The translations under genes and the position numbers were made by a program. DNA of 41,058 nt from a virus. This document shows positions 1 through 41,058 of this stretch, piece after piece (positions within the stretch are counted from its first letter, which is position 1; each line of letters starts with the position of its first letter). The stretch lies in the IMG/VR virus record IMGVR_UViG_3300046376_000136, positions 1 to 41,058 of that record; one strand, 5' to 3'. The notes beneath the pieces were generated by a model. It had not been told where the DNA came from and searched no databases. It saw only the letters and a list, made by a program, of their open reading frames with translations.

Positions 1-52
1 CAAGGAAAAAATGTTATGCGTCGATATTACCTAGCATAACATTTTTTCCTTG
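1..52. repeat. Perfect 19-bp inverted repeat at the window edge
   Basis: Positions 1-19 (CAAGGAAAAAATGTTATGC) are the exact reverse complement of 34-52, separated by a 14-nt spacer. The A- and T-runs lie inside the stem, so this is not a textbook terminator, although it could fold into a stable cruciform or RNA hairpin. It lies next to the iteron region and at the very start of the window. It could be an origin element, a transcription stop for leftward transcripts crossing the edge, or a structure that broke the assembly. Confidence 0.8.
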
Positions 53-81
53 GCTGAGTCAAACGATATCCCGCCCCCGGC

Positions 82-109
82 TTGATATTGTTTTTGGAGA
101 CCCTATACA
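82..109 (+). promoter_or_regulatory. Possible sigma70-type promoter before the iteron region
   Basis: TTGATA (82-87) resembles a -35 box (5 of 6 bases) and TATACA (104-109) a weak -10 box, with a 16-bp spacer. It would fire rightward into the iteron region and the clamp-loader-like gene. The -10 match is poor, so this is a candidate only. Confidence 0.3.
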
Positions 110-142
110 GAACATTTTCTTGATGATTGGTGCTGGCTTTTG

Positions 143-340
143 GCGGTCACTTGGCGAGGGCTTCGCGGTCACTTGGCAGGGCTTCGCAAGGGCTTCGCGG
201 TCACCCTCTGGCGAGGGGGTTCCGTTCCATCCGTCACTTCGCGGTCACTTGGCGAGGGCTTCGCGGTCACTCTGCAAACTTTATTTTTTGCCCGTCTAAC
301 TCTCACTCTGCGGTTCACTTGGCGGTTACTCTGCGGTCAC
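143..340. repeat. GCGGTCAC iteron cluster, candidate replication origin
   Basis: Exact GCGGTCAC copies start at 143, 165, 197, 241, 263 and 333, with degenerate copies at about 231, 310 and 322. Several start-to-start distances are near multiples of the helical turn (22, 32, 44, 22 bp), as expected for protein-binding iterons. A 31-bp segment at 143-173 recurs exactly at 241-271. The block precedes a clamp-loader-like gene. The rest of 53-442 shows no convincing gene: the open frames here encode repetitive, Gly/Arg/Ser-rich products with no domain. An origin is the favoured reading; a regulatory array is the alternative. Confidence 0.55.
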
Positions 341-404
341 TCTGCAACTTTGTGGGGTTGCATCCCAATCTAATTCCGTGCAATTGTGTAGGAGTTACAT
401 CAAT

Positions 405-428
405 CCGGGGTTTTGAACCCCCATAACC
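405..428 (+). promoter_or_regulatory. Hairpin/CATAACC leader 1
   Basis: Stem GGGGTT (407-412) pairs with AACCCC (416-421) around a 3-nt loop, followed directly by CATAACC (422-428) and then GCGAGG as Shine-Dalgarno. This is the first of eight leaders of this build in the rightward arm. Confidence 0.6.
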
Positions 429-442
429 TGCGAGGAATGATC

Positions 443-1099
443 ATGAACACACTGTTTGAAGTTTCCCCAATCCCATCCAATCAACTGCTAACTGAGAAGT
501 ACCGCCCTCTGAAGGTCGCCGGGTTCATCGGACTTGACAAACCAAAAGAGAAAATGGCGGCTCTGGTAGCCAGACCCTTTGACTCTGCTTGGATGTTCGT
601 TGGTCCCTCTGGTATGGGAAAAACTACACTTGCCCTCGCAGTTGCGGATGAGTTAAACGCCGAACTGTACCACGTACCATCGCAACGTTGCACCATCGCG
701 GAAGTTGAAAAGATTCGCTCACGTTGCCAGTATTCTCCCGCGTTCGGCAAGCGTCTCCACCTGATCTTAGTTGATGAAGCTGACACAATGAGCAAGGCGG
801 CTCAGGATGCTTTTTTGAGCATTTTGGACTCCACCAACCGGGCACCAAACACAATCATCATCTTCACGTGTAACGAAACGTTGGGCCTTGAGAATCGCTT
901 TTTGTCGCGATGCTTTGAGGTCAAATTTTCGTCTCACGCGGTATCCCAGCAAATTTCCGCGATGCTCGCGGAGGTCTGGGAAGTTGAGACGAACGGCAAT
1001 CCATCCGTACCCAATTTTCAGCGAATCGTGAAAGAGGCAAATAACAACATCCGGGCGGCTCTGATGGATTTACAGCTTGCGATTATGGCCATTGCTTAA
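443..1099 (+). CDS. Clamp-loader-like AAA+ ATPase (RFC small subunit / DnaX-like), short form
   Basis: The 218-residue product has the full core of a clamp-loader ATPase. It has Walker A GPSGMGKT (about 54-61), Walker B LILVDEAD (107-114), a sensor-1 region FTCN (141-144) and an SRC arginine-finger motif (155-157). Clamp loaders open sliding clamps around primed DNA. Family members are usually over 300 residues with a C-terminal collar domain; here the protein ends soon after the lid region, so the collar is missing or very short. I chose the ATG at 443 because GCGAGG sits seven bases upstream; an in-frame ATG at 437 is too close to it and 413 lies inside the leader hairpin. No polymerase or sliding clamp is seen in the window, so it may act on host replication proteins. 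It lies next to the candidate origin. Confidence 0.85.
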   Translation: MNTLFEVSPIPSNQLLTEKYRPLKVAGFIGLDKPKEKMAALVARPFDSAWMFVGPSGMGKTTLALAVADELNAELYHVPSQRCTIAEVEKIRSRCQYSPAFGKRLHLILVDEADTMSKAAQDAFLSILDSTNRAPNTIIIFTCNETLGLENRFLSRCFEVKFSSHAVSQQISAMLAEVWEVETNGNPSVPNFQRIVKEANNNIRAALMDLQLAIMAIA

Positions 1100-1116
1100 C
1101 GGTTCGCGAGTGTGAT

Positions 1117-1160
1117 AGAAGTATAGTTATTAGACGGGTTTCGACCCATAACCCAAAGGG
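1117..1160 (+). promoter_or_regulatory. Hairpin/CATAACC leader 2 with TATAGTTATT block
   Basis: AGAAGTATAGTTATTAGACG is followed by GGGT-TTCG-ACCC (1136-1147), a hairpin with a UUCG tetraloop, then ATAACCC and AAGGGG. Almost the same block recurs at 1338-1388. TATAGT (1122-1127) is a possible -10 box whose start point would fall near the hairpin, but no -35 is evident. GTTAT upstream can also pair with ATAAC downstream, extending the stem across a bulge. Confidence 0.6.
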
Positions 1161-1166
1161 GACAAC

Positions 1167-1337
1167 ATGCACAACATGACTAGTTTTGAATCTCAGACCC
1201 TTATCAACTGGTTCCTGTATCAGATGACAATGGAACAGCGCGAGAAGTTGATGCGCGAACTTCCCACCATTTACAACCTTGCGGTTAACGCTCAGATTGT
1301 CAAAGTTGTGCGCGTGAGCGATAACCAGTCTATCTAA
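1167..1337 (+). CDS. Small unknown protein (56 aa)
   Basis: ATG at 1167 lies seven bases after a strong AAGGGG ribosome site inside the conserved leader; the frame runs to TAA at 1335-1337. The product begins MHNMTSFESQ and is probably mostly helical, with a polar N-terminal half and a hydrophobic, valine-rich C-terminal third. A second ATG at 1176 is possible but further from the ribosome site. I do not recognise the family. Its own leader, near identical to that of the next gene (ArdC-like), suggests the two are expressed alike. Confidence 0.65.
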   Translation: MHNMTSFESQTLINWFLYQMTMEQREKLMRELPTIYNLAVNAQIVKVVRVSDNQSI

Positions 1338-1388
1338 GAAGTATAGTTATTAGACGGGGTTCGTTCGCGAACCCCATAACCCAAAGGG
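1338..1388 (+). promoter_or_regulatory. Hairpin/CATAACC leader 3 with TATAGTTATT block
   Basis: The block AGAAGTATAGTTATTAGACG repeats from leader 2. The stem GGGGTTCG (1356-1363) pairs perfectly with CGAACCCC (1368-1375) across a TTCG loop, then ATAACCC and AAAGGGGG. The upstream GTTAT can also pair with ATAAC. It sits immediately before the ArdC-like gene. Confidence 0.65.
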
Positions 1389-1395
1389 GGATTGC

Positions 1396-2286
1396 ATGAA
1401 CATCTACGAAACGATTACAAACCGCATTATCGCCTCGCTTGAGGCTGGCGTTATTCCGTGGCGGAAACAGTGGAAAGTTTCCGGCAAAAATGGGGGGGCG
1501 GCTGGCGTTCCCTACAATGTGACATCTGGCAAGCGATACCGGGGGATCAATGAAATTTCCCTTTTGTGCTCTGGTTATGCGTCTAGCGGTTGGTGTACGT
1601 ACAAACAGGCGCAAGCGTTGGGCTATCAGGTTCGCAAGGGTGAGCGTTCCTCGCCGGTCGTGTGGTGGTCATTCCCTGACCGCGCGAACCCGGCAGAAAA
1701 AGACCGTGCTCCGTTCGCAAAATTTTACAGCGTCTTCAATTTGGAGCAGATGGACGGCGTACCGGGTGAATTGCCGTTAGGCGATACAGCGGAACCGTTC
1801 GACGCTATAGCCTCCGCTGAACTGGTAGCCAATAACTACATGGGTGCGGCGTCTCATCCTACGCTGTCTCACGGTGGCTCAGATGCCTATTTCAGACCCT
1901 CTACCGATCATGTCCAGATGCCTCCTCGCGAGTCGTTCGTCTCCCCTGAAAATTACTATTCGGTTCTGTTTCATGAGTTCGTGCATTCGACCGGCATTAA
2001 ATCGCGGTTGGGTCGCGAGGAGTTAGCGTCAATGGTTCGCTTCGGTGATCGCGAATATTCCAAGGAAGAATTAACGGCGGAGTTCGGCGCGGCGTTCCTC
2101 TGCGGCGAAGCTGGTATCTCGAATGAGGCTCTGTTAGATAATTCGGCGGCGTACATCCAATCTTGGATAGCCAAACTTCAGAGTGACAAAACCTTCGCGA
2201 TACAGGCCGCGCAACGTGGCCAAAAAGCGGCCGATTTTATCCTCGGGCGTACGTGGAAGGCGGCGGAGGAGGTCGCGGCGGAGTAG
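1396..2286 (+). CDS. ardC: ArdC-like anti-restriction protein (ssDNA-binding domain plus zincin metallopeptidase)
   Basis: The 296-residue protein has the two-part build of ArdC. An N-terminal DUF1738-type ssDNA-binding domain (about 1-120, with IPWRKQW and the aromatic WWSFPD segment) is followed by a zincin-like metallopeptidase domain. The zinc site HEFVH is at about 193-197 (H193, E194, H197), with the downstream KEELTAEFGAAFL segment (about 223-234) giving the likely third, glutamate ligand. In plasmids, ArdC shields incoming DNA from host restriction. Start ATG 1396 follows AAAGGGGG. As an early rightward gene it would be made before most virion genes. A TGTAGTTAY site (1832-1840) lies inside it. 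Family assignment is firm; anti-restriction activity in this phage is inferred. Confidence 0.9.
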   Translation: MNIYETITNRIIASLEAGVIPWRKQWKVSGKNGGAAGVPYNVTSGKRYRGINEISLLCSGYASSGWCTYKQAQALGYQVRKGERSSPVVWWSFPDRANPAEKDRAPFAKFYSVFNLEQMDGVPGELPLGDTAEPFDAIASAELVANNYMGAASHPTLSHGGSDAYFRPSTDHVQMPPRESFVSPENYYSVLFHEFVHSTGIKSRLGREELASMVRFGDREYSKEELTAEFGAAFLCGEAGISNEALLDNSAAYIQSWIAKLQSDKTFAIQAAQRGQKAADFILGRTWKAAEEVAAE

Positions 2287-2298
2287 TTCGCAGATGGG

Positions 2299-2355
2299 CG
2301 CGGAGTGCTGTCAAAGCCTCCGCGTTAATGCGGCGGTGGGAGTCCAAAGCCTCCC
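2299..2355 (+). promoter_or_regulatory. Tandem hairpins before the 110-aa gene
   Basis: CGCGGAG (2299-2305) pairs with CTCCGCG (2318-2324), and GGGAG (2338-2342) with CTCCC (2351-2355). Both loops share the sequence CAAAGC, so the pair looks like an imperfect duplication. It occupies the place of the hairpin leaders seen elsewhere in this arm but lacks CATAACC. Confidence 0.5.
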
Positions 2356-2372
2356 GCATTGGAAGGGGAAAC

Positions 2373-2705
2373 ATGCAAGACAGCAACTTGCTAACTCACG
2401 TAATGCGCTGGCATGGTCGGGCGGCTGTCGAACCCGTTTATGGTACTGGCGTAGTCGTGGAAGAAACGGTGCCGCGTGGTGCTGCCACTCCGGTAATAGA
2501 TGCGCTCTGGCGTCCGGGCTGCGGTTATGAAATAGCCTGCTTCGCTCCTCGCAGTGCTCCGGCGCGGCAACTGTCCAGCGCGGCAAAAGGTAGCATGCGG
2601 CGTAAAGCTCTGGCGCGTCGTGTCAATGCGGCGGCTCCCCTCTTCGCGGCTGATCTGTACGCGGCTGCGCTGGCTAAAAATTCTGCTTACTTTGATGGTG
2701 AGTAA
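2373..2705 (+). CDS. Unknown protein (110 aa)
   Basis: ATG 2373 follows GGAAGGGG, so the longer frame from 2253 is not used. The product is alanine- and arginine-rich, with a first half that may be beta-rich (GTGVVVEETV, VIDALWRPGCGYEIACFAP) and a basic, helical second half (KALARRVNAAAPLFAADLYAA). No family recognised. It sits between the ArdC-like gene and a series of small unknowns, so an early-infection role is plausible but unproven. Confidence 0.6.
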   Translation: MQDSNLLTHVMRWHGRAAVEPVYGTGVVVEETVPRGAATPVIDALWRPGCGYEIACFAPRSAPARQLSSAAKGSMRRKALARRVNAAAPLFAADLYAAALAKNSAYFDGE

Positions 2706-2717
2706 GTTAACCAAGGC

Positions 2718-2736
2718 GGGGCTAATCCCCATAACC
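2718..2736 (+). promoter_or_regulatory. Hairpin/CATAACC leader 4
   Basis: GGGG (2718-2721), loop CTAAT, CCCC (2727-2730), then ATAACC. The ribosome site TCGGAGG follows about 15 bases later, before the ATG at 2759. Confidence 0.55.
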
Positions 2737-2758
2737 GGAACCGTTCGGAGGTCTCAAA

Positions 2759-2920
2759 ATGTTTCTACTTCCTTTGATGGCGGCGCTCGCCGTTGTCTTC
2801 AATTTCCCCCCCTCGTGCGTTTATTCCGTTGTCCGCTGCATCGTTCGCCACAAGCGCGACAAGGCGGCGGCGGTCGCGTTGCGTGCAATGAAGTACAACG
2901 ACATCCGGCGAACCCGCTAA
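2759..2920 (+). CDS. Small hydrophobic/basic protein (53 aa)
   Basis: ATG 2759 follows a CGGAGGTCTC ribosome site; TAA is at 2918-2920. The N-terminal half (LLPLMAALAVVFNF) is hydrophobic and could be one membrane segment. The C-terminal half is strongly basic (RHKRDKAAAV, then RRTR at the end), fitting a single-pass protein with a positive cytoplasmic tail. No family recognised. The leader and ribosome site argue that it is a real gene. Confidence 0.55.
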   Translation: MFLLPLMAALAVVFNFPPSCVYSVVRCIVRHKRDKAAAVALRAMKYNDIRRTR

Positions 2921-2929
2921 ACCCTAACC

Positions 2930-2958
2930 GGGGGCCGCTGCTGGCGGCTCCCATAACC
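2930..2958 (+). promoter_or_regulatory. Hairpin/CATAACC leader 5
   Basis: GGGGGCCGC (2930-2938) pairs with GCGGCTCCC (2944-2952) with a bulged T, around loop TGCTG, then ATAACC. Nearly identical to leaders 7 and 8 at 3531 and 3979. Confidence 0.6.
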
Positions 2959-2973
2959 TGAAAGAGAGGATTC

Positions 2974-3261
2974 ATGTCCTACTATCGTCGCAACTATCGC
3001 ACGTCTAAACCCGTTGTTCGCAATATCGCCGTTAAGTTCGCGGCTCCCTGCGCCTGCTGTGGCGTCACCATCAAAGCAGGCGAGCTTGCCACTTATTACC
3101 CGGTCGGAACTATCGCCAGTGTCACGGTCGCCAAGATTTGCCATATCGGGGGCCTTGAGGGTAACAGTCACCATTGTGCGGCGAATCTCAGGGCGGCGTT
3201 TGTGAAGGCGGAGGATACGCAACTGGCCTCGTACGTTGCTGAGGGCCTGGGCGAGTGGTAG
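2974..3261 (+). CDS. Small putative zinc-binding protein (95 aa)
   Basis: Start ATG 2974 follows AAAGAGAGG. The sequence has a CACC cluster (C26, C28, C29), then ITIKAGELATYYP-like spacing (VTIKAGELATYYP), a CH pair at 56-57 and an HHC triplet at 66-68. This pattern of Cys and His suggests one bound zinc ion. The segment after CACC, with AGE followed by aromatics, resembles zinc-ribbon modules in other phage small proteins, but I cannot name a family. Zinc binding is inferred from residue pattern alone. Confidence 0.65.
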   Translation: MSYYRRNYRTSKPVVRNIAVKFAAPCACCGVTIKAGELATYYPVGTIASVTVAKICHIGGLEGNSHHCAANLRAAFVKAEDTQLASYVAEGLGEW

Positions 3262-3273
3262 CGTGTGGTATAG

Positions 3274-3306
3274 TGTAGTTATTCCGGGGGCTAGGCTCCC
3301 ACAACC
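3274..3306 (+). promoter_or_regulatory. Hairpin leader 6 with TGTAGTTAT site
   Basis: TGTAGTTAT (3274-3282) is followed by a GGGGGC/GCTCCC stem (3286-3300, one wobble, loop TAG) and CACAACC, a one-base variant of CATAACC. TATAGT just upstream (3269-3274) parallels leaders 2 and 3. Confidence 0.55.
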
Positions 3307-3321
3307 TTAAGGGGGATTTAT

Positions 3322-3516
3322 ATGTTTGAACTGTCGGAAGCTGCTGAGGCGGCTCTTATTCTTCATAACGCTAAGAAGGCTGTAACCGGGCGCGGCGATG
3401 GCTCCTGGTGGATGCTCGACAAACTCCAGTGGAAAATCATCTCGTCTCTCACTGGCACAGAGCACGCTTTCATTCTCGGTATCATCACGGCTTACAATCT
3501 GCGGCGGGTCGCATAA
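3322..3516 (+). CDS. Small unknown protein (64 aa)
   Basis: ATG 3322 follows TTAAGGGGGATTTAT, a strong ribosome site. The product is predicted helical: an N-terminal helix (LSEAAEAALILHNAKKAV), a Gly/Trp turn (GDGSWW) and a second helix ending LGIITAYNLRRVA. No domain recognised. Confidence 0.55.
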   Translation: MFELSEAAEAALILHNAKKAVTGRGDGSWWMLDKLQWKIISSLTGTEHAFILGIITAYNLRRVA

Positions 3517-3530
3517 ACTTTACTTCAACC

Positions 3531-3560
3531 GGGGGCCGCTGCTGGCGGCTCCCCATAACC
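3531..3560 (+). promoter_or_regulatory. Hairpin/CATAACC leader 7
   Basis: GGGGGCCGC pairs with GCGGCTCCCC around TGCTG, followed by ATAACC (3555-3560), then AAGAAGGGG and a TGTAGTTAT site in reverse (3574-3582) that runs into the start codon at 3582. Confidence 0.6.
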
Positions 3561-3581
3561 TTTAAGAAGGGGAATAACTAC

Positions 3582-3971
3582 ATGAAAAACTTCGTTGGCG
3601 TCCGCTCGTTTCGCAAGGATATTAAACCGTACTTCCGTTTTTACTCGGCTCCGTTGGGCGAGATTGTCGAGGCGGAGGTCCATTACCGCGATGGATTTAA
3701 TGGCGGCAAGCGCGGTTATTATCTCGCGTTCTACGTCAAGACTCTCAACGCTGACGGCTCCGTCGTCTGGATGCCTATGACCTCCCCTCAGTTGCGCGTC
3801 TACCTGGGCGATGCTACGCGGTTCAACCTGTCGGCGCTGCAAGGGTTCGCGGTTCGCTTGGATGCTTCAATCCCCGATCTGGCGGCGCTGTGGCTGCGTG
3901 ATGGCTCGGCGGCGGTTACTGATGCGGTCGTGGCTCTGCTGGCGGCTCCTGCGCTCTCTCTCACCATGTAA
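3582..3971 (+). CDS. Unknown protein (129 aa)
   Basis: ATG 3582 follows AAGAAGGGG; the longer frame from 3408 overlaps the previous gene and is rejected. The N-terminal 70 residues look beta-rich (YFRFYSAPLGEIVEAEVHYR, GYYLAFYVKTL). The C-terminal part is alanine/leucine-rich and helical (DAVVALLAAPALSL). No family recognised. Confidence 0.6.
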   Translation: MKNFVGVRSFRKDIKPYFRFYSAPLGEIVEAEVHYRDGFNGGKRGYYLAFYVKTLNADGSVVWMPMTSPQLRVYLGDATRFNLSALQGFAVRLDASIPDLAALWLRDGSAAVTDAVVALLAAPALSLTM

Positions 3972-3978
3972 TCCAACC

Positions 3979-4015
3979 GGGGGCCGCTGCTGCTTGGCGG
4001 CGGCTCCCCATAACC
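3979..4015 (+). promoter_or_regulatory. Hairpin/CATAACC leader 8
   Basis: Same build as leaders 5 and 7 but with a longer loop (TGCTGCTTG) between GGGGGCCGC and GCGGCGGCTCCCC, then ATAACC, TTTTAAAGGGG and a reverse TGTAGTTAT site (4028-4036) just before the ATG at 4037. Confidence 0.6.
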
Positions 4016-4036
4016 TTTTAAAGGGGAATAACTACA

Positions 4037-4402
4037 ATGGAAAAACAGACACTGACTCAGGCCGATCTAGACGGCTTCTACGGTAGTGACAACTATTACA
4101 GGCATGGGCTGACTGGCTACGTTTACACCGATGGCATCAAGTATCTGGCGGAGGTCGGCGGGGCTTACTGGCTGATTGATGAGGTCATGCTTGAAAACAG
4201 GTTCCGCGCTGAGGTCCGGGCGGAGGAGTTTCAAGTGTGGAAGCTGGTACGGGATGCGGAGGGCCACTCTGCTTGGCTGGTCATGGAGGATGGCAACGAC
4301 AACGCAATCCGGCGCAAGCGGATAGAGTTCACTGATTTTCCGCTGCCGGAGGTCACTCTTTTCTTTGAAAATTCCACGCTGTTTCTACCTCGGGAGAGAT
4401 AA
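4037..4402 (+). CDS. DUF6876-type phage/plasmid protein (121 aa)
   Basis: The sequence carries features I associate with the DUF6876 family: FYGSDNYYRH near the N-terminus, YTDGIKYLAEVGGAYWLIDE, FQVWKL, a DGN turn and a TDFPLPEVTLFF strand ending in LFLPRER. Family members occur in phages, plasmids and mobile regions and have no known biochemical role. Length fits the family. ATG 4037 follows TTTTAAAGGGG. It heads a compact run of four genes (4037-5162) with 3-bp gaps or 1-bp overlaps, so these are probably co-translated. Confidence 0.75.
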   Translation: MEKQTLTQADLDGFYGSDNYYRHGLTGYVYTDGIKYLAEVGGAYWLIDEVMLENRFRAEVRAEEFQVWKLVRDAEGHSAWLVMEDGNDNAIRRKRIEFTDFPLPEVTLFFENSTLFLPRER

Positions 4403-4405
4403 ACG

Positions 4406-4720
4406 ATGGCATACGACTACGGTCATGCGATGCAAATCATGCGCGATGCGCGAGTGTTCGCGCCTTCGCTGATTTTCATGGGCGGTCAGTACCACGTCTT
4501 TACTCGCACGGTGCTGCTCGGCTCCGGCGACACGATAGAGGCGGCTCTAGTTGCCGCGCGGTTGATTCCGCTCGTCATTCCCCCCTCTATCCTGTTTGTC
4601 GCGGTCGGCTTCAACATCGTCAAGGAAAACGAACGGATGGCGGTCGCAAAGTCGCGCACGATGGCTATGCGGATCGCCAACGCACTTAACGAATACGTTC
4701 CGGGGGATAGGGGTTACTGA
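4406..4720 (+). CDS. Unknown protein (104 aa)
   Basis: Starts three bases after the previous stop, with CGGGAGAGA as ribosome site. A hydrophobic stretch (ARLIPLVIPPSILFVAVGF, about 51-69) could be one membrane segment or a buried core strand-helix. The C-terminus is a basic helix (AKSRTMAMRIANALNEYV). Function unknown. Its TGA overlaps the next gene's ATG (TGATG). Confidence 0.6.
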   Translation: MAYDYGHAMQIMRDARVFAPSLIFMGGQYHVFTRTVLLGSGDTIEAALVAARLIPLVIPPSILFVAVGFNIVKENERMAVAKSRTMAMRIANALNEYVPGDRGY

Positions 4721-4902
4721 TGGCGTCGATACTGAGTTGGCCAAACAAACCAGAAAATAGGGGGGTACCGATGAACGCTGTTTTTATGGCTGTGGTCACA
4801 ACGTTGCGCGAAGCCATGAACGCCTTACCGTGGGACCAATACAAGGCCTTAATCGCGAAGCTACACAAGACACTGACGGAAGAAATGGAGCGCATTAGAT
4901 AA
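4720..4902 (+). CDS. Small unknown protein (60 aa)
   Basis: The ATG at 4720 is coupled to the previous stop. An alternative ATG at 4771 has a strong AGGGGGG ribosome site before it and would give 43 residues starting MNAVFMAVV. The body is one long amphipathic helix (TTLREAMNALPWDQYKALIA and onward to EEMERIR). No family recognised. Its stop overlaps the next start (TAATG). Confidence 0.5.
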   Translation: MASILSWPNKPENRGVPMNAVFMAVVTTLREAMNALPWDQYKALIAKLHKTLTEEMERIR

Positions 4903-5162
4903 TGGCTGACGACAACGCATTGCTGGACGTGGGCCGCGAACTGACGGCGGCGGAGTTGGTTCCTAAAACTGTGGTCATCCTGGGCCGTGCTGATCGGGCC
5001 GTCATGGTTACAACTTGGGTTCAATCGGTCGGGGTGGATTTCGTCGCCTTCTATCACGGCGCAGTTCACACAACCTTTATCGCTCGGCGGCTCCCCGATG
5101 ACACTTTGACCGATGACAGCGGGGCGCGAATCCTCGTGTTTGAATACTTGGGGGTGGTCTAA
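4902..5162 (+). CDS. Unknown protein (86 aa)
   Basis: Coupled by a TAATG overlap to the gene before. The product looks like a small alpha/beta or beta domain (VPKTVVILGRADRAVMVTTW, VDFVAFYHGAVHTTFIA, ARILVFEYLGVV). Last of the four-gene run; a strong hairpin follows. Function unknown. Confidence 0.55.
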   Translation: MADDNALLDVGRELTAAELVPKTVVILGRADRAVMVTTWVQSVGVDFVAFYHGAVHTTFIARRLPDDTLTDDSGARILVFEYLGVV

Positions 5163-5177
5163 CGCCAATCATCCGCT

Positions 5178-5228
5178 AAACGCTTGCAGAATCGCCGTGG
5201 GGTGTAGCCTCACGGCGTTTCTGCGTTT
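5178..5228 (+). terminator. Long hairpin after the early gene run
   Basis: CGCCGTG (5193-5199) pairs with CACGGCG (5211-5217); the stem extends outward through CAGAA/TTCTG and AAACG/CGTTT with small bulges. There is no long U-run (GTTTGGGG follows), so termination may be weak or factor-dependent. Confidence 0.55.
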
Positions 5229-5307
5229 GGGGTGGGGGTTAGGGCCGTCCGGTCGTCTCCGGCGCGTCCTGGGGGCTATAATCGACGGGCAGTTGAAGGG
5301 TGGCTTA

Positions 5308-5628
5308 ATGCTGAGTCCGCTACTGTCGAACACACTCCCCATCTCTCAAATCCACACCTCGCAGGATACGACCGTTATCAAGCTGGCCGGTCCTGCGGAT
5401 GCGTGCTGTGAGATGACGATTCAACGGGTCGCCTCTCACATCCCCGCTCACATCCGGCGCGTCCGCATTGAAGGCGATGAACCGTTGATGCATGGTGATC
5501 AGCTTGGCGTCCTGCTGAGTGAGCTTTCCTTTGAAGGAAAAACCATCCATCTGCGAACCTCGGGGATTCTCGAACCTCCGGCTTACTGGAAGGACAATAC
5601 ACACATCTGCTGGTCGTTCGGGTTATAG
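5308..5628 (+). CDS. QueE-like / radical-SAM-derived small protein lacking the iron-sulfur cysteines (106 aa)
   Basis: ATG 5308 follows GAAGGG; TATAAT at 5277-5282 is a possible -10 box. By eye the sequence lines up with QueE (7-carboxy-7-deazaguanine synthase) and related radical-SAM activases. ISQIHTSQ matches the N-terminal strand and VIKLAG the strand before the cluster loop. VRIEGDEPLMHGDQLGVLLS matches the GGEP SAM-binding segment, and GKTIHLRTSG the following strand. The CxxxCxxC cluster loop is replaced by GPADACCEM, and the protein is about half normal length. If the relationship is real it cannot do standard radical-SAM chemistry; it may be a decayed remnant or a repurposed binding protein. 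Chance similarity is not excluded. Confidence 0.5.
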   Translation: MLSPLLSNTLPISQIHTSQDTTVIKLAGPADACCEMTIQRVASHIPAHIRRVRIEGDEPLMHGDQLGVLLSELSFEGKTIHLRTSGILEPPAYWKDNTHICWSFGL

Positions 5629-5721
5629 GCTTGTGCGCGGTCGCAGGAGCGGCGCTGCCTTAACGAACCCAGTCCTCTCCTGCTGCCTCGGCAAGACTGG
5701 CTCTGATGATTGGAGGATTTA

Positions 5722-5781
5722 ATGATCGACCTTTTGATCCTAATGTTTGGTCTGGGCGGCACTCACCTAGGCTCATCCTAA
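5722..5781 (+). CDS. Possible 19-aa hydrophobic microprotein
   Basis: TTGGAGGATTTA gives a very good ribosome site before ATG 5722. The frame encodes MIDLLILMFGLGGTHLGSS and stops at 5781, immediately before the convergent terminator. The first half is strongly hydrophobic. Whether it is expressed cannot be judged from sequence alone. Confidence 0.35.
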   Translation: MIDLLILMFGLGGTHLGSS

Positions 5782-5792
5782 AGAGTAACGCC

Positions 5793-5830
5793 AGAAAAAT
5801 TGGGGGGAGTTCCACGCTCCCCCCTTTTTT
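5793..5830. terminator. Bidirectional intrinsic terminator between convergent arms
   Basis: GGGGGGAG (5802-5809) pairs perfectly with CTCCCCCC (5817-5824). A TTTTTT run follows on the + strand and AAAAAT precedes, giving a U-run for both directions. The leftward gene's TAA (5829-5831) overlaps the T-run. It separates the rightward and leftward arms. Confidence 0.9.
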
Positions 5831-6380
5831 ATGCGCTCAAGGTGAGGCTGACAAGAGTGACAGAACACTCGGGGTTATCTCCTGTCGGGGTGAAGCTGGC
5901 ACCAACGGCGAAGACATAAAGCGGGTCCTTGTTGGCGGCGACATCTCGCGGGTGCTGGGTGAGGTCTGCGGCTGGCTGCGGGTTGCTGGCGACGTTCGAT
6001 TTAAACGTGCCCTGTATCTTGCCGGTTTCGCTGTTCGCTAACAGGTCCTCCGCCTTGAGCATGAAAACCGCCTGCGGCAAGTCTCCCTCCCCTCCTATCG
6101 GCTCGGCTGGCGAGGAGGCTATGGGCAACCATAGGGCCGGATCGGTCGACGGGTCGGCTAGGCTTGGCCGTCCGTATAGCGTCACTGTGAGCGTGCCTGG
6201 GCCTAGTGGCTCGGCATAGCCTACGGCGGTGACGTCGAACAGAGCGAGGTCTAGCTTGACGCTACCCGGCAAGGTGACGGCGACGGGGCGCGTATCGTCC
6301 AGCATGACGAACAAAGCAGGGTTGGAATCCTTGAGAGTAAGCGGGGCGGCGGGGCGTCCTGTATTGACGACGGTAGACAT
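5829..6380 (-). CDS. Unknown beta-rich protein (183 aa)
   Basis: ATG at 6380 follows AAGGAGCCGCCCC. The sequence is rich in short hydrophobic strands separated by Pro/Gly/Asp turns (PVAVTLPGSVKLDLALFDVT, GTLTVTLYGRP, CSVTLVSLTLSA), with no signal peptide. A beta-sandwich such as a virion decoration or fibre-associated protein is my guess from composition. It is the last leftward gene, alone behind a copy of the 22-bp element, and its stop codon overlaps the convergent terminator. Confidence 0.6.
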   Translation of the reverse strand: MSTVVNTGRPAAPLTLKDSNPALFVMLDDTRPVAVTLPGSVKLDLALFDVTAVGYAEPLGPGTLTVTLYGRPSLADPSTDPALWLPIASSPAEPIGGEGDLPQAVFMLKAEDLLANSETGKIQGTFKSNVASNPQPAADLTQHPRDVAANKDPLYVFAVGASFTPTGDNPECSVTLVSLTLSA

Positions 6381-6402
6381 GGGGCGGCTCCTTCGGGGCT
6401 TG

Positions 6403-6424
6403 CGGTGGGGGCGATTAGGGCCGT
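6403..6424 (-). promoter_or_regulatory. 22-bp upstream element, copy A
   Basis: Exact copy of a 22-bp sequence found only before leftward transcription units. On the + strand it begins CGGTGGGGGCGATTAGGG and ends CCGT. It lies 22 bp upstream of the start codon at 6380. Copies B and C are at 9827-9848 and 11897-11918; a shortened copy is at 5231-5248. Confidence 0.7.
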
Positions 6425-6430
6425 CTCTGG

Positions 6431-7111
6431 TTAGCTGCGGGGTAGCAGCTTGTATGCCTGGGTGATCTGCGTTTCGAGATACGCCAATCCTTCGGGGCCG
6501 TCGTGCTTCTCGGCGGCTTCGCGTAGGATCGGCAATCCGCTCTCGATGCTTTCAAGGATTTCCTCGCGGGTGGCCGGTCGGCCTCGACAATACCACTCCG
6601 TTTTGAACGGTCGCGCTATTTGAAACAGAACCCCGTCGACGGCTCCGGGGCGGTTGCGGATGTTAAGTAGCAGGTGGCGGCGGGTGTACCACAGCAGCGT
6701 CACTCCGGGGTTGCGCTCGATCATCACGCCGGGGCTGGGCTTGATGATTTCGCTAATTCCGCCATCTTTGCGGCGGTGCATGTGCGGCTTGGAGAGAAAC
6801 GGGCAGTTTCGCGCGGCATACTCGGCGCATTCGCGATGACTCGGCGGCTCGGAGCTAATCCGGTTGACGGCGCACATCGGGCCGATGACGAAAACTTCCT
6901 CTGCATACAGCGGTCTTCCGCACGTCCAACACAACCTCTCCTCGATGGCTTTACGGAACTTGCGTATATCCATCGCGCGAAACTCCGGCTCCCCTTTCAC
7001 GTATTGGACAAACCAGGGAACCGGATAGCCTCGTGCGTCTATGGGTAGCTGACGCATGAACCGGGGCGGCGCTGCGATATCGGGCCGCAGACTATGGGGG
7101 CAAGTGCTCAT
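6431..7111 (-). CDS. Conserved phage zinc-finger-type protein (226 aa)
   Basis: GAGGAG eight bases before ATG 7111 is a strong ribosome site. The protein has Cys/His clusters: CWTCG (C61, C64), GPMC (C80), SH and C (H92, C95) and NCPFL (C103). Stretches such as PVPWFVQYVKGEPEFR, FVIGPMCAVNR, SEPPSHRECAEYAARNCPFL and the late GRPATREEILESIESGLPIL match, from memory, a family of uncharacterised phage proteins. Zinc binding is likely; function is unknown. It lies 12 bp downstream of the beta-helix gene in the same unit. Confidence 0.7.
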   Translation of the reverse strand: MSTCPHSLRPDIAAPPRFMRQLPIDARGYPVPWFVQYVKGEPEFRAMDIRKFRKAIEERLCWTCGRPLYAEEVFVIGPMCAVNRISSEPPSHRECAEYAARNCPFLSKPHMHRRKDGGISEIIKPSPGVMIERNPGVTLLWYTRRHLLLNIRNRPGAVDGVLFQIARPFKTEWYCRGRPATREEILESIESGLPILREAAEKHDGPEGLAYLETQITQAYKLLPRS

Positions 7112-7123
7112 CGTGTTCTCCTC

Positions 7124-9808
7124 TTATGCTGTCCAGCAATCAATGTGGACGTTTACATAGCCACTGGGTTGCAGCGCATTTTGCACGGTTACGGATAGCG
7201 TGTTGGTTCCGGCTGCGCTCCACGTTAGGCCGTTCAGGATCGTTTCTCCGTTGGCAATGACTCCGCAACTGACATAGTTCAGCTTGTTGTTTTTGAAAAG
7301 TACAGTTGCTATCTGGGTCGTGGTTTGACTGGTGGTGGCGGTGAAGGCTACGTGGCCATTGATCACATTTAGTTTTGTCAGCGTCACGCCTGGGGCCGGT
7401 GTGATCGAGACGCCTCCGAGAACGATCGTTATGGGGTTTGAATTGATGTTGTAGAGAAACGATGCAATGGGCGAGTTGGTGTGTCCTGCCATCGTTGTAA
7501 GGGCTTTAATCGTGGTCGAGATTGCAACCGGAATGGGGCCGGTATAGGTCGGGCCGTTACAGGTGCCTGGGGTCGTCGCGGCTGGTGTCGTGCCGTCGGT
7601 GGTGGGACATATCTTGGCTCCGCTGGTCGTCGTGGCCAAACTAACGGACTGCGTCGACGTGTAGGTGCCTGGGAGAGGTAGAGCGGTGGGTGTAGCGGCT
7701 GGCGGCGGCGGCGGGGCCGATATGTTGACGGTGGACGTTCCTGAAATAGTTCCGTTGGTCGCCGTGATGGTATCCGAACCTGCGGAGACTCCTGTAACTA
7801 CGCCGGTCGCGCTCACGGTGGAGTGTGCGCCTGTGTCCTGCCACGTCGGGCCGGTGCAAGGTTCGGTTGAGTTATCGGAATACTTGGCGGTGCAGGTCAT
7901 CGCGAGGGTTGCAGGCATGGCCACGGCTCCGGGGTTGGGCGTGACTGTAAACGTGGTCACCGTGGGCGAGGTGCCTCCTTCAATCGCTCCCATAGTCGGC
8001 GGGGTGGGGCGGAGGTGGCCGAAGTAATCCGTGGTGATGCCGGGGATGGCGATTCCGGCTCCTACAACCGCGCTGGGCGATGCCGGGGCCATGTTGCCAT
8101 AGCCGTAGATGTGCCACGTCATATCGGTTAGCTGTGGGCTGGTGCATAGCGCGTTCGTTTCGCCGTAGAGACCATTGGGACACGGCGCGGTCGCCAGTTG
8201 CCCATAGGTGGCGTTGTGATCGTACGTGCTGCCTCCGTACGGGTATGGGCTGATGGCGTCGACGTACATAGGATTGGGGCTTTTGCCGGTGGCCTGGGCG
8301 CTGGTGTACCCATTGGCGACGGTGTTAGGGAATCCCACGATGACGTTGTCGTCAAAGTTCAAAACGCAAGTCGCATCAGAGCACGCCGGAGACGCTTGGT
8401 TGGTCACTCCTACCGCGATGACTCCAGCGGTGTAGATGGTGTTGTACCTGATATCGGTGTGTGATCCATTGGAGACGGCGACATACAAAGCGGTGTCACT
8501 GGCGCGGCAAAAGTCCGATAGCTGCGCGGCTCCGCCAGGGGCTAATCCGGGCATATGTCCCGGCGCATTGCAATTCCCCACAATGAGGCTGTTGGTCACT
8601 GAGCCGGAGGAGCCTAGCTTGATCTGTTGCCCCATGTTGCCAAAGTCGATCACACCGTTAATGATCACACGGCTTCCGTTGCCGGTAACGTGTAGAAAGT
8701 CGTGGCCGTCCTGGGAGGCATACTGACAACCGCCTCCGTTGATAGTGATAATCCACGGAGGATTTGACTCTACGGTGGTGGTGCCCATGCAATCGCCATA
8801 GCCGCCGTGACTCTGATCCGTGCCGTCTCCGACCTGACCGACACTGCCCCACGGCAGAGTGAAGTTATTGGCGGGTACGATTGGATAGACTTCCGCGAAT
8901 CCGGCGAAGGCCATATTCACGTTATTCAGGGTGAGCGCTCCGCTGCCGGTGGTGCCGTTGCCGGGGTCCATGTTAAACGTCGAGTGAGGGCATCCAGAGG
9001 CAGACACATTGGTCAGCACGGTCGCATCCCCCGTTGCTCCGGCGATGCAGTCGTGCGCGGTGCCGTGAATGTAAACGTCCTGAATGTTGACGTTCGTAAA
9101 AGAGTTAAAAAATTGCAGTCCCTCTGTCGTGTAATCCGACAGCGGATAGCTTGTCGAGCACGGATTCGTGGTCAGCGAAGATGCTTTGTTGCAACTGGTA
9201 TGGTCGGTGATTTCGAAGCATTGGATATCGACATAGCTGTTAGTCGTAAACACCCAGTTGGTTCCATATCCGCCATTCACGACGGTCTTGGCGCTCGGGC
9301 TGGAGCAGTTGGCGTAGTTGATTCCGAGAATGCGAGTGTGCTGGCTGGCGGTTCCTGCTGGCGGAAACGGCGCTCCAGATTGGAACGGGTCGCCGTTGAG
9401 TCCGTATGAATCTGAACCGTTCGGGCCGGATTGACCCACGCGGCAACTGTCGCCGGTCATGCCCTTGCAGTCGATAAGATAGGTGTCGCCTGCGCTCCCT
9501 ACCCATCCCCACTTGGGCGCACCTGCGTTGACGTCGGTGGTGTAGGTGCCGTCTGTCCAGAGCGAACGGATATCGTTGAACGCACAATGGAGATTGGTTC
9601 CGGTTCCACCTGCGGCGGCGTAGCTCTGCGGGTTGGTGCCGTCACATTGGCCGTTGGTGTTGTTGACGGAGTAGCGGCTTCCGCCTGCGGCGTTCACATA
9701 CCATGTGTTTCCTGTGGACCGCCCTATGCGGCTCACACTCACGATCAACGTTGCAATGATCGCCAGCCCCGAGACAATCCAGATGACCTTTTTCGCGGCT
9801 CCTGACAT
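7124..9808 (-). CDS. Large membrane-anchored or secreted beta-helix protein with BIG2-like and chitobiase-C-like domains (894 aa)
   Basis: An N-terminal hydrophobic segment (about 9-27, VIWIVSGLAIIATLIVSV) looks like a signal anchor or uncleaved signal peptide, followed by NTWYVNAAGGSRYS, a start typical of right-handed beta-helix proteins. The beta-helix runs to about 610 (repeated short N/G/S/T-rich strands; many cysteines). A BIG2-like Ig domain (about 616-696) is next, then a Pro linker (about 698-703), a chitobiase C-terminal-like module (about 706-790, GTYTSTQSVSLATTTSGAKI and TTIKAL) and a further beta domain to 894. Such architectures bind or cleave surface polysaccharide. A signal anchor is unusual for a virion fibre, so a host-surface protein expressed from the phage is an alternative. 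Ribosome site GGGAGCCGCC; the 22-bp element lies upstream. Confidence 0.75.
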   Translation of the reverse strand: MSGAAKKVIWIVSGLAIIATLIVSVSRIGRSTGNTWYVNAAGGSRYSVNNTNGQCDGTNPQSYAAAGGTGTNLHCAFNDIRSLWTDGTYTTDVNAGAPKWGWVGSAGDTYLIDCKGMTGDSCRVGQSGPNGSDSYGLNGDPFQSGAPFPPAGTASQHTRILGINYANCSSPSAKTVVNGGYGTNWVFTTNSYVDIQCFEITDHTSCNKASSLTTNPCSTSYPLSDYTTEGLQFFNSFTNVNIQDVYIHGTAHDCIAGATGDATVLTNVSASGCPHSTFNMDPGNGTTGSGALTLNNVNMAFAGFAEVYPIVPANNFTLPWGSVGQVGDGTDQSHGGYGDCMGTTTVESNPPWIITINGGGCQYASQDGHDFLHVTGNGSRVIINGVIDFGNMGQQIKLGSSGSVTNSLIVGNCNAPGHMPGLAPGGAAQLSDFCRASDTALYVAVSNGSHTDIRYNTIYTAGVIAVGVTNQASPACSDATCVLNFDDNVIVGFPNTVANGYTSAQATGKSPNPMYVDAISPYPYGGSTYDHNATYGQLATAPCPNGLYGETNALCTSPQLTDMTWHIYGYGNMAPASPSAVVGAGIAIPGITTDYFGHLRPTPPTMGAIEGGTSPTVTTFTVTPNPGAVAMPATLAMTCTAKYSDNSTEPCTGPTWQDTGAHSTVSATGVVTGVSAGSDTITATNGTISGTSTVNISAPPPPPAATPTALPLPGTYTSTQSVSLATTTSGAKICPTTDGTTPAATTPGTCNGPTYTGPIPVAISTTIKALTTMAGHTNSPIASFLYNINSNPITIVLGGVSITPAPGVTLTKLNVINGHVAFTATTSQTTTQIATVLFKNNKLNYVSCGVIANGETILNGLTWSAAGTNTLSVTVQNALQPSGYVNVHIDCWTA

Positions 9809-9826
9809 GGCGGCTCCCTTGGATTT

Positions 9827-9848
9827 CGGTGGGGGCGATTAGGGCCGT
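9827..9848 (-). promoter_or_regulatory. 22-bp upstream element, copy B
   Basis: Exact copy of the 22-bp element, 18 bp upstream of the start codon at 9808. Similarity continues a little past the core into GTGTCAGGTGG, close to CTCAGGTGG of copy C. Confidence 0.7.
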
Positions 9849-9873
9849 GTCAGGTGGCGAGGGGTTCTCTCGC

Positions 9874-10167
9874 TTAGGGTTTTTTCTTTATCGAAAATGC
9901 CGGTTTCAACCGCTGCATATCCGCGTCCAATTGCTTGCGAATCTCGCGCAATCTGATCTGTTCAAGGGTGAGCACGATCGCTTGAATGAGGAAGGCGAAC
10001 AAGACGAGCGCGAATATCATCCCGGCTGCACGTAGCGGCCAGCGGCGGTAGAGGACGCCTGCAAAGATGGCTCCTGTGCTGAATCCTGCTAGGCCGGAAA
10101 CGATTCTCTCTATCGGTAGCCGTGGCCCTCGCACTTCGAGCATACGGTGTTGCGCTTTGGGTTCCAT
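9874..10167 (-). CDS. Small two-helix membrane protein (97 aa), holin-like candidate
   Basis: Two predicted membrane segments (about 22-40, IVSGLAGFSTGAIFAGVLY, and about 47-68, AAGMIFALVLFAFLIQAIVLTL) are separated by a short basic loop. A charged, probably coiled-coil tail follows (LEQIRLREIRKQLDADMQRL, then SIKKKP). This topology fits a small holin or a spanin-like accessory, but no family is recognised. The start at 10167 overlaps the zinc-finger gene by 58 nt and has GAGGGATCAGG before it; an ATG at 10143 lacks a ribosome site. Confidence 0.55.
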   Translation of the reverse strand: MEPKAQHRMLEVRGPRLPIERIVSGLAGFSTGAIFAGVLYRRWPLRAAGMIFALVLFAFLIQAIVLTLEQIRLREIRKQLDADMQRLKPAFSIKKKP

Positions 10168-10328
10168 CCTGATCCCTCACACTCCAAACATGCGGTTAGT
10201 TTCCCGGTGCCGTGGCACGCGGGACATTGTTTGCTCGGTTTGCCGTCGTTGGTATGGTGCTTGCAGTTGCACGGTCCTATCCCGTCAGGCTGAAGCGCGG
10301 CGGCGGCGAGGTAGGTAGTGTCGATCAT
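10110..10328 (-). CDS. DnaJ-type zinc-finger mini-protein (72 aa)
   Basis: Three CxxCxGxG motifs (CPACHGTG, CLECEGSG, CSKCEGHG) and a degenerate fourth (CNCKHHTN) fill most of the protein. This is the cysteine-rich zinc module of DnaJ/Hsp40 without the J domain or substrate-binding domain. The ATG at 10328 overlaps the previous stop (ATGA). Free-standing modules of this kind occur in phages and bacteria, with roles ranging from redox and folding assistance to nucleic-acid binding. Zinc binding is near certain by pattern; the biological role is unknown. Confidence 0.75.
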   Translation of the reverse strand: MIDTTYLAAAALQPDGIGPCNCKHHTNDGKPSKQCPACHGTGKLTACLECEGSGWNPKRNTVCSKCEGHGYR

Positions 10329-10540
10329 ATCCAGCACTCCACGATTTGCGGTTCGTCCTGCGGGTTGCGCTCCAACCTTACGCACCATCCGGGTACCTTG
10401 GCGCGAACCTCTTCAAGCGTTTCGGCCACATAAACCCAGTCGGCATCCGGCTCCGGTTTGCCTGGGGTAATCCACCAACGGCGCACCACGAACTTGTCCG
10501 GGTAATCTTTGGGCCTCGCGTAGACAACGAACATCTCCAT
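10325..10540 (-). CDS. Conserved small phage protein (71 aa)
   Basis: Start ATG 10540 overlaps the preceding stop (TAATG), giving MEMFVVYARPKDYPDKFVVR; a longer frame from 10561 is less likely. The pattern VVYARPKDYPDKFVVRRWW, ETLEEVR and EPQIVECWI resembles a widespread family of small uncharacterised phage proteins as I remember it. It is one of five small genes downstream of the PEP-CTERM gene, all coupled by short overlaps. Confidence 0.65.
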   Translation of the reverse strand: MEMFVVYARPKDYPDKFVVRRWWITPGKPEPDADWVYVAETLEEVRAKVPGWCVRLERNPQDEPQIVECWI

Positions 10541-10764
10541 TATCGAAACCCCACAATCCAACGGCGAATCTCGGCGGGGTTGTCAATCCATCCGGGTAAC
10601 AACATGAACCCGCCTCCAATCTCTAAGCCGGGGTGATTCTCACACTCGGGATGCTTGCGTACATCGCTCAACATCGAGGTGAACGCTTGCCTTGTGTCTC
10701 CGGCGTCGAGGTATTCGAGTGCGCGTCGTTTGCACCATTCAATATGTTCGTCTTGCGTCATCAT
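10540..10764 (-). CDS. Conserved small phage protein (74 aa)
   Basis: The sequence (DEHIEWCKRRALEYLDAGD, FTSMLSDVRKHPE, then a C-terminal RRWIVGFR) matches in outline a common family of small phage proteins of unknown function with the WCKxRALEY and SDLxKHPE signatures. The start is either of two adjacent ATGs (10764 or 10761) overlapping the upstream TGA. Confidence 0.65.
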   Translation of the reverse strand: MMTQDEHIEWCKRRALEYLDAGDTRQAFTSMLSDVRKHPECENHPGLEIGGGFMLLPGWIDNPAEIRRWIVGFR

Positions 10765-11078
10765 TTTATGGACTCTCCACTGTCGGGGTCTACCGTCATT
10801 CCTTCCACTGGCTTGTCGTCCTGGCGCTGCCGGAAGTATCGAAACTCCTGCATGAGTGCGACGGAGGCTCCGGGTGGAAATTTGCTGTCATCGAAGAAGG
10901 ACAACACCATTGCGTCGGCCTCGGTTCGCGCTGCCACTTTCAACAGGTCGACGGCTATCTTGTGCGCCTCGGCAATGGAGAGTTGAGCTTTCTCCCCATT
11001 GACCGACAAGCGCACATAAGGCTGTTTGTCACGTTGCGCTACGATGCCATCCACAAAAACGTGTGTGTCTTGAGCCAT
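10761..11078 (-). CDS. Conserved small phage protein (105 aa)
   Basis: Begins with ATG 11078, four bases after the PEP-CTERM gene, with GGAAGTAAGG as ribosome site. The build YVRLSVNGEKAQLSIAEAHK, then LLKVAARTEADAMVLSFF and FRYFRQR resembles a family of uncharacterised phage proteins that starts with two or three strands followed by a helix. No enzymatic motif. Coupled to the next gene by ATGATGA. Confidence 0.6.
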   Translation of the reverse strand: MAQDTHVFVDGIVAQRDKQPYVRLSVNGEKAQLSIAEAHKIAVDLLKVAARTEADAMVLSFFDDSKFPPGASVALMQEFRYFRQRQDDKPVEGMTVDPDSGESIK

Positions 11079-11082
11079 TCGT

Positions 11083-11844
11083 TTAGGTCCTTACTTCCCT
11101 TCTGCGTCGGAAGGCCACGCCTACACCGACAAAGCCGGTGCCCAACAGGGCAAGCGTGCTCGGCTCCGGTGTACTCGCGATCTGGCCGGAGAAGTCCAAG
11201 CCCTGCTGATTCGATCCGGTCTGTGCAACCACGAAAATCAAGCGATTGACTCCGTCGTTGTTGAAACCGGCATCGAAGCTGCCAAGCTGGAAGCTCCCCG
11301 CCTTTAAGCAGCTAGGGGGGTTGGAGGAGCATTCGGAATCGTTGCCGATATTGCCGAACTGCTCCAGTTGGGTTGCGAGTGAAACCGTGTTGAGGAAGAC
11401 CGCGACCGTGTCATCCGCTAGGACGTTCACGGTTCCTCCCCATACTCCGGTGTTGTTGGTCGTGAAGTCCTGGGCGTAGAAGTAGAAGCCGTTCGCATCG
11501 AATGGCTTCGTGGTGCCGTTCTCTCCGCCTGTTGGTCCTGAGTTCGGATCATAGGAAACCCATTGCGAACTTCCCAGCGTGGTAAAGAAGCCGCTGGGAA
11601 GAGCATAGGTCGCCCCTGAACCGTTCGGGGTGTTATTCGTCCCTGCCGCTATGGTCGGGCCTACGCTTGGAGTTGCCGGAACTGTGTTTTGGGCAGTGCT
11701 TCCCAACACCTGCCCGAGATAGTAAGTGTTCGTCCCGGTTCCGGGGCTGGCCGTGCTGTTTAGGTTGATCACGTCGGCGGATGCATACGCGGTGGACACC
11801 ACAAGAATTGCGAACAAAGCAGTGAATTTAAAAGTACCTTTCAT
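11083..11844 (-). CDS. Phage-encoded PEP-CTERM sorting-signal protein (253 aa)
   Basis: ATG 11844 follows AAGGAGCCGCAC. Residues 1 to about 23 form a classical signal peptide (KGTFKFTALFAILVVSTAYA, then SA). The mature part is Gly/Thr/Asn/Ser-rich and beta-like. The last 30 residues are a textbook PEP-CTERM tail: the PEP motif (about 226-228, in STPEPSTLALLGTG), a hydrophobic helix (FVGVGVAF) and an RRRR cluster. In bacteria such tails are processed by exosortase, and the protein is delivered to the cell surface or extracellular matrix. The phage encodes no exosortase here, so it would rely on the host's. A role in altering the infected cell's surface or matrix is inferred. It is the first gene of its unit, behind copy C of the 22-bp element. 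Confidence 0.85.
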   Translation of the reverse strand: MKGTFKFTALFAILVVSTAYASADVINLNSTASPGTGTNTYYLGQVLGSTAQNTVPATPSVGPTIAAGTNNTPNGSGATYALPSGFFTTLGSSQWVSYDPNSGPTGGENGTTKPFDANGFYFYAQDFTTNNTGVWGGTVNVLADDTVAVFLNTVSLATQLEQFGNIGNDSECSSNPPSCLKAGSFQLGSFDAGFNNDGVNRLIFVVAQTGSNQQGLDFSGQIASTPEPSTLALLGTGFVGVGVAFRRRREVRT

Positions 11845-11896
11845 GTGTGCGGCTCCTTGGTACTGTCGGAGCATGGTTGCCCTGCTGTTGATGCTC

Positions 11897-11918
11897 CGGT
11901 GGGGGCGATTAGGGCCGT
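11897..11918 (-). promoter_or_regulatory. 22-bp upstream element, copy C
   Basis: Exact copy of the 22-bp element, 52 bp upstream of the PEP-CTERM start codon. The longer leader contains an inverted pair, GGAGCAT and ATGCTCC, that can form a stem. Confidence 0.7.
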
Positions 11919-11955
11919 CTCAGGTGGTTTTGTGGATGGTGGCTACAGTATGCAC

Positions 11956-12135
11956 TCATCTGCATCTTTTTTCGTGAAATCTCATCCATCGCCAACGGTT
12001 CCACGGTGGAATCCAATACGGTGGTCGCTCGCCGCACGTATCGCAGACGCAAGGAATCCCCAAGTGATTACCGTAGCGTCTCGGCGTGTAGGAGGTTAAT
12101 GAGTTGGGCGGCAAAACTGCGGCTAGGTAAGTCAT
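11956..12135 (-). CDS. Possible small zinc-ribbon ORF overlapping the gene above (59 aa)
   Basis: The frame ends with PCVCDTCGERPPYW, then WRWMRFHEKRCR: a C-x2-C pair followed by H-x3-C, which looks like a real metal site. The best ATG (12135) lies inside the preceding C2H2 gene in another frame, and no good ribosome site is seen. A TTG just after that gene's stop is an alternative start, as is a programmed frameshift from the upstream gene. The coding assignment is tentative. Confidence 0.35.
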   Translation of the reverse strand: MTYLAAVLPPNSLTSYTPRRYGNHLGIPCVCDTCGERPPYWIPPWNRWRWMRFHEKRCR

Positions 12136-12508
12136 ATTCAAACGCAAGGTTTTTGCATAATTCTTTGAATTGGCCGAAGCCAACGGCGAGGGCGGCTTCG
12201 GTGGTGTAGCGACGAGGTGTAATCCCGCTGGTTTGGCCGTGGCCATTGGTTTGGTGGTTGCTCTGGACGGAGACGGCTTGAGGGAGGGTCGCAAGTTTGT
12301 TGCTCCTTTTCGTGTACTTACGTTTGGTTGGGGGTTGGGCTGCTTTGGCGGCGGCTTTCTTGGCATCTGCTATCTCTTTCCGCCTCTTGATTGCCTGGGC
12401 CGATGTACCCAGTATGCCGTGTGCGGCGCGGCGGTGGATGCCTAGGTGGGCTGCGTCGTCATACTCCTTTTCGCAGTCTGGACACTTCAACTTCTCAGGT
12501 TTGCTCAA
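12068..12508 (-). CDS. C2H2-type zinc-finger protein (about 146 aa)
   Basis: Near the N-terminus, KCPDCEKEYDDAAHLGIHRR and onward forms a C-x2-C-x12-H-x4-H finger, followed by a basic, Lys/Ala-rich linker and a C-terminal helical domain (FGQFKELCKNLAFEYDLPSR). I favour the TTG at 12508, because GAAGGAG stands eight bases before it; an ATG at 12532 would add eight residues and lengthen the overlap with the upstream gene. Single-finger proteins of this type are frequent in phages and may bind nucleic acid or partner proteins. The specific role is unknown. Confidence 0.7.
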   Translation of the reverse strand: MSKPEKLKCPDCEKEYDDAAHLGIHRRAAHGILGTSAQAIKRRKEIADAKKAAAKAAQPPTKRKYTKRSNKLATLPQAVSVQSNHQTNGHGQTSGITPRRYTTEAALAVGFGQFKELCKNLAFEYDLPSRSFAAQLINLLHAETLR

Positions 12509-12830
12509 TGGTGGTTCTCCTTCTTGCGGCATATTCCATTCCCAAGCGAAGGCGGTCCTCCGCTGAGGGGTGGGTTCGTCCGAATACTGGGTGCTCGGTT
12601 GCGAATAACTCCATCACAAGGTCTGCCTGTTGGTGAGAGAGATATCCGGTTACATAGCCGATGTTTGCAAGTAGTCTCTTCCTGGCCTCCTCTTCGTTTA
12701 GATGACTGACATAGTAGAACGCAACCATATCTCGAACCTCTGCCTCCACCAGGGCGGCGGCTTGCTCCTTGGTGGTGATCTGTTTGTCGATCACAAGGTT
12801 TAAGATCTCCATCATGCTACGCATGGTCAT
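12495..12830 (-). CDS. Conserved phage protein (111 aa)
   Basis: Helical protein with AEVRDMVAFYYVSHLNEEEA, NIGYVTGYLS and ELFATEHPVFGRTHPSAED, a combination I recall from a widespread uncharacterised phage family in which GYxxGY and HPxFG are conserved. ATG 12830 overlaps the previous stop (TGATG). Part of a cassette of six small overlapping genes. Confidence 0.65.
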   Translation of the reverse strand: MTMRSMMEILNLVIDKQITTKEQAAALVEAEVRDMVAFYYVSHLNEEEARKRLLANIGYVTGYLSHQQADLVMELFATEHPVFGRTHPSAEDRLRLGMEYAARRRTTIEQT

Positions 12831-13003
12831 CACTCTTCTCTTGTTAGGTAGTGTTCTACTATGTCTCGCTTCTCTCGGTCGCGTACTCGGCTGGCCTCTT
12901 CCAGCGCGGCTCGCATTGCTTGGTGCCTGTGTTCTCGGATTCGTTCACGGTCATCTGCGGCGGCGCGGATAAGAGCGATAGCTGCTGTGAGTCCGGTTTG
13001 CAT
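12830..13003 (-). CDS. Small helical protein (57 aa)
   Basis: ATG 13003 follows AAAGGGACCGCG; an ATG at 13039 would add 12 residues but has a weaker site. The product is a highly charged single helix (IRAAADDRERIREHRHQAMR, then RDREKRD). The frame lies over the 3' end of the next gene, which runs in a different frame across the same 145 bp. Both frames look translatable, so this may be a true overlap. Confidence 0.5.
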   Translation of the reverse strand: MQTGLTAAIALIRAAADDRERIREHRHQAMRAALEEASRVRDREKRDIVEHYLTREE

Positions 13004-13215
13004 CGCGGTCCCTTTCGGAAGAGTTTTTCTTTCGGACATCTCGCCCAATGGCTGACGGCGGCGCTCTCCGGGTGCGGCATCGGTTCCATCGGGATACTGC
13101 TACGGCTGGGCGTCGTCCACCATTCGATGGGTGCTAGACAACCTTTGCAACGGCTGTAGTTATTCCGGCGAAACCCGGCCTGTTGCAGTGCGGCGAGCGT
13201 GGTGGGGAACGGCAT
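12859..13215 (-). CDS. Conserved phage zinc-binding protein (118 aa)
   Basis: The first 60 residues carry the pattern FRRNNYSRCKGCLAPIEWWT, then SSIPMEPMP, SHWARCP and LFRK. From memory this is a common small phage family with CxxC plus HxxxC metal ligands. The family usually ends soon after CPxxxxFR; here the frame continues about 48 residues further, over the next gene. ATG 13215 overlaps the upstream TGA. A TGTAGTTAT site (13155-13163) falls in the NNYS codons. Confidence 0.65.
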   Translation of the reverse strand: MPFPTTLAALQQAGFRRNNYSRCKGCLAPIEWWTTPSRSSIPMEPMPHPESAAVSHWARCPKEKLFRKGPRCKPDSQQLSLLSAPPQMTVNESENTGTKQCEPRWKRPAEYATERSET

Positions 13216-13772
13216 CAGTGCCACCACTCGGGTATCAGTTTCAGGTGATGTCTGTAGTCCTCGCCCCTTTCTTTCGGGGGCAGGTACAGAACTTTATCCC
13301 CTGGGCCTTGGGTGTACGGAGCCATCAGGGTATCGGTGCCGCATCGTGGCCCTTTGATCGCCACCATCACAGCCTCATTCCATAGCTGCCGGGGCAGGTT
13401 CTTCATCTGGCCTCCGTGCTCGCGGAGGATGTCTAGGTAGCGTTTCTGGTATGCCTTGAATCCCTCTCTGCTGCCGTCCGGTCCCTCGATCTTGAAGTGG
13501 GCGCAGAACACGTCCGACATTACCCAGCGCGTATCACTGACCAGCACGATAGCTTGAGCGAAGGTTTCTCGCGCAACGTCGGCGGCGGCTCTCATCATCG
13601 CGTACTTGTCCGCTTCATTCTTCCAGCCAACGGCGGTCACATACGTTTCATCGTTCGGGCCGATGAGCATCAGCTTTGGGACAAAGCCCTCATCTTTGCT
13701 GTAGGGGATACTGGCGCGGTCTTCTCTCGCGACTAGCATTAGCTTGTTGAGCATTGCTTTCACTTCCACCAT
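13215..13772 (-). CDS. Unknown phage protein (185 aa)
   Basis: An alpha/beta protein with strands LMLIGPNDETYVTAVGW and AIVLVSDTRWVM and a helix-rich middle (KYAMMRAAADVARETFAQ), ending LIPEWWH. ATG 13772 overlaps the upstream gene by 13 nt and has GAGGTTGAAGA before it; a second ATG at 13754 is possible. I do not recognise a characterised family. Confidence 0.6.
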   Translation of the reverse strand: MVEVKAMLNKLMLVAREDRASIPYSKDEGFVPKLMLIGPNDETYVTAVGWKNEADKYAMMRAAADVARETFAQAIVLVSDTRWVMSDVFCAHFKIEGPDGSREGFKAYQKRYLDILREHGGQMKNLPRQLWNEAVMVAIKGPRCGTDTLMAPYTQGPGDKVLYLPPKERGEDYRHHLKLIPEWWH

Positions 13773-14353
13773 TCTTCAACCTCTTCGTCGTGGTGCAACC
13801 ATAGGGGGTCGCCGCAAACCCGTCCTAACAGAAAATGCCTCCAGCGCGGCGGGATGAGGCATTGCAGTTTAAGTTTTTCGTGGCCGTCTTCCGCTTGTCT
13901 GCGGGTCGCATAGCGGAGTTGCAATTGATCGTGGGGATAGTGTTTCGCGGTGTGCTTTTTGCGCTCGTCGTAGGCCGCTTCCTTCTCCGGCGTCATGGCT
14001 CCCCTGGCGGTGAGAACTAGCCACTCGCGGTCGGCCTTGCGGTTGGCCGGTGCAAACAACATCGTCTCGAAGATGAGCGGGGGGCCGATGCAAAAGAAGT
14101 TGTGATCTATGCCAAGCCATACCGTTGACAGCTTCTCGCCATACAGTGTCCGGGTCTGTCCTACGATGCGGTCCTCGTCCTGCTGCTCCAGCAGCAGCGC
14201 CCATTTCGTCGTCGCTGACAGTAGCTCGTCGCTGACTATCGGCTTGCCATCAGGGTAGTATGCGATGGGCCTGGGTTCGCGCCCCAAGACATTCCTAGCT
14301 GCAAGGGCATCCAATCCCTCACGGAGTTGCTTCAACTGCTCATCGTCGGCCAT
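13760..14353 (-). CDS. Unknown phage protein (197 aa)
   Basis: Contains STVWLGIDHNFFCIGPPLIF and ETMLF, a pattern shared by uncharacterised phage proteins that begin with a short helical segment and carry a beta-rich core. Two arginine/histidine-rich segments follow (ERKKHTAKHYPHDQLQLRYA, RRQAEDGHEK). No catalytic motif stands out. It heads the cassette of overlapping genes 14353-12068, just after a terminator. Confidence 0.6.
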   Translation of the reverse strand: MADDEQLKQLREGLDALAARNVLGREPRPIAYYPDGKPIVSDELLSATTKWALLLEQQDEDRIVGQTRTLYGEKLSTVWLGIDHNFFCIGPPLIFETMLFAPANRKADREWLVLTARGAMTPEKEAAYDERKKHTAKHYPHDQLQLRYATRRQAEDGHEKLKLQCLIPPRWRHFLLGRVCGDPLWLHHDEEVEEWWK

Positions 14354-14378
14354 GTTTCTACCTCTGAGAATGGGAAAT

Positions 14379-14405
14379 GGGACTCACGCTTACAACGTGA
14401 GTCCC
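14379..14405 (-). terminator. Hairpin terminator after the ATPase operon
   Basis: GGGACTCACG (14379-14388) pairs perfectly with CGTGAGTCCC (14396-14405) around a 7-nt loop. The leftward transcript has only a short U-run after it (CATTTCC), while the + strand reads TCTCTTGTTTT. It probably ends the ATPase operon and may also block the opposite direction. Confidence 0.6.
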
Positions 14406-14469
14406 TCTCTTGTTTTGCTCTACTCGTATCCACTCCGGGGTTAGGCCGTTGCGGGATTGGGTGCTGCTT

Positions 14470-15819
14470 TTACGACGCTACTGCAACTTTCTTGCGCTTC
14501 ACCTTCGCGGTGGGCCGTGGCTCCGGCTCCGCGTTGACTGCTTTTACCTCGCCGTCTTCTAGGTACACACCAACCTTGCCGGATGTGTCAACCACTTCAA
14601 CGAAGACCTGAAAGTCTTGTGCGTGCGCCATCTCTGAAACGATGTTCATAGACTTCGCATCCAACAGGCTTCCATCTTTGATCCGCATCACGCGAAGCTC
14701 CGGGTTTGAAGCCATGCCGATAGCAACGCTGGCCCTGATCTGGTCGGCGTTGCTTACTTGGTCGAACGGCAATCCTTCATAGATGACTTCCTTATCCCCG
14801 AACGCCAAACCGGGAACCGGAAACTCGGCCTCGGAGATAGCCTTGGCCCTGACTGCGGCGCGTTCGTCCATCGCGGTACTAAGCGCCTCAATCTCCCGGT
14901 CGAGTTCATCGATTTCAGAGTCGAAGCCTTCGCGCTGGCGGCGGCGGTCAATCCCTGCGTTGACGGTTCTTGCGTGGGTGATCTGCGCGGCAAGCTCCTC
15001 CGCGTTCTTCGGCTCCGGCAACGTCGGCCACTTGTCCATCTCTGCGTCAACCTTCTTGAGTGTCGCATCCCAAGCATTCGCCTCCTCCTCCAGTTCATCG
15101 GCCTGGGCGCGTAGCGCTGCAACGCGCTCCCGCTGGTCTGCGATGTCCGTAGAGAGTTGGCGGCGGTGGCCTATCTTCTCTCTGCGCTCCCTGTCCTGCC
15201 GTGCGATGTCATCGTTGAAGGTGCTGACTTCGCGTAGCTCCTGCACTAGCGCGGCCTCGTCAATCTTCTCGCTCGGAAGGTTGTCGGGAACGGCGAAGGC
15301 ATCGCGGCGAATCTGGATGGCATCGCGCTCCTTCTTCGCCTCGCGGCGGCGGAGGTAGTCGGCGTTGTAGGCGGCGTCGAGTGCGTCCACGTCGATGTCC
15401 AGCTTTACGAGTGAGCGCAAAACCTCTGACTGCTTCTCCGGCTTCATCCGCAGAAATTCGAGCGGGTCGAAACTGATCCGCCCCATGAGTCCATCGAGGA
15501 GGGCCTGTGGGGATGCATACCGGCTCTTGTTCGATTTCGATTCCAGCGCGAGGGTGCCGTTGCGGTTGCCGCCCTCGAAGAAGCGGCGGGTTACAACGAT
15601 GTCGCCTAAGTCGAGTTGGATAACTCCCTTCCCTGCCCCTTTACGAACGGGCTGTGAAGGTACGTTGCTGGTCCCGGTCAAGGCCCATTCGATGGAGTCA
15701 AGAATGCTGGTCTTCCCGCTGCCGTTGCCTCCGCTGATGCGGTTGACGTAGTTACTCGGCGTGAGGTCGATAGCCTTCAACCGCTTGATGTTTTCTGATG
15801 TGAGTTTAATAATCCTCAT
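14470..15819 (-). CDS. RecF/SMC-like AAA ATPase (449 aa)
   Basis: Starts RIIKLTSENIKRLKAIDL, typical of RecF/Rad50/SMC-type ATPases, with Walker A GGNGSGKT at about 30-37. A central charged coiled coil spans about 155-310 (RERREKIGHRR, VAALRAQADELEEEA). The C-terminal half supplies the likely signature region (QVSNADQIRASVAIGMAS) and a degenerate Walker B (LRVMRIKDGSLLD). The tail is basic (KVKRKKVAVAS). In phages such ATPases act in DNA repair or recombination, often beside an exonuclease; none is visible here. It is the last of three genes coupled by ATGA overlaps with the coiled-coil and ribbon-helix-helix proteins. Confidence 0.8.
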   Translation of the reverse strand: MRIIKLTSENIKRLKAIDLTPSNYVNRISGGNGSGKTSILDSIEWALTGTSNVPSQPVRKGAGKGVIQLDLGDIVVTRRFFEGGNRNGTLALESKSNKSRYASPQALLDGLMGRISFDPLEFLRMKPEKQSEVLRSLVKLDIDVDALDAAYNADYLRRREAKKERDAIQIRRDAFAVPDNLPSEKIDEAALVQELREVSTFNDDIARQDRERREKIGHRRQLSTDIADQRERVAALRAQADELEEEANAWDATLKKVDAEMDKWPTLPEPKNAEELAAQITHARTVNAGIDRRRQREGFDSEIDELDREIEALSTAMDERAAVRAKAISEAEFPVPGLAFGDKEVIYEGLPFDQVSNADQIRASVAIGMASNPELRVMRIKDGSLLDAKSMNIVSEMAHAQDFQVFVEVVDTSGKVGVYLEDGEVKAVNAEPEPRPTAKVKRKKVAVAS

Positions 15820-16115
15820 GCGGTCGCGCCTTCTTTCGCTGCTGCCAAAACGTTCAGTTTTTCCATTACGGTATCGTGGTTAAGTCTCATCTCTTGCCGC
15901 ATGAGTTCGAGATTTTCCCTCGTGACATCCTGATTATTTTTCATCTGCTGCTTGATGAGTTCCATGTTGGTTTGCAGGGTGGCATACTGCGCTTGCTCGG
16001 CTTGCCATCGTGCATCGGCAATCTGGCCGTATGCGCCGATGCTCTCTTTGATTGCGGAGAGTTCGGGGGCGATGAAGTCTTGTAGCAGTTTGCGGACATC
16101 GTCTACTACGCTCAT
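15816..16115 (-). CDS. Coiled-coil partner protein (99 aa)
   Basis: Almost wholly helical: an N-terminal segment VVDDVRKLLQDFIAPELSAI, then heptad-like repeats to the end (TLQTNMELIKQQMKNNQDVT, LELMRQEMRLNHDTVMEKL). It is joined by ATGA overlaps to both neighbours, so it is made in step with the RecF-like ATPase and probably forms an oligomer or binds it. No enzymatic motif. The N-terminal VRKxLQDFxAPEL pattern also occurs in bacterial chromosomal proteins with helix-rich domains, as far as I recall. Confidence 0.65.
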   Translation of the reverse strand: MSVVDDVRKLLQDFIAPELSAIKESIGAYGQIADARWQAEQAQYATLQTNMELIKQQMKNNQDVTRENLELMRQEMRLNHDTVMEKLNVLAAAKEGATA

Positions 16116-16294
16116 CGCGTCCCTGCTTTCTTCTTGGCGGCGGTGGGCTTGGTTCCGTTGGCTTGGTGGCTGAGGTAAAAGTCAATGATCTTGTTCAAGA
16201 GCGAAGTACGGTCGCGGTGATCTGCTGCCGCCATCTCGTCGAGAACTTTAACCGTGGCAGAGGGACAATAAAAATTGAGCTTTGTTTTGGTCAT
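16112..16294 (-). CDS. Ribbon-helix-helix (Arc/MetJ/CopG-like) DNA-binding protein (60 aa)
   Basis: TKTKLNFYCPSATVKVLDEM and the next helix ADHRDRTSLLNKIIDFYLS fit the strand-helix-helix fold of small dimeric repressors; a Lys/Ala-rich tail follows. I chose the ATG at 16294. The promoter -10 (16302-16307) lies so close that the transcript would start at or beside the ATG, so the gene is probably translated from a leaderless mRNA. ATG 16306 is an alternative but overlaps the -10. Autoregulation through the tandem TCCGTTGT repeats in the promoter is inferred. It is first in an operon with the coiled-coil and RecF-like genes. Confidence 0.75.
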   Translation of the reverse strand: MTKTKLNFYCPSATVKVLDEMAAADHRDRTSLLNKIIDFYLSHQANGTKPTAAKKKAGTR

Positions 16295-16301
16295 AGGCTC
16301 T

Positions 16302-16329
16302 ACCATACTCCGTTGTATTCCGTTGTCAA
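16302..16329 (-). promoter_or_regulatory. Promoter with tandem operator for the RHH-ATPase operon
   Basis: On the - strand TTGACA (16324-16329) is a perfect -35 box, followed by a 16-bp spacer and TATGGT (16302-16307, 4 of 6 bases). The + strand reads TCCGTTGT twice (16309-16316 and 16319-16326) with a 10-bp period, inside the spacer and -35. Direct repeats one helical turn apart suit a ribbon-helix-helix repressor. Confidence 0.65.
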
Positions 16330-16330
16330 A

Positions 16331-16369
16331 AGAAAAAAAGGCTCTGACCCTCGCTGCAAGGGTCAGAGC
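16331..16369 (-). terminator. Intrinsic terminator ending the structural operon
   Basis: GCTCTGACCCT (16341-16351) pairs perfectly with AGGGTCAGAGC (16359-16369). On the - strand a CTTTTTTTC run follows, giving a classical Rho-independent terminator. It stands 13 bp after the last structural-operon gene, and its U-run abuts the -35 box of the next promoter. Confidence 0.9.
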
Positions 16370-16382
16370 GGCAAAGGGAACT

Positions 16383-16607
16383 TTAAGCCTCGGCAACGGG
16401 TTGGATCGGCTCCTCCGTGGGTGCCGGTACCAGTGCGCCGGTCGGTTCGTTCCAGCGGTAGCCAGGGTGCGCGGCCACGATCTGTTCGATGTACTTGGTT
16501 CGTGCGGCTAGATTCTCGCGGAGCGCCTGTTGCATCGCCGCATGTTTCAGGCCGAAGTTTTCCAGCTTGGTTATTTCCAGTTCGCTTAGGACGTTGCCGT
16601 TTACCAT
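16383..16607 (-). CDS. Small helical phage protein (74 aa)
   Basis: ATG 16607 follows AGGAGAAAGAGGGC. The protein has a helical N-terminal two thirds (SELEITKLENFGLKHAAMQQ, ENLAARTKYIEQIVAAHPG) and a Pro/Glu-rich tail (PAPTEEPIQPVAEA). The build LEITKLENFxLKxxxxQQxL is common in small phage proteins encoded next to tail genes. Last gene of the long structural operon. Confidence 0.6.
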   Translation of the reverse strand: MVNGNVLSELEITKLENFGLKHAAMQQALRENLAARTKYIEQIVAAHPGYRWNEPTGALVPAPTEEPIQPVAEA

Positions 16608-16620
16608 GCCCTCTTTCTCC

Positions 16621-19554
16621 TTATGCAATCGCTGTGATCAAACCGTTAACGACCGTGACTGTATTGGCCGATGTAATTGTCCCGCTCACTCCCGCATGGC
16701 CATTCACAGTAATTGGACCCGTAATCCCCACGCCTGCCGTACTACCCAGCGTTAGTATCTCTGTCCCACTGACGCGGAATCTGTGAAAACCGGCTTGCAT
16801 CCAGTTGTCCACGGTGTCGTAGTACATATCTGTGATGACCGGGTAGCCGCCGTCACAACACGTAATCCCTTGGGTTCCTCCAGCGGATGTATCGAAGATG
16901 AGCGCCTTGGTGGTGTTGTCGCCGGTTATCTGTACGCCGCTCCCTTGAAGGGTTGTCAGAAAGGTTGCGCCATAGCCGACAGTGAGACCTCCGTTTTGGA
17001 TAACTACACTACCGCCGATTTGAACAGCGCCGGTTAAATCCCATGTCCCTGCCGTAGTCGCCCCTGGATCGAAAGTAATGTTCCCCTGCAAAATCGAGAG
17101 AACCGTCACCTTCGCATTCGGATTCGCGCCTGGGTTCGCAGAACCGTCTGACAGGTAGGAAGGCGATGCGGGACTCGCAACAGAGAGAACGGCGTTGGGT
17201 TGCGGCGGGGCGTTGCTCATCGCCAGTCCATAACTATAAAAGCCCGACATTTGTATGCCACCCGGAGGGGTGACGGGGCCTCCAGCAGCATAGTAATTAG
17301 TGGCGGAATTCCCACAGCGAATCAGGATTGCTTGCGCTCCGCCACAGAAGCCGGGGCCGCTGAGTTCCAGATCAAGGCCAATCGAGCCGCCACCGAGAGG
17401 GGTTGGGCTTATCTGATATCTATCAAGCAGGAACCCTGAACCGCCAAAGGCGGGAAAGTGGGGACATTCCACAGCGTCTCCGGCTTGCCAACGAACCCCG
17501 TTCTGTTCCAACGTTGCGTTGAGGTTGGCGAAGGTCACAAGACTAGTAACTTCCGCTCCGGGGCACAGGTGGAAGCCGGAGTTAGCTCCGGTTGATGTCG
17601 CTGCTTCAGCGGCTACAGCGGGGGTGCTCTGCGGGAGGATGCGGCCTGCCATAGAGCCTGCCGCTTGATACCCATAGATGAGATTGACTCCATCCAGAGA
17701 TGCGAAGGCGAAGTAGCTTGAGCGCATCCCCGAAAATGCTAGGTTGGCGTCCATGCTGATGTACTGGCCCTGAATCCCTCCCTTAAAGATGATGCTCGGG
17801 TGGTCGAATTGTGGGTTTCGTAACTTCATGGTGAGGGTTTGTTGCATACCCGAACCTACGGCTACGGGGGCCGAAGCTGTGGTGAGGATGGATTGCTCGG
17901 GATAATTTGGACCTGCAATGGTTACAACATCGCCAGCGGCGAACGGGGGAAATGTTCCGCCGATCTTTGCCAGATTCACCACTAAAGACTGGCTGACGGG
18001 AGTATTCGCCGGTTGGTTGCTAAAGGGTATCCCTGTGGTTGTGGTGATACCTGCGGCGGTGCTGAGGGGTAGTTGTCCAGCGGGTAAGACTGCCCATTGC
18101 GCCGCAGAAGTAGCCGGGGCATGGTTTGCATTGCCCGGTACAAGACTGACGTAGTTATTCCCGCCTGAAGTAACGATGTTCCCCGCTGCATAAGTGGTCG
18201 TCGCACTCCACGCGGCTGCGGTCACGACAAGGTTGGTGATGGGAAGCTGGTTGAGATAGGTTTCTACTGCCCCTGCTCCTATGTCCATGTAGGTGGGCGT
18301 GCTCGCGCCGTTCCAATTGCCGTTGAGTTGTCCCTTTGAGATGTTGAGTAAGAATGCGCCGTCGGTCAGATGGTTAGCTCCTCCCGTCAGCGTGTAAGTC
18401 GGAGCCATATCGCCTGTGCCGGTCGTCGTAGCGATAGTTCCGTGGAAATAGCCTTGGAGTTCCCAGACGTGGGCGCTAATTCCCGTCACGCCTTCATCAG
18501 ATCCCGCCGCAGTTCCACCATCCGACAGGACATAAAAGTAGAGTCCCGCCGTATCGCCTATGGCATGGCGCTCCAAAGTCCCGCTCTCCATTTGGCAGAT
18601 GCCACGCTGCCCTTGATACATGGTGTGGTAGTGATGTTTTGTCACACTCCACTGGCCGGAAAAATTGAATCCCGCCCCTGCCGTAACGCTGATGGTTTCC
18701 TCTTGAACATAACTGGGGTTGGCGAGGGAACGGTCCTCTTCGTCAACGTTGTTCGTCGTCGCCATTTTGCCTTGCATGAGGCCTGGAACGTTGAGCGTGC
18801 TCTGGGTGGATGCATCGGTGGTGATCTGGGACGGCGATACTAACGGCCCTGCGGATTGATAGAAAGACAACTGCCCGGTGTTGCCGGGGTTCACTCCGCC
18901 TCCGCCTCCGCCTCCGCCTCCGCTGTTGGCGAAGGTTCTGACCGGCGAGCCTTGCGAGGTCAGTTCCCCTTGCACATCCATAGGCGGGTAAACGATGACC
19001 TTGTCTACCGTGTTGCCAGTTCCCCGCATTGCTTGCATCCAGTAGGTATCGACTCCGCTGTCCTTCGCGGCTAAAAAAACCAGGCTGTCAGCGTGGGCTG
19101 AAATAGACCACAGCCTTTCATCTATGGGGGCCAGTGCGTTGATGAGGGACACTATTGCTTTTTGCTGCCCGTCGCCGCTCAATCCAACTGAGACATTAGA
19201 TGATGTGAAATCCGGTGGGATAAAACCAAAGGCTTTCAGTTGACCGCCAAACTGCCCATGCGAGAGTTGCATAAATTCGGCGGCAACGAAGTTGAAGCCG
19301 TTCCACTCCCAGTTCTGAAACTGGGTGTCGCGCTGATCGGATATGTAGGTGGTTGCTGAACCGCGCACCACTGCGCCTATCTCCTCGGTGCTGGTGTAGC
19401 CATGCACGATGATGACCTCGCCTACTCCCGCGTTGTACTTCTGGATGTAGTCGACGGCGGCTTGGATGCTGGGGAATCCGCCATTGGTTCCCACATAGAA
19501 GACGTTGTTGACTTGGTTGATGCCGATGGGTCCTAACGTCGTTGCTGTCGCCAT
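16621..19554 (-). CDS. Tail fibre/tailspike-like protein (977 aa)
   Basis: N-terminal part NQVNNVFYVGTNGGFPSIQA, then AVDYIQKYNAG and VIIVHGYT has the opening of pectate-lyase-like beta-helix proteins. A run of nine glycines (around residue 215) links this to a long Ser/Thr/Gly/Asn-rich, beta-strand-dense body with repeats of the GGSVVIQNGGLTVGYGATFL kind near the C-terminus. This suits a receptor-binding fibre or spike. The ATG at 19554 follows AAGGAGTGAGTC. The C-terminal segment (TVNGHAGVSGTITSANTVTV) resembles fibre tips. Enzyme activity cannot be judged. Its position directly after two small fibre-type genes supports the tail role. Confidence 0.75.
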   Translation of the reverse strand: MATATTLGPIGINQVNNVFYVGTNGGFPSIQAAVDYIQKYNAGVGEVIIVHGYTSTEEIGAVVRGSATTYISDQRDTQFQNWEWNGFNFVAAEFMQLSHGQFGGQLKAFGFIPPDFTSSNVSVGLSGDGQQKAIVSLINALAPIDERLWSISAHADSLVFLAAKDSGVDTYWMQAMRGTGNTVDKVIVYPPMDVQGELTSQGSPVRTFANSGGGGGGGGGVNPGNTGQLSFYQSAGPLVSPSQITTDASTQSTLNVPGLMQGKMATTNNVDEEDRSLANPSYVQEETISVTAGAGFNFSGQWSVTKHHYHTMYQGQRGICQMESGTLERHAIGDTAGLYFYVLSDGGTAAGSDEGVTGISAHVWELQGYFHGTIATTTGTGDMAPTYTLTGGANHLTDGAFLLNISKGQLNGNWNGASTPTYMDIGAGAVETYLNQLPITNLVVTAAAWSATTTYAAGNIVTSGGNNYVSLVPGNANHAPATSAAQWAVLPAGQLPLSTAAGITTTTGIPFSNQPANTPVSQSLVVNLAKIGGTFPPFAAGDVVTIAGPNYPEQSILTTASAPVAVGSGMQQTLTMKLRNPQFDHPSIIFKGGIQGQYISMDANLAFSGMRSSYFAFASLDGVNLIYGYQAAGSMAGRILPQSTPAVAAEAATSTGANSGFHLCPGAEVTSLVTFANLNATLEQNGVRWQAGDAVECPHFPAFGGSGFLLDRYQISPTPLGGGSIGLDLELSGPGFCGGAQAILIRCGNSATNYYAAGGPVTPPGGIQMSGFYSYGLAMSNAPPQPNAVLSVASPASPSYLSDGSANPGANPNAKVTVLSILQGNITFDPGATTAGTWDLTGAVQIGGSVVIQNGGLTVGYGATFLTTLQGSGVQITGDNTTKALIFDTSAGGTQGITCCDGGYPVITDMYYDTVDNWMQAGFHRFRVSGTEILTLGSTAGVGITGPITVNGHAGVSGTITSANTVTVVNGLITAIA
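18894..18923. repeat. Five tandem CTCCGC hexamers encoding poly-Gly
   Basis: Five uninterrupted CTCCGC units encode most of the nine-glycine linker of the tail fibre protein. Such a simple repeat can change length by slippage in 6-bp steps, which adds or removes two glycines without a frameshift. Confidence 0.85.
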
Positions 19555-19565
19555 GACTCACTCCT

Positions 19566-19862
19566 TCAAGCTCGCGGCAAATTGGCGTCCAACCCGCCAT
19601 CGTTGCCGATAAAGTTATGCACGCTGATTTGTCCGGGGCCGCGTCCTACGTCTGCCGCATTGCGGCAATTCGACGGCCAAAAGAAGGCGTGGCCTCCCTT
19701 GGCGTCCTGATGAAAGATGAAGGTGTACAAAACTCCTGGCGCGATGTTCCGCACCTTCGCCGTCGACACGTTATTGCGGAGGTGGACGATGAAACACGCG
19801 GCCACGGTGCCATCAAAGATGATGGGTGAGGCGGAACTATAGAGCATGTACTGCCGTCTCAT
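19566..19862 (-). CDS. Small fibre-associated protein, paralogue of the C-terminal half of its neighbour (98 aa)
   Basis: NNVSTAKVRNIAPGVLYTFI and FHQDAKGGHAFFWPSN align with the neighbour's GNVLHANFQDMVPGNLYTFI and ILQDGTGGWQFNWGA. Both end in a short segment before a GQ or DG turn. This beta-sandwich-like module is often repeated in phage fibre proteins. The ATG at 19862 overlaps the neighbour's stop (ATGA), so the two are made together. The duplication is visible at residue level; the function is inferred from context. Confidence 0.65.
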   Translation of the reverse strand: MRRQYMLYSSASPIIFDGTVAACFIVHLRNNVSTAKVRNIAPGVLYTFIFHQDAKGGHAFFWPSNCRNAADVGRGPGQISVHNFIGNDGGLDANLPRA

Positions 19863-20533
19863 GAGTAGGCTCCTCCGCTGATCGCGTAGAGTTGCCCGTC
19901 GTAATCGGCAACGAAGGTCTGAATGGTTCGTGCATTGGGGTCATGCTTCACCATCGTTCCGTTATGCACGGTCGCGCCCCAGTTGAACTGCCATCCTCCG
20001 GTTCCATCCTGAAGGATGATGAACGTATAGAGGTTGCCCGGTACCATGTCTTGAAAATTGGCATGGAGAACGTTGCCGGTGAGCGTGGTCTTGAATGCGG
20101 TATAGCCAACGTTGCCGTCAAACGTCATGGTGTCGTTGCCGGTCAACACTAGAAGCTCATCGATGATCAGCGGTGGTACCGGCATCATCGGTAGGGATGG
20201 GTCAAACGGGACAAGGTCTTCGAGAATATAAGCGGTGTCGCCTAGAAAAACATAGGCGTTGGTCTGCACCACATCACCGTTCGAGTCCTTCACGGTGACG
20301 GTGTAGTAGGTTCCCGGTGGCTCGATGATGTCATTGCCCGGTACATCTACGGTGAAGGTGCCGTCACTGCCAACGTCGAGGTCGACTGTAGTTACTCGGG
20401 CAAAGGTGATGTCTCCCTTGTTACTACCTAGCCGGGGGTTTCGTGGGCCATATCCGCACAGTGCGAACACCACACTCCCCGGCTCTATCGTTTCCTCTTG
20501 GATGGTTCCCAGTCTTCCGGTTACGGATGCCAT
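19859..20533 (-). CDS. Tail fibre N-terminal/adaptor-type protein (224 aa)
   Basis: ATG 20533 follows GAGGTAAAGCCG, ten bases after the upstream stop. Residues 1-95 carry a pattern I associate with phage fibre N-terminal modules: ASVTGRLGTIQEETIEPGSV, FALCGYGPRNPR, GTFTVDVPGNDIIEPPGTYY and TVTVKDSNGDVV. A Pro-rich hinge (DPSLPMMPVPPLI) leads to a C-terminal module (about 150-224) duplicated as the next gene. It likely links fibres to the tail. A TGTAGTTAC site lies inside (20387-20395). Confidence 0.65.
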   Translation of the reverse strand: MASVTGRLGTIQEETIEPGSVVFALCGYGPRNPRLGSNKGDITFARVTTVDLDVGSDGTFTVDVPGNDIIEPPGTYYTVTVKDSNGDVVQTNAYVFLGDTAYILEDLVPFDPSLPMMPVPPLIIDELLVLTGNDTMTFDGNVGYTAFKTTLTGNVLHANFQDMVPGNLYTFIILQDGTGGWQFNWGATVHNGTMVKHDPNARTIQTFVADYDGQLYAISGGAYS

Positions 20534-20543
20534 CGGCTTTACC

Positions 20544-20978
20544 TCACGCGAAGAAAGAGAGCGGTCCCACGGTGGCGAGGCGTGGATGCCGTTCAAGCTG
20601 TTGGGTGATGTTGTTGATGAACCATTCGCGGTTCATGCTGCTGAGGTCGGCGTAGTAGAGCGAGGTCATCCTTCCCCGGTCGTCTTCAAGGTTCACGTTG
20701 CTATCGTCTGAGGTGCCTTGATAGATGTCGTCAACCATCGACAGCATCCGGCGAAACGTCAGGTCTTTAGGATCGACAACGATCTGGATGCTGGTGTGAA
20801 CGCTGCCAACGTAGTTCGGTGCGGTGTCGAGTACGTTTTTCCACTCTCCCCATCCCGCCTTGACGCGGTTGGCGATGACCTGGGCGACGGCTAACATGCA
20901 CTCCACTCCGCCGTAGTGGTATGCCTCTTGAACGGCATACTCTACCAGTCGGCCCTTGATGTAGTTCTCGTACGTCAT
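20544..20978 (-). CDS. SleB-like cell-wall hydrolase candidate (144 aa)
   Basis: EYAVQEAYHYGGVECMLAVA followed by QVIANRVKAGWGEW resembles the start of SleB/Hydrolase_2 lytic enzymes, where the Glu of the EA(x)xE-type helix (here E18) is catalytic and VxxNRV is conserved. A later SLYYADLSSMNREWF segment fits the YxA core. Family members cleave peptidoglycan. Here it could be the endolysin or a virion-associated hydrolase, since it lies among tail genes. The match is by eye and the spacing is not perfect, so a structural role remains possible. The start overlaps the previous stop. Confidence 0.5.
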   Translation of the reverse strand: MTYENYIKGRLVEYAVQEAYHYGGVECMLAVAQVIANRVKAGWGEWKNVLDTAPNYVGSVHTSIQIVVDPKDLTFRRMLSMVDDIYQGTSDDSNVNLEDDRGRMTSLYYADLSSMNREWFINNITQQLERHPRLATVGPLSFFA

Positions 20979-21679
20979 CGCTGGCCTCGCGTCTTGCGCA
21001 TCTCGTCTAACTGTTCTAGGTAAAGTTCGCTGGCCGCGTTGTGGGTTACCGGCCCAAAAGCTCGGTCGACTTCATCCTCGGTGACAACCTCTTCCTGCAT
21101 CAGCTTGAGTAGCGCGGTGCGCCATCCGCGATAGCGTTCACTTGTCGGTACATCAAATTCGTTGAACCTCATCAAGCTCCACTCTGGCGCTTGGGGCCAT
21201 TGCAGATAGGTGAGGTATTGCACGTTGCGCTTGCCGTTGCGCTTCACCCATCCGGTAATGCCTACGCGGTCCTTGATGATTACCTCGTGCAACCAAAAAC
21301 GTGCGGTTGATCGCGTGCGCTGTAGCGGAACGGTGAGGCCGGTTTTGTGGTCGATGTCCCATACCCAATCAATCGCCGGGTCGATGCTGCAATCGACGCC
21401 GGCCGATTTTAGCTTCATGAAAATTGCGTGCGGGTGGAGGATGTTAACCAGACGCATCTCTTCGTTCTCGCGTCCCATCCATCGCTCTTGTCCCGGCCAA
21501 CGGTTGGCGGCTCGAGCGCGATAGTTCTCCTCGAACAATTTTTGTTCTTCCTCGATGAGTTCGGCGCTGCTGGTGTCGGTGTAGGGCAACGGCTCCTCGA
21601 CTACCGGAGTCGGAAGCTCCTCGTCATAACTACACTCAACCCGCTTTAGGTTGGAACGGATTTCTCCTGCCTCTCGCAT
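20975..21679 (-). CDS. Unknown virion-module protein (234 aa)
   Basis: Starts in a TAATG overlap with the large protein upstream and ends in an ATGA overlap with the next gene. The N-terminal third is acidic (PTPVVEEPLPYTDTSSAELI and onward) with a helix (EEEQKLFEENYRARAANRW). The middle is an alpha/beta region (TARFWLHEVIIKDRVGITGW) and the C-terminal part is helical. No known domain. Position suggests an adaptor or internal virion protein. Confidence 0.55.
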   Translation of the reverse strand: MREAGEIRSNLKRVECSYDEELPTPVVEEPLPYTDTSSAELIEEEQKLFEENYRARAANRWPGQERWMGRENEEMRLVNILHPHAIFMKLKSAGVDCSIDPAIDWVWDIDHKTGLTVPLQRTRSTARFWLHEVIIKDRVGITGWVKRNGKRNVQYLTYLQWPQAPEWSLMRFNEFDVPTSERYRGWRTALLKLMQEEVVTEDEVDRAFGPVTHNAASELYLEQLDEMRKTRGQR

Positions 21680-23631
21680 TACGGCTGCTCCTCTGGTTCC
21701 TGCTCTTGTGTTTGTTGTCCTACGCCATTGACGGTCGCGGCGATTAGCGGCGCGGCGATTTGTGGTGCGACTCGATTCATAGCGGCATACTCCAACATCT
21801 TCGCCACGCGGGGATTCACGGCGGCTTGATGCAGGAGTACATTTCGGAACCCTTTCACCGTTCCCTTAATGAATCCGGCCTTCGACGGAATCGATGCCAT
21901 GTAATTTGCCGCGTCGCCTATGACCTGTCCATACATCGCGGCTCTCTGTGGGGTCTGCGTGAGGGTTGCAATCTTTGTAAGGCCCGTCAGTCCATCCTTG
22001 CCGATGATGTTTTCGATGGGTGCGCGGCCATAGCGTTCCGTGAGTCGGTTGATTCCGTTCATGAGTTTGCCGCCGTTGATGCCGCGCCATGCGTTGGCGT
22101 CGGAGGCTAGGCTTTCATCGGAGATGTTGAAGGCGCGGGAAACGGCGGAGTGTACCGCATCCAAAACTTTCGAGGATCGCCATGCGGATTTGGCGGCTTT
22201 GAAATCGGTGCGGTCTACCTTGCCCTGTGTCTGATCGAAGAGTCCATCAATCGAATCCTCCAGCTTATGCACTGCTCCGTAGTCCTCGTTGTTGTAGGCG
22301 TCGTCCAACTCTCCGCGTAGCCGCGTGTATTCGCCTCCGGTAGCGGAATCGAATCGGGCGAAGATAGGCGCGGCGTGTTCGCGAATCTTCTTCGCGGCAT
22401 CGCCAAAGCTGCGGATGTTTTGCACCTCTGCGGTTGAATCGATCGGTTGGAAGTTGGGCGGCTTCTCCTCGATATAACTAACCCGCCTGCCTCCGGGCTG
22501 CGGTGTCGGCTGTGTCGGCTGTGCTGGTTGCTGTTGTCCTGGCTGGCTTGGCTGGCTCTCCGGTATCTCTCCCTCGTATGGCCCTACCTCATTGGTTCGT
22601 GCGAGTCCTGCTGGTGGCTCTCCCGCTTCTAACTGCGGCTGTCCTCCTGCTCCAAGCTGCGGGGCGGTGGGCTGCGTCGTTGTATCGCTCGGCAACTGCG
22701 CTTGCCCGGTGCCTAGCTGTCGATCTGTTCCGGCTACTTCCGGTTGCGCCTCCGGCGCAAGGTTGATGTCGCGCTCTCCCTGAACCCATCGCGCCTGCCG
22801 CGCTGCGTTGAGTTTTTCGAGTTCGTTATAAGCGGTGCGCTGTGCGCGATTGACGATTCCCTTTTGTGCGCCTAGCTGTTGCTCTTGGGCATACTTCGGA
22901 GTGCTGCGGATGTCGGCTAAGTCCTCCGCTAACGGCGCGGCTCCGGGCTTCTGCGATGCCAGTACAGGTAGGGTCTCGCCTAATGCCTCCGTCGTTGACG
23001 GTGCAATCTTGGAAAGAATCTTCGCGCCTCCGGCCTGTACTCCCTCCAGTGCCGCTCCTCCGGCTCCGGCTGCGGCTCCGGTTTCGAGTGCAGTAGTCAA
23101 GTCTTTGCCGTGGGCTAGGGCTTGCCCGGTTCCTACGGTTCCCTGCCGTACACCATTCGCCATGATTTCGAGTAGGCGCGGCGGTAGCTTCTTCAAGGTG
23201 CTTGCCAATGGCGCAAGTTTCTCCACTTTGGCTAACGTGCTGGCTCCCTTAAGCAGTTCATCGCCAGAAGCAAATTCGATGATGTTCTCGATGGCGCTTC
23301 CGGCCATGCGTCCGGGGGTATTCATGGGCTGCGCGGCTCGGGCTTCGTCGGCGGCTCGGGCGGTAGCGGTGGCGCGTTGGAAGGCTGGCCCTACTCCGGG
23401 GATTGCGCCAATGGCTTTCTCTGCGGTGAGTCCGGTTTGTGACAGTGCCGATGTAAACCCGGTGTTGAGTTCGCCTAGCTCATGGGCGGCGGCGTCGTAC
23501 CAGTGCGACGGCGCGGCGGGTGCCGGGTCGCCAAAGGTTACATCCTGCGGGGCCTGGGTTGGCGCACCAAACGTAACTCCGCTTGGCGCGGCATCGCCAA
23601 AGGTCACGCCTTGCGGCGGCTCAGAAGGCAT
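21679..23631 (-). CDS. Internal virion protein candidate (650 aa)
   Basis: The N-terminus holds three VTFG repeats (GVTFGDAAPS, GVTFGAPTQ, DVTFGDPAP), followed by an Ala/Gly-rich helical region. A Gln/Pro-rich disordered stretch (about 330-400) and a long helical C-terminal part come next. Large, Ala/Gln-rich proteins in this place, two in a row, recall the ejected internal proteins of short-tailed phages, which help DNA cross the cell envelope. A few Gly/Ala-rich segments (TALETGAAAGAGGAALEGVQ) may insert in membranes. It overlaps the next gene's stop by 11 nt. Confidence 0.6.
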   Translation of the reverse strand: MPSEPPQGVTFGDAAPSGVTFGAPTQAPQDVTFGDPAPAAPSHWYDAAAHELGELNTGFTSALSQTGLTAEKAIGAIPGVGPAFQRATATARAADEARAAQPMNTPGRMAGSAIENIIEFASGDELLKGASTLAKVEKLAPLASTLKKLPPRLLEIMANGVRQGTVGTGQALAHGKDLTTALETGAAAGAGGAALEGVQAGGAKILSKIAPSTTEALGETLPVLASQKPGAAPLAEDLADIRSTPKYAQEQQLGAQKGIVNRAQRTAYNELEKLNAARQARWVQGERDINLAPEAQPEVAGTDRQLGTGQAQLPSDTTTQPTAPQLGAGGQPQLEAGEPPAGLARTNEVGPYEGEIPESQPSQPGQQQPAQPTQPTPQPGGRRVSYIEEKPPNFQPIDSTAEVQNIRSFGDAAKKIREHAAPIFARFDSATGGEYTRLRGELDDAYNNEDYGAVHKLEDSIDGLFDQTQGKVDRTDFKAAKSAWRSSKVLDAVHSAVSRAFNISDESLASDANAWRGINGGKLMNGINRLTERYGRAPIENIIGKDGLTGLTKIATLTQTPQRAAMYGQVIGDAANYMASIPSKAGFIKGTVKGFRNVLLHQAAVNPRVAKMLEYAAMNRVAPQIAAPLIAATVNGVGQQTQEQEPEEQP

Positions 23632-25552
23632 GATAATTCGTTCCTTTCTTGTCGTCGGCGTAGCCCACTACATTGCCATCCTTGAAGGCTGGAACCTTGC
23701 CGGAGGGGATTGCCTTGGCCGCTCCCTGCGGCTGCTGCTGCTGTGGCTGCTGTGGCTGTCCTGGCTGCTGCGGGGCGGCTCCATATCGCCGGAGTAGCTG
23801 TTGCGTTGGCTGGTCAAAAAATTGTTCGACCGGAAGCTCCTGACCGGCTCCGGTCTTGTACTTCTGAAAGAGCGCACCCACTTTTCCGCCAGTCAAATGC
23901 AAAAGCTCGTGGAGCGCGGAGTCTCGAATACTCTGGATTGGAGACGAGATTTGACTTCTTATCCGCTCTCCCTCCTTCTCTCCAATAACTCCACCCATCG
24001 CCAGCTTCCCCGCCTCCCCAGTGAAAAATTCGCGGTCTGAGTTGTAGTCGGCGGCGGGGCCGGAGAGATTTCTGCCAACCGCAAGCGAGGGGGAATCTCC
24101 CAACCTTCGCGAGTTTAATAACGCTCTTTCCGCGTGCGACATCGCGGTCGATAGTTGGACAATCGAAGTTGCATCGCCCTTGGTCTTGAAGTTTTGTTTC
24201 GTGTCATACCGCGCATCGGTAAAGGTCGGGTCATAGTTCATGACGGCACTACGGAAGGCTTGGTTTTGTGGGCTTCTGGATGCGGTTGGCATTTTAAGAT
24301 CGCCGTTGGCGGTGGACCTGATCTGGTTCCATGCGCTTTCATCAATTCCGCTGGCTTTCAAATAGTCCTCGCCCTTCAATCCGGCTGCGCCGGGTGCGCC
24401 TCCGGTTACTCCCTTCATCACGTTGGCCCTCGCGGTGGCGGCTGCGGCCTCGGCGTAGTCTTTGGTGGCGGTGGCTTTGCCGGTCTGAATCTGTTGCGCC
24501 CGTAGTTCGGCCTCGCTCTTATCCTTGTCGGCGGTTTCTTTGGCCTTCGCGACATCGGCATTGGTTTTCAGATTCGCGGTATTTTGGGCGTTGAGAAGAG
24601 TATCGATTTCGCCGTTTGTGTGCGCTCCAGCGGGGATAGTGACCGTCTCAAAGGTGGGCGCTCCTCCGGCTGTATCGGAGGCTTTCGCTCTTAGGTATGT
24701 CACTGGCTTTTCGTTCCTCTGGTCGGCCCAACCCTTATCTACGACATAGGCTTTGACTCCGGTAACGTTGTGGTCGCCGTCGTAAGTGGGTACGGTTCGC
24801 ATGGTCCCGCCTGGGTGATGCTGCATGATGAGCGCGACGTTGGGCGACTTTGCAACGTCGGCCATACTCCCAAAGGTTCCCATCTCCTCCGCGCCGGGGG
24901 CGTTCTTAAACCGCTCCTCTTCGGCGTTGGCTTGGTCGATCTGCGCTTGGGTCGCCGCTACGTTATTCATCTTGTTTTGGAAGGTTTGGGCGACACTATG
25001 TTGTTGCGTGAGTACCAGATTGGCGTGGGCTTGCAACCGCTGTTGCTCTACCGTGGCCTCCTGATTGGCTTCATCTAGCCTTTGTTGCGGTTGCTGGAGT
25101 CCGGTTTGGATACCTGCGGCGGCGGCTCGGGCTGGCCCTCCTGGGCCTTGCCCTACGGCGATTCCATGCGCGGCTCCCCCCAGTGCGGCGGCGGCTACCC
25201 TGCCCCACTTTTCCCCGCTCGTAGACGGGTCATGCTCTACCGTGACATTGCCATCTTTATCCTTTTTTACACGTAGGGTTACATCCCCTCCTAGGATGCT
25301 GCCAACCTTGTCCATAACGTGCGCTAACCATGACTGATGCGCGTCTCCTGCCTTCATCTCCGGGTCTTGATAAGCCGGGGTGGTTTGGGTGGGGATTTGA
25401 TCGGTCAGCGGTGCGCCTTGTTCGGGGGAAACCGGGGGCTGATTCCCGGCTATGGGCGGGACTCCGGTAGGGGTGAGCGAAGGCGGGACATTGCTGTCCG
25501 GTATCCCCTGTGGGGGGGCGTTCGGTGCGAGGACTGAAGCGGCGTCTGCCAT
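23621..25552 (-). CDS. Internal virion protein candidate (643 aa)
   Basis: ATG 25552 follows GGGAGGG eight bases upstream. It begins with a Pro-rich disordered segment, then a domain around LRVKKDKDGNVTVEHDPSTS and a Gly/Ala-rich stretch (VAAAALGGAAHGIAVGQGPG). A long Gln/Ala/Asn-rich helical core follows, ending in a glutamine-proline tail (QPGQPQQPQQQQPQG) and KVPAFKDGNVVGYADDKKGT. Like its neighbour it fits the ejected, internal proteins of podoviruses by size, composition and position. No enzymatic motif seen. Confidence 0.6.
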   Translation of the reverse strand: MADAASVLAPNAPPQGIPDSNVPPSLTPTGVPPIAGNQPPVSPEQGAPLTDQIPTQTTPAYQDPEMKAGDAHQSWLAHVMDKVGSILGGDVTLRVKKDKDGNVTVEHDPSTSGEKWGRVAAAALGGAAHGIAVGQGPGGPARAAAAGIQTGLQQPQQRLDEANQEATVEQQRLQAHANLVLTQQHSVAQTFQNKMNNVAATQAQIDQANAEEERFKNAPGAEEMGTFGSMADVAKSPNVALIMQHHPGGTMRTVPTYDGDHNVTGVKAYVVDKGWADQRNEKPVTYLRAKASDTAGGAPTFETVTIPAGAHTNGEIDTLLNAQNTANLKTNADVAKAKETADKDKSEAELRAQQIQTGKATATKDYAEAAAATARANVMKGVTGGAPGAAGLKGEDYLKASGIDESAWNQIRSTANGDLKMPTASRSPQNQAFRSAVMNYDPTFTDARYDTKQNFKTKGDATSIVQLSTAMSHAERALLNSRRLGDSPSLAVGRNLSGPAADYNSDREFFTGEAGKLAMGGVIGEKEGERIRSQISSPIQSIRDSALHELLHLTGGKVGALFQKYKTGAGQELPVEQFFDQPTQQLLRRYGAAPQQPGQPQQPQQQQPQGAAKAIPSGKVPAFKDGNVVGYADDKKGTNYHAF

Positions 25553-25568
25553 GATGTTTACCCTCCCC

Positions 25569-26186
25569 TTAGAAGTGCTTTGAAGCGTATCCGCCAGCGG
25601 CCATACCGCCGATGCTTCCCAGTGCGCCAAAGGCGGCGTTCCAAGGGCTGTTGGCGGCGTTGGCTATGTCGGTGGCTCCCTGCATCGCAGAGTTCCCCGC
25701 TCCGGTGGTCTGGGCGGCGTAGCTGGTGGGGTTGATAAGCCCTGCGGTGGAGCCTAGAACGTTGGCCGCTGTGTTCCAGTTGGTGTAGCCCTGCGCGTAG
25801 TTCGCCTGGGTGATCTGGTTCTCGCCCTGCGCCCGTTGCGCGGCGGCTTGGTTGGTGTTCTGGGCAAGGATGTTGGCGTTAATGCTCGACGGCAACAGGG
25901 TGTCGCCTCCGCCTCGCGCTGCAAGTATCTGCGCGGTGGCTCTTTGCGCCTGGGCGTAGTTCTGGCCAACGGTCTCCGCGTTCTGGGTGCGTAGCGCATT
26001 CTCTTCGCCGGGGGCAAAGCCGGTCTGACTCGGTCCCGCCTTGAGGATGGGCATATAGGCGCTGGTCAAAGCTCCGGTAATCGCCTGAGACTGGCCGAAT
26101 ATCTTGCTGTATTGCTGCGTCATCGTTTCGTAGAATTGCTTCTCTTCGTCGGAAACTTGGGTCTGCTGTTGGGTTGCGCCGCACAT
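25569..26186 (-). CDS. Internal virion/DNA-transfer-type protein (205 aa)
   Basis: ATG 26186 follows GGGAGGGTAGG. Gln/Ala/Asn-rich helical core (QNYAQAQRATAQILAARGGG, NTNQAAAQRAQGENQITQAN) and a hydrophobic Gly/Ala-rich C-terminus (WNAAFGALGSIGGMAAGGYA) that could enter a membrane. It starts MCGATQQQTQ. This composition is common in podovirus proteins encoded upstream of the large internal proteins. Confidence 0.6.
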   Translation of the reverse strand: MCGATQQQTQVSDEEKQFYETMTQQYSKIFGQSQAITGALTSAYMPILKAGPSQTGFAPGEENALRTQNAETVGQNYAQAQRATAQILAARGGGDTLLPSSINANILAQNTNQAAAQRAQGENQITQANYAQGYTNWNTAANVLGSTAGLINPTSYAAQTTGAGNSAMQGATDIANAANSPWNAAFGALGSIGGMAAGGYASKHF

Positions 26187-26190
26187 TTGC

Positions 26191-26697
26191 CTACCCTCCC
26201 TCACCCTGAGATATTTGTGGGGCTGCGTCCCAATGCTCTATACGGCCCTGATTCGGGTTCGGGGGTAGTCCAATGTCCCTCACCAGTCCAGAAACCTCCC
26301 TGAACCCCATCCGGCGCTTCGCCATCGCGGTCAGTTCCGGGGCGTCGGTCTGAAACAGGAGTTCGCGGAAACTGTTGGCGCAAAGCTGCGCCTCGATCCA
26401 AGCCAACCCTTTCAGGAGCGCGATGCGGTTGCGCGTCTTGTCGGCGCTGGTCTCCGCCTGGGCGAACTGCATACTCAGCCTGACGGCGGTTTGCGTCTTG
26501 AAATAGAACAGGACGTTTCCCTTTTCGTCCTCTAAGGCCCAAGCGTCCTCCCCTGGCTTCAGCTTGAGGAAGTAATCGGCATCCATCCGGTCATGGTGGT
26601 ACTGGTCGGCGTCTATGAGGCTATCCAGATAGACCCGGTCCTGTTCCGCGACCGGGCGTACCACGTATTGATCAAAGTGAAATACCGTTGCGCTCAT
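26191..26697 (-). CDS. GNAT-fold-like protein in the virion module (168 aa)
   Basis: ATG 26697 follows AGGAGTGGACC. VVRPVAEQDRVYLDSLIDAD, then WALEDEKGNVLFYFKTQ, a helix (RIALLKGLAWIEAQLCANSF), RELLFQTDAPELTAMAKRRM and GFREV follow the strand/helix order of GNAT acetyltransferases. Short-tailed phages have GNAT-like proteins among their internal or late genes. The acetyl-CoA loop (QxxGxG/A) is not clear, so it may be a structural descendant without activity. Confidence 0.6.
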   Translation of the reverse strand: MSATVFHFDQYVVRPVAEQDRVYLDSLIDADQYHHDRMDADYFLKLKPGEDAWALEDEKGNVLFYFKTQTAVRLSMQFAQAETSADKTRNRIALLKGLAWIEAQLCANSFRELLFQTDAPELTAMAKRRMGFREVSGLVRDIGLPPNPNQGRIEHWDAAPQISQGEGG

Positions 26698-26706
26698 GGT
26701 CCACTC

Positions 26707-26931
26707 CTATTTGGCTGGCAAAGTACGGTAGGTCGGTACCCTTGCTCCGCCGTAAAACTGTCGTTGAAAAGCGTCCGATGTTGAAGCCATAAGGGGCATC
26801 GACGCCAGCATGTTCGGGTGCCGCGTCGGGGCGGTGTTCTTGGGGGGTATCTGCGGCTGCAAATTGCTCTGCTGCGGGACGGGTTGGTACCCCTGCATAT
26901 TGACCCTTGCGGCCTGTCGTAAAGTGGCCAT
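26707..26931 (-). CDS. Small unknown protein of the tail module (74 aa)
   Basis: ATG 26931 is coupled to the large tail gene by a TAATG overlap. The product is Gln/Pro/Ala/Met-rich and looks disordered (QGYQPVPQQSNLQPQIPPKN). A short conserved-looking end has QRQFYGGARVPTYRTLPAK. Function unknown; a minor virion component is likely by position. Confidence 0.55.
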   Translation of the reverse strand: MATLRQAARVNMQGYQPVPQQSNLQPQIPPKNTAPTRHPNMLASMPLMASTSDAFQRQFYGGARVPTYRTLPAK

Positions 26932-29498
26932 TATTGGCTCCTCTGTTCGGCCCAAACTTGGCCAAAAATTGCATAGGTATCAAGCTCGTTTGCGGCGTCT
27001 TCCGCTGGCCATTCCAAGCGCATTTTTAAGCTCTTGCACCATACCGGTTTTTGGTTCTGCAAGAGGCTATGCCGGTTGCTGTAAATGGTGTCGCTTGGCT
27101 CGGCGTTTGGGGGGTCTTGGCGGGTGCGCGGAACGGCGGCAAATTGGGCGGATTTTGACCCTGTTTTTTCCTTGGTTTCATCCAACATTACGGCGAGTTG
27201 GGTGGGGGTTCCCTCGGCTTCCGACTCCAGCGCAATCCACGCCAAACCTGCCAGTTGTCCGGTGTGTGCGAGGACGATATTTCCGATGTCCGCGAAGGCG
27301 GGATAGGTGAGTCCGTTGTCGGTGTTGACGCTGGTATCGCGCATCAAAATGGGGCCTGAACTGGCGGGGCCAATCAGCAAAGTCATGGTGCCGGGGGCGG
27401 TTTCTACGCTCTGCACGGCGCTGCTTCCAGCGGAAAGAATCGCCGGAGGATTCCAGTTCAAGCCCGATTCCGGGGCGGAGGTCGGGGCCATGCGATACCA
27501 CTGGGTTGCTCCGTCTGCCACATAAAGCGCGGTCTCCCCGGTGGGTCCGCTGTGGAAGGTGACATAGGCGGTTTTGGGGTTCAGCGCGGCTATCTGATCG
27601 GCAATGGGGAAGCTGGCTTCGGTGATTCCCGCGCTCGGGTCCAGCGCGTTAATCATCTTGTGTCCGGTCAGCAGATAGGGGGTTGTAAGGAAGATGGCGA
27701 AGGCGTCATAGTTCAACAGCGGCAGGTTTTCAATGTACTTGTCCATGTAAAGGGGGTCGCTGGTTGTACCGGTTCCCTGAATGATGTAGGCGTCTCGCAC
27801 GGTGAACACGATGACGCCTAGCGAACTGACCCAGAAACGGGTGATCTTGGATTGGGCTGTAAAGGTGGTGTCGAATCCGGCATTGCCGCTCGATCCGCTG
27901 ACAACGGCATCCGGCCCTGACGATATCCATACGACGTTACCGACGGCGGCGTAGATGCGGCCCTGGTGGTACTCCAGACACGTCGCGCCAACCGGCAACG
28001 GCGTGCCCTCCCCTGCTACCTGGGCCTGAATCTCGATTGTGAGGCCGCTGTCGGGTGTGGTGTCGGTGTACGTCCAAAGCGTTGCGCCGGGGTTGGGTAT
28101 CTCGTCCAGCAGAAAGAAGGTCGAGCCTCCCTGGGTGGTGCGATAGAGCACGATGGTATCGACTTGGGGATCGGCGGAGCCTTGCCCCTGCACGATGACT
28201 TCTCCCCCCTTGTTGACGCTGATAGGCGCACTCGGCGGAGACATATTGCTGATGTCTTTGTTGCTGGAGTTCTTGAAGGCATAGCCATACCGCCACGGCG
28301 CGGTGGTGGCGGAGGCGAAGTTTCCCGCGTTGACCCAAGTGATTCCGCCGTCGGTGGTGTAGGCTCCCGGCTCGGTCGCCCACGTCGGCTGATAGCTTCC
28401 GCTTTTGGCTGCTTGCTCTGCGGTCTGAAGATAGCCGTTGCTGTCGACAATGGTTATGCCTTCGATGATGGGGGTGTCCGGGCCTATGTCCGTGGCCCAC
28501 AGAAGGACCGCTCCCCTGTTCTCCCACACTAGGCCATTGCTGCCGTCGCTTACCACGGTCCCTACTCCGGGTAGCCAAGTGGGTTCGCTGCTGCCGCTGG
28601 TTCCTGAAGTTGTGCAGAGGAAAAAATTGGGTACGGGTAGGCCGGTGATGGAATCAATTACGCTGCCAATAACTACATTGCTTGAAAAGCTGTCATAGGC
28701 TCGCCCTGCCTGCCATCCGGTTTCAGTCGGAAGCATGATGAGGCTCCATGTCGCGCTCCCGTCCGGGGTGCTGCTGTAGGCGGGGAAGGTGACCCATGCC
28801 GGTTCCGTGGAGCCGGTAGTACCGAAATAGATAATTTGCTCGATACCACCATTGCTGTCCTGAATGAGTAACGCTCGATATGGGGGCAACACACCTGCAC
28901 CCGTAACCGGGGCGCTGAATACGGTGTTGGGTTGCCATGTGCCGTAAGGGTTCGGCCTAGCTCCCTGGGTTACGGTCGGTGCGGTGGTGGGTGCCACGAT
29001 ACCCCAGTCGCTCACCACTCCGGTTGCGTTGTTGAGTTGCTTGTTCTCGACGCCGTTGGTGAAATAAAGCGTGTTGCCTACGCCTAGAAAGTAGGTGCTT
29101 CCCGCGCCTGGAGATTTTGTCCATATGGTTGTCTTGGTGCTCGGTCCTGTGCCGTCGTAGACGGTCGCGGCGGTGTCCACCATCACGCGCACGGCTTCAT
29201 CGGTCAGAGTGAAGGTATTCCAGCCGAAAAAGCGATTGATCGGGGGAAAGATTTGCGAGTTATAGACCGACGATCCGGGGCGGCGGCGGAGAGTTAGCTT
29301 GGAGCTAATCTCCGCGTTCCGTCCCGCTGCTATGCGGTCTTGTCTGCCGCCATAGAACTTTTCGGTAAACATCTCCGTCGCGGCATCGCGGAGCGGGTTG
29401 GTGTTGGTCCAATAGCCCGTCACCATGCGGTTGACGTGCAAGGGGGCGAAGTCGCTCGGTGCGCTCTGCGCTCCCTCGATCTGTAGCGGCCCTGCCAT
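26931..29498 (-). CDS. Large tail protein (tail tubular B / stabilisation-like) (855 aa)
   Basis: The N-terminus (VNRMVTGYWTNTNPLRDAAT, YGGRQDRIAAGRNAEISSKL, TLRRRPGSSVYN) resembles podovirus tail proteins of the tail tubular B or P22 stabilisation type, which often carry an early RLRPG-like motif and are beta-propeller rich. Repeated strand/turn units such as GGITWVNAG and GTVVSDGSNGLVWENRG follow the same pattern. Length fits a nozzle or tubular protein. It starts in a TAATG overlap with the connector gene. The role is inferred from motif pattern and position. Confidence 0.6.
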   Translation of the reverse strand: MAGPLQIEGAQSAPSDFAPLHVNRMVTGYWTNTNPLRDAATEMFTEKFYGGRQDRIAAGRNAEISSKLTLRRRPGSSVYNSQIFPPINRFFGWNTFTLTDEAVRVMVDTAATVYDGTGPSTKTTIWTKSPGAGSTYFLGVGNTLYFTNGVENKQLNNATGVVSDWGIVAPTTAPTVTQGARPNPYGTWQPNTVFSAPVTGAGVLPPYRALLIQDSNGGIEQIIYFGTTGSTEPAWVTFPAYSSTPDGSATWSLIMLPTETGWQAGRAYDSFSSNVVIGSVIDSITGLPVPNFFLCTTSGTSGSSEPTWLPGVGTVVSDGSNGLVWENRGAVLLWATDIGPDTPIIEGITIVDSNGYLQTAEQAAKSGSYQPTWATEPGAYTTDGGITWVNAGNFASATTAPWRYGYAFKNSSNKDISNMSPPSAPISVNKGGEVIVQGQGSADPQVDTIVLYRTTQGGSTFFLLDEIPNPGATLWTYTDTTPDSGLTIEIQAQVAGEGTPLPVGATCLEYHQGRIYAAVGNVVWISSGPDAVVSGSSGNAGFDTTFTAQSKITRFWVSSLGVIVFTVRDAYIIQGTGTTSDPLYMDKYIENLPLLNYDAFAIFLTTPYLLTGHKMINALDPSAGITEASFPIADQIAALNPKTAYVTFHSGPTGETALYVADGATQWYRMAPTSAPESGLNWNPPAILSAGSSAVQSVETAPGTMTLLIGPASSGPILMRDTSVNTDNGLTYPAFADIGNIVLAHTGQLAGLAWIALESEAEGTPTQLAVMLDETKEKTGSKSAQFAAVPRTRQDPPNAEPSDTIYSNRHSLLQNQKPVWCKSLKMRLEWPAEDAANELDTYAIFGQVWAEQRSQ

Positions 29499-30229
29499 TA
29501 GGTTGCGCTCCGGGCTTGTACGCCTTGCTGTGTGGTCAGTTGGTTCCTACCTGCTTCACCCATCAGGGCAAGCCACTCTCCAATGAAGATGTTGCGTTGG
29601 GTGGCGGTGAGTCCGTCTTGCGCTCCTAGCAGGTGGGAGATAAATTTCTGCGCCCATACCGCTTGGCGAACGTCCTTGGTGATCATGGAGAGCAGAGCCA
29701 AAAATCCCCATTCGTAGATGTAGCCAAGATGATCGGGAATCGGTGCCCATGACGATGCCGTTGAGGTCACGGTTGGCGAGGCGTTCTGATAGAAGCCGTC
29801 CAGCAGATAGGATTTATCGGGCAGGGCATTGATGCGGAGGGTTATGCTGTCGTCGTCCTGGGCTTGCACGGCGATGCTCTGCGGTCGCATAACTGCACTT
29901 TCAGCGGCGAGGCTGGAGACGATGGGAAGCTCTTTCACTTCGCCGGTCGACACGTCGGTCAGCCATGCTTTTTCGAGAAATCCAAAGTTGGTTGTGTTGA
30001 GTAAGTAATCCTGCACGATATCTTCATCGCCAAAGGCGTCGACGGTGGGGATGGGAACCTCGAATACGGTACGGTTCCACGGCCACTTGAAGGGTGCGCC
30101 AAGCATGGTTTGCTTGATGAGGTTCGCGGCGGTGATCGCGGGGTCGCCGTTCGAGATATTCGCCGGTTGGTAGCCGATGAAGGGCAGCGAAAACAGAATG
30201 CTGGATTGAATGTTGCGCGTCACTGGCAT
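29498..30229 (-). CDS. Head-tail connector protein, paralogue of its neighbour (243 aa)
   Basis: AANLIKQTMLGAPFKWPWNR, then VFEVPIPTVDAFGDEDIVQD and FGFLEKAWLTDVSTGEVKEL matches the neighbouring protein's ISNTVMGEMLSVRFPWKWNR region in order and spacing. The C-terminal region is helical (GYIYEWGFLALLSMITKDVR, QKFISHLLGAQDGLT). The position between portal/capsid and the large tail protein suggests a gatekeeper or tubular A-type connector. Confidence 0.65.
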   Translation of the reverse strand: MPVTRNIQSSILFSLPFIGYQPANISNGDPAITAANLIKQTMLGAPFKWPWNRTVFEVPIPTVDAFGDEDIVQDYLLNTTNFGFLEKAWLTDVSTGEVKELPIVSSLAAESAVMRPQSIAVQAQDDDSITLRINALPDKSYLLDGFYQNASPTVTSTASSWAPIPDHLGYIYEWGFLALLSMITKDVRQAVWAQKFISHLLGAQDGLTATQRNIFIGEWLALMGEAGRNQLTTQQGVQARSAT

Positions 30230-30232
30230 TCG

Positions 30233-31219
30233 CTACCTCCATCCCCAGCGGTATGGGTATGGCCCTTGATCCTGAATGAAGCTGGGAGAGGCGATGGGCT
30301 GGTCGGGATAGAAGCCTTTGCTTTCGTCCTCGCGGTCGCCCTGGCGTGCGGCGGCGGCGACGGAGTCCAGCCATGCTTGTTTCATCTTGTCGAAACGGGC
30401 TAGGACGGCGGGGTTAGAGGAATAGCGGTGGGCATAGGCAATGAAGCCGTCGATGAACCATTTGGAGTATTCATCGGGGATGGGGTCGATGAACTGGCCT
30501 AGGTTGATGAAGCGCGGCGGCTGCTTCATCTGCGCGAAGATTCGCACGAGCCAAACGTTTCCTCCCATCGGGGGGCGGGGAAGAAACCGGAAGCCTTGCG
30601 CGAGAGGATCGGCAACCGTCCATATACAGGTGCCGTCGGTAATAAAATAACCTGCGGCTGCGTTAACTGGCGCTAGGGGTGGGGTGGTGCCGGTCGTGCC
30701 GTACTGGGTCAGCACCAAAATATTACCGTTGGCGTCGGTGATGTTGGTTACGTTGTTGTTGTTGGTGATCGCTTGGCCTACGGGATTGGTGTAGATGATT
30801 CCCGGTCCCGGCCATCGTCCGTACTCAAGCTGGTTGTTCTGAAACCAACACACTTCGCCGGGGAAGCCTCCGACAGAGTTGTCGATGGCGATGTCCCGCA
30901 CGGCTGTAATCGGCCATGACGGGGGCGGAACCTGAGTGTTGTTGATGTCGATGCGAACGCCGTTCTCCAGCCATCCGATGTTGTTGACGTTGATGGTTGC
31001 GTAGTCCTGTTGCAACGGGGTCAGCACGAACGCGGGAACCCTGGCCCGGTTCCACTTCCACGGAAACCGCACACTCAGCATCTCTCCCATCACGGTATTG
31101 CTGATGGAGAGCGCGGGTTGCGCGGCGTAGCCTCCGGTGGATTTGAGAACCGGGGTGAGGTCGCCCATTACGGAAACCTCGTCCACGATGTTCATCAGTT
31201 GCACGTTGCTGTTTCCCAT
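30233..31219 (-). CDS. Head-tail connector protein, larger paralogue (328 aa)
   Basis: Shares with the previous entry the signature FPWKWNRARVPAFVLTPLQQ, then INVNNIGWLENG. It carries an extra insertion of about 60 residues (NNNVTNITDANGNILVLTQY, TCIWTVADPLAQGF), and the C-terminal half is helical (WFIDGFIAYAHRYSSNPAVL). Two related connectors in tandem suggest a duplication giving two stacked rings in the tail. A TGTAGTTAT site (31232-31240) overlaps the stop of the upstream gene. Confidence 0.65.
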   Translation of the reverse strand: MGNSNVQLMNIVDEVSVMGDLTPVLKSTGGYAAQPALSISNTVMGEMLSVRFPWKWNRARVPAFVLTPLQQDYATINVNNIGWLENGVRIDINNTQVPPPSWPITAVRDIAIDNSVGGFPGEVCWFQNNQLEYGRWPGPGIIYTNPVGQAITNNNNVTNITDANGNILVLTQYGTTGTTPPLAPVNAAAGYFITDGTCIWTVADPLAQGFRFLPRPPMGGNVWLVRIFAQMKQPPRFINLGQFIDPIPDEYSKWFIDGFIAYAHRYSSNPAVLARFDKMKQAWLDSVAAAARQGDREDESKGFYPDQPIASPSFIQDQGPYPYRWGWR

Positions 31220-31236
31220 CGCTGGCCTCTGTGTAG

Positions 31237-31455
31237 TTATTGCTTCTGCTGCTGCTGCGGTGGGGTCGCTGGTTTGCCCTTCTTCTCCACATCGGGAAGG
31301 TCGCGTGCTTTGGCGGCGTCCGCGAAAAGCTGTTGTGTTTTCGCGTTCTGCTCAAGCTGCTGTTTGTAGGCGTCGTCGTTGGCGGCTTCGTTCGCCTCGG
31401 CCAGGGCTTGTAGTTTCAGGCGTTGTTCGCGGGGTGTGATGATTGTTTCGGTCAT
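31237..31455 (-). CDS. Small charged helical protein (72 aa)
   Basis: EQRLKLQALAEANEAANDDA and the following QLEQNAKTQQLFADAAKARD form one long helix; the tail is Pro/Gln-rich (KPATPPQQQQKQ). ATG 31455 has AAAGGA about 11 bases before it. No family recognised; a minor structural or scaffold-like protein is likely by position. Confidence 0.5.
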   Translation of the reverse strand: MTETIITPREQRLKLQALAEANEAANDDAYKQQLEQNAKTQQLFADAAKARDLPDVEKKGKPATPPQQQQKQ

Positions 31456-31476
31456 GGCGAGATAATCCTTTCGTTG

Positions 31477-31947
31477 CTAGGCTGCGTCTTCGTCGCGGTG
31501 GATGACGAAGAGTTGGGTTCCGCTCATCTCGTTATCGGTTGGCAAATTGAGCCACCACTGGTACTCCTGATAGAGCCGTCTGTACTCGGCCTTCTGTTCC
31601 GGGGTGGACTTCTTGAGGTTGAGCGCGGGGTCGGGCGGCTCGACGATCTTGGAGCATCGCTGACAGACGATAATGATGGGTCCGTGGCAAAGCTGATGCT
31701 TGACGACGGCATAGTTACTGTCATTGCCGTGGGACAACATCTCCACACCCTTGCCGCCTTTCTTATGCCAGCAACCGGCTTGCTGTGCCTTCTGCCGCGC
31801 TCTCGCGTTATTGATATCGACATCACGCGCTAACATGCGGCGGCGGTTGCTTTCTTTGCGGTCGCGCATCTGCGTGATGCGCTCCTTCGTCTCCTCAAGC
31901 TGTAGCTGCTCTAGCTCGGCGGTGATTGAAACCTTGTCCAATGGCAT
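31477..31947 (-). CDS. Zinc-ribbon-like protein of the structural module (156 aa)
   Basis: The N-terminal half is a charged helix (AELEQLQLEETKERITQMRD). The second part carries CWHKKGG, HQLCHGP and IIVCQRCSK, Cys/His clusters spaced like a zinc ribbon, then an aromatic segment (YRRLYQEYQWWLNLP). ATG 31947 follows AGGAAAGAGG, itself just after a TGTAGTTAC site (31967-31975). Function unknown; it follows the capsid gene. Confidence 0.6.
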   Translation of the reverse strand: MPLDKVSITAELEQLQLEETKERITQMRDRKESNRRRMLARDVDINNARARQKAQQAGCWHKKGGKGVEMLSHGNDSNYAVVKHQLCHGPIIIVCQRCSKIVEPPDPALNLKKSTPEQKAEYRRLYQEYQWWLNLPTDNEMSGTQLFVIHRDEDAA

Positions 31948-32028
31948 TGGCTGTTCCTCTTTCCTGTGTAGTTACTGGAGAGAGGGAGATAAGACGACAA
32001 GCGCCTAACAAGCCCCCTTCTCCCCCCT

Positions 32029-32054
32029 CCGTTGCGTTGCTCGTTACGCAACGG
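32029..32054 (-). terminator. Hairpin downstream of the capsid gene
   Basis: CCGTTGCGT (32029-32037) pairs perfectly with ACGCAACGG (32046-32054) around an 8-nt loop. On the - strand it is followed by GGAGGGGGGAGAAGGGGG, not a U-run, so it may be an RNA processing or stability hairpin rather than a terminator. Confidence 0.45.
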
Positions 32055-32067
32055 TCTCTCCAGCTTT

Positions 32068-33213
32068 TTAGGTGATGACCGACTGTGCATCCGTGTAGCG
32101 GACACGTTGAACCGGGTCCGGTGGCAGGGTGCAGGTGTACATCGTGTTGTACGAAGCAAACCCGCCGATCATGCGCGAAGGATCGTAGCCGCTCGGCTCC
32201 GTCAATCGACGTACCCAGACGTTCAAGTTTCTCCAGTCGCCGTCACCAATTTGCGTGTTCTCTTTCGCGCCGAAAGAGATTCCGATAATCCCGTCTTTAC
32301 CGATGACATAGGTGCGGAGTTTGTTCGGGGTTCCGACGGTCAGCTTGACGAGCGTGGATTGATGGAAGCTCGCGCCTCCCCAGTCAATCACTGCCACTTC
32401 ATCGCCGTCCGGTGAGGGAAGCTCGCGCAATTTCTCCTGGCCTTCCGCCGTTCTCTTCAGAACATCGGTAATGCCGTTGGGTTGAGTGCTGATCAGGATG
32501 TCTCCGACAATCAGCGGATGGATGACTCCGGTAAAGCGTCCTTGGTCGAAGGGCAACGCATTGACGGCGGCTAGAGACTGCACCATCGAAGTGATGTCCT
32601 GCGCGATAAGTCCGGTGCCAATCGGTACATGGACTACGGTTGCATCAACGACGCTGGCTCCGTCGACGGTGTTCTGAATGATGATGTTGATGACCTGGGC
32701 CATGCGGTATGCCATCTGAACCCCCAACGCTTCGAGCGCGGGGTCGAGGGCAGTTTGCAGAGCGTACGTTGAGATATTCGCGTAGTCGGCATAGTTTCCG
32801 ATGGTGCTGGTGTTCGACACGACCGACACGGTTAGGCCGGTTCCTATCGTTCCTTCCGGTGCCTGCGTCGTCGGCGGAGCCGGAAGATTTTGATACATGA
32901 ACAGTTGCAATTTATTACCGGAGTTCTCGTCCAGCGTGCGCCGCGCGGTGCATCGAACCCACGGCGTCTCCGCCTTCAGGTTCTCGACGAAAACCTTGTC
33001 GTAACTAGTAACTACACTTTGCGGCAAGTTGGTGGTTAAGTTGGAGGCTGGCGACACGCCAACCCCCAACGCGCCGTGAACGCGATAACGCGCTACGTCT
33101 CCCGTCCAAAAGAAGAGTTGACCGCCAACACCTGCGGCAAACTCGATGAACGGAATCACTATATTCCGGCAAAACTTCCTGCCGCGCTCGGCGGCTATGG
33201 ATGTATTCCGCAT
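32068..33213 (-). CDS. Major capsid protein, N4-gp56-like (381 aa)
   Basis: Length and layout fit the N4-gp56 family of HK97-fold capsid proteins: VVTSYDKVFVENLKAETPWV near the N-terminus, RRTLDENSGNKLQLFMYQNL, then YADYANISTYALQTALDPAL, with a helical stretch (ALGVQMAYRMAQVINIIIQN). A late part has VIGKDGIIGISFGAKE and a final DPSRMIGGFASYNTMYT. The scaffold gene lies 24 bp upstream, the usual order. ATG 33213 follows AGAGGGGGATAGTCAC. The exact N-terminus is uncertain, since the first 40 residues are unlike the family. Confidence 0.75.
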   Translation of the reverse strand: MRNTSIAAERGRKFCRNIVIPFIEFAAGVGGQLFFWTGDVARYRVHGALGVGVSPASNLTTNLPQSVVTSYDKVFVENLKAETPWVRCTARRTLDENSGNKLQLFMYQNLPAPPTTQAPEGTIGTGLTVSVVSNTSTIGNYADYANISTYALQTALDPALEALGVQMAYRMAQVINIIIQNTVDGASVVDATVVHVPIGTGLIAQDITSMVQSLAAVNALPFDQGRFTGVIHPLIVGDILISTQPNGITDVLKRTAEGQEKLRELPSPDGDEVAVIDWGGASFHQSTLVKLTVGTPNKLRTYVIGKDGIIGISFGAKENTQIGDGDWRNLNVWVRRLTEPSGYDPSRMIGGFASYNTMYTCTLPPDPVQRVRYTDAQSVIT

Positions 33214-33237
33214 GTGACTATCCCCCTCTGTGGGAAG

Positions 33238-34047
33238 TCACGCGCCTAGAGCATCGACCGCTTTCCTAAAGGCTGGGTCTCGCAATTTCTCCTGATACTC
33301 CGCCCTCGACATACGCTCGATATCTGCGCGTGTGATCTTCTTGGGCGTTGGCGGCGGGGGTGCGGTGGCGGATGCATCACTGCTCCGAATCCCTGTCGAT
33401 ACGCTCCGTGGTCTGGTGTTCGTAGGAGAGGGAGAGTTAGGCTCCGGCTGTCCGTTCGGTTTGGGGCCGTCCGTTGGCTCTGTCGGCCATGCGATGAGTT
33501 CGCCCTGGTCGGAGAGTGTTTGGTAAACAAGCGCAAGGTTGTTGCGCGTTAGGTCTAGATTGTTGTCTTTCAGTGCGGCGAAAAGTTTGTCGCGGTTCTG
33601 CTGTACCGGGTAGTAATCGGGGTTGGCCTGAACGAACGCAACCGCCTCATCTTTGTAGTACTGGTCGCGCTGCTCCTCGGTCATGCTGGCGAGTCGTTTG
33701 GTCGATTCACGCGGGGTAACTCCGCCCTGCGCGTGCGTGACGATCTCCGTCACGGTCTCCACTACTTTTTCTGGGTCGGTAATGTCCGTCGATAGCCGTA
33801 GCTTGTCAGCGGGGCTTAGCTCTTTCGCTTCGGTTTTGAGTGCTTGGGGTACCCTCGCTTGATCGGGCCTTCGCAGACGGCTGATTTCACGATTCGCGTT
33901 TGCCTGGGACTGCAACAGCGCGTCGGCAACCTCTTTGTAGGTTTTGCCTTTGAAGGTGGAGATTCGTGCTCCGGCTGCGTTTTCGATGACGGCGATGTAG
34001 TCGCCGTTTTGATCGGGTTCACCATCATTGAGCCATTCGTATTTCAT
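33238..34047 (-). CDS. Capsid scaffolding protein (269 aa)
   Basis: Helical, Gln/Glu/Lys-rich protein with heptads (YKEVADALLQSQANANREIS, TPRESTKRLASMTEEQRDQY), a Pro/Ser/Thr-rich disordered stretch (about 190-230) and a C-terminal capsid-binding helix-like segment (TRADIERMSRAEYQEKLRDP and AFRKAVDALG). This, and its position just before the capsid gene, are typical of scaffolds. ATG 34047 follows GAGGAGAAACA. Confidence 0.75.
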   Translation of the reverse strand: MKYEWLNDGEPDQNGDYIAVIENAAGARISTFKGKTYKEVADALLQSQANANREISRLRRPDQARVPQALKTEAKELSPADKLRLSTDITDPEKVVETVTEIVTHAQGGVTPRESTKRLASMTEEQRDQYYKDEAVAFVQANPDYYPVQQNRDKLFAALKDNNLDLTRNNLALVYQTLSDQGELIAWPTEPTDGPKPNGQPEPNSPSPTNTRPRSVSTGIRSSDASATAPPPPTPKKITRADIERMSRAEYQEKLRDPAFRKAVDALGA

Positions 34048-34056
34048 TGTTTCTCC

Positions 34057-34449
34057 TCATTGGTAGTCCTCTGCGTCGGATGGCATCGGGCGGGTGGGGT
34101 CGAGTATGTTCTCGATCAACTGTTCCTCTGCGGTTGATTCCGGTACTGAGGGTTTCTTAGCAACACTGCTGAGATAGAGTGAGATTTCAGCGTCCATTTT
34201 TTGTTGCAGGTGCGTGAATATCTGCCACGCTGCCTTGGTCATTTTGTGTTTCGCCAACACTGACGCCTCTTTCTCGGCGTCGGTGTTGATGAGTTCGGTT
34301 TCGATTTCGATACAACACATCTCCATCACGTCGAGCACGTCAGACCACGCCTCGCCATTGCGGACGTTGAAGAGATTGCGGCGTGCCTGCGGGGTTAGCT
34401 GCGCGGTCACTCCGAATCGTCTCTCCGTGCGGATGGCGGTCTCGATCAT
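34057..34449 (-). CDS. Small head-module protein (130 aa)
   Basis: ATG 34449 (MIETAIRTERRFG) overlaps the previous stop by ATGA; the longer frame from 34683 lies over that gene and is rejected. Helical protein with LTPQARRNLFNVRNGEAWSD, a cysteine pair (MCCIEIETELIN) and a long helix near WQIFTHLQQKMDAEISLYL. No recognised family. Position between portal and scaffold suggests a head-assembly role. Confidence 0.6.
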   Translation of the reverse strand: MIETAIRTERRFGVTAQLTPQARRNLFNVRNGEAWSDVLDVMEMCCIEIETELINTDAEKEASVLAKHKMTKAAWQIFTHLQQKMDAEISLYLSSVAKKPSVPESTAEEQLIENILDPTRPMPSDAEDYQ

Positions 34450-34841
34450 GCGATTGCCTCCTGCTCCTCGCTCGCATCGTGTTGAGCGAGTCTCTTGGCT
34501 GCGGCGCTGGCGGGTACATCTCCCTCCAATAACTTCATTTCGGCCTCTGTTACGGAGCGTACGTCGCGGAGCATGAATCCAACCTGAAGGCATATCTCCC
34601 CCAGTCTGGTAATCCGGGCGAAGTATTTTCCTGAATTCCCCATCTCCGTTTGCGTGAGGTCTTCTATCAAGCCGCGCTCCCACAAGGGCTGCATGATCTG
34701 CTCCAGCGTCAACACGTCGTCTTCGTCGCGGAGTGCGCCAATGCCGATACCGCCAAAACGATCGCGGCGCTTTTGTTCGACAAGCATTTCGAGGGCGCGG
34801 CGATGGCGGAGCGGGATAGCCATGAACTTAGCGGATTCCAT
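34446..34841 (-). CDS. Small head-module protein (131 aa)
   Basis: ATG 34841 overlaps the portal's TGA (TGATG) and has GGAGGAAGTTG before it; the long frame from 35144 runs inside the portal gene and is rejected. It may contain a winged-helix-like arrangement (LTLEQIMQPLWERGLIEDLT, then GKYFARITRLGEICLQVG). Function unknown. Confidence 0.6.
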   Translation of the reverse strand: MESAKFMAIPLRHRRALEMLVEQKRRDRFGGIGIGALRDEDDVLTLEQIMQPLWERGLIEDLTQTEMGNSGKYFARITRLGEICLQVGFMLRDVRSVTEAEMKLLEGDVPASAAAKRLAQHDASEEQEAIA

Positions 34842-36958
34842 CAACTTCCTCCTGACGTGCCGAAGAATTGGCTTGCCTGCATCTGGCGCTCGTCGGCGGT
34901 GCGCTCGGCAAAACTGGCGGCGCGTTCGAGCGGCGATTCCACAAGCGTTTTGTGGGTGGTGTCTACGCTCTTGCTGGCAATTCGCCCGGCAATTTTTTTG
35001 TCTTCCAATTCCATGTCGTTTTGGTGCTTCTGCTGTAGCTCTGCCGCGCTCGCCTGGGCTTTGATCGCCATAGGATTCTGTTGCGTCATCGTCTGCATTT
35101 CCTGTGGCGTCATCGGGACAATCAGGTCGGCGCGGTTCTTCCACTCCGACATATCCAGCACCATCTTTACTAGCTCCATCACATTGACCTTGTAGCCAAT
35201 CTGCGAGAGTTGCTGAATGAGTGCCTGATTGCCGAAGACTTCCAACAGGAAGGGAAGGGCCTGGGCCATGCGGTTCCGTGCGGCCAGCTTGGTTCCGGCC
35301 AGCGTCTCAAACTTCACGTTGGTCTTCATGAAGTCGCCAAAGTCCACGATGAGGTCTTGGGTGCGCTCACCAATCCGGTCGCGGATTTCTTTGATCGGCA
35401 TCCGCTCCTTCGTCATCTGGAATAAGAAGTTGAGGAAGGGCAAAAAAACCCCGTCGATGAATCTCTCGACGGGGCTTTGCAGTCGTCCTGACGATGCGGC
35501 CTGAAGCATCCCGGCTCCCGTGCCAGAATGCCCCACGCTGCTGCCGCGTCCTGGGAGAACGCCTTGTACTGTAGCCTGATCCGCGCCGGTCGCGCCTTCG
35601 CTCGAACCGACAACCGCTTGAATCGCTCTCCAGCCATCGGGGGGTACCTGCGGCTGCGGTACCAGGGCAACGGCTTTGGTGGCATCGTTGCCGTCCACCA
35701 TGCGGATGCCCCCCAGCCTTCGCCGTTGGTCCTGAGTCGGCACATTAGCTCCCCTAGCAATGGCGTACTCGGGCTGAACGGCGAAGGCTAAAATGTCAAG
35801 GATCGCGTTAATCATTCCTTGCTCGACTCGTTGATCCGCGCCGGAGATGCGGCCTACTCCCATTCCATATCCGCTGTTGTCGATGTCCCAATAGTTCGCG
35901 CTCAAAAAGGGTTTTTCGGGGAGTTTGTGTTTGCCGTTGCGGATGACGCATTTCTGTTGCAGCACAGCGCGGCAATCTGTTTTGCTCCACCACTCCAAAA
36001 CCTGCATCGGCTTCAATAGCGGGTCTTCACTCCAGTCCGTGTCCTGCTGCGCGGCATGGTGGACGCTGGTGTTAACCGTCATCGCCTCTTCGGTGCCGTC
36101 GATAGGCTCGGTCTGCTCCTCGTCCGACATAAAGATGTGGCGGAGGATTTCGTCACTGGGGATGTCGTAGTCGGGATTCTCGCGGAGCTTGGTGAGGTCG
36201 TCGTAGTTGAGATAGTGACGGCGAACGATGTACTTGGCTTTCCATAGCTGGTTCGGGTTCTTCCACTTGGGGTCGACAAAAATTTCTCCGAGTTCGCACT
36301 TCTCGAAGACGGGCCGGTTGCGGGTTACCTCTTCCTCGACGACTTCAAACTCGTCGGACTCTTCGGTAAAAACCGTCATCGGTTTGCCTATCGGCATCGG
36401 CACTTGCGGCGGGGCTTTCTTCCTCCGATAGTGCGCCTCGATCTTGGTCTCGGTCTCCCACCCGATGTAGAAAATGACGGTGCCGGAGTTCACCATCCCC
36501 TGAATCCCATAACTACACTCTTGCTTGAAGCAGATTTCATCAAGCAGTTCGGAGACTAGGTCCGTCCATGCCCTTGTCGTGTCCTGGCTGGTGGCAGGGC
36601 GGGGCCGCACTAGGAACGGCGTGGTATCCGAAAAAACAGCCCCTGTTATGGCAGGGGCTAAAGAGTTGGTCTGTTTGGCAACTGTGAAGCGTGAAACGTT
36701 TGACCGGGTGACGGTCGAACCTTCAAACACGCTCATGGTGCGCGGCGATTGATAGAGGATGTCGCTTTCTGACCATTGCAGCGGCCAGCGGCGGTCATTC
36801 TGCCATGCGCTTGCCCGTTCGTAGTCCTGCACCACGATGCTGATAACGGCGGCGTCGGTGTACTTGGGCGGGATGGTCGGGTCGGGAGAGGTCGATACCT
36901 CACGCGGCAAAACCGGCGCATGAGGACTACTCTCCATCTGTAAAACAGCGGACGCCAT
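34841..36958 (-). CDS. Portal protein (705 aa)
   Basis: P22-like portal by length and pattern. It has an N-terminal YERASAWQNDRRWPLQWSES and a wing region with GTVIFYIGWE, EIFVDPKWKN and YIVRRHYL. A stem/clip region holds PFLSANYWDIDNSGYGMGVG and AFAVQPEYA, and a C-terminal helical barrel-like stretch follows (AAELQQKHQNDMELEDKKIA). It forms the dodecameric DNA gate at one capsid vertex. Two intrinsic-terminator-like hairpins oriented with transcription lie inside it (35442-35474 and 36631-36659), which is unusual. ATG 36958 has GAAGGTCTAAG upstream. Confidence 0.85.
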   Translation of the reverse strand: MASAVLQMESSPHAPVLPREVSTSPDPTIPPKYTDAAVISIVVQDYERASAWQNDRRWPLQWSESDILYQSPRTMSVFEGSTVTRSNVSRFTVAKQTNSLAPAITGAVFSDTTPFLVRPRPATSQDTTRAWTDLVSELLDEICFKQECSYGIQGMVNSGTVIFYIGWETETKIEAHYRRKKAPPQVPMPIGKPMTVFTEESDEFEVVEEEVTRNRPVFEKCELGEIFVDPKWKNPNQLWKAKYIVRRHYLNYDDLTKLRENPDYDIPSDEILRHIFMSDEEQTEPIDGTEEAMTVNTSVHHAAQQDTDWSEDPLLKPMQVLEWWSKTDCRAVLQQKCVIRNGKHKLPEKPFLSANYWDIDNSGYGMGVGRISGADQRVEQGMINAILDILAFAVQPEYAIARGANVPTQDQRRRLGGIRMVDGNDATKAVALVPQPQVPPDGWRAIQAVVGSSEGATGADQATVQGVLPGRGSSVGHSGTGAGMLQAASSGRLQSPVERFIDGVFLPFLNFLFQMTKERMPIKEIRDRIGERTQDLIVDFGDFMKTNVKFETLAGTKLAARNRMAQALPFLLEVFGNQALIQQLSQIGYKVNVMELVKMVLDMSEWKNRADLIVPMTPQEMQTMTQQNPMAIKAQASAAELQQKHQNDMELEDKKIAGRIASKSVDTTHKTLVESPLERAASFAERTADERQMQASQFFGTSGGS
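35442..35474 (-). terminator. Intrinsic-terminator-like hairpin inside the portal gene (distal)
   Basis: CCCCGTCGA (35449-35457) pairs perfectly with TCGACGGGG (35466-35474), and seven A residues (35442-35448) give a seven-U run on the portal mRNA. It lies in frame, encoding part of SPVERFIDGVFLP. It has every property of a Rho-independent terminator in the sense direction. Confidence 0.75.
36631..36659 (-). terminator. Intrinsic-terminator-like hairpin inside the portal gene (proximal)
   Basis: AGCCCCTG (36638-36645) pairs perfectly with CAGGGGCT (36652-36659) around a 6-nt loop, and AAAAAA (36631-36636) gives a U-run on the - strand. It encodes APAITGAVFSD near residue 100-110 of the portal. 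Transcripts stopping here would contain only the first 300 or so bases of the portal gene. Confidence 0.7.
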
Positions 36959-37140
36959 GAACTTAGACCTTCAAAACCGTTTGGGGAGAACGGGTTTCGG
37001 GGTCTTGTAAAGGCCCACTTCCGCTGTTTTAGTGGCACTTGAGATATCAGTGCGTTTGTCGGGGCAGAACGACGTTACAAACTCGATTTGCGGATAATAA
37101 GCCCTAACCTCCCTTCAATCAATCTTTCGCTTGGCCTTCC

Positions 37141-37156
37141 CTAGTAAAATTACTAG
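37141..37156. repeat. CTAGTAA/TTACTAG inverted repeat after terminase
   Basis: CTAGTAA (37141-37147) is the exact inverse of TTACTAG (37150-37156) with a 2-bp centre, directly behind the terminase stop and within the 202-bp gap before the portal. It may be a dimer-binding operator. No clear portal promoter was found in the gap. Confidence 0.5.
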
Positions 37157-37160
37157 TTGA

Positions 37161-38897
37161 CTACTCCAGCCCTGGCATGATGACTTCTAACCCTTGATCT
37201 GTAAACAGATGCTCCTCGAAGCTCGACAGCGCCTCAACCTCCTCCGGCTCCGGCTCTGGCGGGGTATACACTCCGCGCCCATAGATGAGGTTGTACTTAT
37301 CGCGTTCGCGCATCATCGTCCACGCAAGGTCTTCCTCTTCAAGCTCGGTGGCGGCGATGCTCACCGGAAGGTTGTCGGCCACGCGGGAGACGACATCCGG
37401 CAACCCGTCATCCTCGGTCATGCCGTACTGTACGAAGCCTTGGACAAGTGGCTTGGTCTTCAGCCCGTTAGAGAAGAAGAGGCGCGAGGATGCCAGTAGC
37501 GGCTCCATGTGGCGGATGCGGGTGTCGCGCTCTCCGCTGTCGCCTTGAAACTCCGTCCATGTGATGGTGATGTCCCATCCCGTTGTCAAACTGTAGTTAT
37601 TGATGGCGGCTTGCATCAACCGCGCCCCTGGCGAGTCCTCGATCACAACGCGGTGCATGCCGTTGCGTCGGGCGGTATCGTGGATGATTCGGGCGAGTGC
37701 CGATGGCTTGTAGTGACCCTGCAAAGTCTCCGCGATATACATGCGGTTGCGGTGCATAATGCCTACCGCGCCGGAGGTCGTTAGCCAGTTCAGGCTCCGG
37801 CAGGGAAGCCGGAAGTGAATGCACCTCTGACCCTCCATCGGCAAGTCGCCCTCGTCCACCATCGCGGCCAACATCTGGCTCTCGGTGAATACCAGTTCGG
37901 CGGCTCCGTAGCTGTCGAGCATGTATTGGCTCATGAAGTATTCGTAATCGGCCTCATACTCCTCACGGAGAAATTCGTAGCTGAGGATGGCGGGAAACAG
38001 TAGCTCTAGTTCGTCCGGGTTGGGGAACCCGTTGGGGTCTAGGCGCTCGCCGTTCAACAGCCGCAGGGCAGGCTTGAAAACGCGGTGATAGCTTCCCGGC
38101 CTCGCCGTCAAAACCTCATCGCTGAAGGTGTCGCCTAGGCCGTACGGCGTCCCGATCTTTATCTCGAAGCCGGTTGGCTTAAGAATCTTGCGCGTGAGCT
38201 TATACGCCTTGGTGACGGCAACCCGGCCCTCATACTTCTTTGAGTTGCGGTTGGTGTTGATGTCGTCGTAGATCAACACGTCCGGGTGCCATCCGGTTGT
38301 GTTCGAGTCAATCGAGTTGGCCCATATCATCGGTTCCACGATCTTAGGGTCGTGCTGGCGGAGCAGACAGGTGAATTGCCCTGCTTCCTTGGCTGGCTTG
38401 GACACGCAGAGTTCGGGGAAGAGTGCTTGAAACAGCGTCGGCGGTCGGCTCGGGGGTTTGACGAAGAAGCTGGCTATCTGATCGACAAAGGCGAAGGCCA
38501 AGTCTTTGCCTCCGCTCATGATCAGAATCGCAATCGTCATGTAGTAATGCAGGATGAGTTGTACACAGTAGGCGATGTCGAGAGTGGTCTTGAAGGTGTT
38601 GCGCGGGTAGAGCAGGGTCCGTCTCCGCTTGCGCCCGATGTGGAGTTCCGCAACTGTCTGCGCCGGGTCTATCTCGGGGAAAAATCGGATGGCTTCGTGG
38701 TGAATGGCTTCGTCAATCAGGCAGTAACCCAACACATAGCACAGCGCGAGAAGGTTGGTCTTGCAGCAACGACGGCCATCCTCCTTCACCTCGTCGTCGT
38801 GCAAAACAAGGTCCGTCAGTTCCGTGCGCCATGCGCGATTGTCGCCGCGCTCTTGGTTCGGATCGCGGAGCCGTCGCCAGTTGAAATGTTGCTTCAT
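37161..38897 (-). CDS. terL: Terminase large subunit (578 aa)
   Basis: ATPase motor and nuclease of DNA packaging. Walker A-like LLYPRNTFKTTLD at about 95-107 (with arginine and an NTFKTT loop common in phage terminases) and Walker B VLIYDDIN at 207-214. The following segment IKIGTPYGLGDTF fits the coupling region. The C-terminal nuclease half has VGIMHRNRMYIAETL, VVIEDSPGARLM and the late acidic DGLPDVVSRVAD. The ATG at 38897 overlaps the preceding stop (ATGA). No small terminase was recognised, though a short upstream gene could serve. Confidence 0.9.
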   Translation of the reverse strand: MKQHFNWRRLRDPNQERGDNRAWRTELTDLVLHDDEVKEDGRRCCKTNLLALCYVLGYCLIDEAIHHEAIRFFPEIDPAQTVAELHIGRKRRRTLLYPRNTFKTTLDIAYCVQLILHYYMTIAILIMSGGKDLAFAFVDQIASFFVKPPSRPPTLFQALFPELCVSKPAKEAGQFTCLLRQHDPKIVEPMIWANSIDSNTTGWHPDVLIYDDINTNRNSKKYEGRVAVTKAYKLTRKILKPTGFEIKIGTPYGLGDTFSDEVLTARPGSYHRVFKPALRLLNGERLDPNGFPNPDELELLFPAILSYEFLREEYEADYEYFMSQYMLDSYGAAELVFTESQMLAAMVDEGDLPMEGQRCIHFRLPCRSLNWLTTSGAVGIMHRNRMYIAETLQGHYKPSALARIIHDTARRNGMHRVVIEDSPGARLMQAAINNYSLTTGWDITITWTEFQGDSGERDTRIRHMEPLLASSRLFFSNGLKTKPLVQGFVQYGMTEDDGLPDVVSRVADNLPVSIAATELEEEDLAWTMMRERDKYNLIYGRGVYTPPEPEPEEVEALSSFEEHLFTDQGLEVIMPGLE

Positions 38898-39166
38898 TGT
38901 CCCGCTTGCGCTGACATCTCTTCTTGCTCGTCGGGTTCAACTGGTCCCATGTGCTGCTGAACGTGCGCGGCAAGCTCGGCGGGGTTGCCTATGTTGTACT
39001 CGGCATCGGCGCTCTGCCCGTCCTGGGGCGGCTGGCCTTTGCCGTCGCGGAGGTCATGCTTGGCGATTAAGCCGTTTTTGGTCCTGCGGATATGCATCTC
39101 GTGAGTGTGGAGTTTCTTGCCCTTGCTGCTTAGGACCTTGGCTGCGCTTGCGGCTGGTGATTCCAT
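38894..39166 (-). CDS. Small protein before terminase (90 aa)
   Basis: I chose ATG 39166, which follows GGGGAGGG by seven bases, giving MESPAASAAK; the longer frame from 39205 overlaps the membrane-protein gene. It has a basic start (KVLSSKGKKLHTHEMHIRRT), KHDLRDGKGQPP and an acidic end (VEPDEQEEMSAQAGQ). It could be a small terminase or packaging adaptor by position only; no HTH is evident. The TGTAGTTAT site lies over the start codon. Confidence 0.55.
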   Translation of the reverse strand: MESPAASAAKVLSSKGKKLHTHEMHIRRTKNGLIAKHDLRDGKGQPPQDGQSADAEYNIGNPAELAAHVQQHMGPVEPDEQEEMSAQAGQ

Positions 39167-39168
39167 AA

Positions 39169-39324
39169 CTACACCCTCCCCACAAACAACGTGTAGACGA
39201 TCCAAACGAAGGTGACGAGATAGACGGCGATTTTGACGGGGATACGAACGCGCTCGTTAAGGCAAAGGTCAATGAGCGGCGTGAGGATATAGGCGACTAG
39301 CAGGATGATGATGATTTGGAGCAT
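39169..39324 (-). CDS. Two-helix small membrane protein (51 aa)
   Basis: ATG 39324 follows CCGGAGGCGCG, a strong ribosome site; TAG is at 39169-39171. The product has two hydrophobic segments (about 2-20, LQIIIILLVAYILTPLIDL, and about 31-48, KIAVYLVTFVWIVYTLFV) with a short charged link (NERVRIPV). It could be a class II/III holin or an inner-membrane accessory. The topology is clear; the function is not. Confidence 0.6.
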   Translation of the reverse strand: MLQIIIILLVAYILTPLIDLCLNERVRIPVKIAVYLVTFVWIVYTLFVGRV

Positions 39325-39353
39325 CGCGCCTCCGGGGTTCCCCCCGGACGCGC

Positions 39354-39608
39354 CTAGATGCGCCGGAGAGCCTGTCTGTCGATGACGGTAGTGAAGCCGT
39401 CGCCTTCAAACTTGATCTGTGCTGTTCTGCTGGATTGGCGGAGTATCTTGCACGCCTGCCCCTTGCGTCCCAATCTGTCCCAAACGAGGACATAGGGGAA
39501 GGGGATTGGCTGGTCATGGACTTCGGGGTTAGGCCCAAGCCTCATGATGGCTGTGCGGAGGGTAGCATCAAACTGGCGCTCCTCGCTACTGAGTTCTTTT
39601 TTCTTCAT
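39354..39608 (-). CDS. Small unknown protein (84 aa)
   Basis: ATG 39608 follows AAGAGAAAA and overlaps the gene before it by 23 nt. A helix (SEERQFDATLRTAIMRLG) is followed by strand-like segments around YVLVWDRLGRKGQACKIL, then RTAQIKFEGDGFTTVIDR, reminiscent of a small SH3-like or KOW-like beta barrel. No known family. Confidence 0.55.
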   Translation of the reverse strand: MKKKELSSEERQFDATLRTAIMRLGPNPEVHDQPIPFPYVLVWDRLGRKGQACKILRQSSRTAQIKFEGDGFTTVIDRQALRRI

Positions 39609-39912
39609 TTTTCTCTTTCATGGCTTTGCCGAAGCAGGAGCCGCAGATTACCGGCGTTGGGACGTCGCCCCTCGCCTTTATCGTGGCCTGGGTGGATGGT
39701 GACAACCAGACGGCGGCTCCGCACGCGCATAGCGCCTGTTTGGAGCCTGTGATTCCGCCGTGCTCGGTGGCCGCTACGACGGTCAGAGGGGCATCCGCTG
39801 GCACGTCTTCGATGGTTCCAAACTTTCCCTCCAGCGCCATCTTGCGGAGCCTCTGATGGGCTTCCGGGTTGGCCTTTAGTGCGGCGCGGATAACTTCAAT
39901 CTCGGTTGGCAT
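39586..39912 (-). CDS. Zinc-ribbon-like phage protein (108 aa)
   Basis: Begins MPTEIEVIRAALKANPEAHQ, a helical N-terminus. A CAC pair (KQALCACGAAVW) and later a CGSC pair (PTPVICGSCFGKAM) form a four-cysteine zinc ribbon with a long loop between. Similar small proteins occur in many phages without known function. Its start resembles that of the neighbouring gene (see 39896-40069), and it overlaps that gene by 17 nt. Confidence 0.65.
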   Translation of the reverse strand: MPTEIEVIRAALKANPEAHQRLRKMALEGKFGTIEDVPADAPLTVVAATEHGGITGSKQALCACGAAVWLSPSTQATIKARGDVPTPVICGSCFGKAMKEKNEEKRTQ

Positions 39913-40069
39913 CCTGCGCCTCCTTGATCGCGAGTTCTAGTTCGCTCCAGTCAATCGCCCAGTTGTTCTCGAAGGCGTTCAACGCCAGTCTGCAAGCGTC
40001 CAACAGTCGCGTGTTGATCTTCGACAGGAGTTCAATCTTGCTTCTCAGTCCTTCAATCTCGGTCGGCAT
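39896..40069 (-). CDS. Small helical protein (57 aa)
   Basis: ATG 40069 follows GGGAGGGTCA, so the longer frame to 40213 is not used. The product begins MPTEIEGLRSKIELLSKINT and continues as a second helix (ACRLALNAFENNWAIDWSEL). The first six residues and their codons repeat at the start of the adjacent zinc-ribbon gene, suggesting one arose from a partial duplication. Function unknown. Confidence 0.55.
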   Translation of the reverse strand: MPTEIEGLRSKIELLSKINTRLLDACRLALNAFENNWAIDWSELELAIKEAQDANRD

Positions 40070-40394
40070 TGACCCTCCCGGTTTCAACGATGTTGATCTC
40101 GAAGCGATGACGAACGCGCATCGAGTGACCGGACAAGATGGTCCGCATGGCGCGAACGGTGCGCCCCTGTTTGCCCACCAGCTTGCCGGTATCGAGCGGG
40201 GAACTGACGACATGGATAACGCTTTTTTCGGGGCCGGAGGTTTCGGCGTGTACTTTGACTTGGGCGGGGTTGTCCACCAGCGCCAACACGATCATGGTCA
40301 CCAGGGCGAGGGCTTCGTTGACTGCGACTCTCACGTCCGCGCACAAATCCGGTTGCCGGTCGACTAGCTGTTGTGACTCGATTGCTGCTCGCAT
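40053..40394 (-). CDS. KhpA-like KH-domain RNA-binding protein (113 aa)
   Basis: After an N-terminal helical segment (about 1-40), residues 45-105 carry a KH fold: a first strand around VKVHAETS, then SVIHVVSSPLDTG, the GKQG loop (74-77, in KLVGKQGRTVRAMRTIL) and strand RFEINIVE. GKQGRTxxAxRTxL is the signature of KhpA, a small bacterial RNA chaperone that pairs with KhpB/Jag. Phage carriage is unusual. It may steer phage or host RNA, for example transcripts with the leader hairpins; that link is inference. ATG 40394 follows GAGGAAGAG and directly abuts the previous stop. Confidence 0.75.
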   Translation of the reverse strand: MRAAIESQQLVDRQPDLCADVRVAVNEALALVTMIVLALVDNPAQVKVHAETSGPEKSVIHVVSSPLDTGKLVGKQGRTVRAMRTILSGHSMRVRHRFEINIVETGRVNADRD

Positions 40395-40736
40395 TTACTC
40401 TTCCTCTCTCAGTTTGCTTAGTTTGCTCATCTTGCCCCAACACTCTTCCAGTTCCGCCAGCGATAGTAGGCGGTCCTGATACTTTGCGGGGGGAACCTTT
40501 GTGGATGGGATGGGGAAGCCTTTAATCTCTCCTCCGGGGTTGGCTCCGAGGTCTCGCGCCCGTTGGCACGCATGAACGAAGCCAAAGGCCCGGACGATAA
40601 CCCCGCCGTGAAACACCTTTCCCGCATACGAGAGGTACCAATAGGACGTTTGCCCTTGGGTCTGCTTCCGCTCCTCTTCAATCAAGTCGCGGTTGCGCTG
40701 GCGTAGCTCTTCAATCGTCAGGTGTGGTCTCGTCAT
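40395..40736 (-). CDS. Conserved phage protein (113 aa)
   Basis: SYWYLSYAGKVFHGGVIVRA, then HACQRARDLGANPGGEIKGF and IPSTKVPP match in outline a common small phage family of unknown function, with YLSFA, GGVxVxA and NPGGE conserved. Helical N- and C-termini flank the core (EELRQRNRDLIEEERKQTQ, LAELEECWGKMSKLSKLR). The start overlaps the partial gene upstream by 26 nt. Confidence 0.6.
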   Translation of the reverse strand: MTRPHLTIEELRQRNRDLIEEERKQTQGQTSYWYLSYAGKVFHGGVIVRAFGFVHACQRARDLGANPGGEIKGFPIPSTKVPPAKYQDRLLSLAELEECWGKMSKLSKLREEE

Positions 40737-41058
40737 CCGCTTCTACAGGGGGATAGATTGCAAAGCCTTCGGGATATTTGCCCTCCGGCAACGCGCCTCG
40801 AATCAAGTCAACTGTTGCGCCGTAGTCTTTCGGCTTGGGGCCGCGCTTCTTCGGCGGATTGCTTTTACGGTACTCCTTCTCAGCAAGTTCTTCCTGTGAA
40901 AGTTCGGCATCGGGCGGCGGGTTCTTCGCCTCGAACCTCCGCCAACGCTGATAGCGGCTGCGCTCGGCATGGGAACTGGGGCGGAGACAGTACCGGCAAC
41001 GTACGTTGTCTTCCCGGCTGCGCCTCCATTGCTTCCGCTTCTCGGTGCATTCCTTGGA
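40711..41058 (-). CDS. Partial zinc-finger-like protein, cut by the right edge
   Basis: A leftward open frame enters at the right edge and stops at TGA (40711-40713), giving 115 residues without an in-frame ATG start inside the window. Near the edge it has basic residues (ECTEKRKQWRRSR) and a C-x2-C pair (VRCRYCLRP) followed by SSHAERSR, a zinc-finger-like pattern. A Pro/Lys linker (NPPKKRGPKPKD) and a conserved-looking tail (LIRGALPEGKYPEGFAIYPP) come later. The 5' end lies outside the window. Confidence 0.6.
   Translation of the reverse strand, partial: SKECTEKRKQWRRSREDNVRCRYCLRPSSHAERSRYQRWRRFEAKNPPPDAELSQEELAEKEYRKSNPPKKRGPKPKDYGATVDLIRGALPEGKYPEGFAIYPPVEADDETTPDD

Follow-up and report, generated by a model that had tools for sequence, protein, structure and literature searches.

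A predicted exosortase substrate carried as single-gene cargo by a phage of probable Acidobacteriota hosts

Exosortase, a sorting system found in environmental bacteria, is widespread but still little understood. In the pathway as it is established or proposed, substrates are exported by the Sec system, held by a C-terminal helix, cut near a PEP motif and released to the cell surface or matrix. PEP-CTERM proteins (TIGR02595 / PF07589) are the proposed substrates of the exosortase EpsH/Xrt (Haft et al., 2006; PMC1569441). Here we describe such a protein encoded within a virus record of 41 058 nucleotides (IMGVR_UViG_3300046376_000136), which was analysed over its full length and is referred to below as the window. 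The window protein resembles the described family in its signal peptide, its PEP motif followed by a hydrophobic helix and an Arg cluster at the extreme C-terminus, its variable body rich in Ser, Thr and Asn, and the intergenic gap upstream of its gene. It differs in being encoded by a phage in which no exosortase was found, so that any processing would need a host enzyme, and in having a body for which no homologue was found.

The closest report on viruses is a passing mention of TIGR03118 proteins, which were counted among genes of cellular origin in virus contigs from Yellowstone (PMC11003980). These proteins likewise carry a putative exosortase-interaction tail in virus contigs, but they belong to a different family and the mention gives neither phage context nor function. 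A full-text literature search, whose coverage left out most subscription journals, returned no description of phage-borne exosortase substrates.

The PEP-CTERM gene and its product

The gene is located at 11083–11844 on the minus strand, exactly where the sequence-only reading had placed it, and encodes a protein of 253 aa composed of a signal peptide, a low-complexity body rich in Ser, Thr and Asn, and an exosortase tail. It starts with ATG, and a Shine-Dalgarno site (AAGGAG) lies 8 nt upstream. The GC content is 0.570 compared with 0.571 for the phage, GC3 falls within the phage range and the trinucleotide content is phage-like. Together with the Shine-Dalgarno site, these values argue for an adapted, expressible gene. 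Neither a sigma-70-like site upstream of the gene nor a terminator-like site directly downstream on its strand was detected.

The predicted Sec signal peptide covers residues 1–23 (MKGTFKFTALFAILVVSTAYASA; 11776–11844, minus strand). It displays the h-region and AXA site typical of such peptides, with a peak at residues 5–23 in a prediction by hydropathy only. The sorting tail comprises residues 226–253 (PEPSTLALLGTGFVGVGVAFRRRREVRT) and, with the stop codon, positions 11083–11169 on the minus strand; PEP is found at residue 226, a hydrophobic stretch at 230–245 and the Arg cluster in the last 8 of the 253 residues. The tail (STPEPSTLALLGTGFVGVGVAFRRRREVRT) reached 30.8 bits with PF07589 against a Pfam cut-off of 20.7, the match extending over residues 224–248, and 26.6 bits with TIGR02595 against an NCBIfam cut-off of 16. 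When the whole record was searched with PF07589 the E-value for the tail was 1.8e-9, and none of 14 control genomes gave a match; the tail match is therefore well beyond chance. In the mature body 33% of the residues are Ser, Thr or Asn, acidic residues (12) outnumber basic ones (3), and cysteine occurs twice; this composition agrees with what Haft et al. (PMC1569441) describe for PEP-CTERM proteins. At the level of sequence, these data confirm the window protein as a PEP-CTERM protein with all substrate elements present, as had been proposed from its tail and signal peptide.

No homologues of the body were found in viral_contigs, genome_contigs, INPHARED, PLSDB or PDB. BLAST without composition correction gave matches to other viral PEP-CTERM proteins, all of which disappeared after removal of the tail, and the body without tail was similar to no other viral PEP-CTERM body. 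A scan with a guessed jelly-roll motif, 'ADDTVxVFLN', led to 8 contigs without further similarity. The single-sequence structure model was unusable (pLDDT 30), and the protein had no match in PHROGs.

The phage, its likely host and the insertion slot

The source record is a linear 41-kb IMG/VR virus contig encoding, on the minus strand, an SU10-like portal protein (34841–36958; PF23899, 84.9 bits), a major capsid protein (32068–33213) and a terminase large subunit (37161–38897; PHROG 38, 100.5 bits). Among 50 697 phage records, Tunturiibacter phage Tunturi_3 (PP885686.1) was the only match for the portal (37% identity over 83%) and the capsid (41%), and it was also the best match for the terminase. 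Tunturi_3 is a podovirus with a host in Acidobacteriota (PMC11924767). Because portal and capsid match only this phage among isolates, the host of the window phage is likely to belong to Acidobacteriota, which bears out the suggestion that the gene could serve as a clue to the host group. Tunturi_3 differs from the window phage in its genome size, 97.6 kb compared with 41 kb, and lacks a PEP-CTERM match. One Granulicella plasmid was also devoid of such a match, although a single plasmid says little about the phylum.

The window phage is a short-tailed soil phage. By its portal, 55 close relatives were retrieved from IMG/VR, and 85 when a profile was used. A degenerate-pattern search of genome_contigs (84 980 species) found no portal relative, which is consistent with a group that is mainly lytic, and no integrase was noticed among those genes that were read; the term 'lytic-type' is plausible. 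Gene order was mostly collinear with the window across 23 related IMG/VR records. Together with the terminase, portal and capsid genes, this collinearity supports the earlier view that the PEP-CTERM gene is part of a true phage genome.

The gene is flanked on the left by a conserved 105-aa neighbour (10761–11078, minus strand), whose orthologues in relatives are 45–79% identical, and on the right by a second conserved gene (11956–12366, minus strand) with orthologues of 44–77% identity, which overlaps an ORF at 12068–12532 in another frame. Only 33–77 bp separate the homologous stretches of both neighbours in four relatives (G001, G002, G025 and G021). Synteny, the neighbour gaps in relatives and junction alignment delimit an inserted segment of approximately 0.87 kb (11087–11955), and the alignment showed that the extra DNA in the window consists of nothing but the PEP-CTERM gene and its 111-bp upstream gap. 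The short distance between the neighbours in relatives and the presence of orthologues on both sides thus indicate that a single gene was cleanly inserted and make a chimera very unlikely. A position between two genes that are direct neighbours in relatives is expected of a moron gene, and the window gene has such a position. None of 59 related records, some of them fragments, contained a PEP-CTERM gene over the cut-off, which marks the window gene as private single-gene cargo. In other relatives the same slot is occupied by small unrelated ORFs, whose number varies. In one relative (G023, L087; slot at approximately 4.1–4.8 kb) an 85-aa ORF has a twin-arginine-like signal (MQLSRRSFIASLAGALA), so that exported cargo of other kinds may also be accommodated there.

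Two further genes of the window phage were noted. An 894-aa, exported-looking protein is encoded near the PEP-CTERM gene (7124–9808, minus strand); it has an N-terminal membrane segment and chitobiase C-terminal-like and Big_2 domains, diverged homologues occur in four relatives, and it is possibly a second surface-directed phage protein. The other, at 1396–2286 on the plus strand, encodes an ArdC-like anti-restriction protein that contains a zincin-like peptidase domain (PF08401, PF18818) and is present in several relatives.

PEP-CTERM genes in other viral contigs

A survey of viral contigs for PEP-CTERM tails, as recommended by the sequence-only reading, was carried out at two levels of stringency. 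A strict tail pattern matched three other contigs. With a relaxed, degenerate pattern in the correct register, at least 120 stretches were obtained from IMG/VR, compared with 13 matches when the pattern was shifted by one residue out of register as a rough chance control. Among the matches listed, 83 matching frames were read; nearly all have a PEP-CTERM tail at their end, and the majority of those with the tail are complete proteins that also bear a signal peptide. PF07589 exceeded its cut-off in 49 of the 50 records searched from the same matches. The claim that phage-borne substrates are rarely described holds for the literature, where they are nearly absent; rarity in nature is not supported.

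Two PEP-CTERM genes, with tails 626–1658 bp apart, were present in 13 of the 50 records (G051, G062, G066, G068, G071, G073, G074, G077, G078, G080, G083, G085 and G086). Twenty-two records were assembled; in 7 of them the ends overlap by 95–123 bp, the pattern of a complete circular genome, and in five a terminase, portal or capsid was confirmed by PHROGs. No gene was common to the window and these 22 records. As judged from sequence, PEP-CTERM genes appear to be frequent in environmental phages, including circular-looking genomes unrelated to the window, and this commonness suggests that phages exploit the host sorting route during infection. In one record (G076) the PEP-CTERM gene lies at the extreme contig end, and some PEP-CTERM viral records may include host flanks. 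In a separate phage lineage (L121 and L123, from G042 and G044) the PEP-CTERM gene adjoins a possibly lysis-related gene of 160 aa, and in G044 another PEP-CTERM gene lies approximately 1.7 kb away on the opposite strand.

Among the matches listed, 41 of the 83 proteins (L143–L220, viral_contigs) form one family, here called family A, which was defined by iterated profile search with the body alone (alignment A2); it is thus the body that is conserved, not just the tail. The phages carrying it range from approximately 40 to 70% GC. Ten representatives scanned had no PHROG match, no NCBIfam model other than the tail domain exceeded its cut-off in the representatives scanned, and no relatives were found in INPHARED or PLSDB. 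The nearest NCBIfam model was the flocculation-associated PEP-CTERM protein PepA (NF033554), which reached 40 bits over residues 37–212 against a cut-off of 80; the window protein does not match this model. Structure prediction gave an all-beta domain flanked by the signal helix and the C-terminal helix (pLDDT 80), with no fold match in PDB or BFVD. After pairs with high, saturated dS had been left out, the closest pairs showed dN/dS values of mostly 0.09–0.29, with at least 0.49 in a few pairs. The low values point to purifying selection and hence imply a selected function in the phages carrying family A. The family A profile gave E = 0.17 with the body of the window protein, which is accordingly placed outside the family.

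Proposed role of the window gene

We regard it as fairly probable that the window gene is single-gene cargo whose product is Sec-exported, sorted by the host exosortase and active in modifying the host surface; this is supported by the finding that unrelated phages carry PEP-CTERM genes as well. The gene would be a moron that occupies a variable slot in the genome of a short-tailed phage with a probable Acidobacteriota host. During infection the host Sec system would export the protein, and its C-terminal helix would anchor it in the inner membrane. The host exosortase would then cleave at the PEP motif, as inferred from the signal peptide and tail, and the mature Ser/Thr/Asn-rich protein of approximately 200 aa would reach the outer surface or the exopolysaccharide. 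The surface of the infected cell might thereby be altered, for instance if receptors are masked or crowded as a defence against rival phages. Our preferred guess is such a change of the surface, by which rivals would be excluded, with a change of the matrix or a decoy for exosortase as alternatives; searches of Pfam, NCBIfam and PHROGs gave no sequence match between the window protein and a known exclusion protein.

The single occurrence against none in 59 relatives, and the small unrelated ORFs that fill the variable slot elsewhere, would also be expected if a chance recombination event had placed a bacterial PEP-CTERM gene in a tolerant slot and the phage gained nothing from it. We consider a neutral passenger of this kind rather unlikely, since the ORF is intact, has a ribosome site and shares the composition of the phage, and since PEP-CTERM genes recur in unrelated phages and are under purifying selection in family A, to which the window protein itself does not belong. 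Alternatively, the tail could occupy the host exosortase, so that PEP-CTERM and matrix proteins of the host would not be displayed and the matrix would be loosened for release or re-infection. A full tail match on a body unlike other viral PEP-CTERM bodies is what would be expected if only the tail counts. Against this, a decoy has no need of a 200-aa body, and family A conserves the body too; we judge this reading improbable. The position of some PEP-CTERM genes near the terminase in other phages might point to a virion or lysis component with a chance PEP-like tail and no role in sorting, which is very improbable for a protein that has a signal peptide and a three-part tail, passes both cut-offs and has no PHROG match. 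Finally, an assembly chimera, which the sequence-only reading had named as a condition that would undo its proposal, or packaged host DNA could be suspected because elsewhere the tail domain serves bacteria as a sorting signal and the window is known from assembled sequence without reads, but this is largely refuted by the 0.87-kb insert with phage orthologues on both sides, its clean junctions and its phage-like composition, and we give it hardly any weight.

Beyond this locus, we tentatively put forward, at somewhat less than even confidence, that exosortase sorting is a general and so far undescribed route by which many unrelated phages place their own proteins on the host surface or matrix. 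The window gene with its private body would be one case within a cargo class to which a conserved phage-borne family belongs as well. If exosortase substrates are routinely encoded by phages, a host enzyme would be the means by which infection remodels the host surface and the biofilm matrix. This would provide testable phage functions, such as exclusion and matrix change, as well as a clue to host range, pointing to exosortase-positive hosts, and it would supply natural substrates for the study of exosortase.
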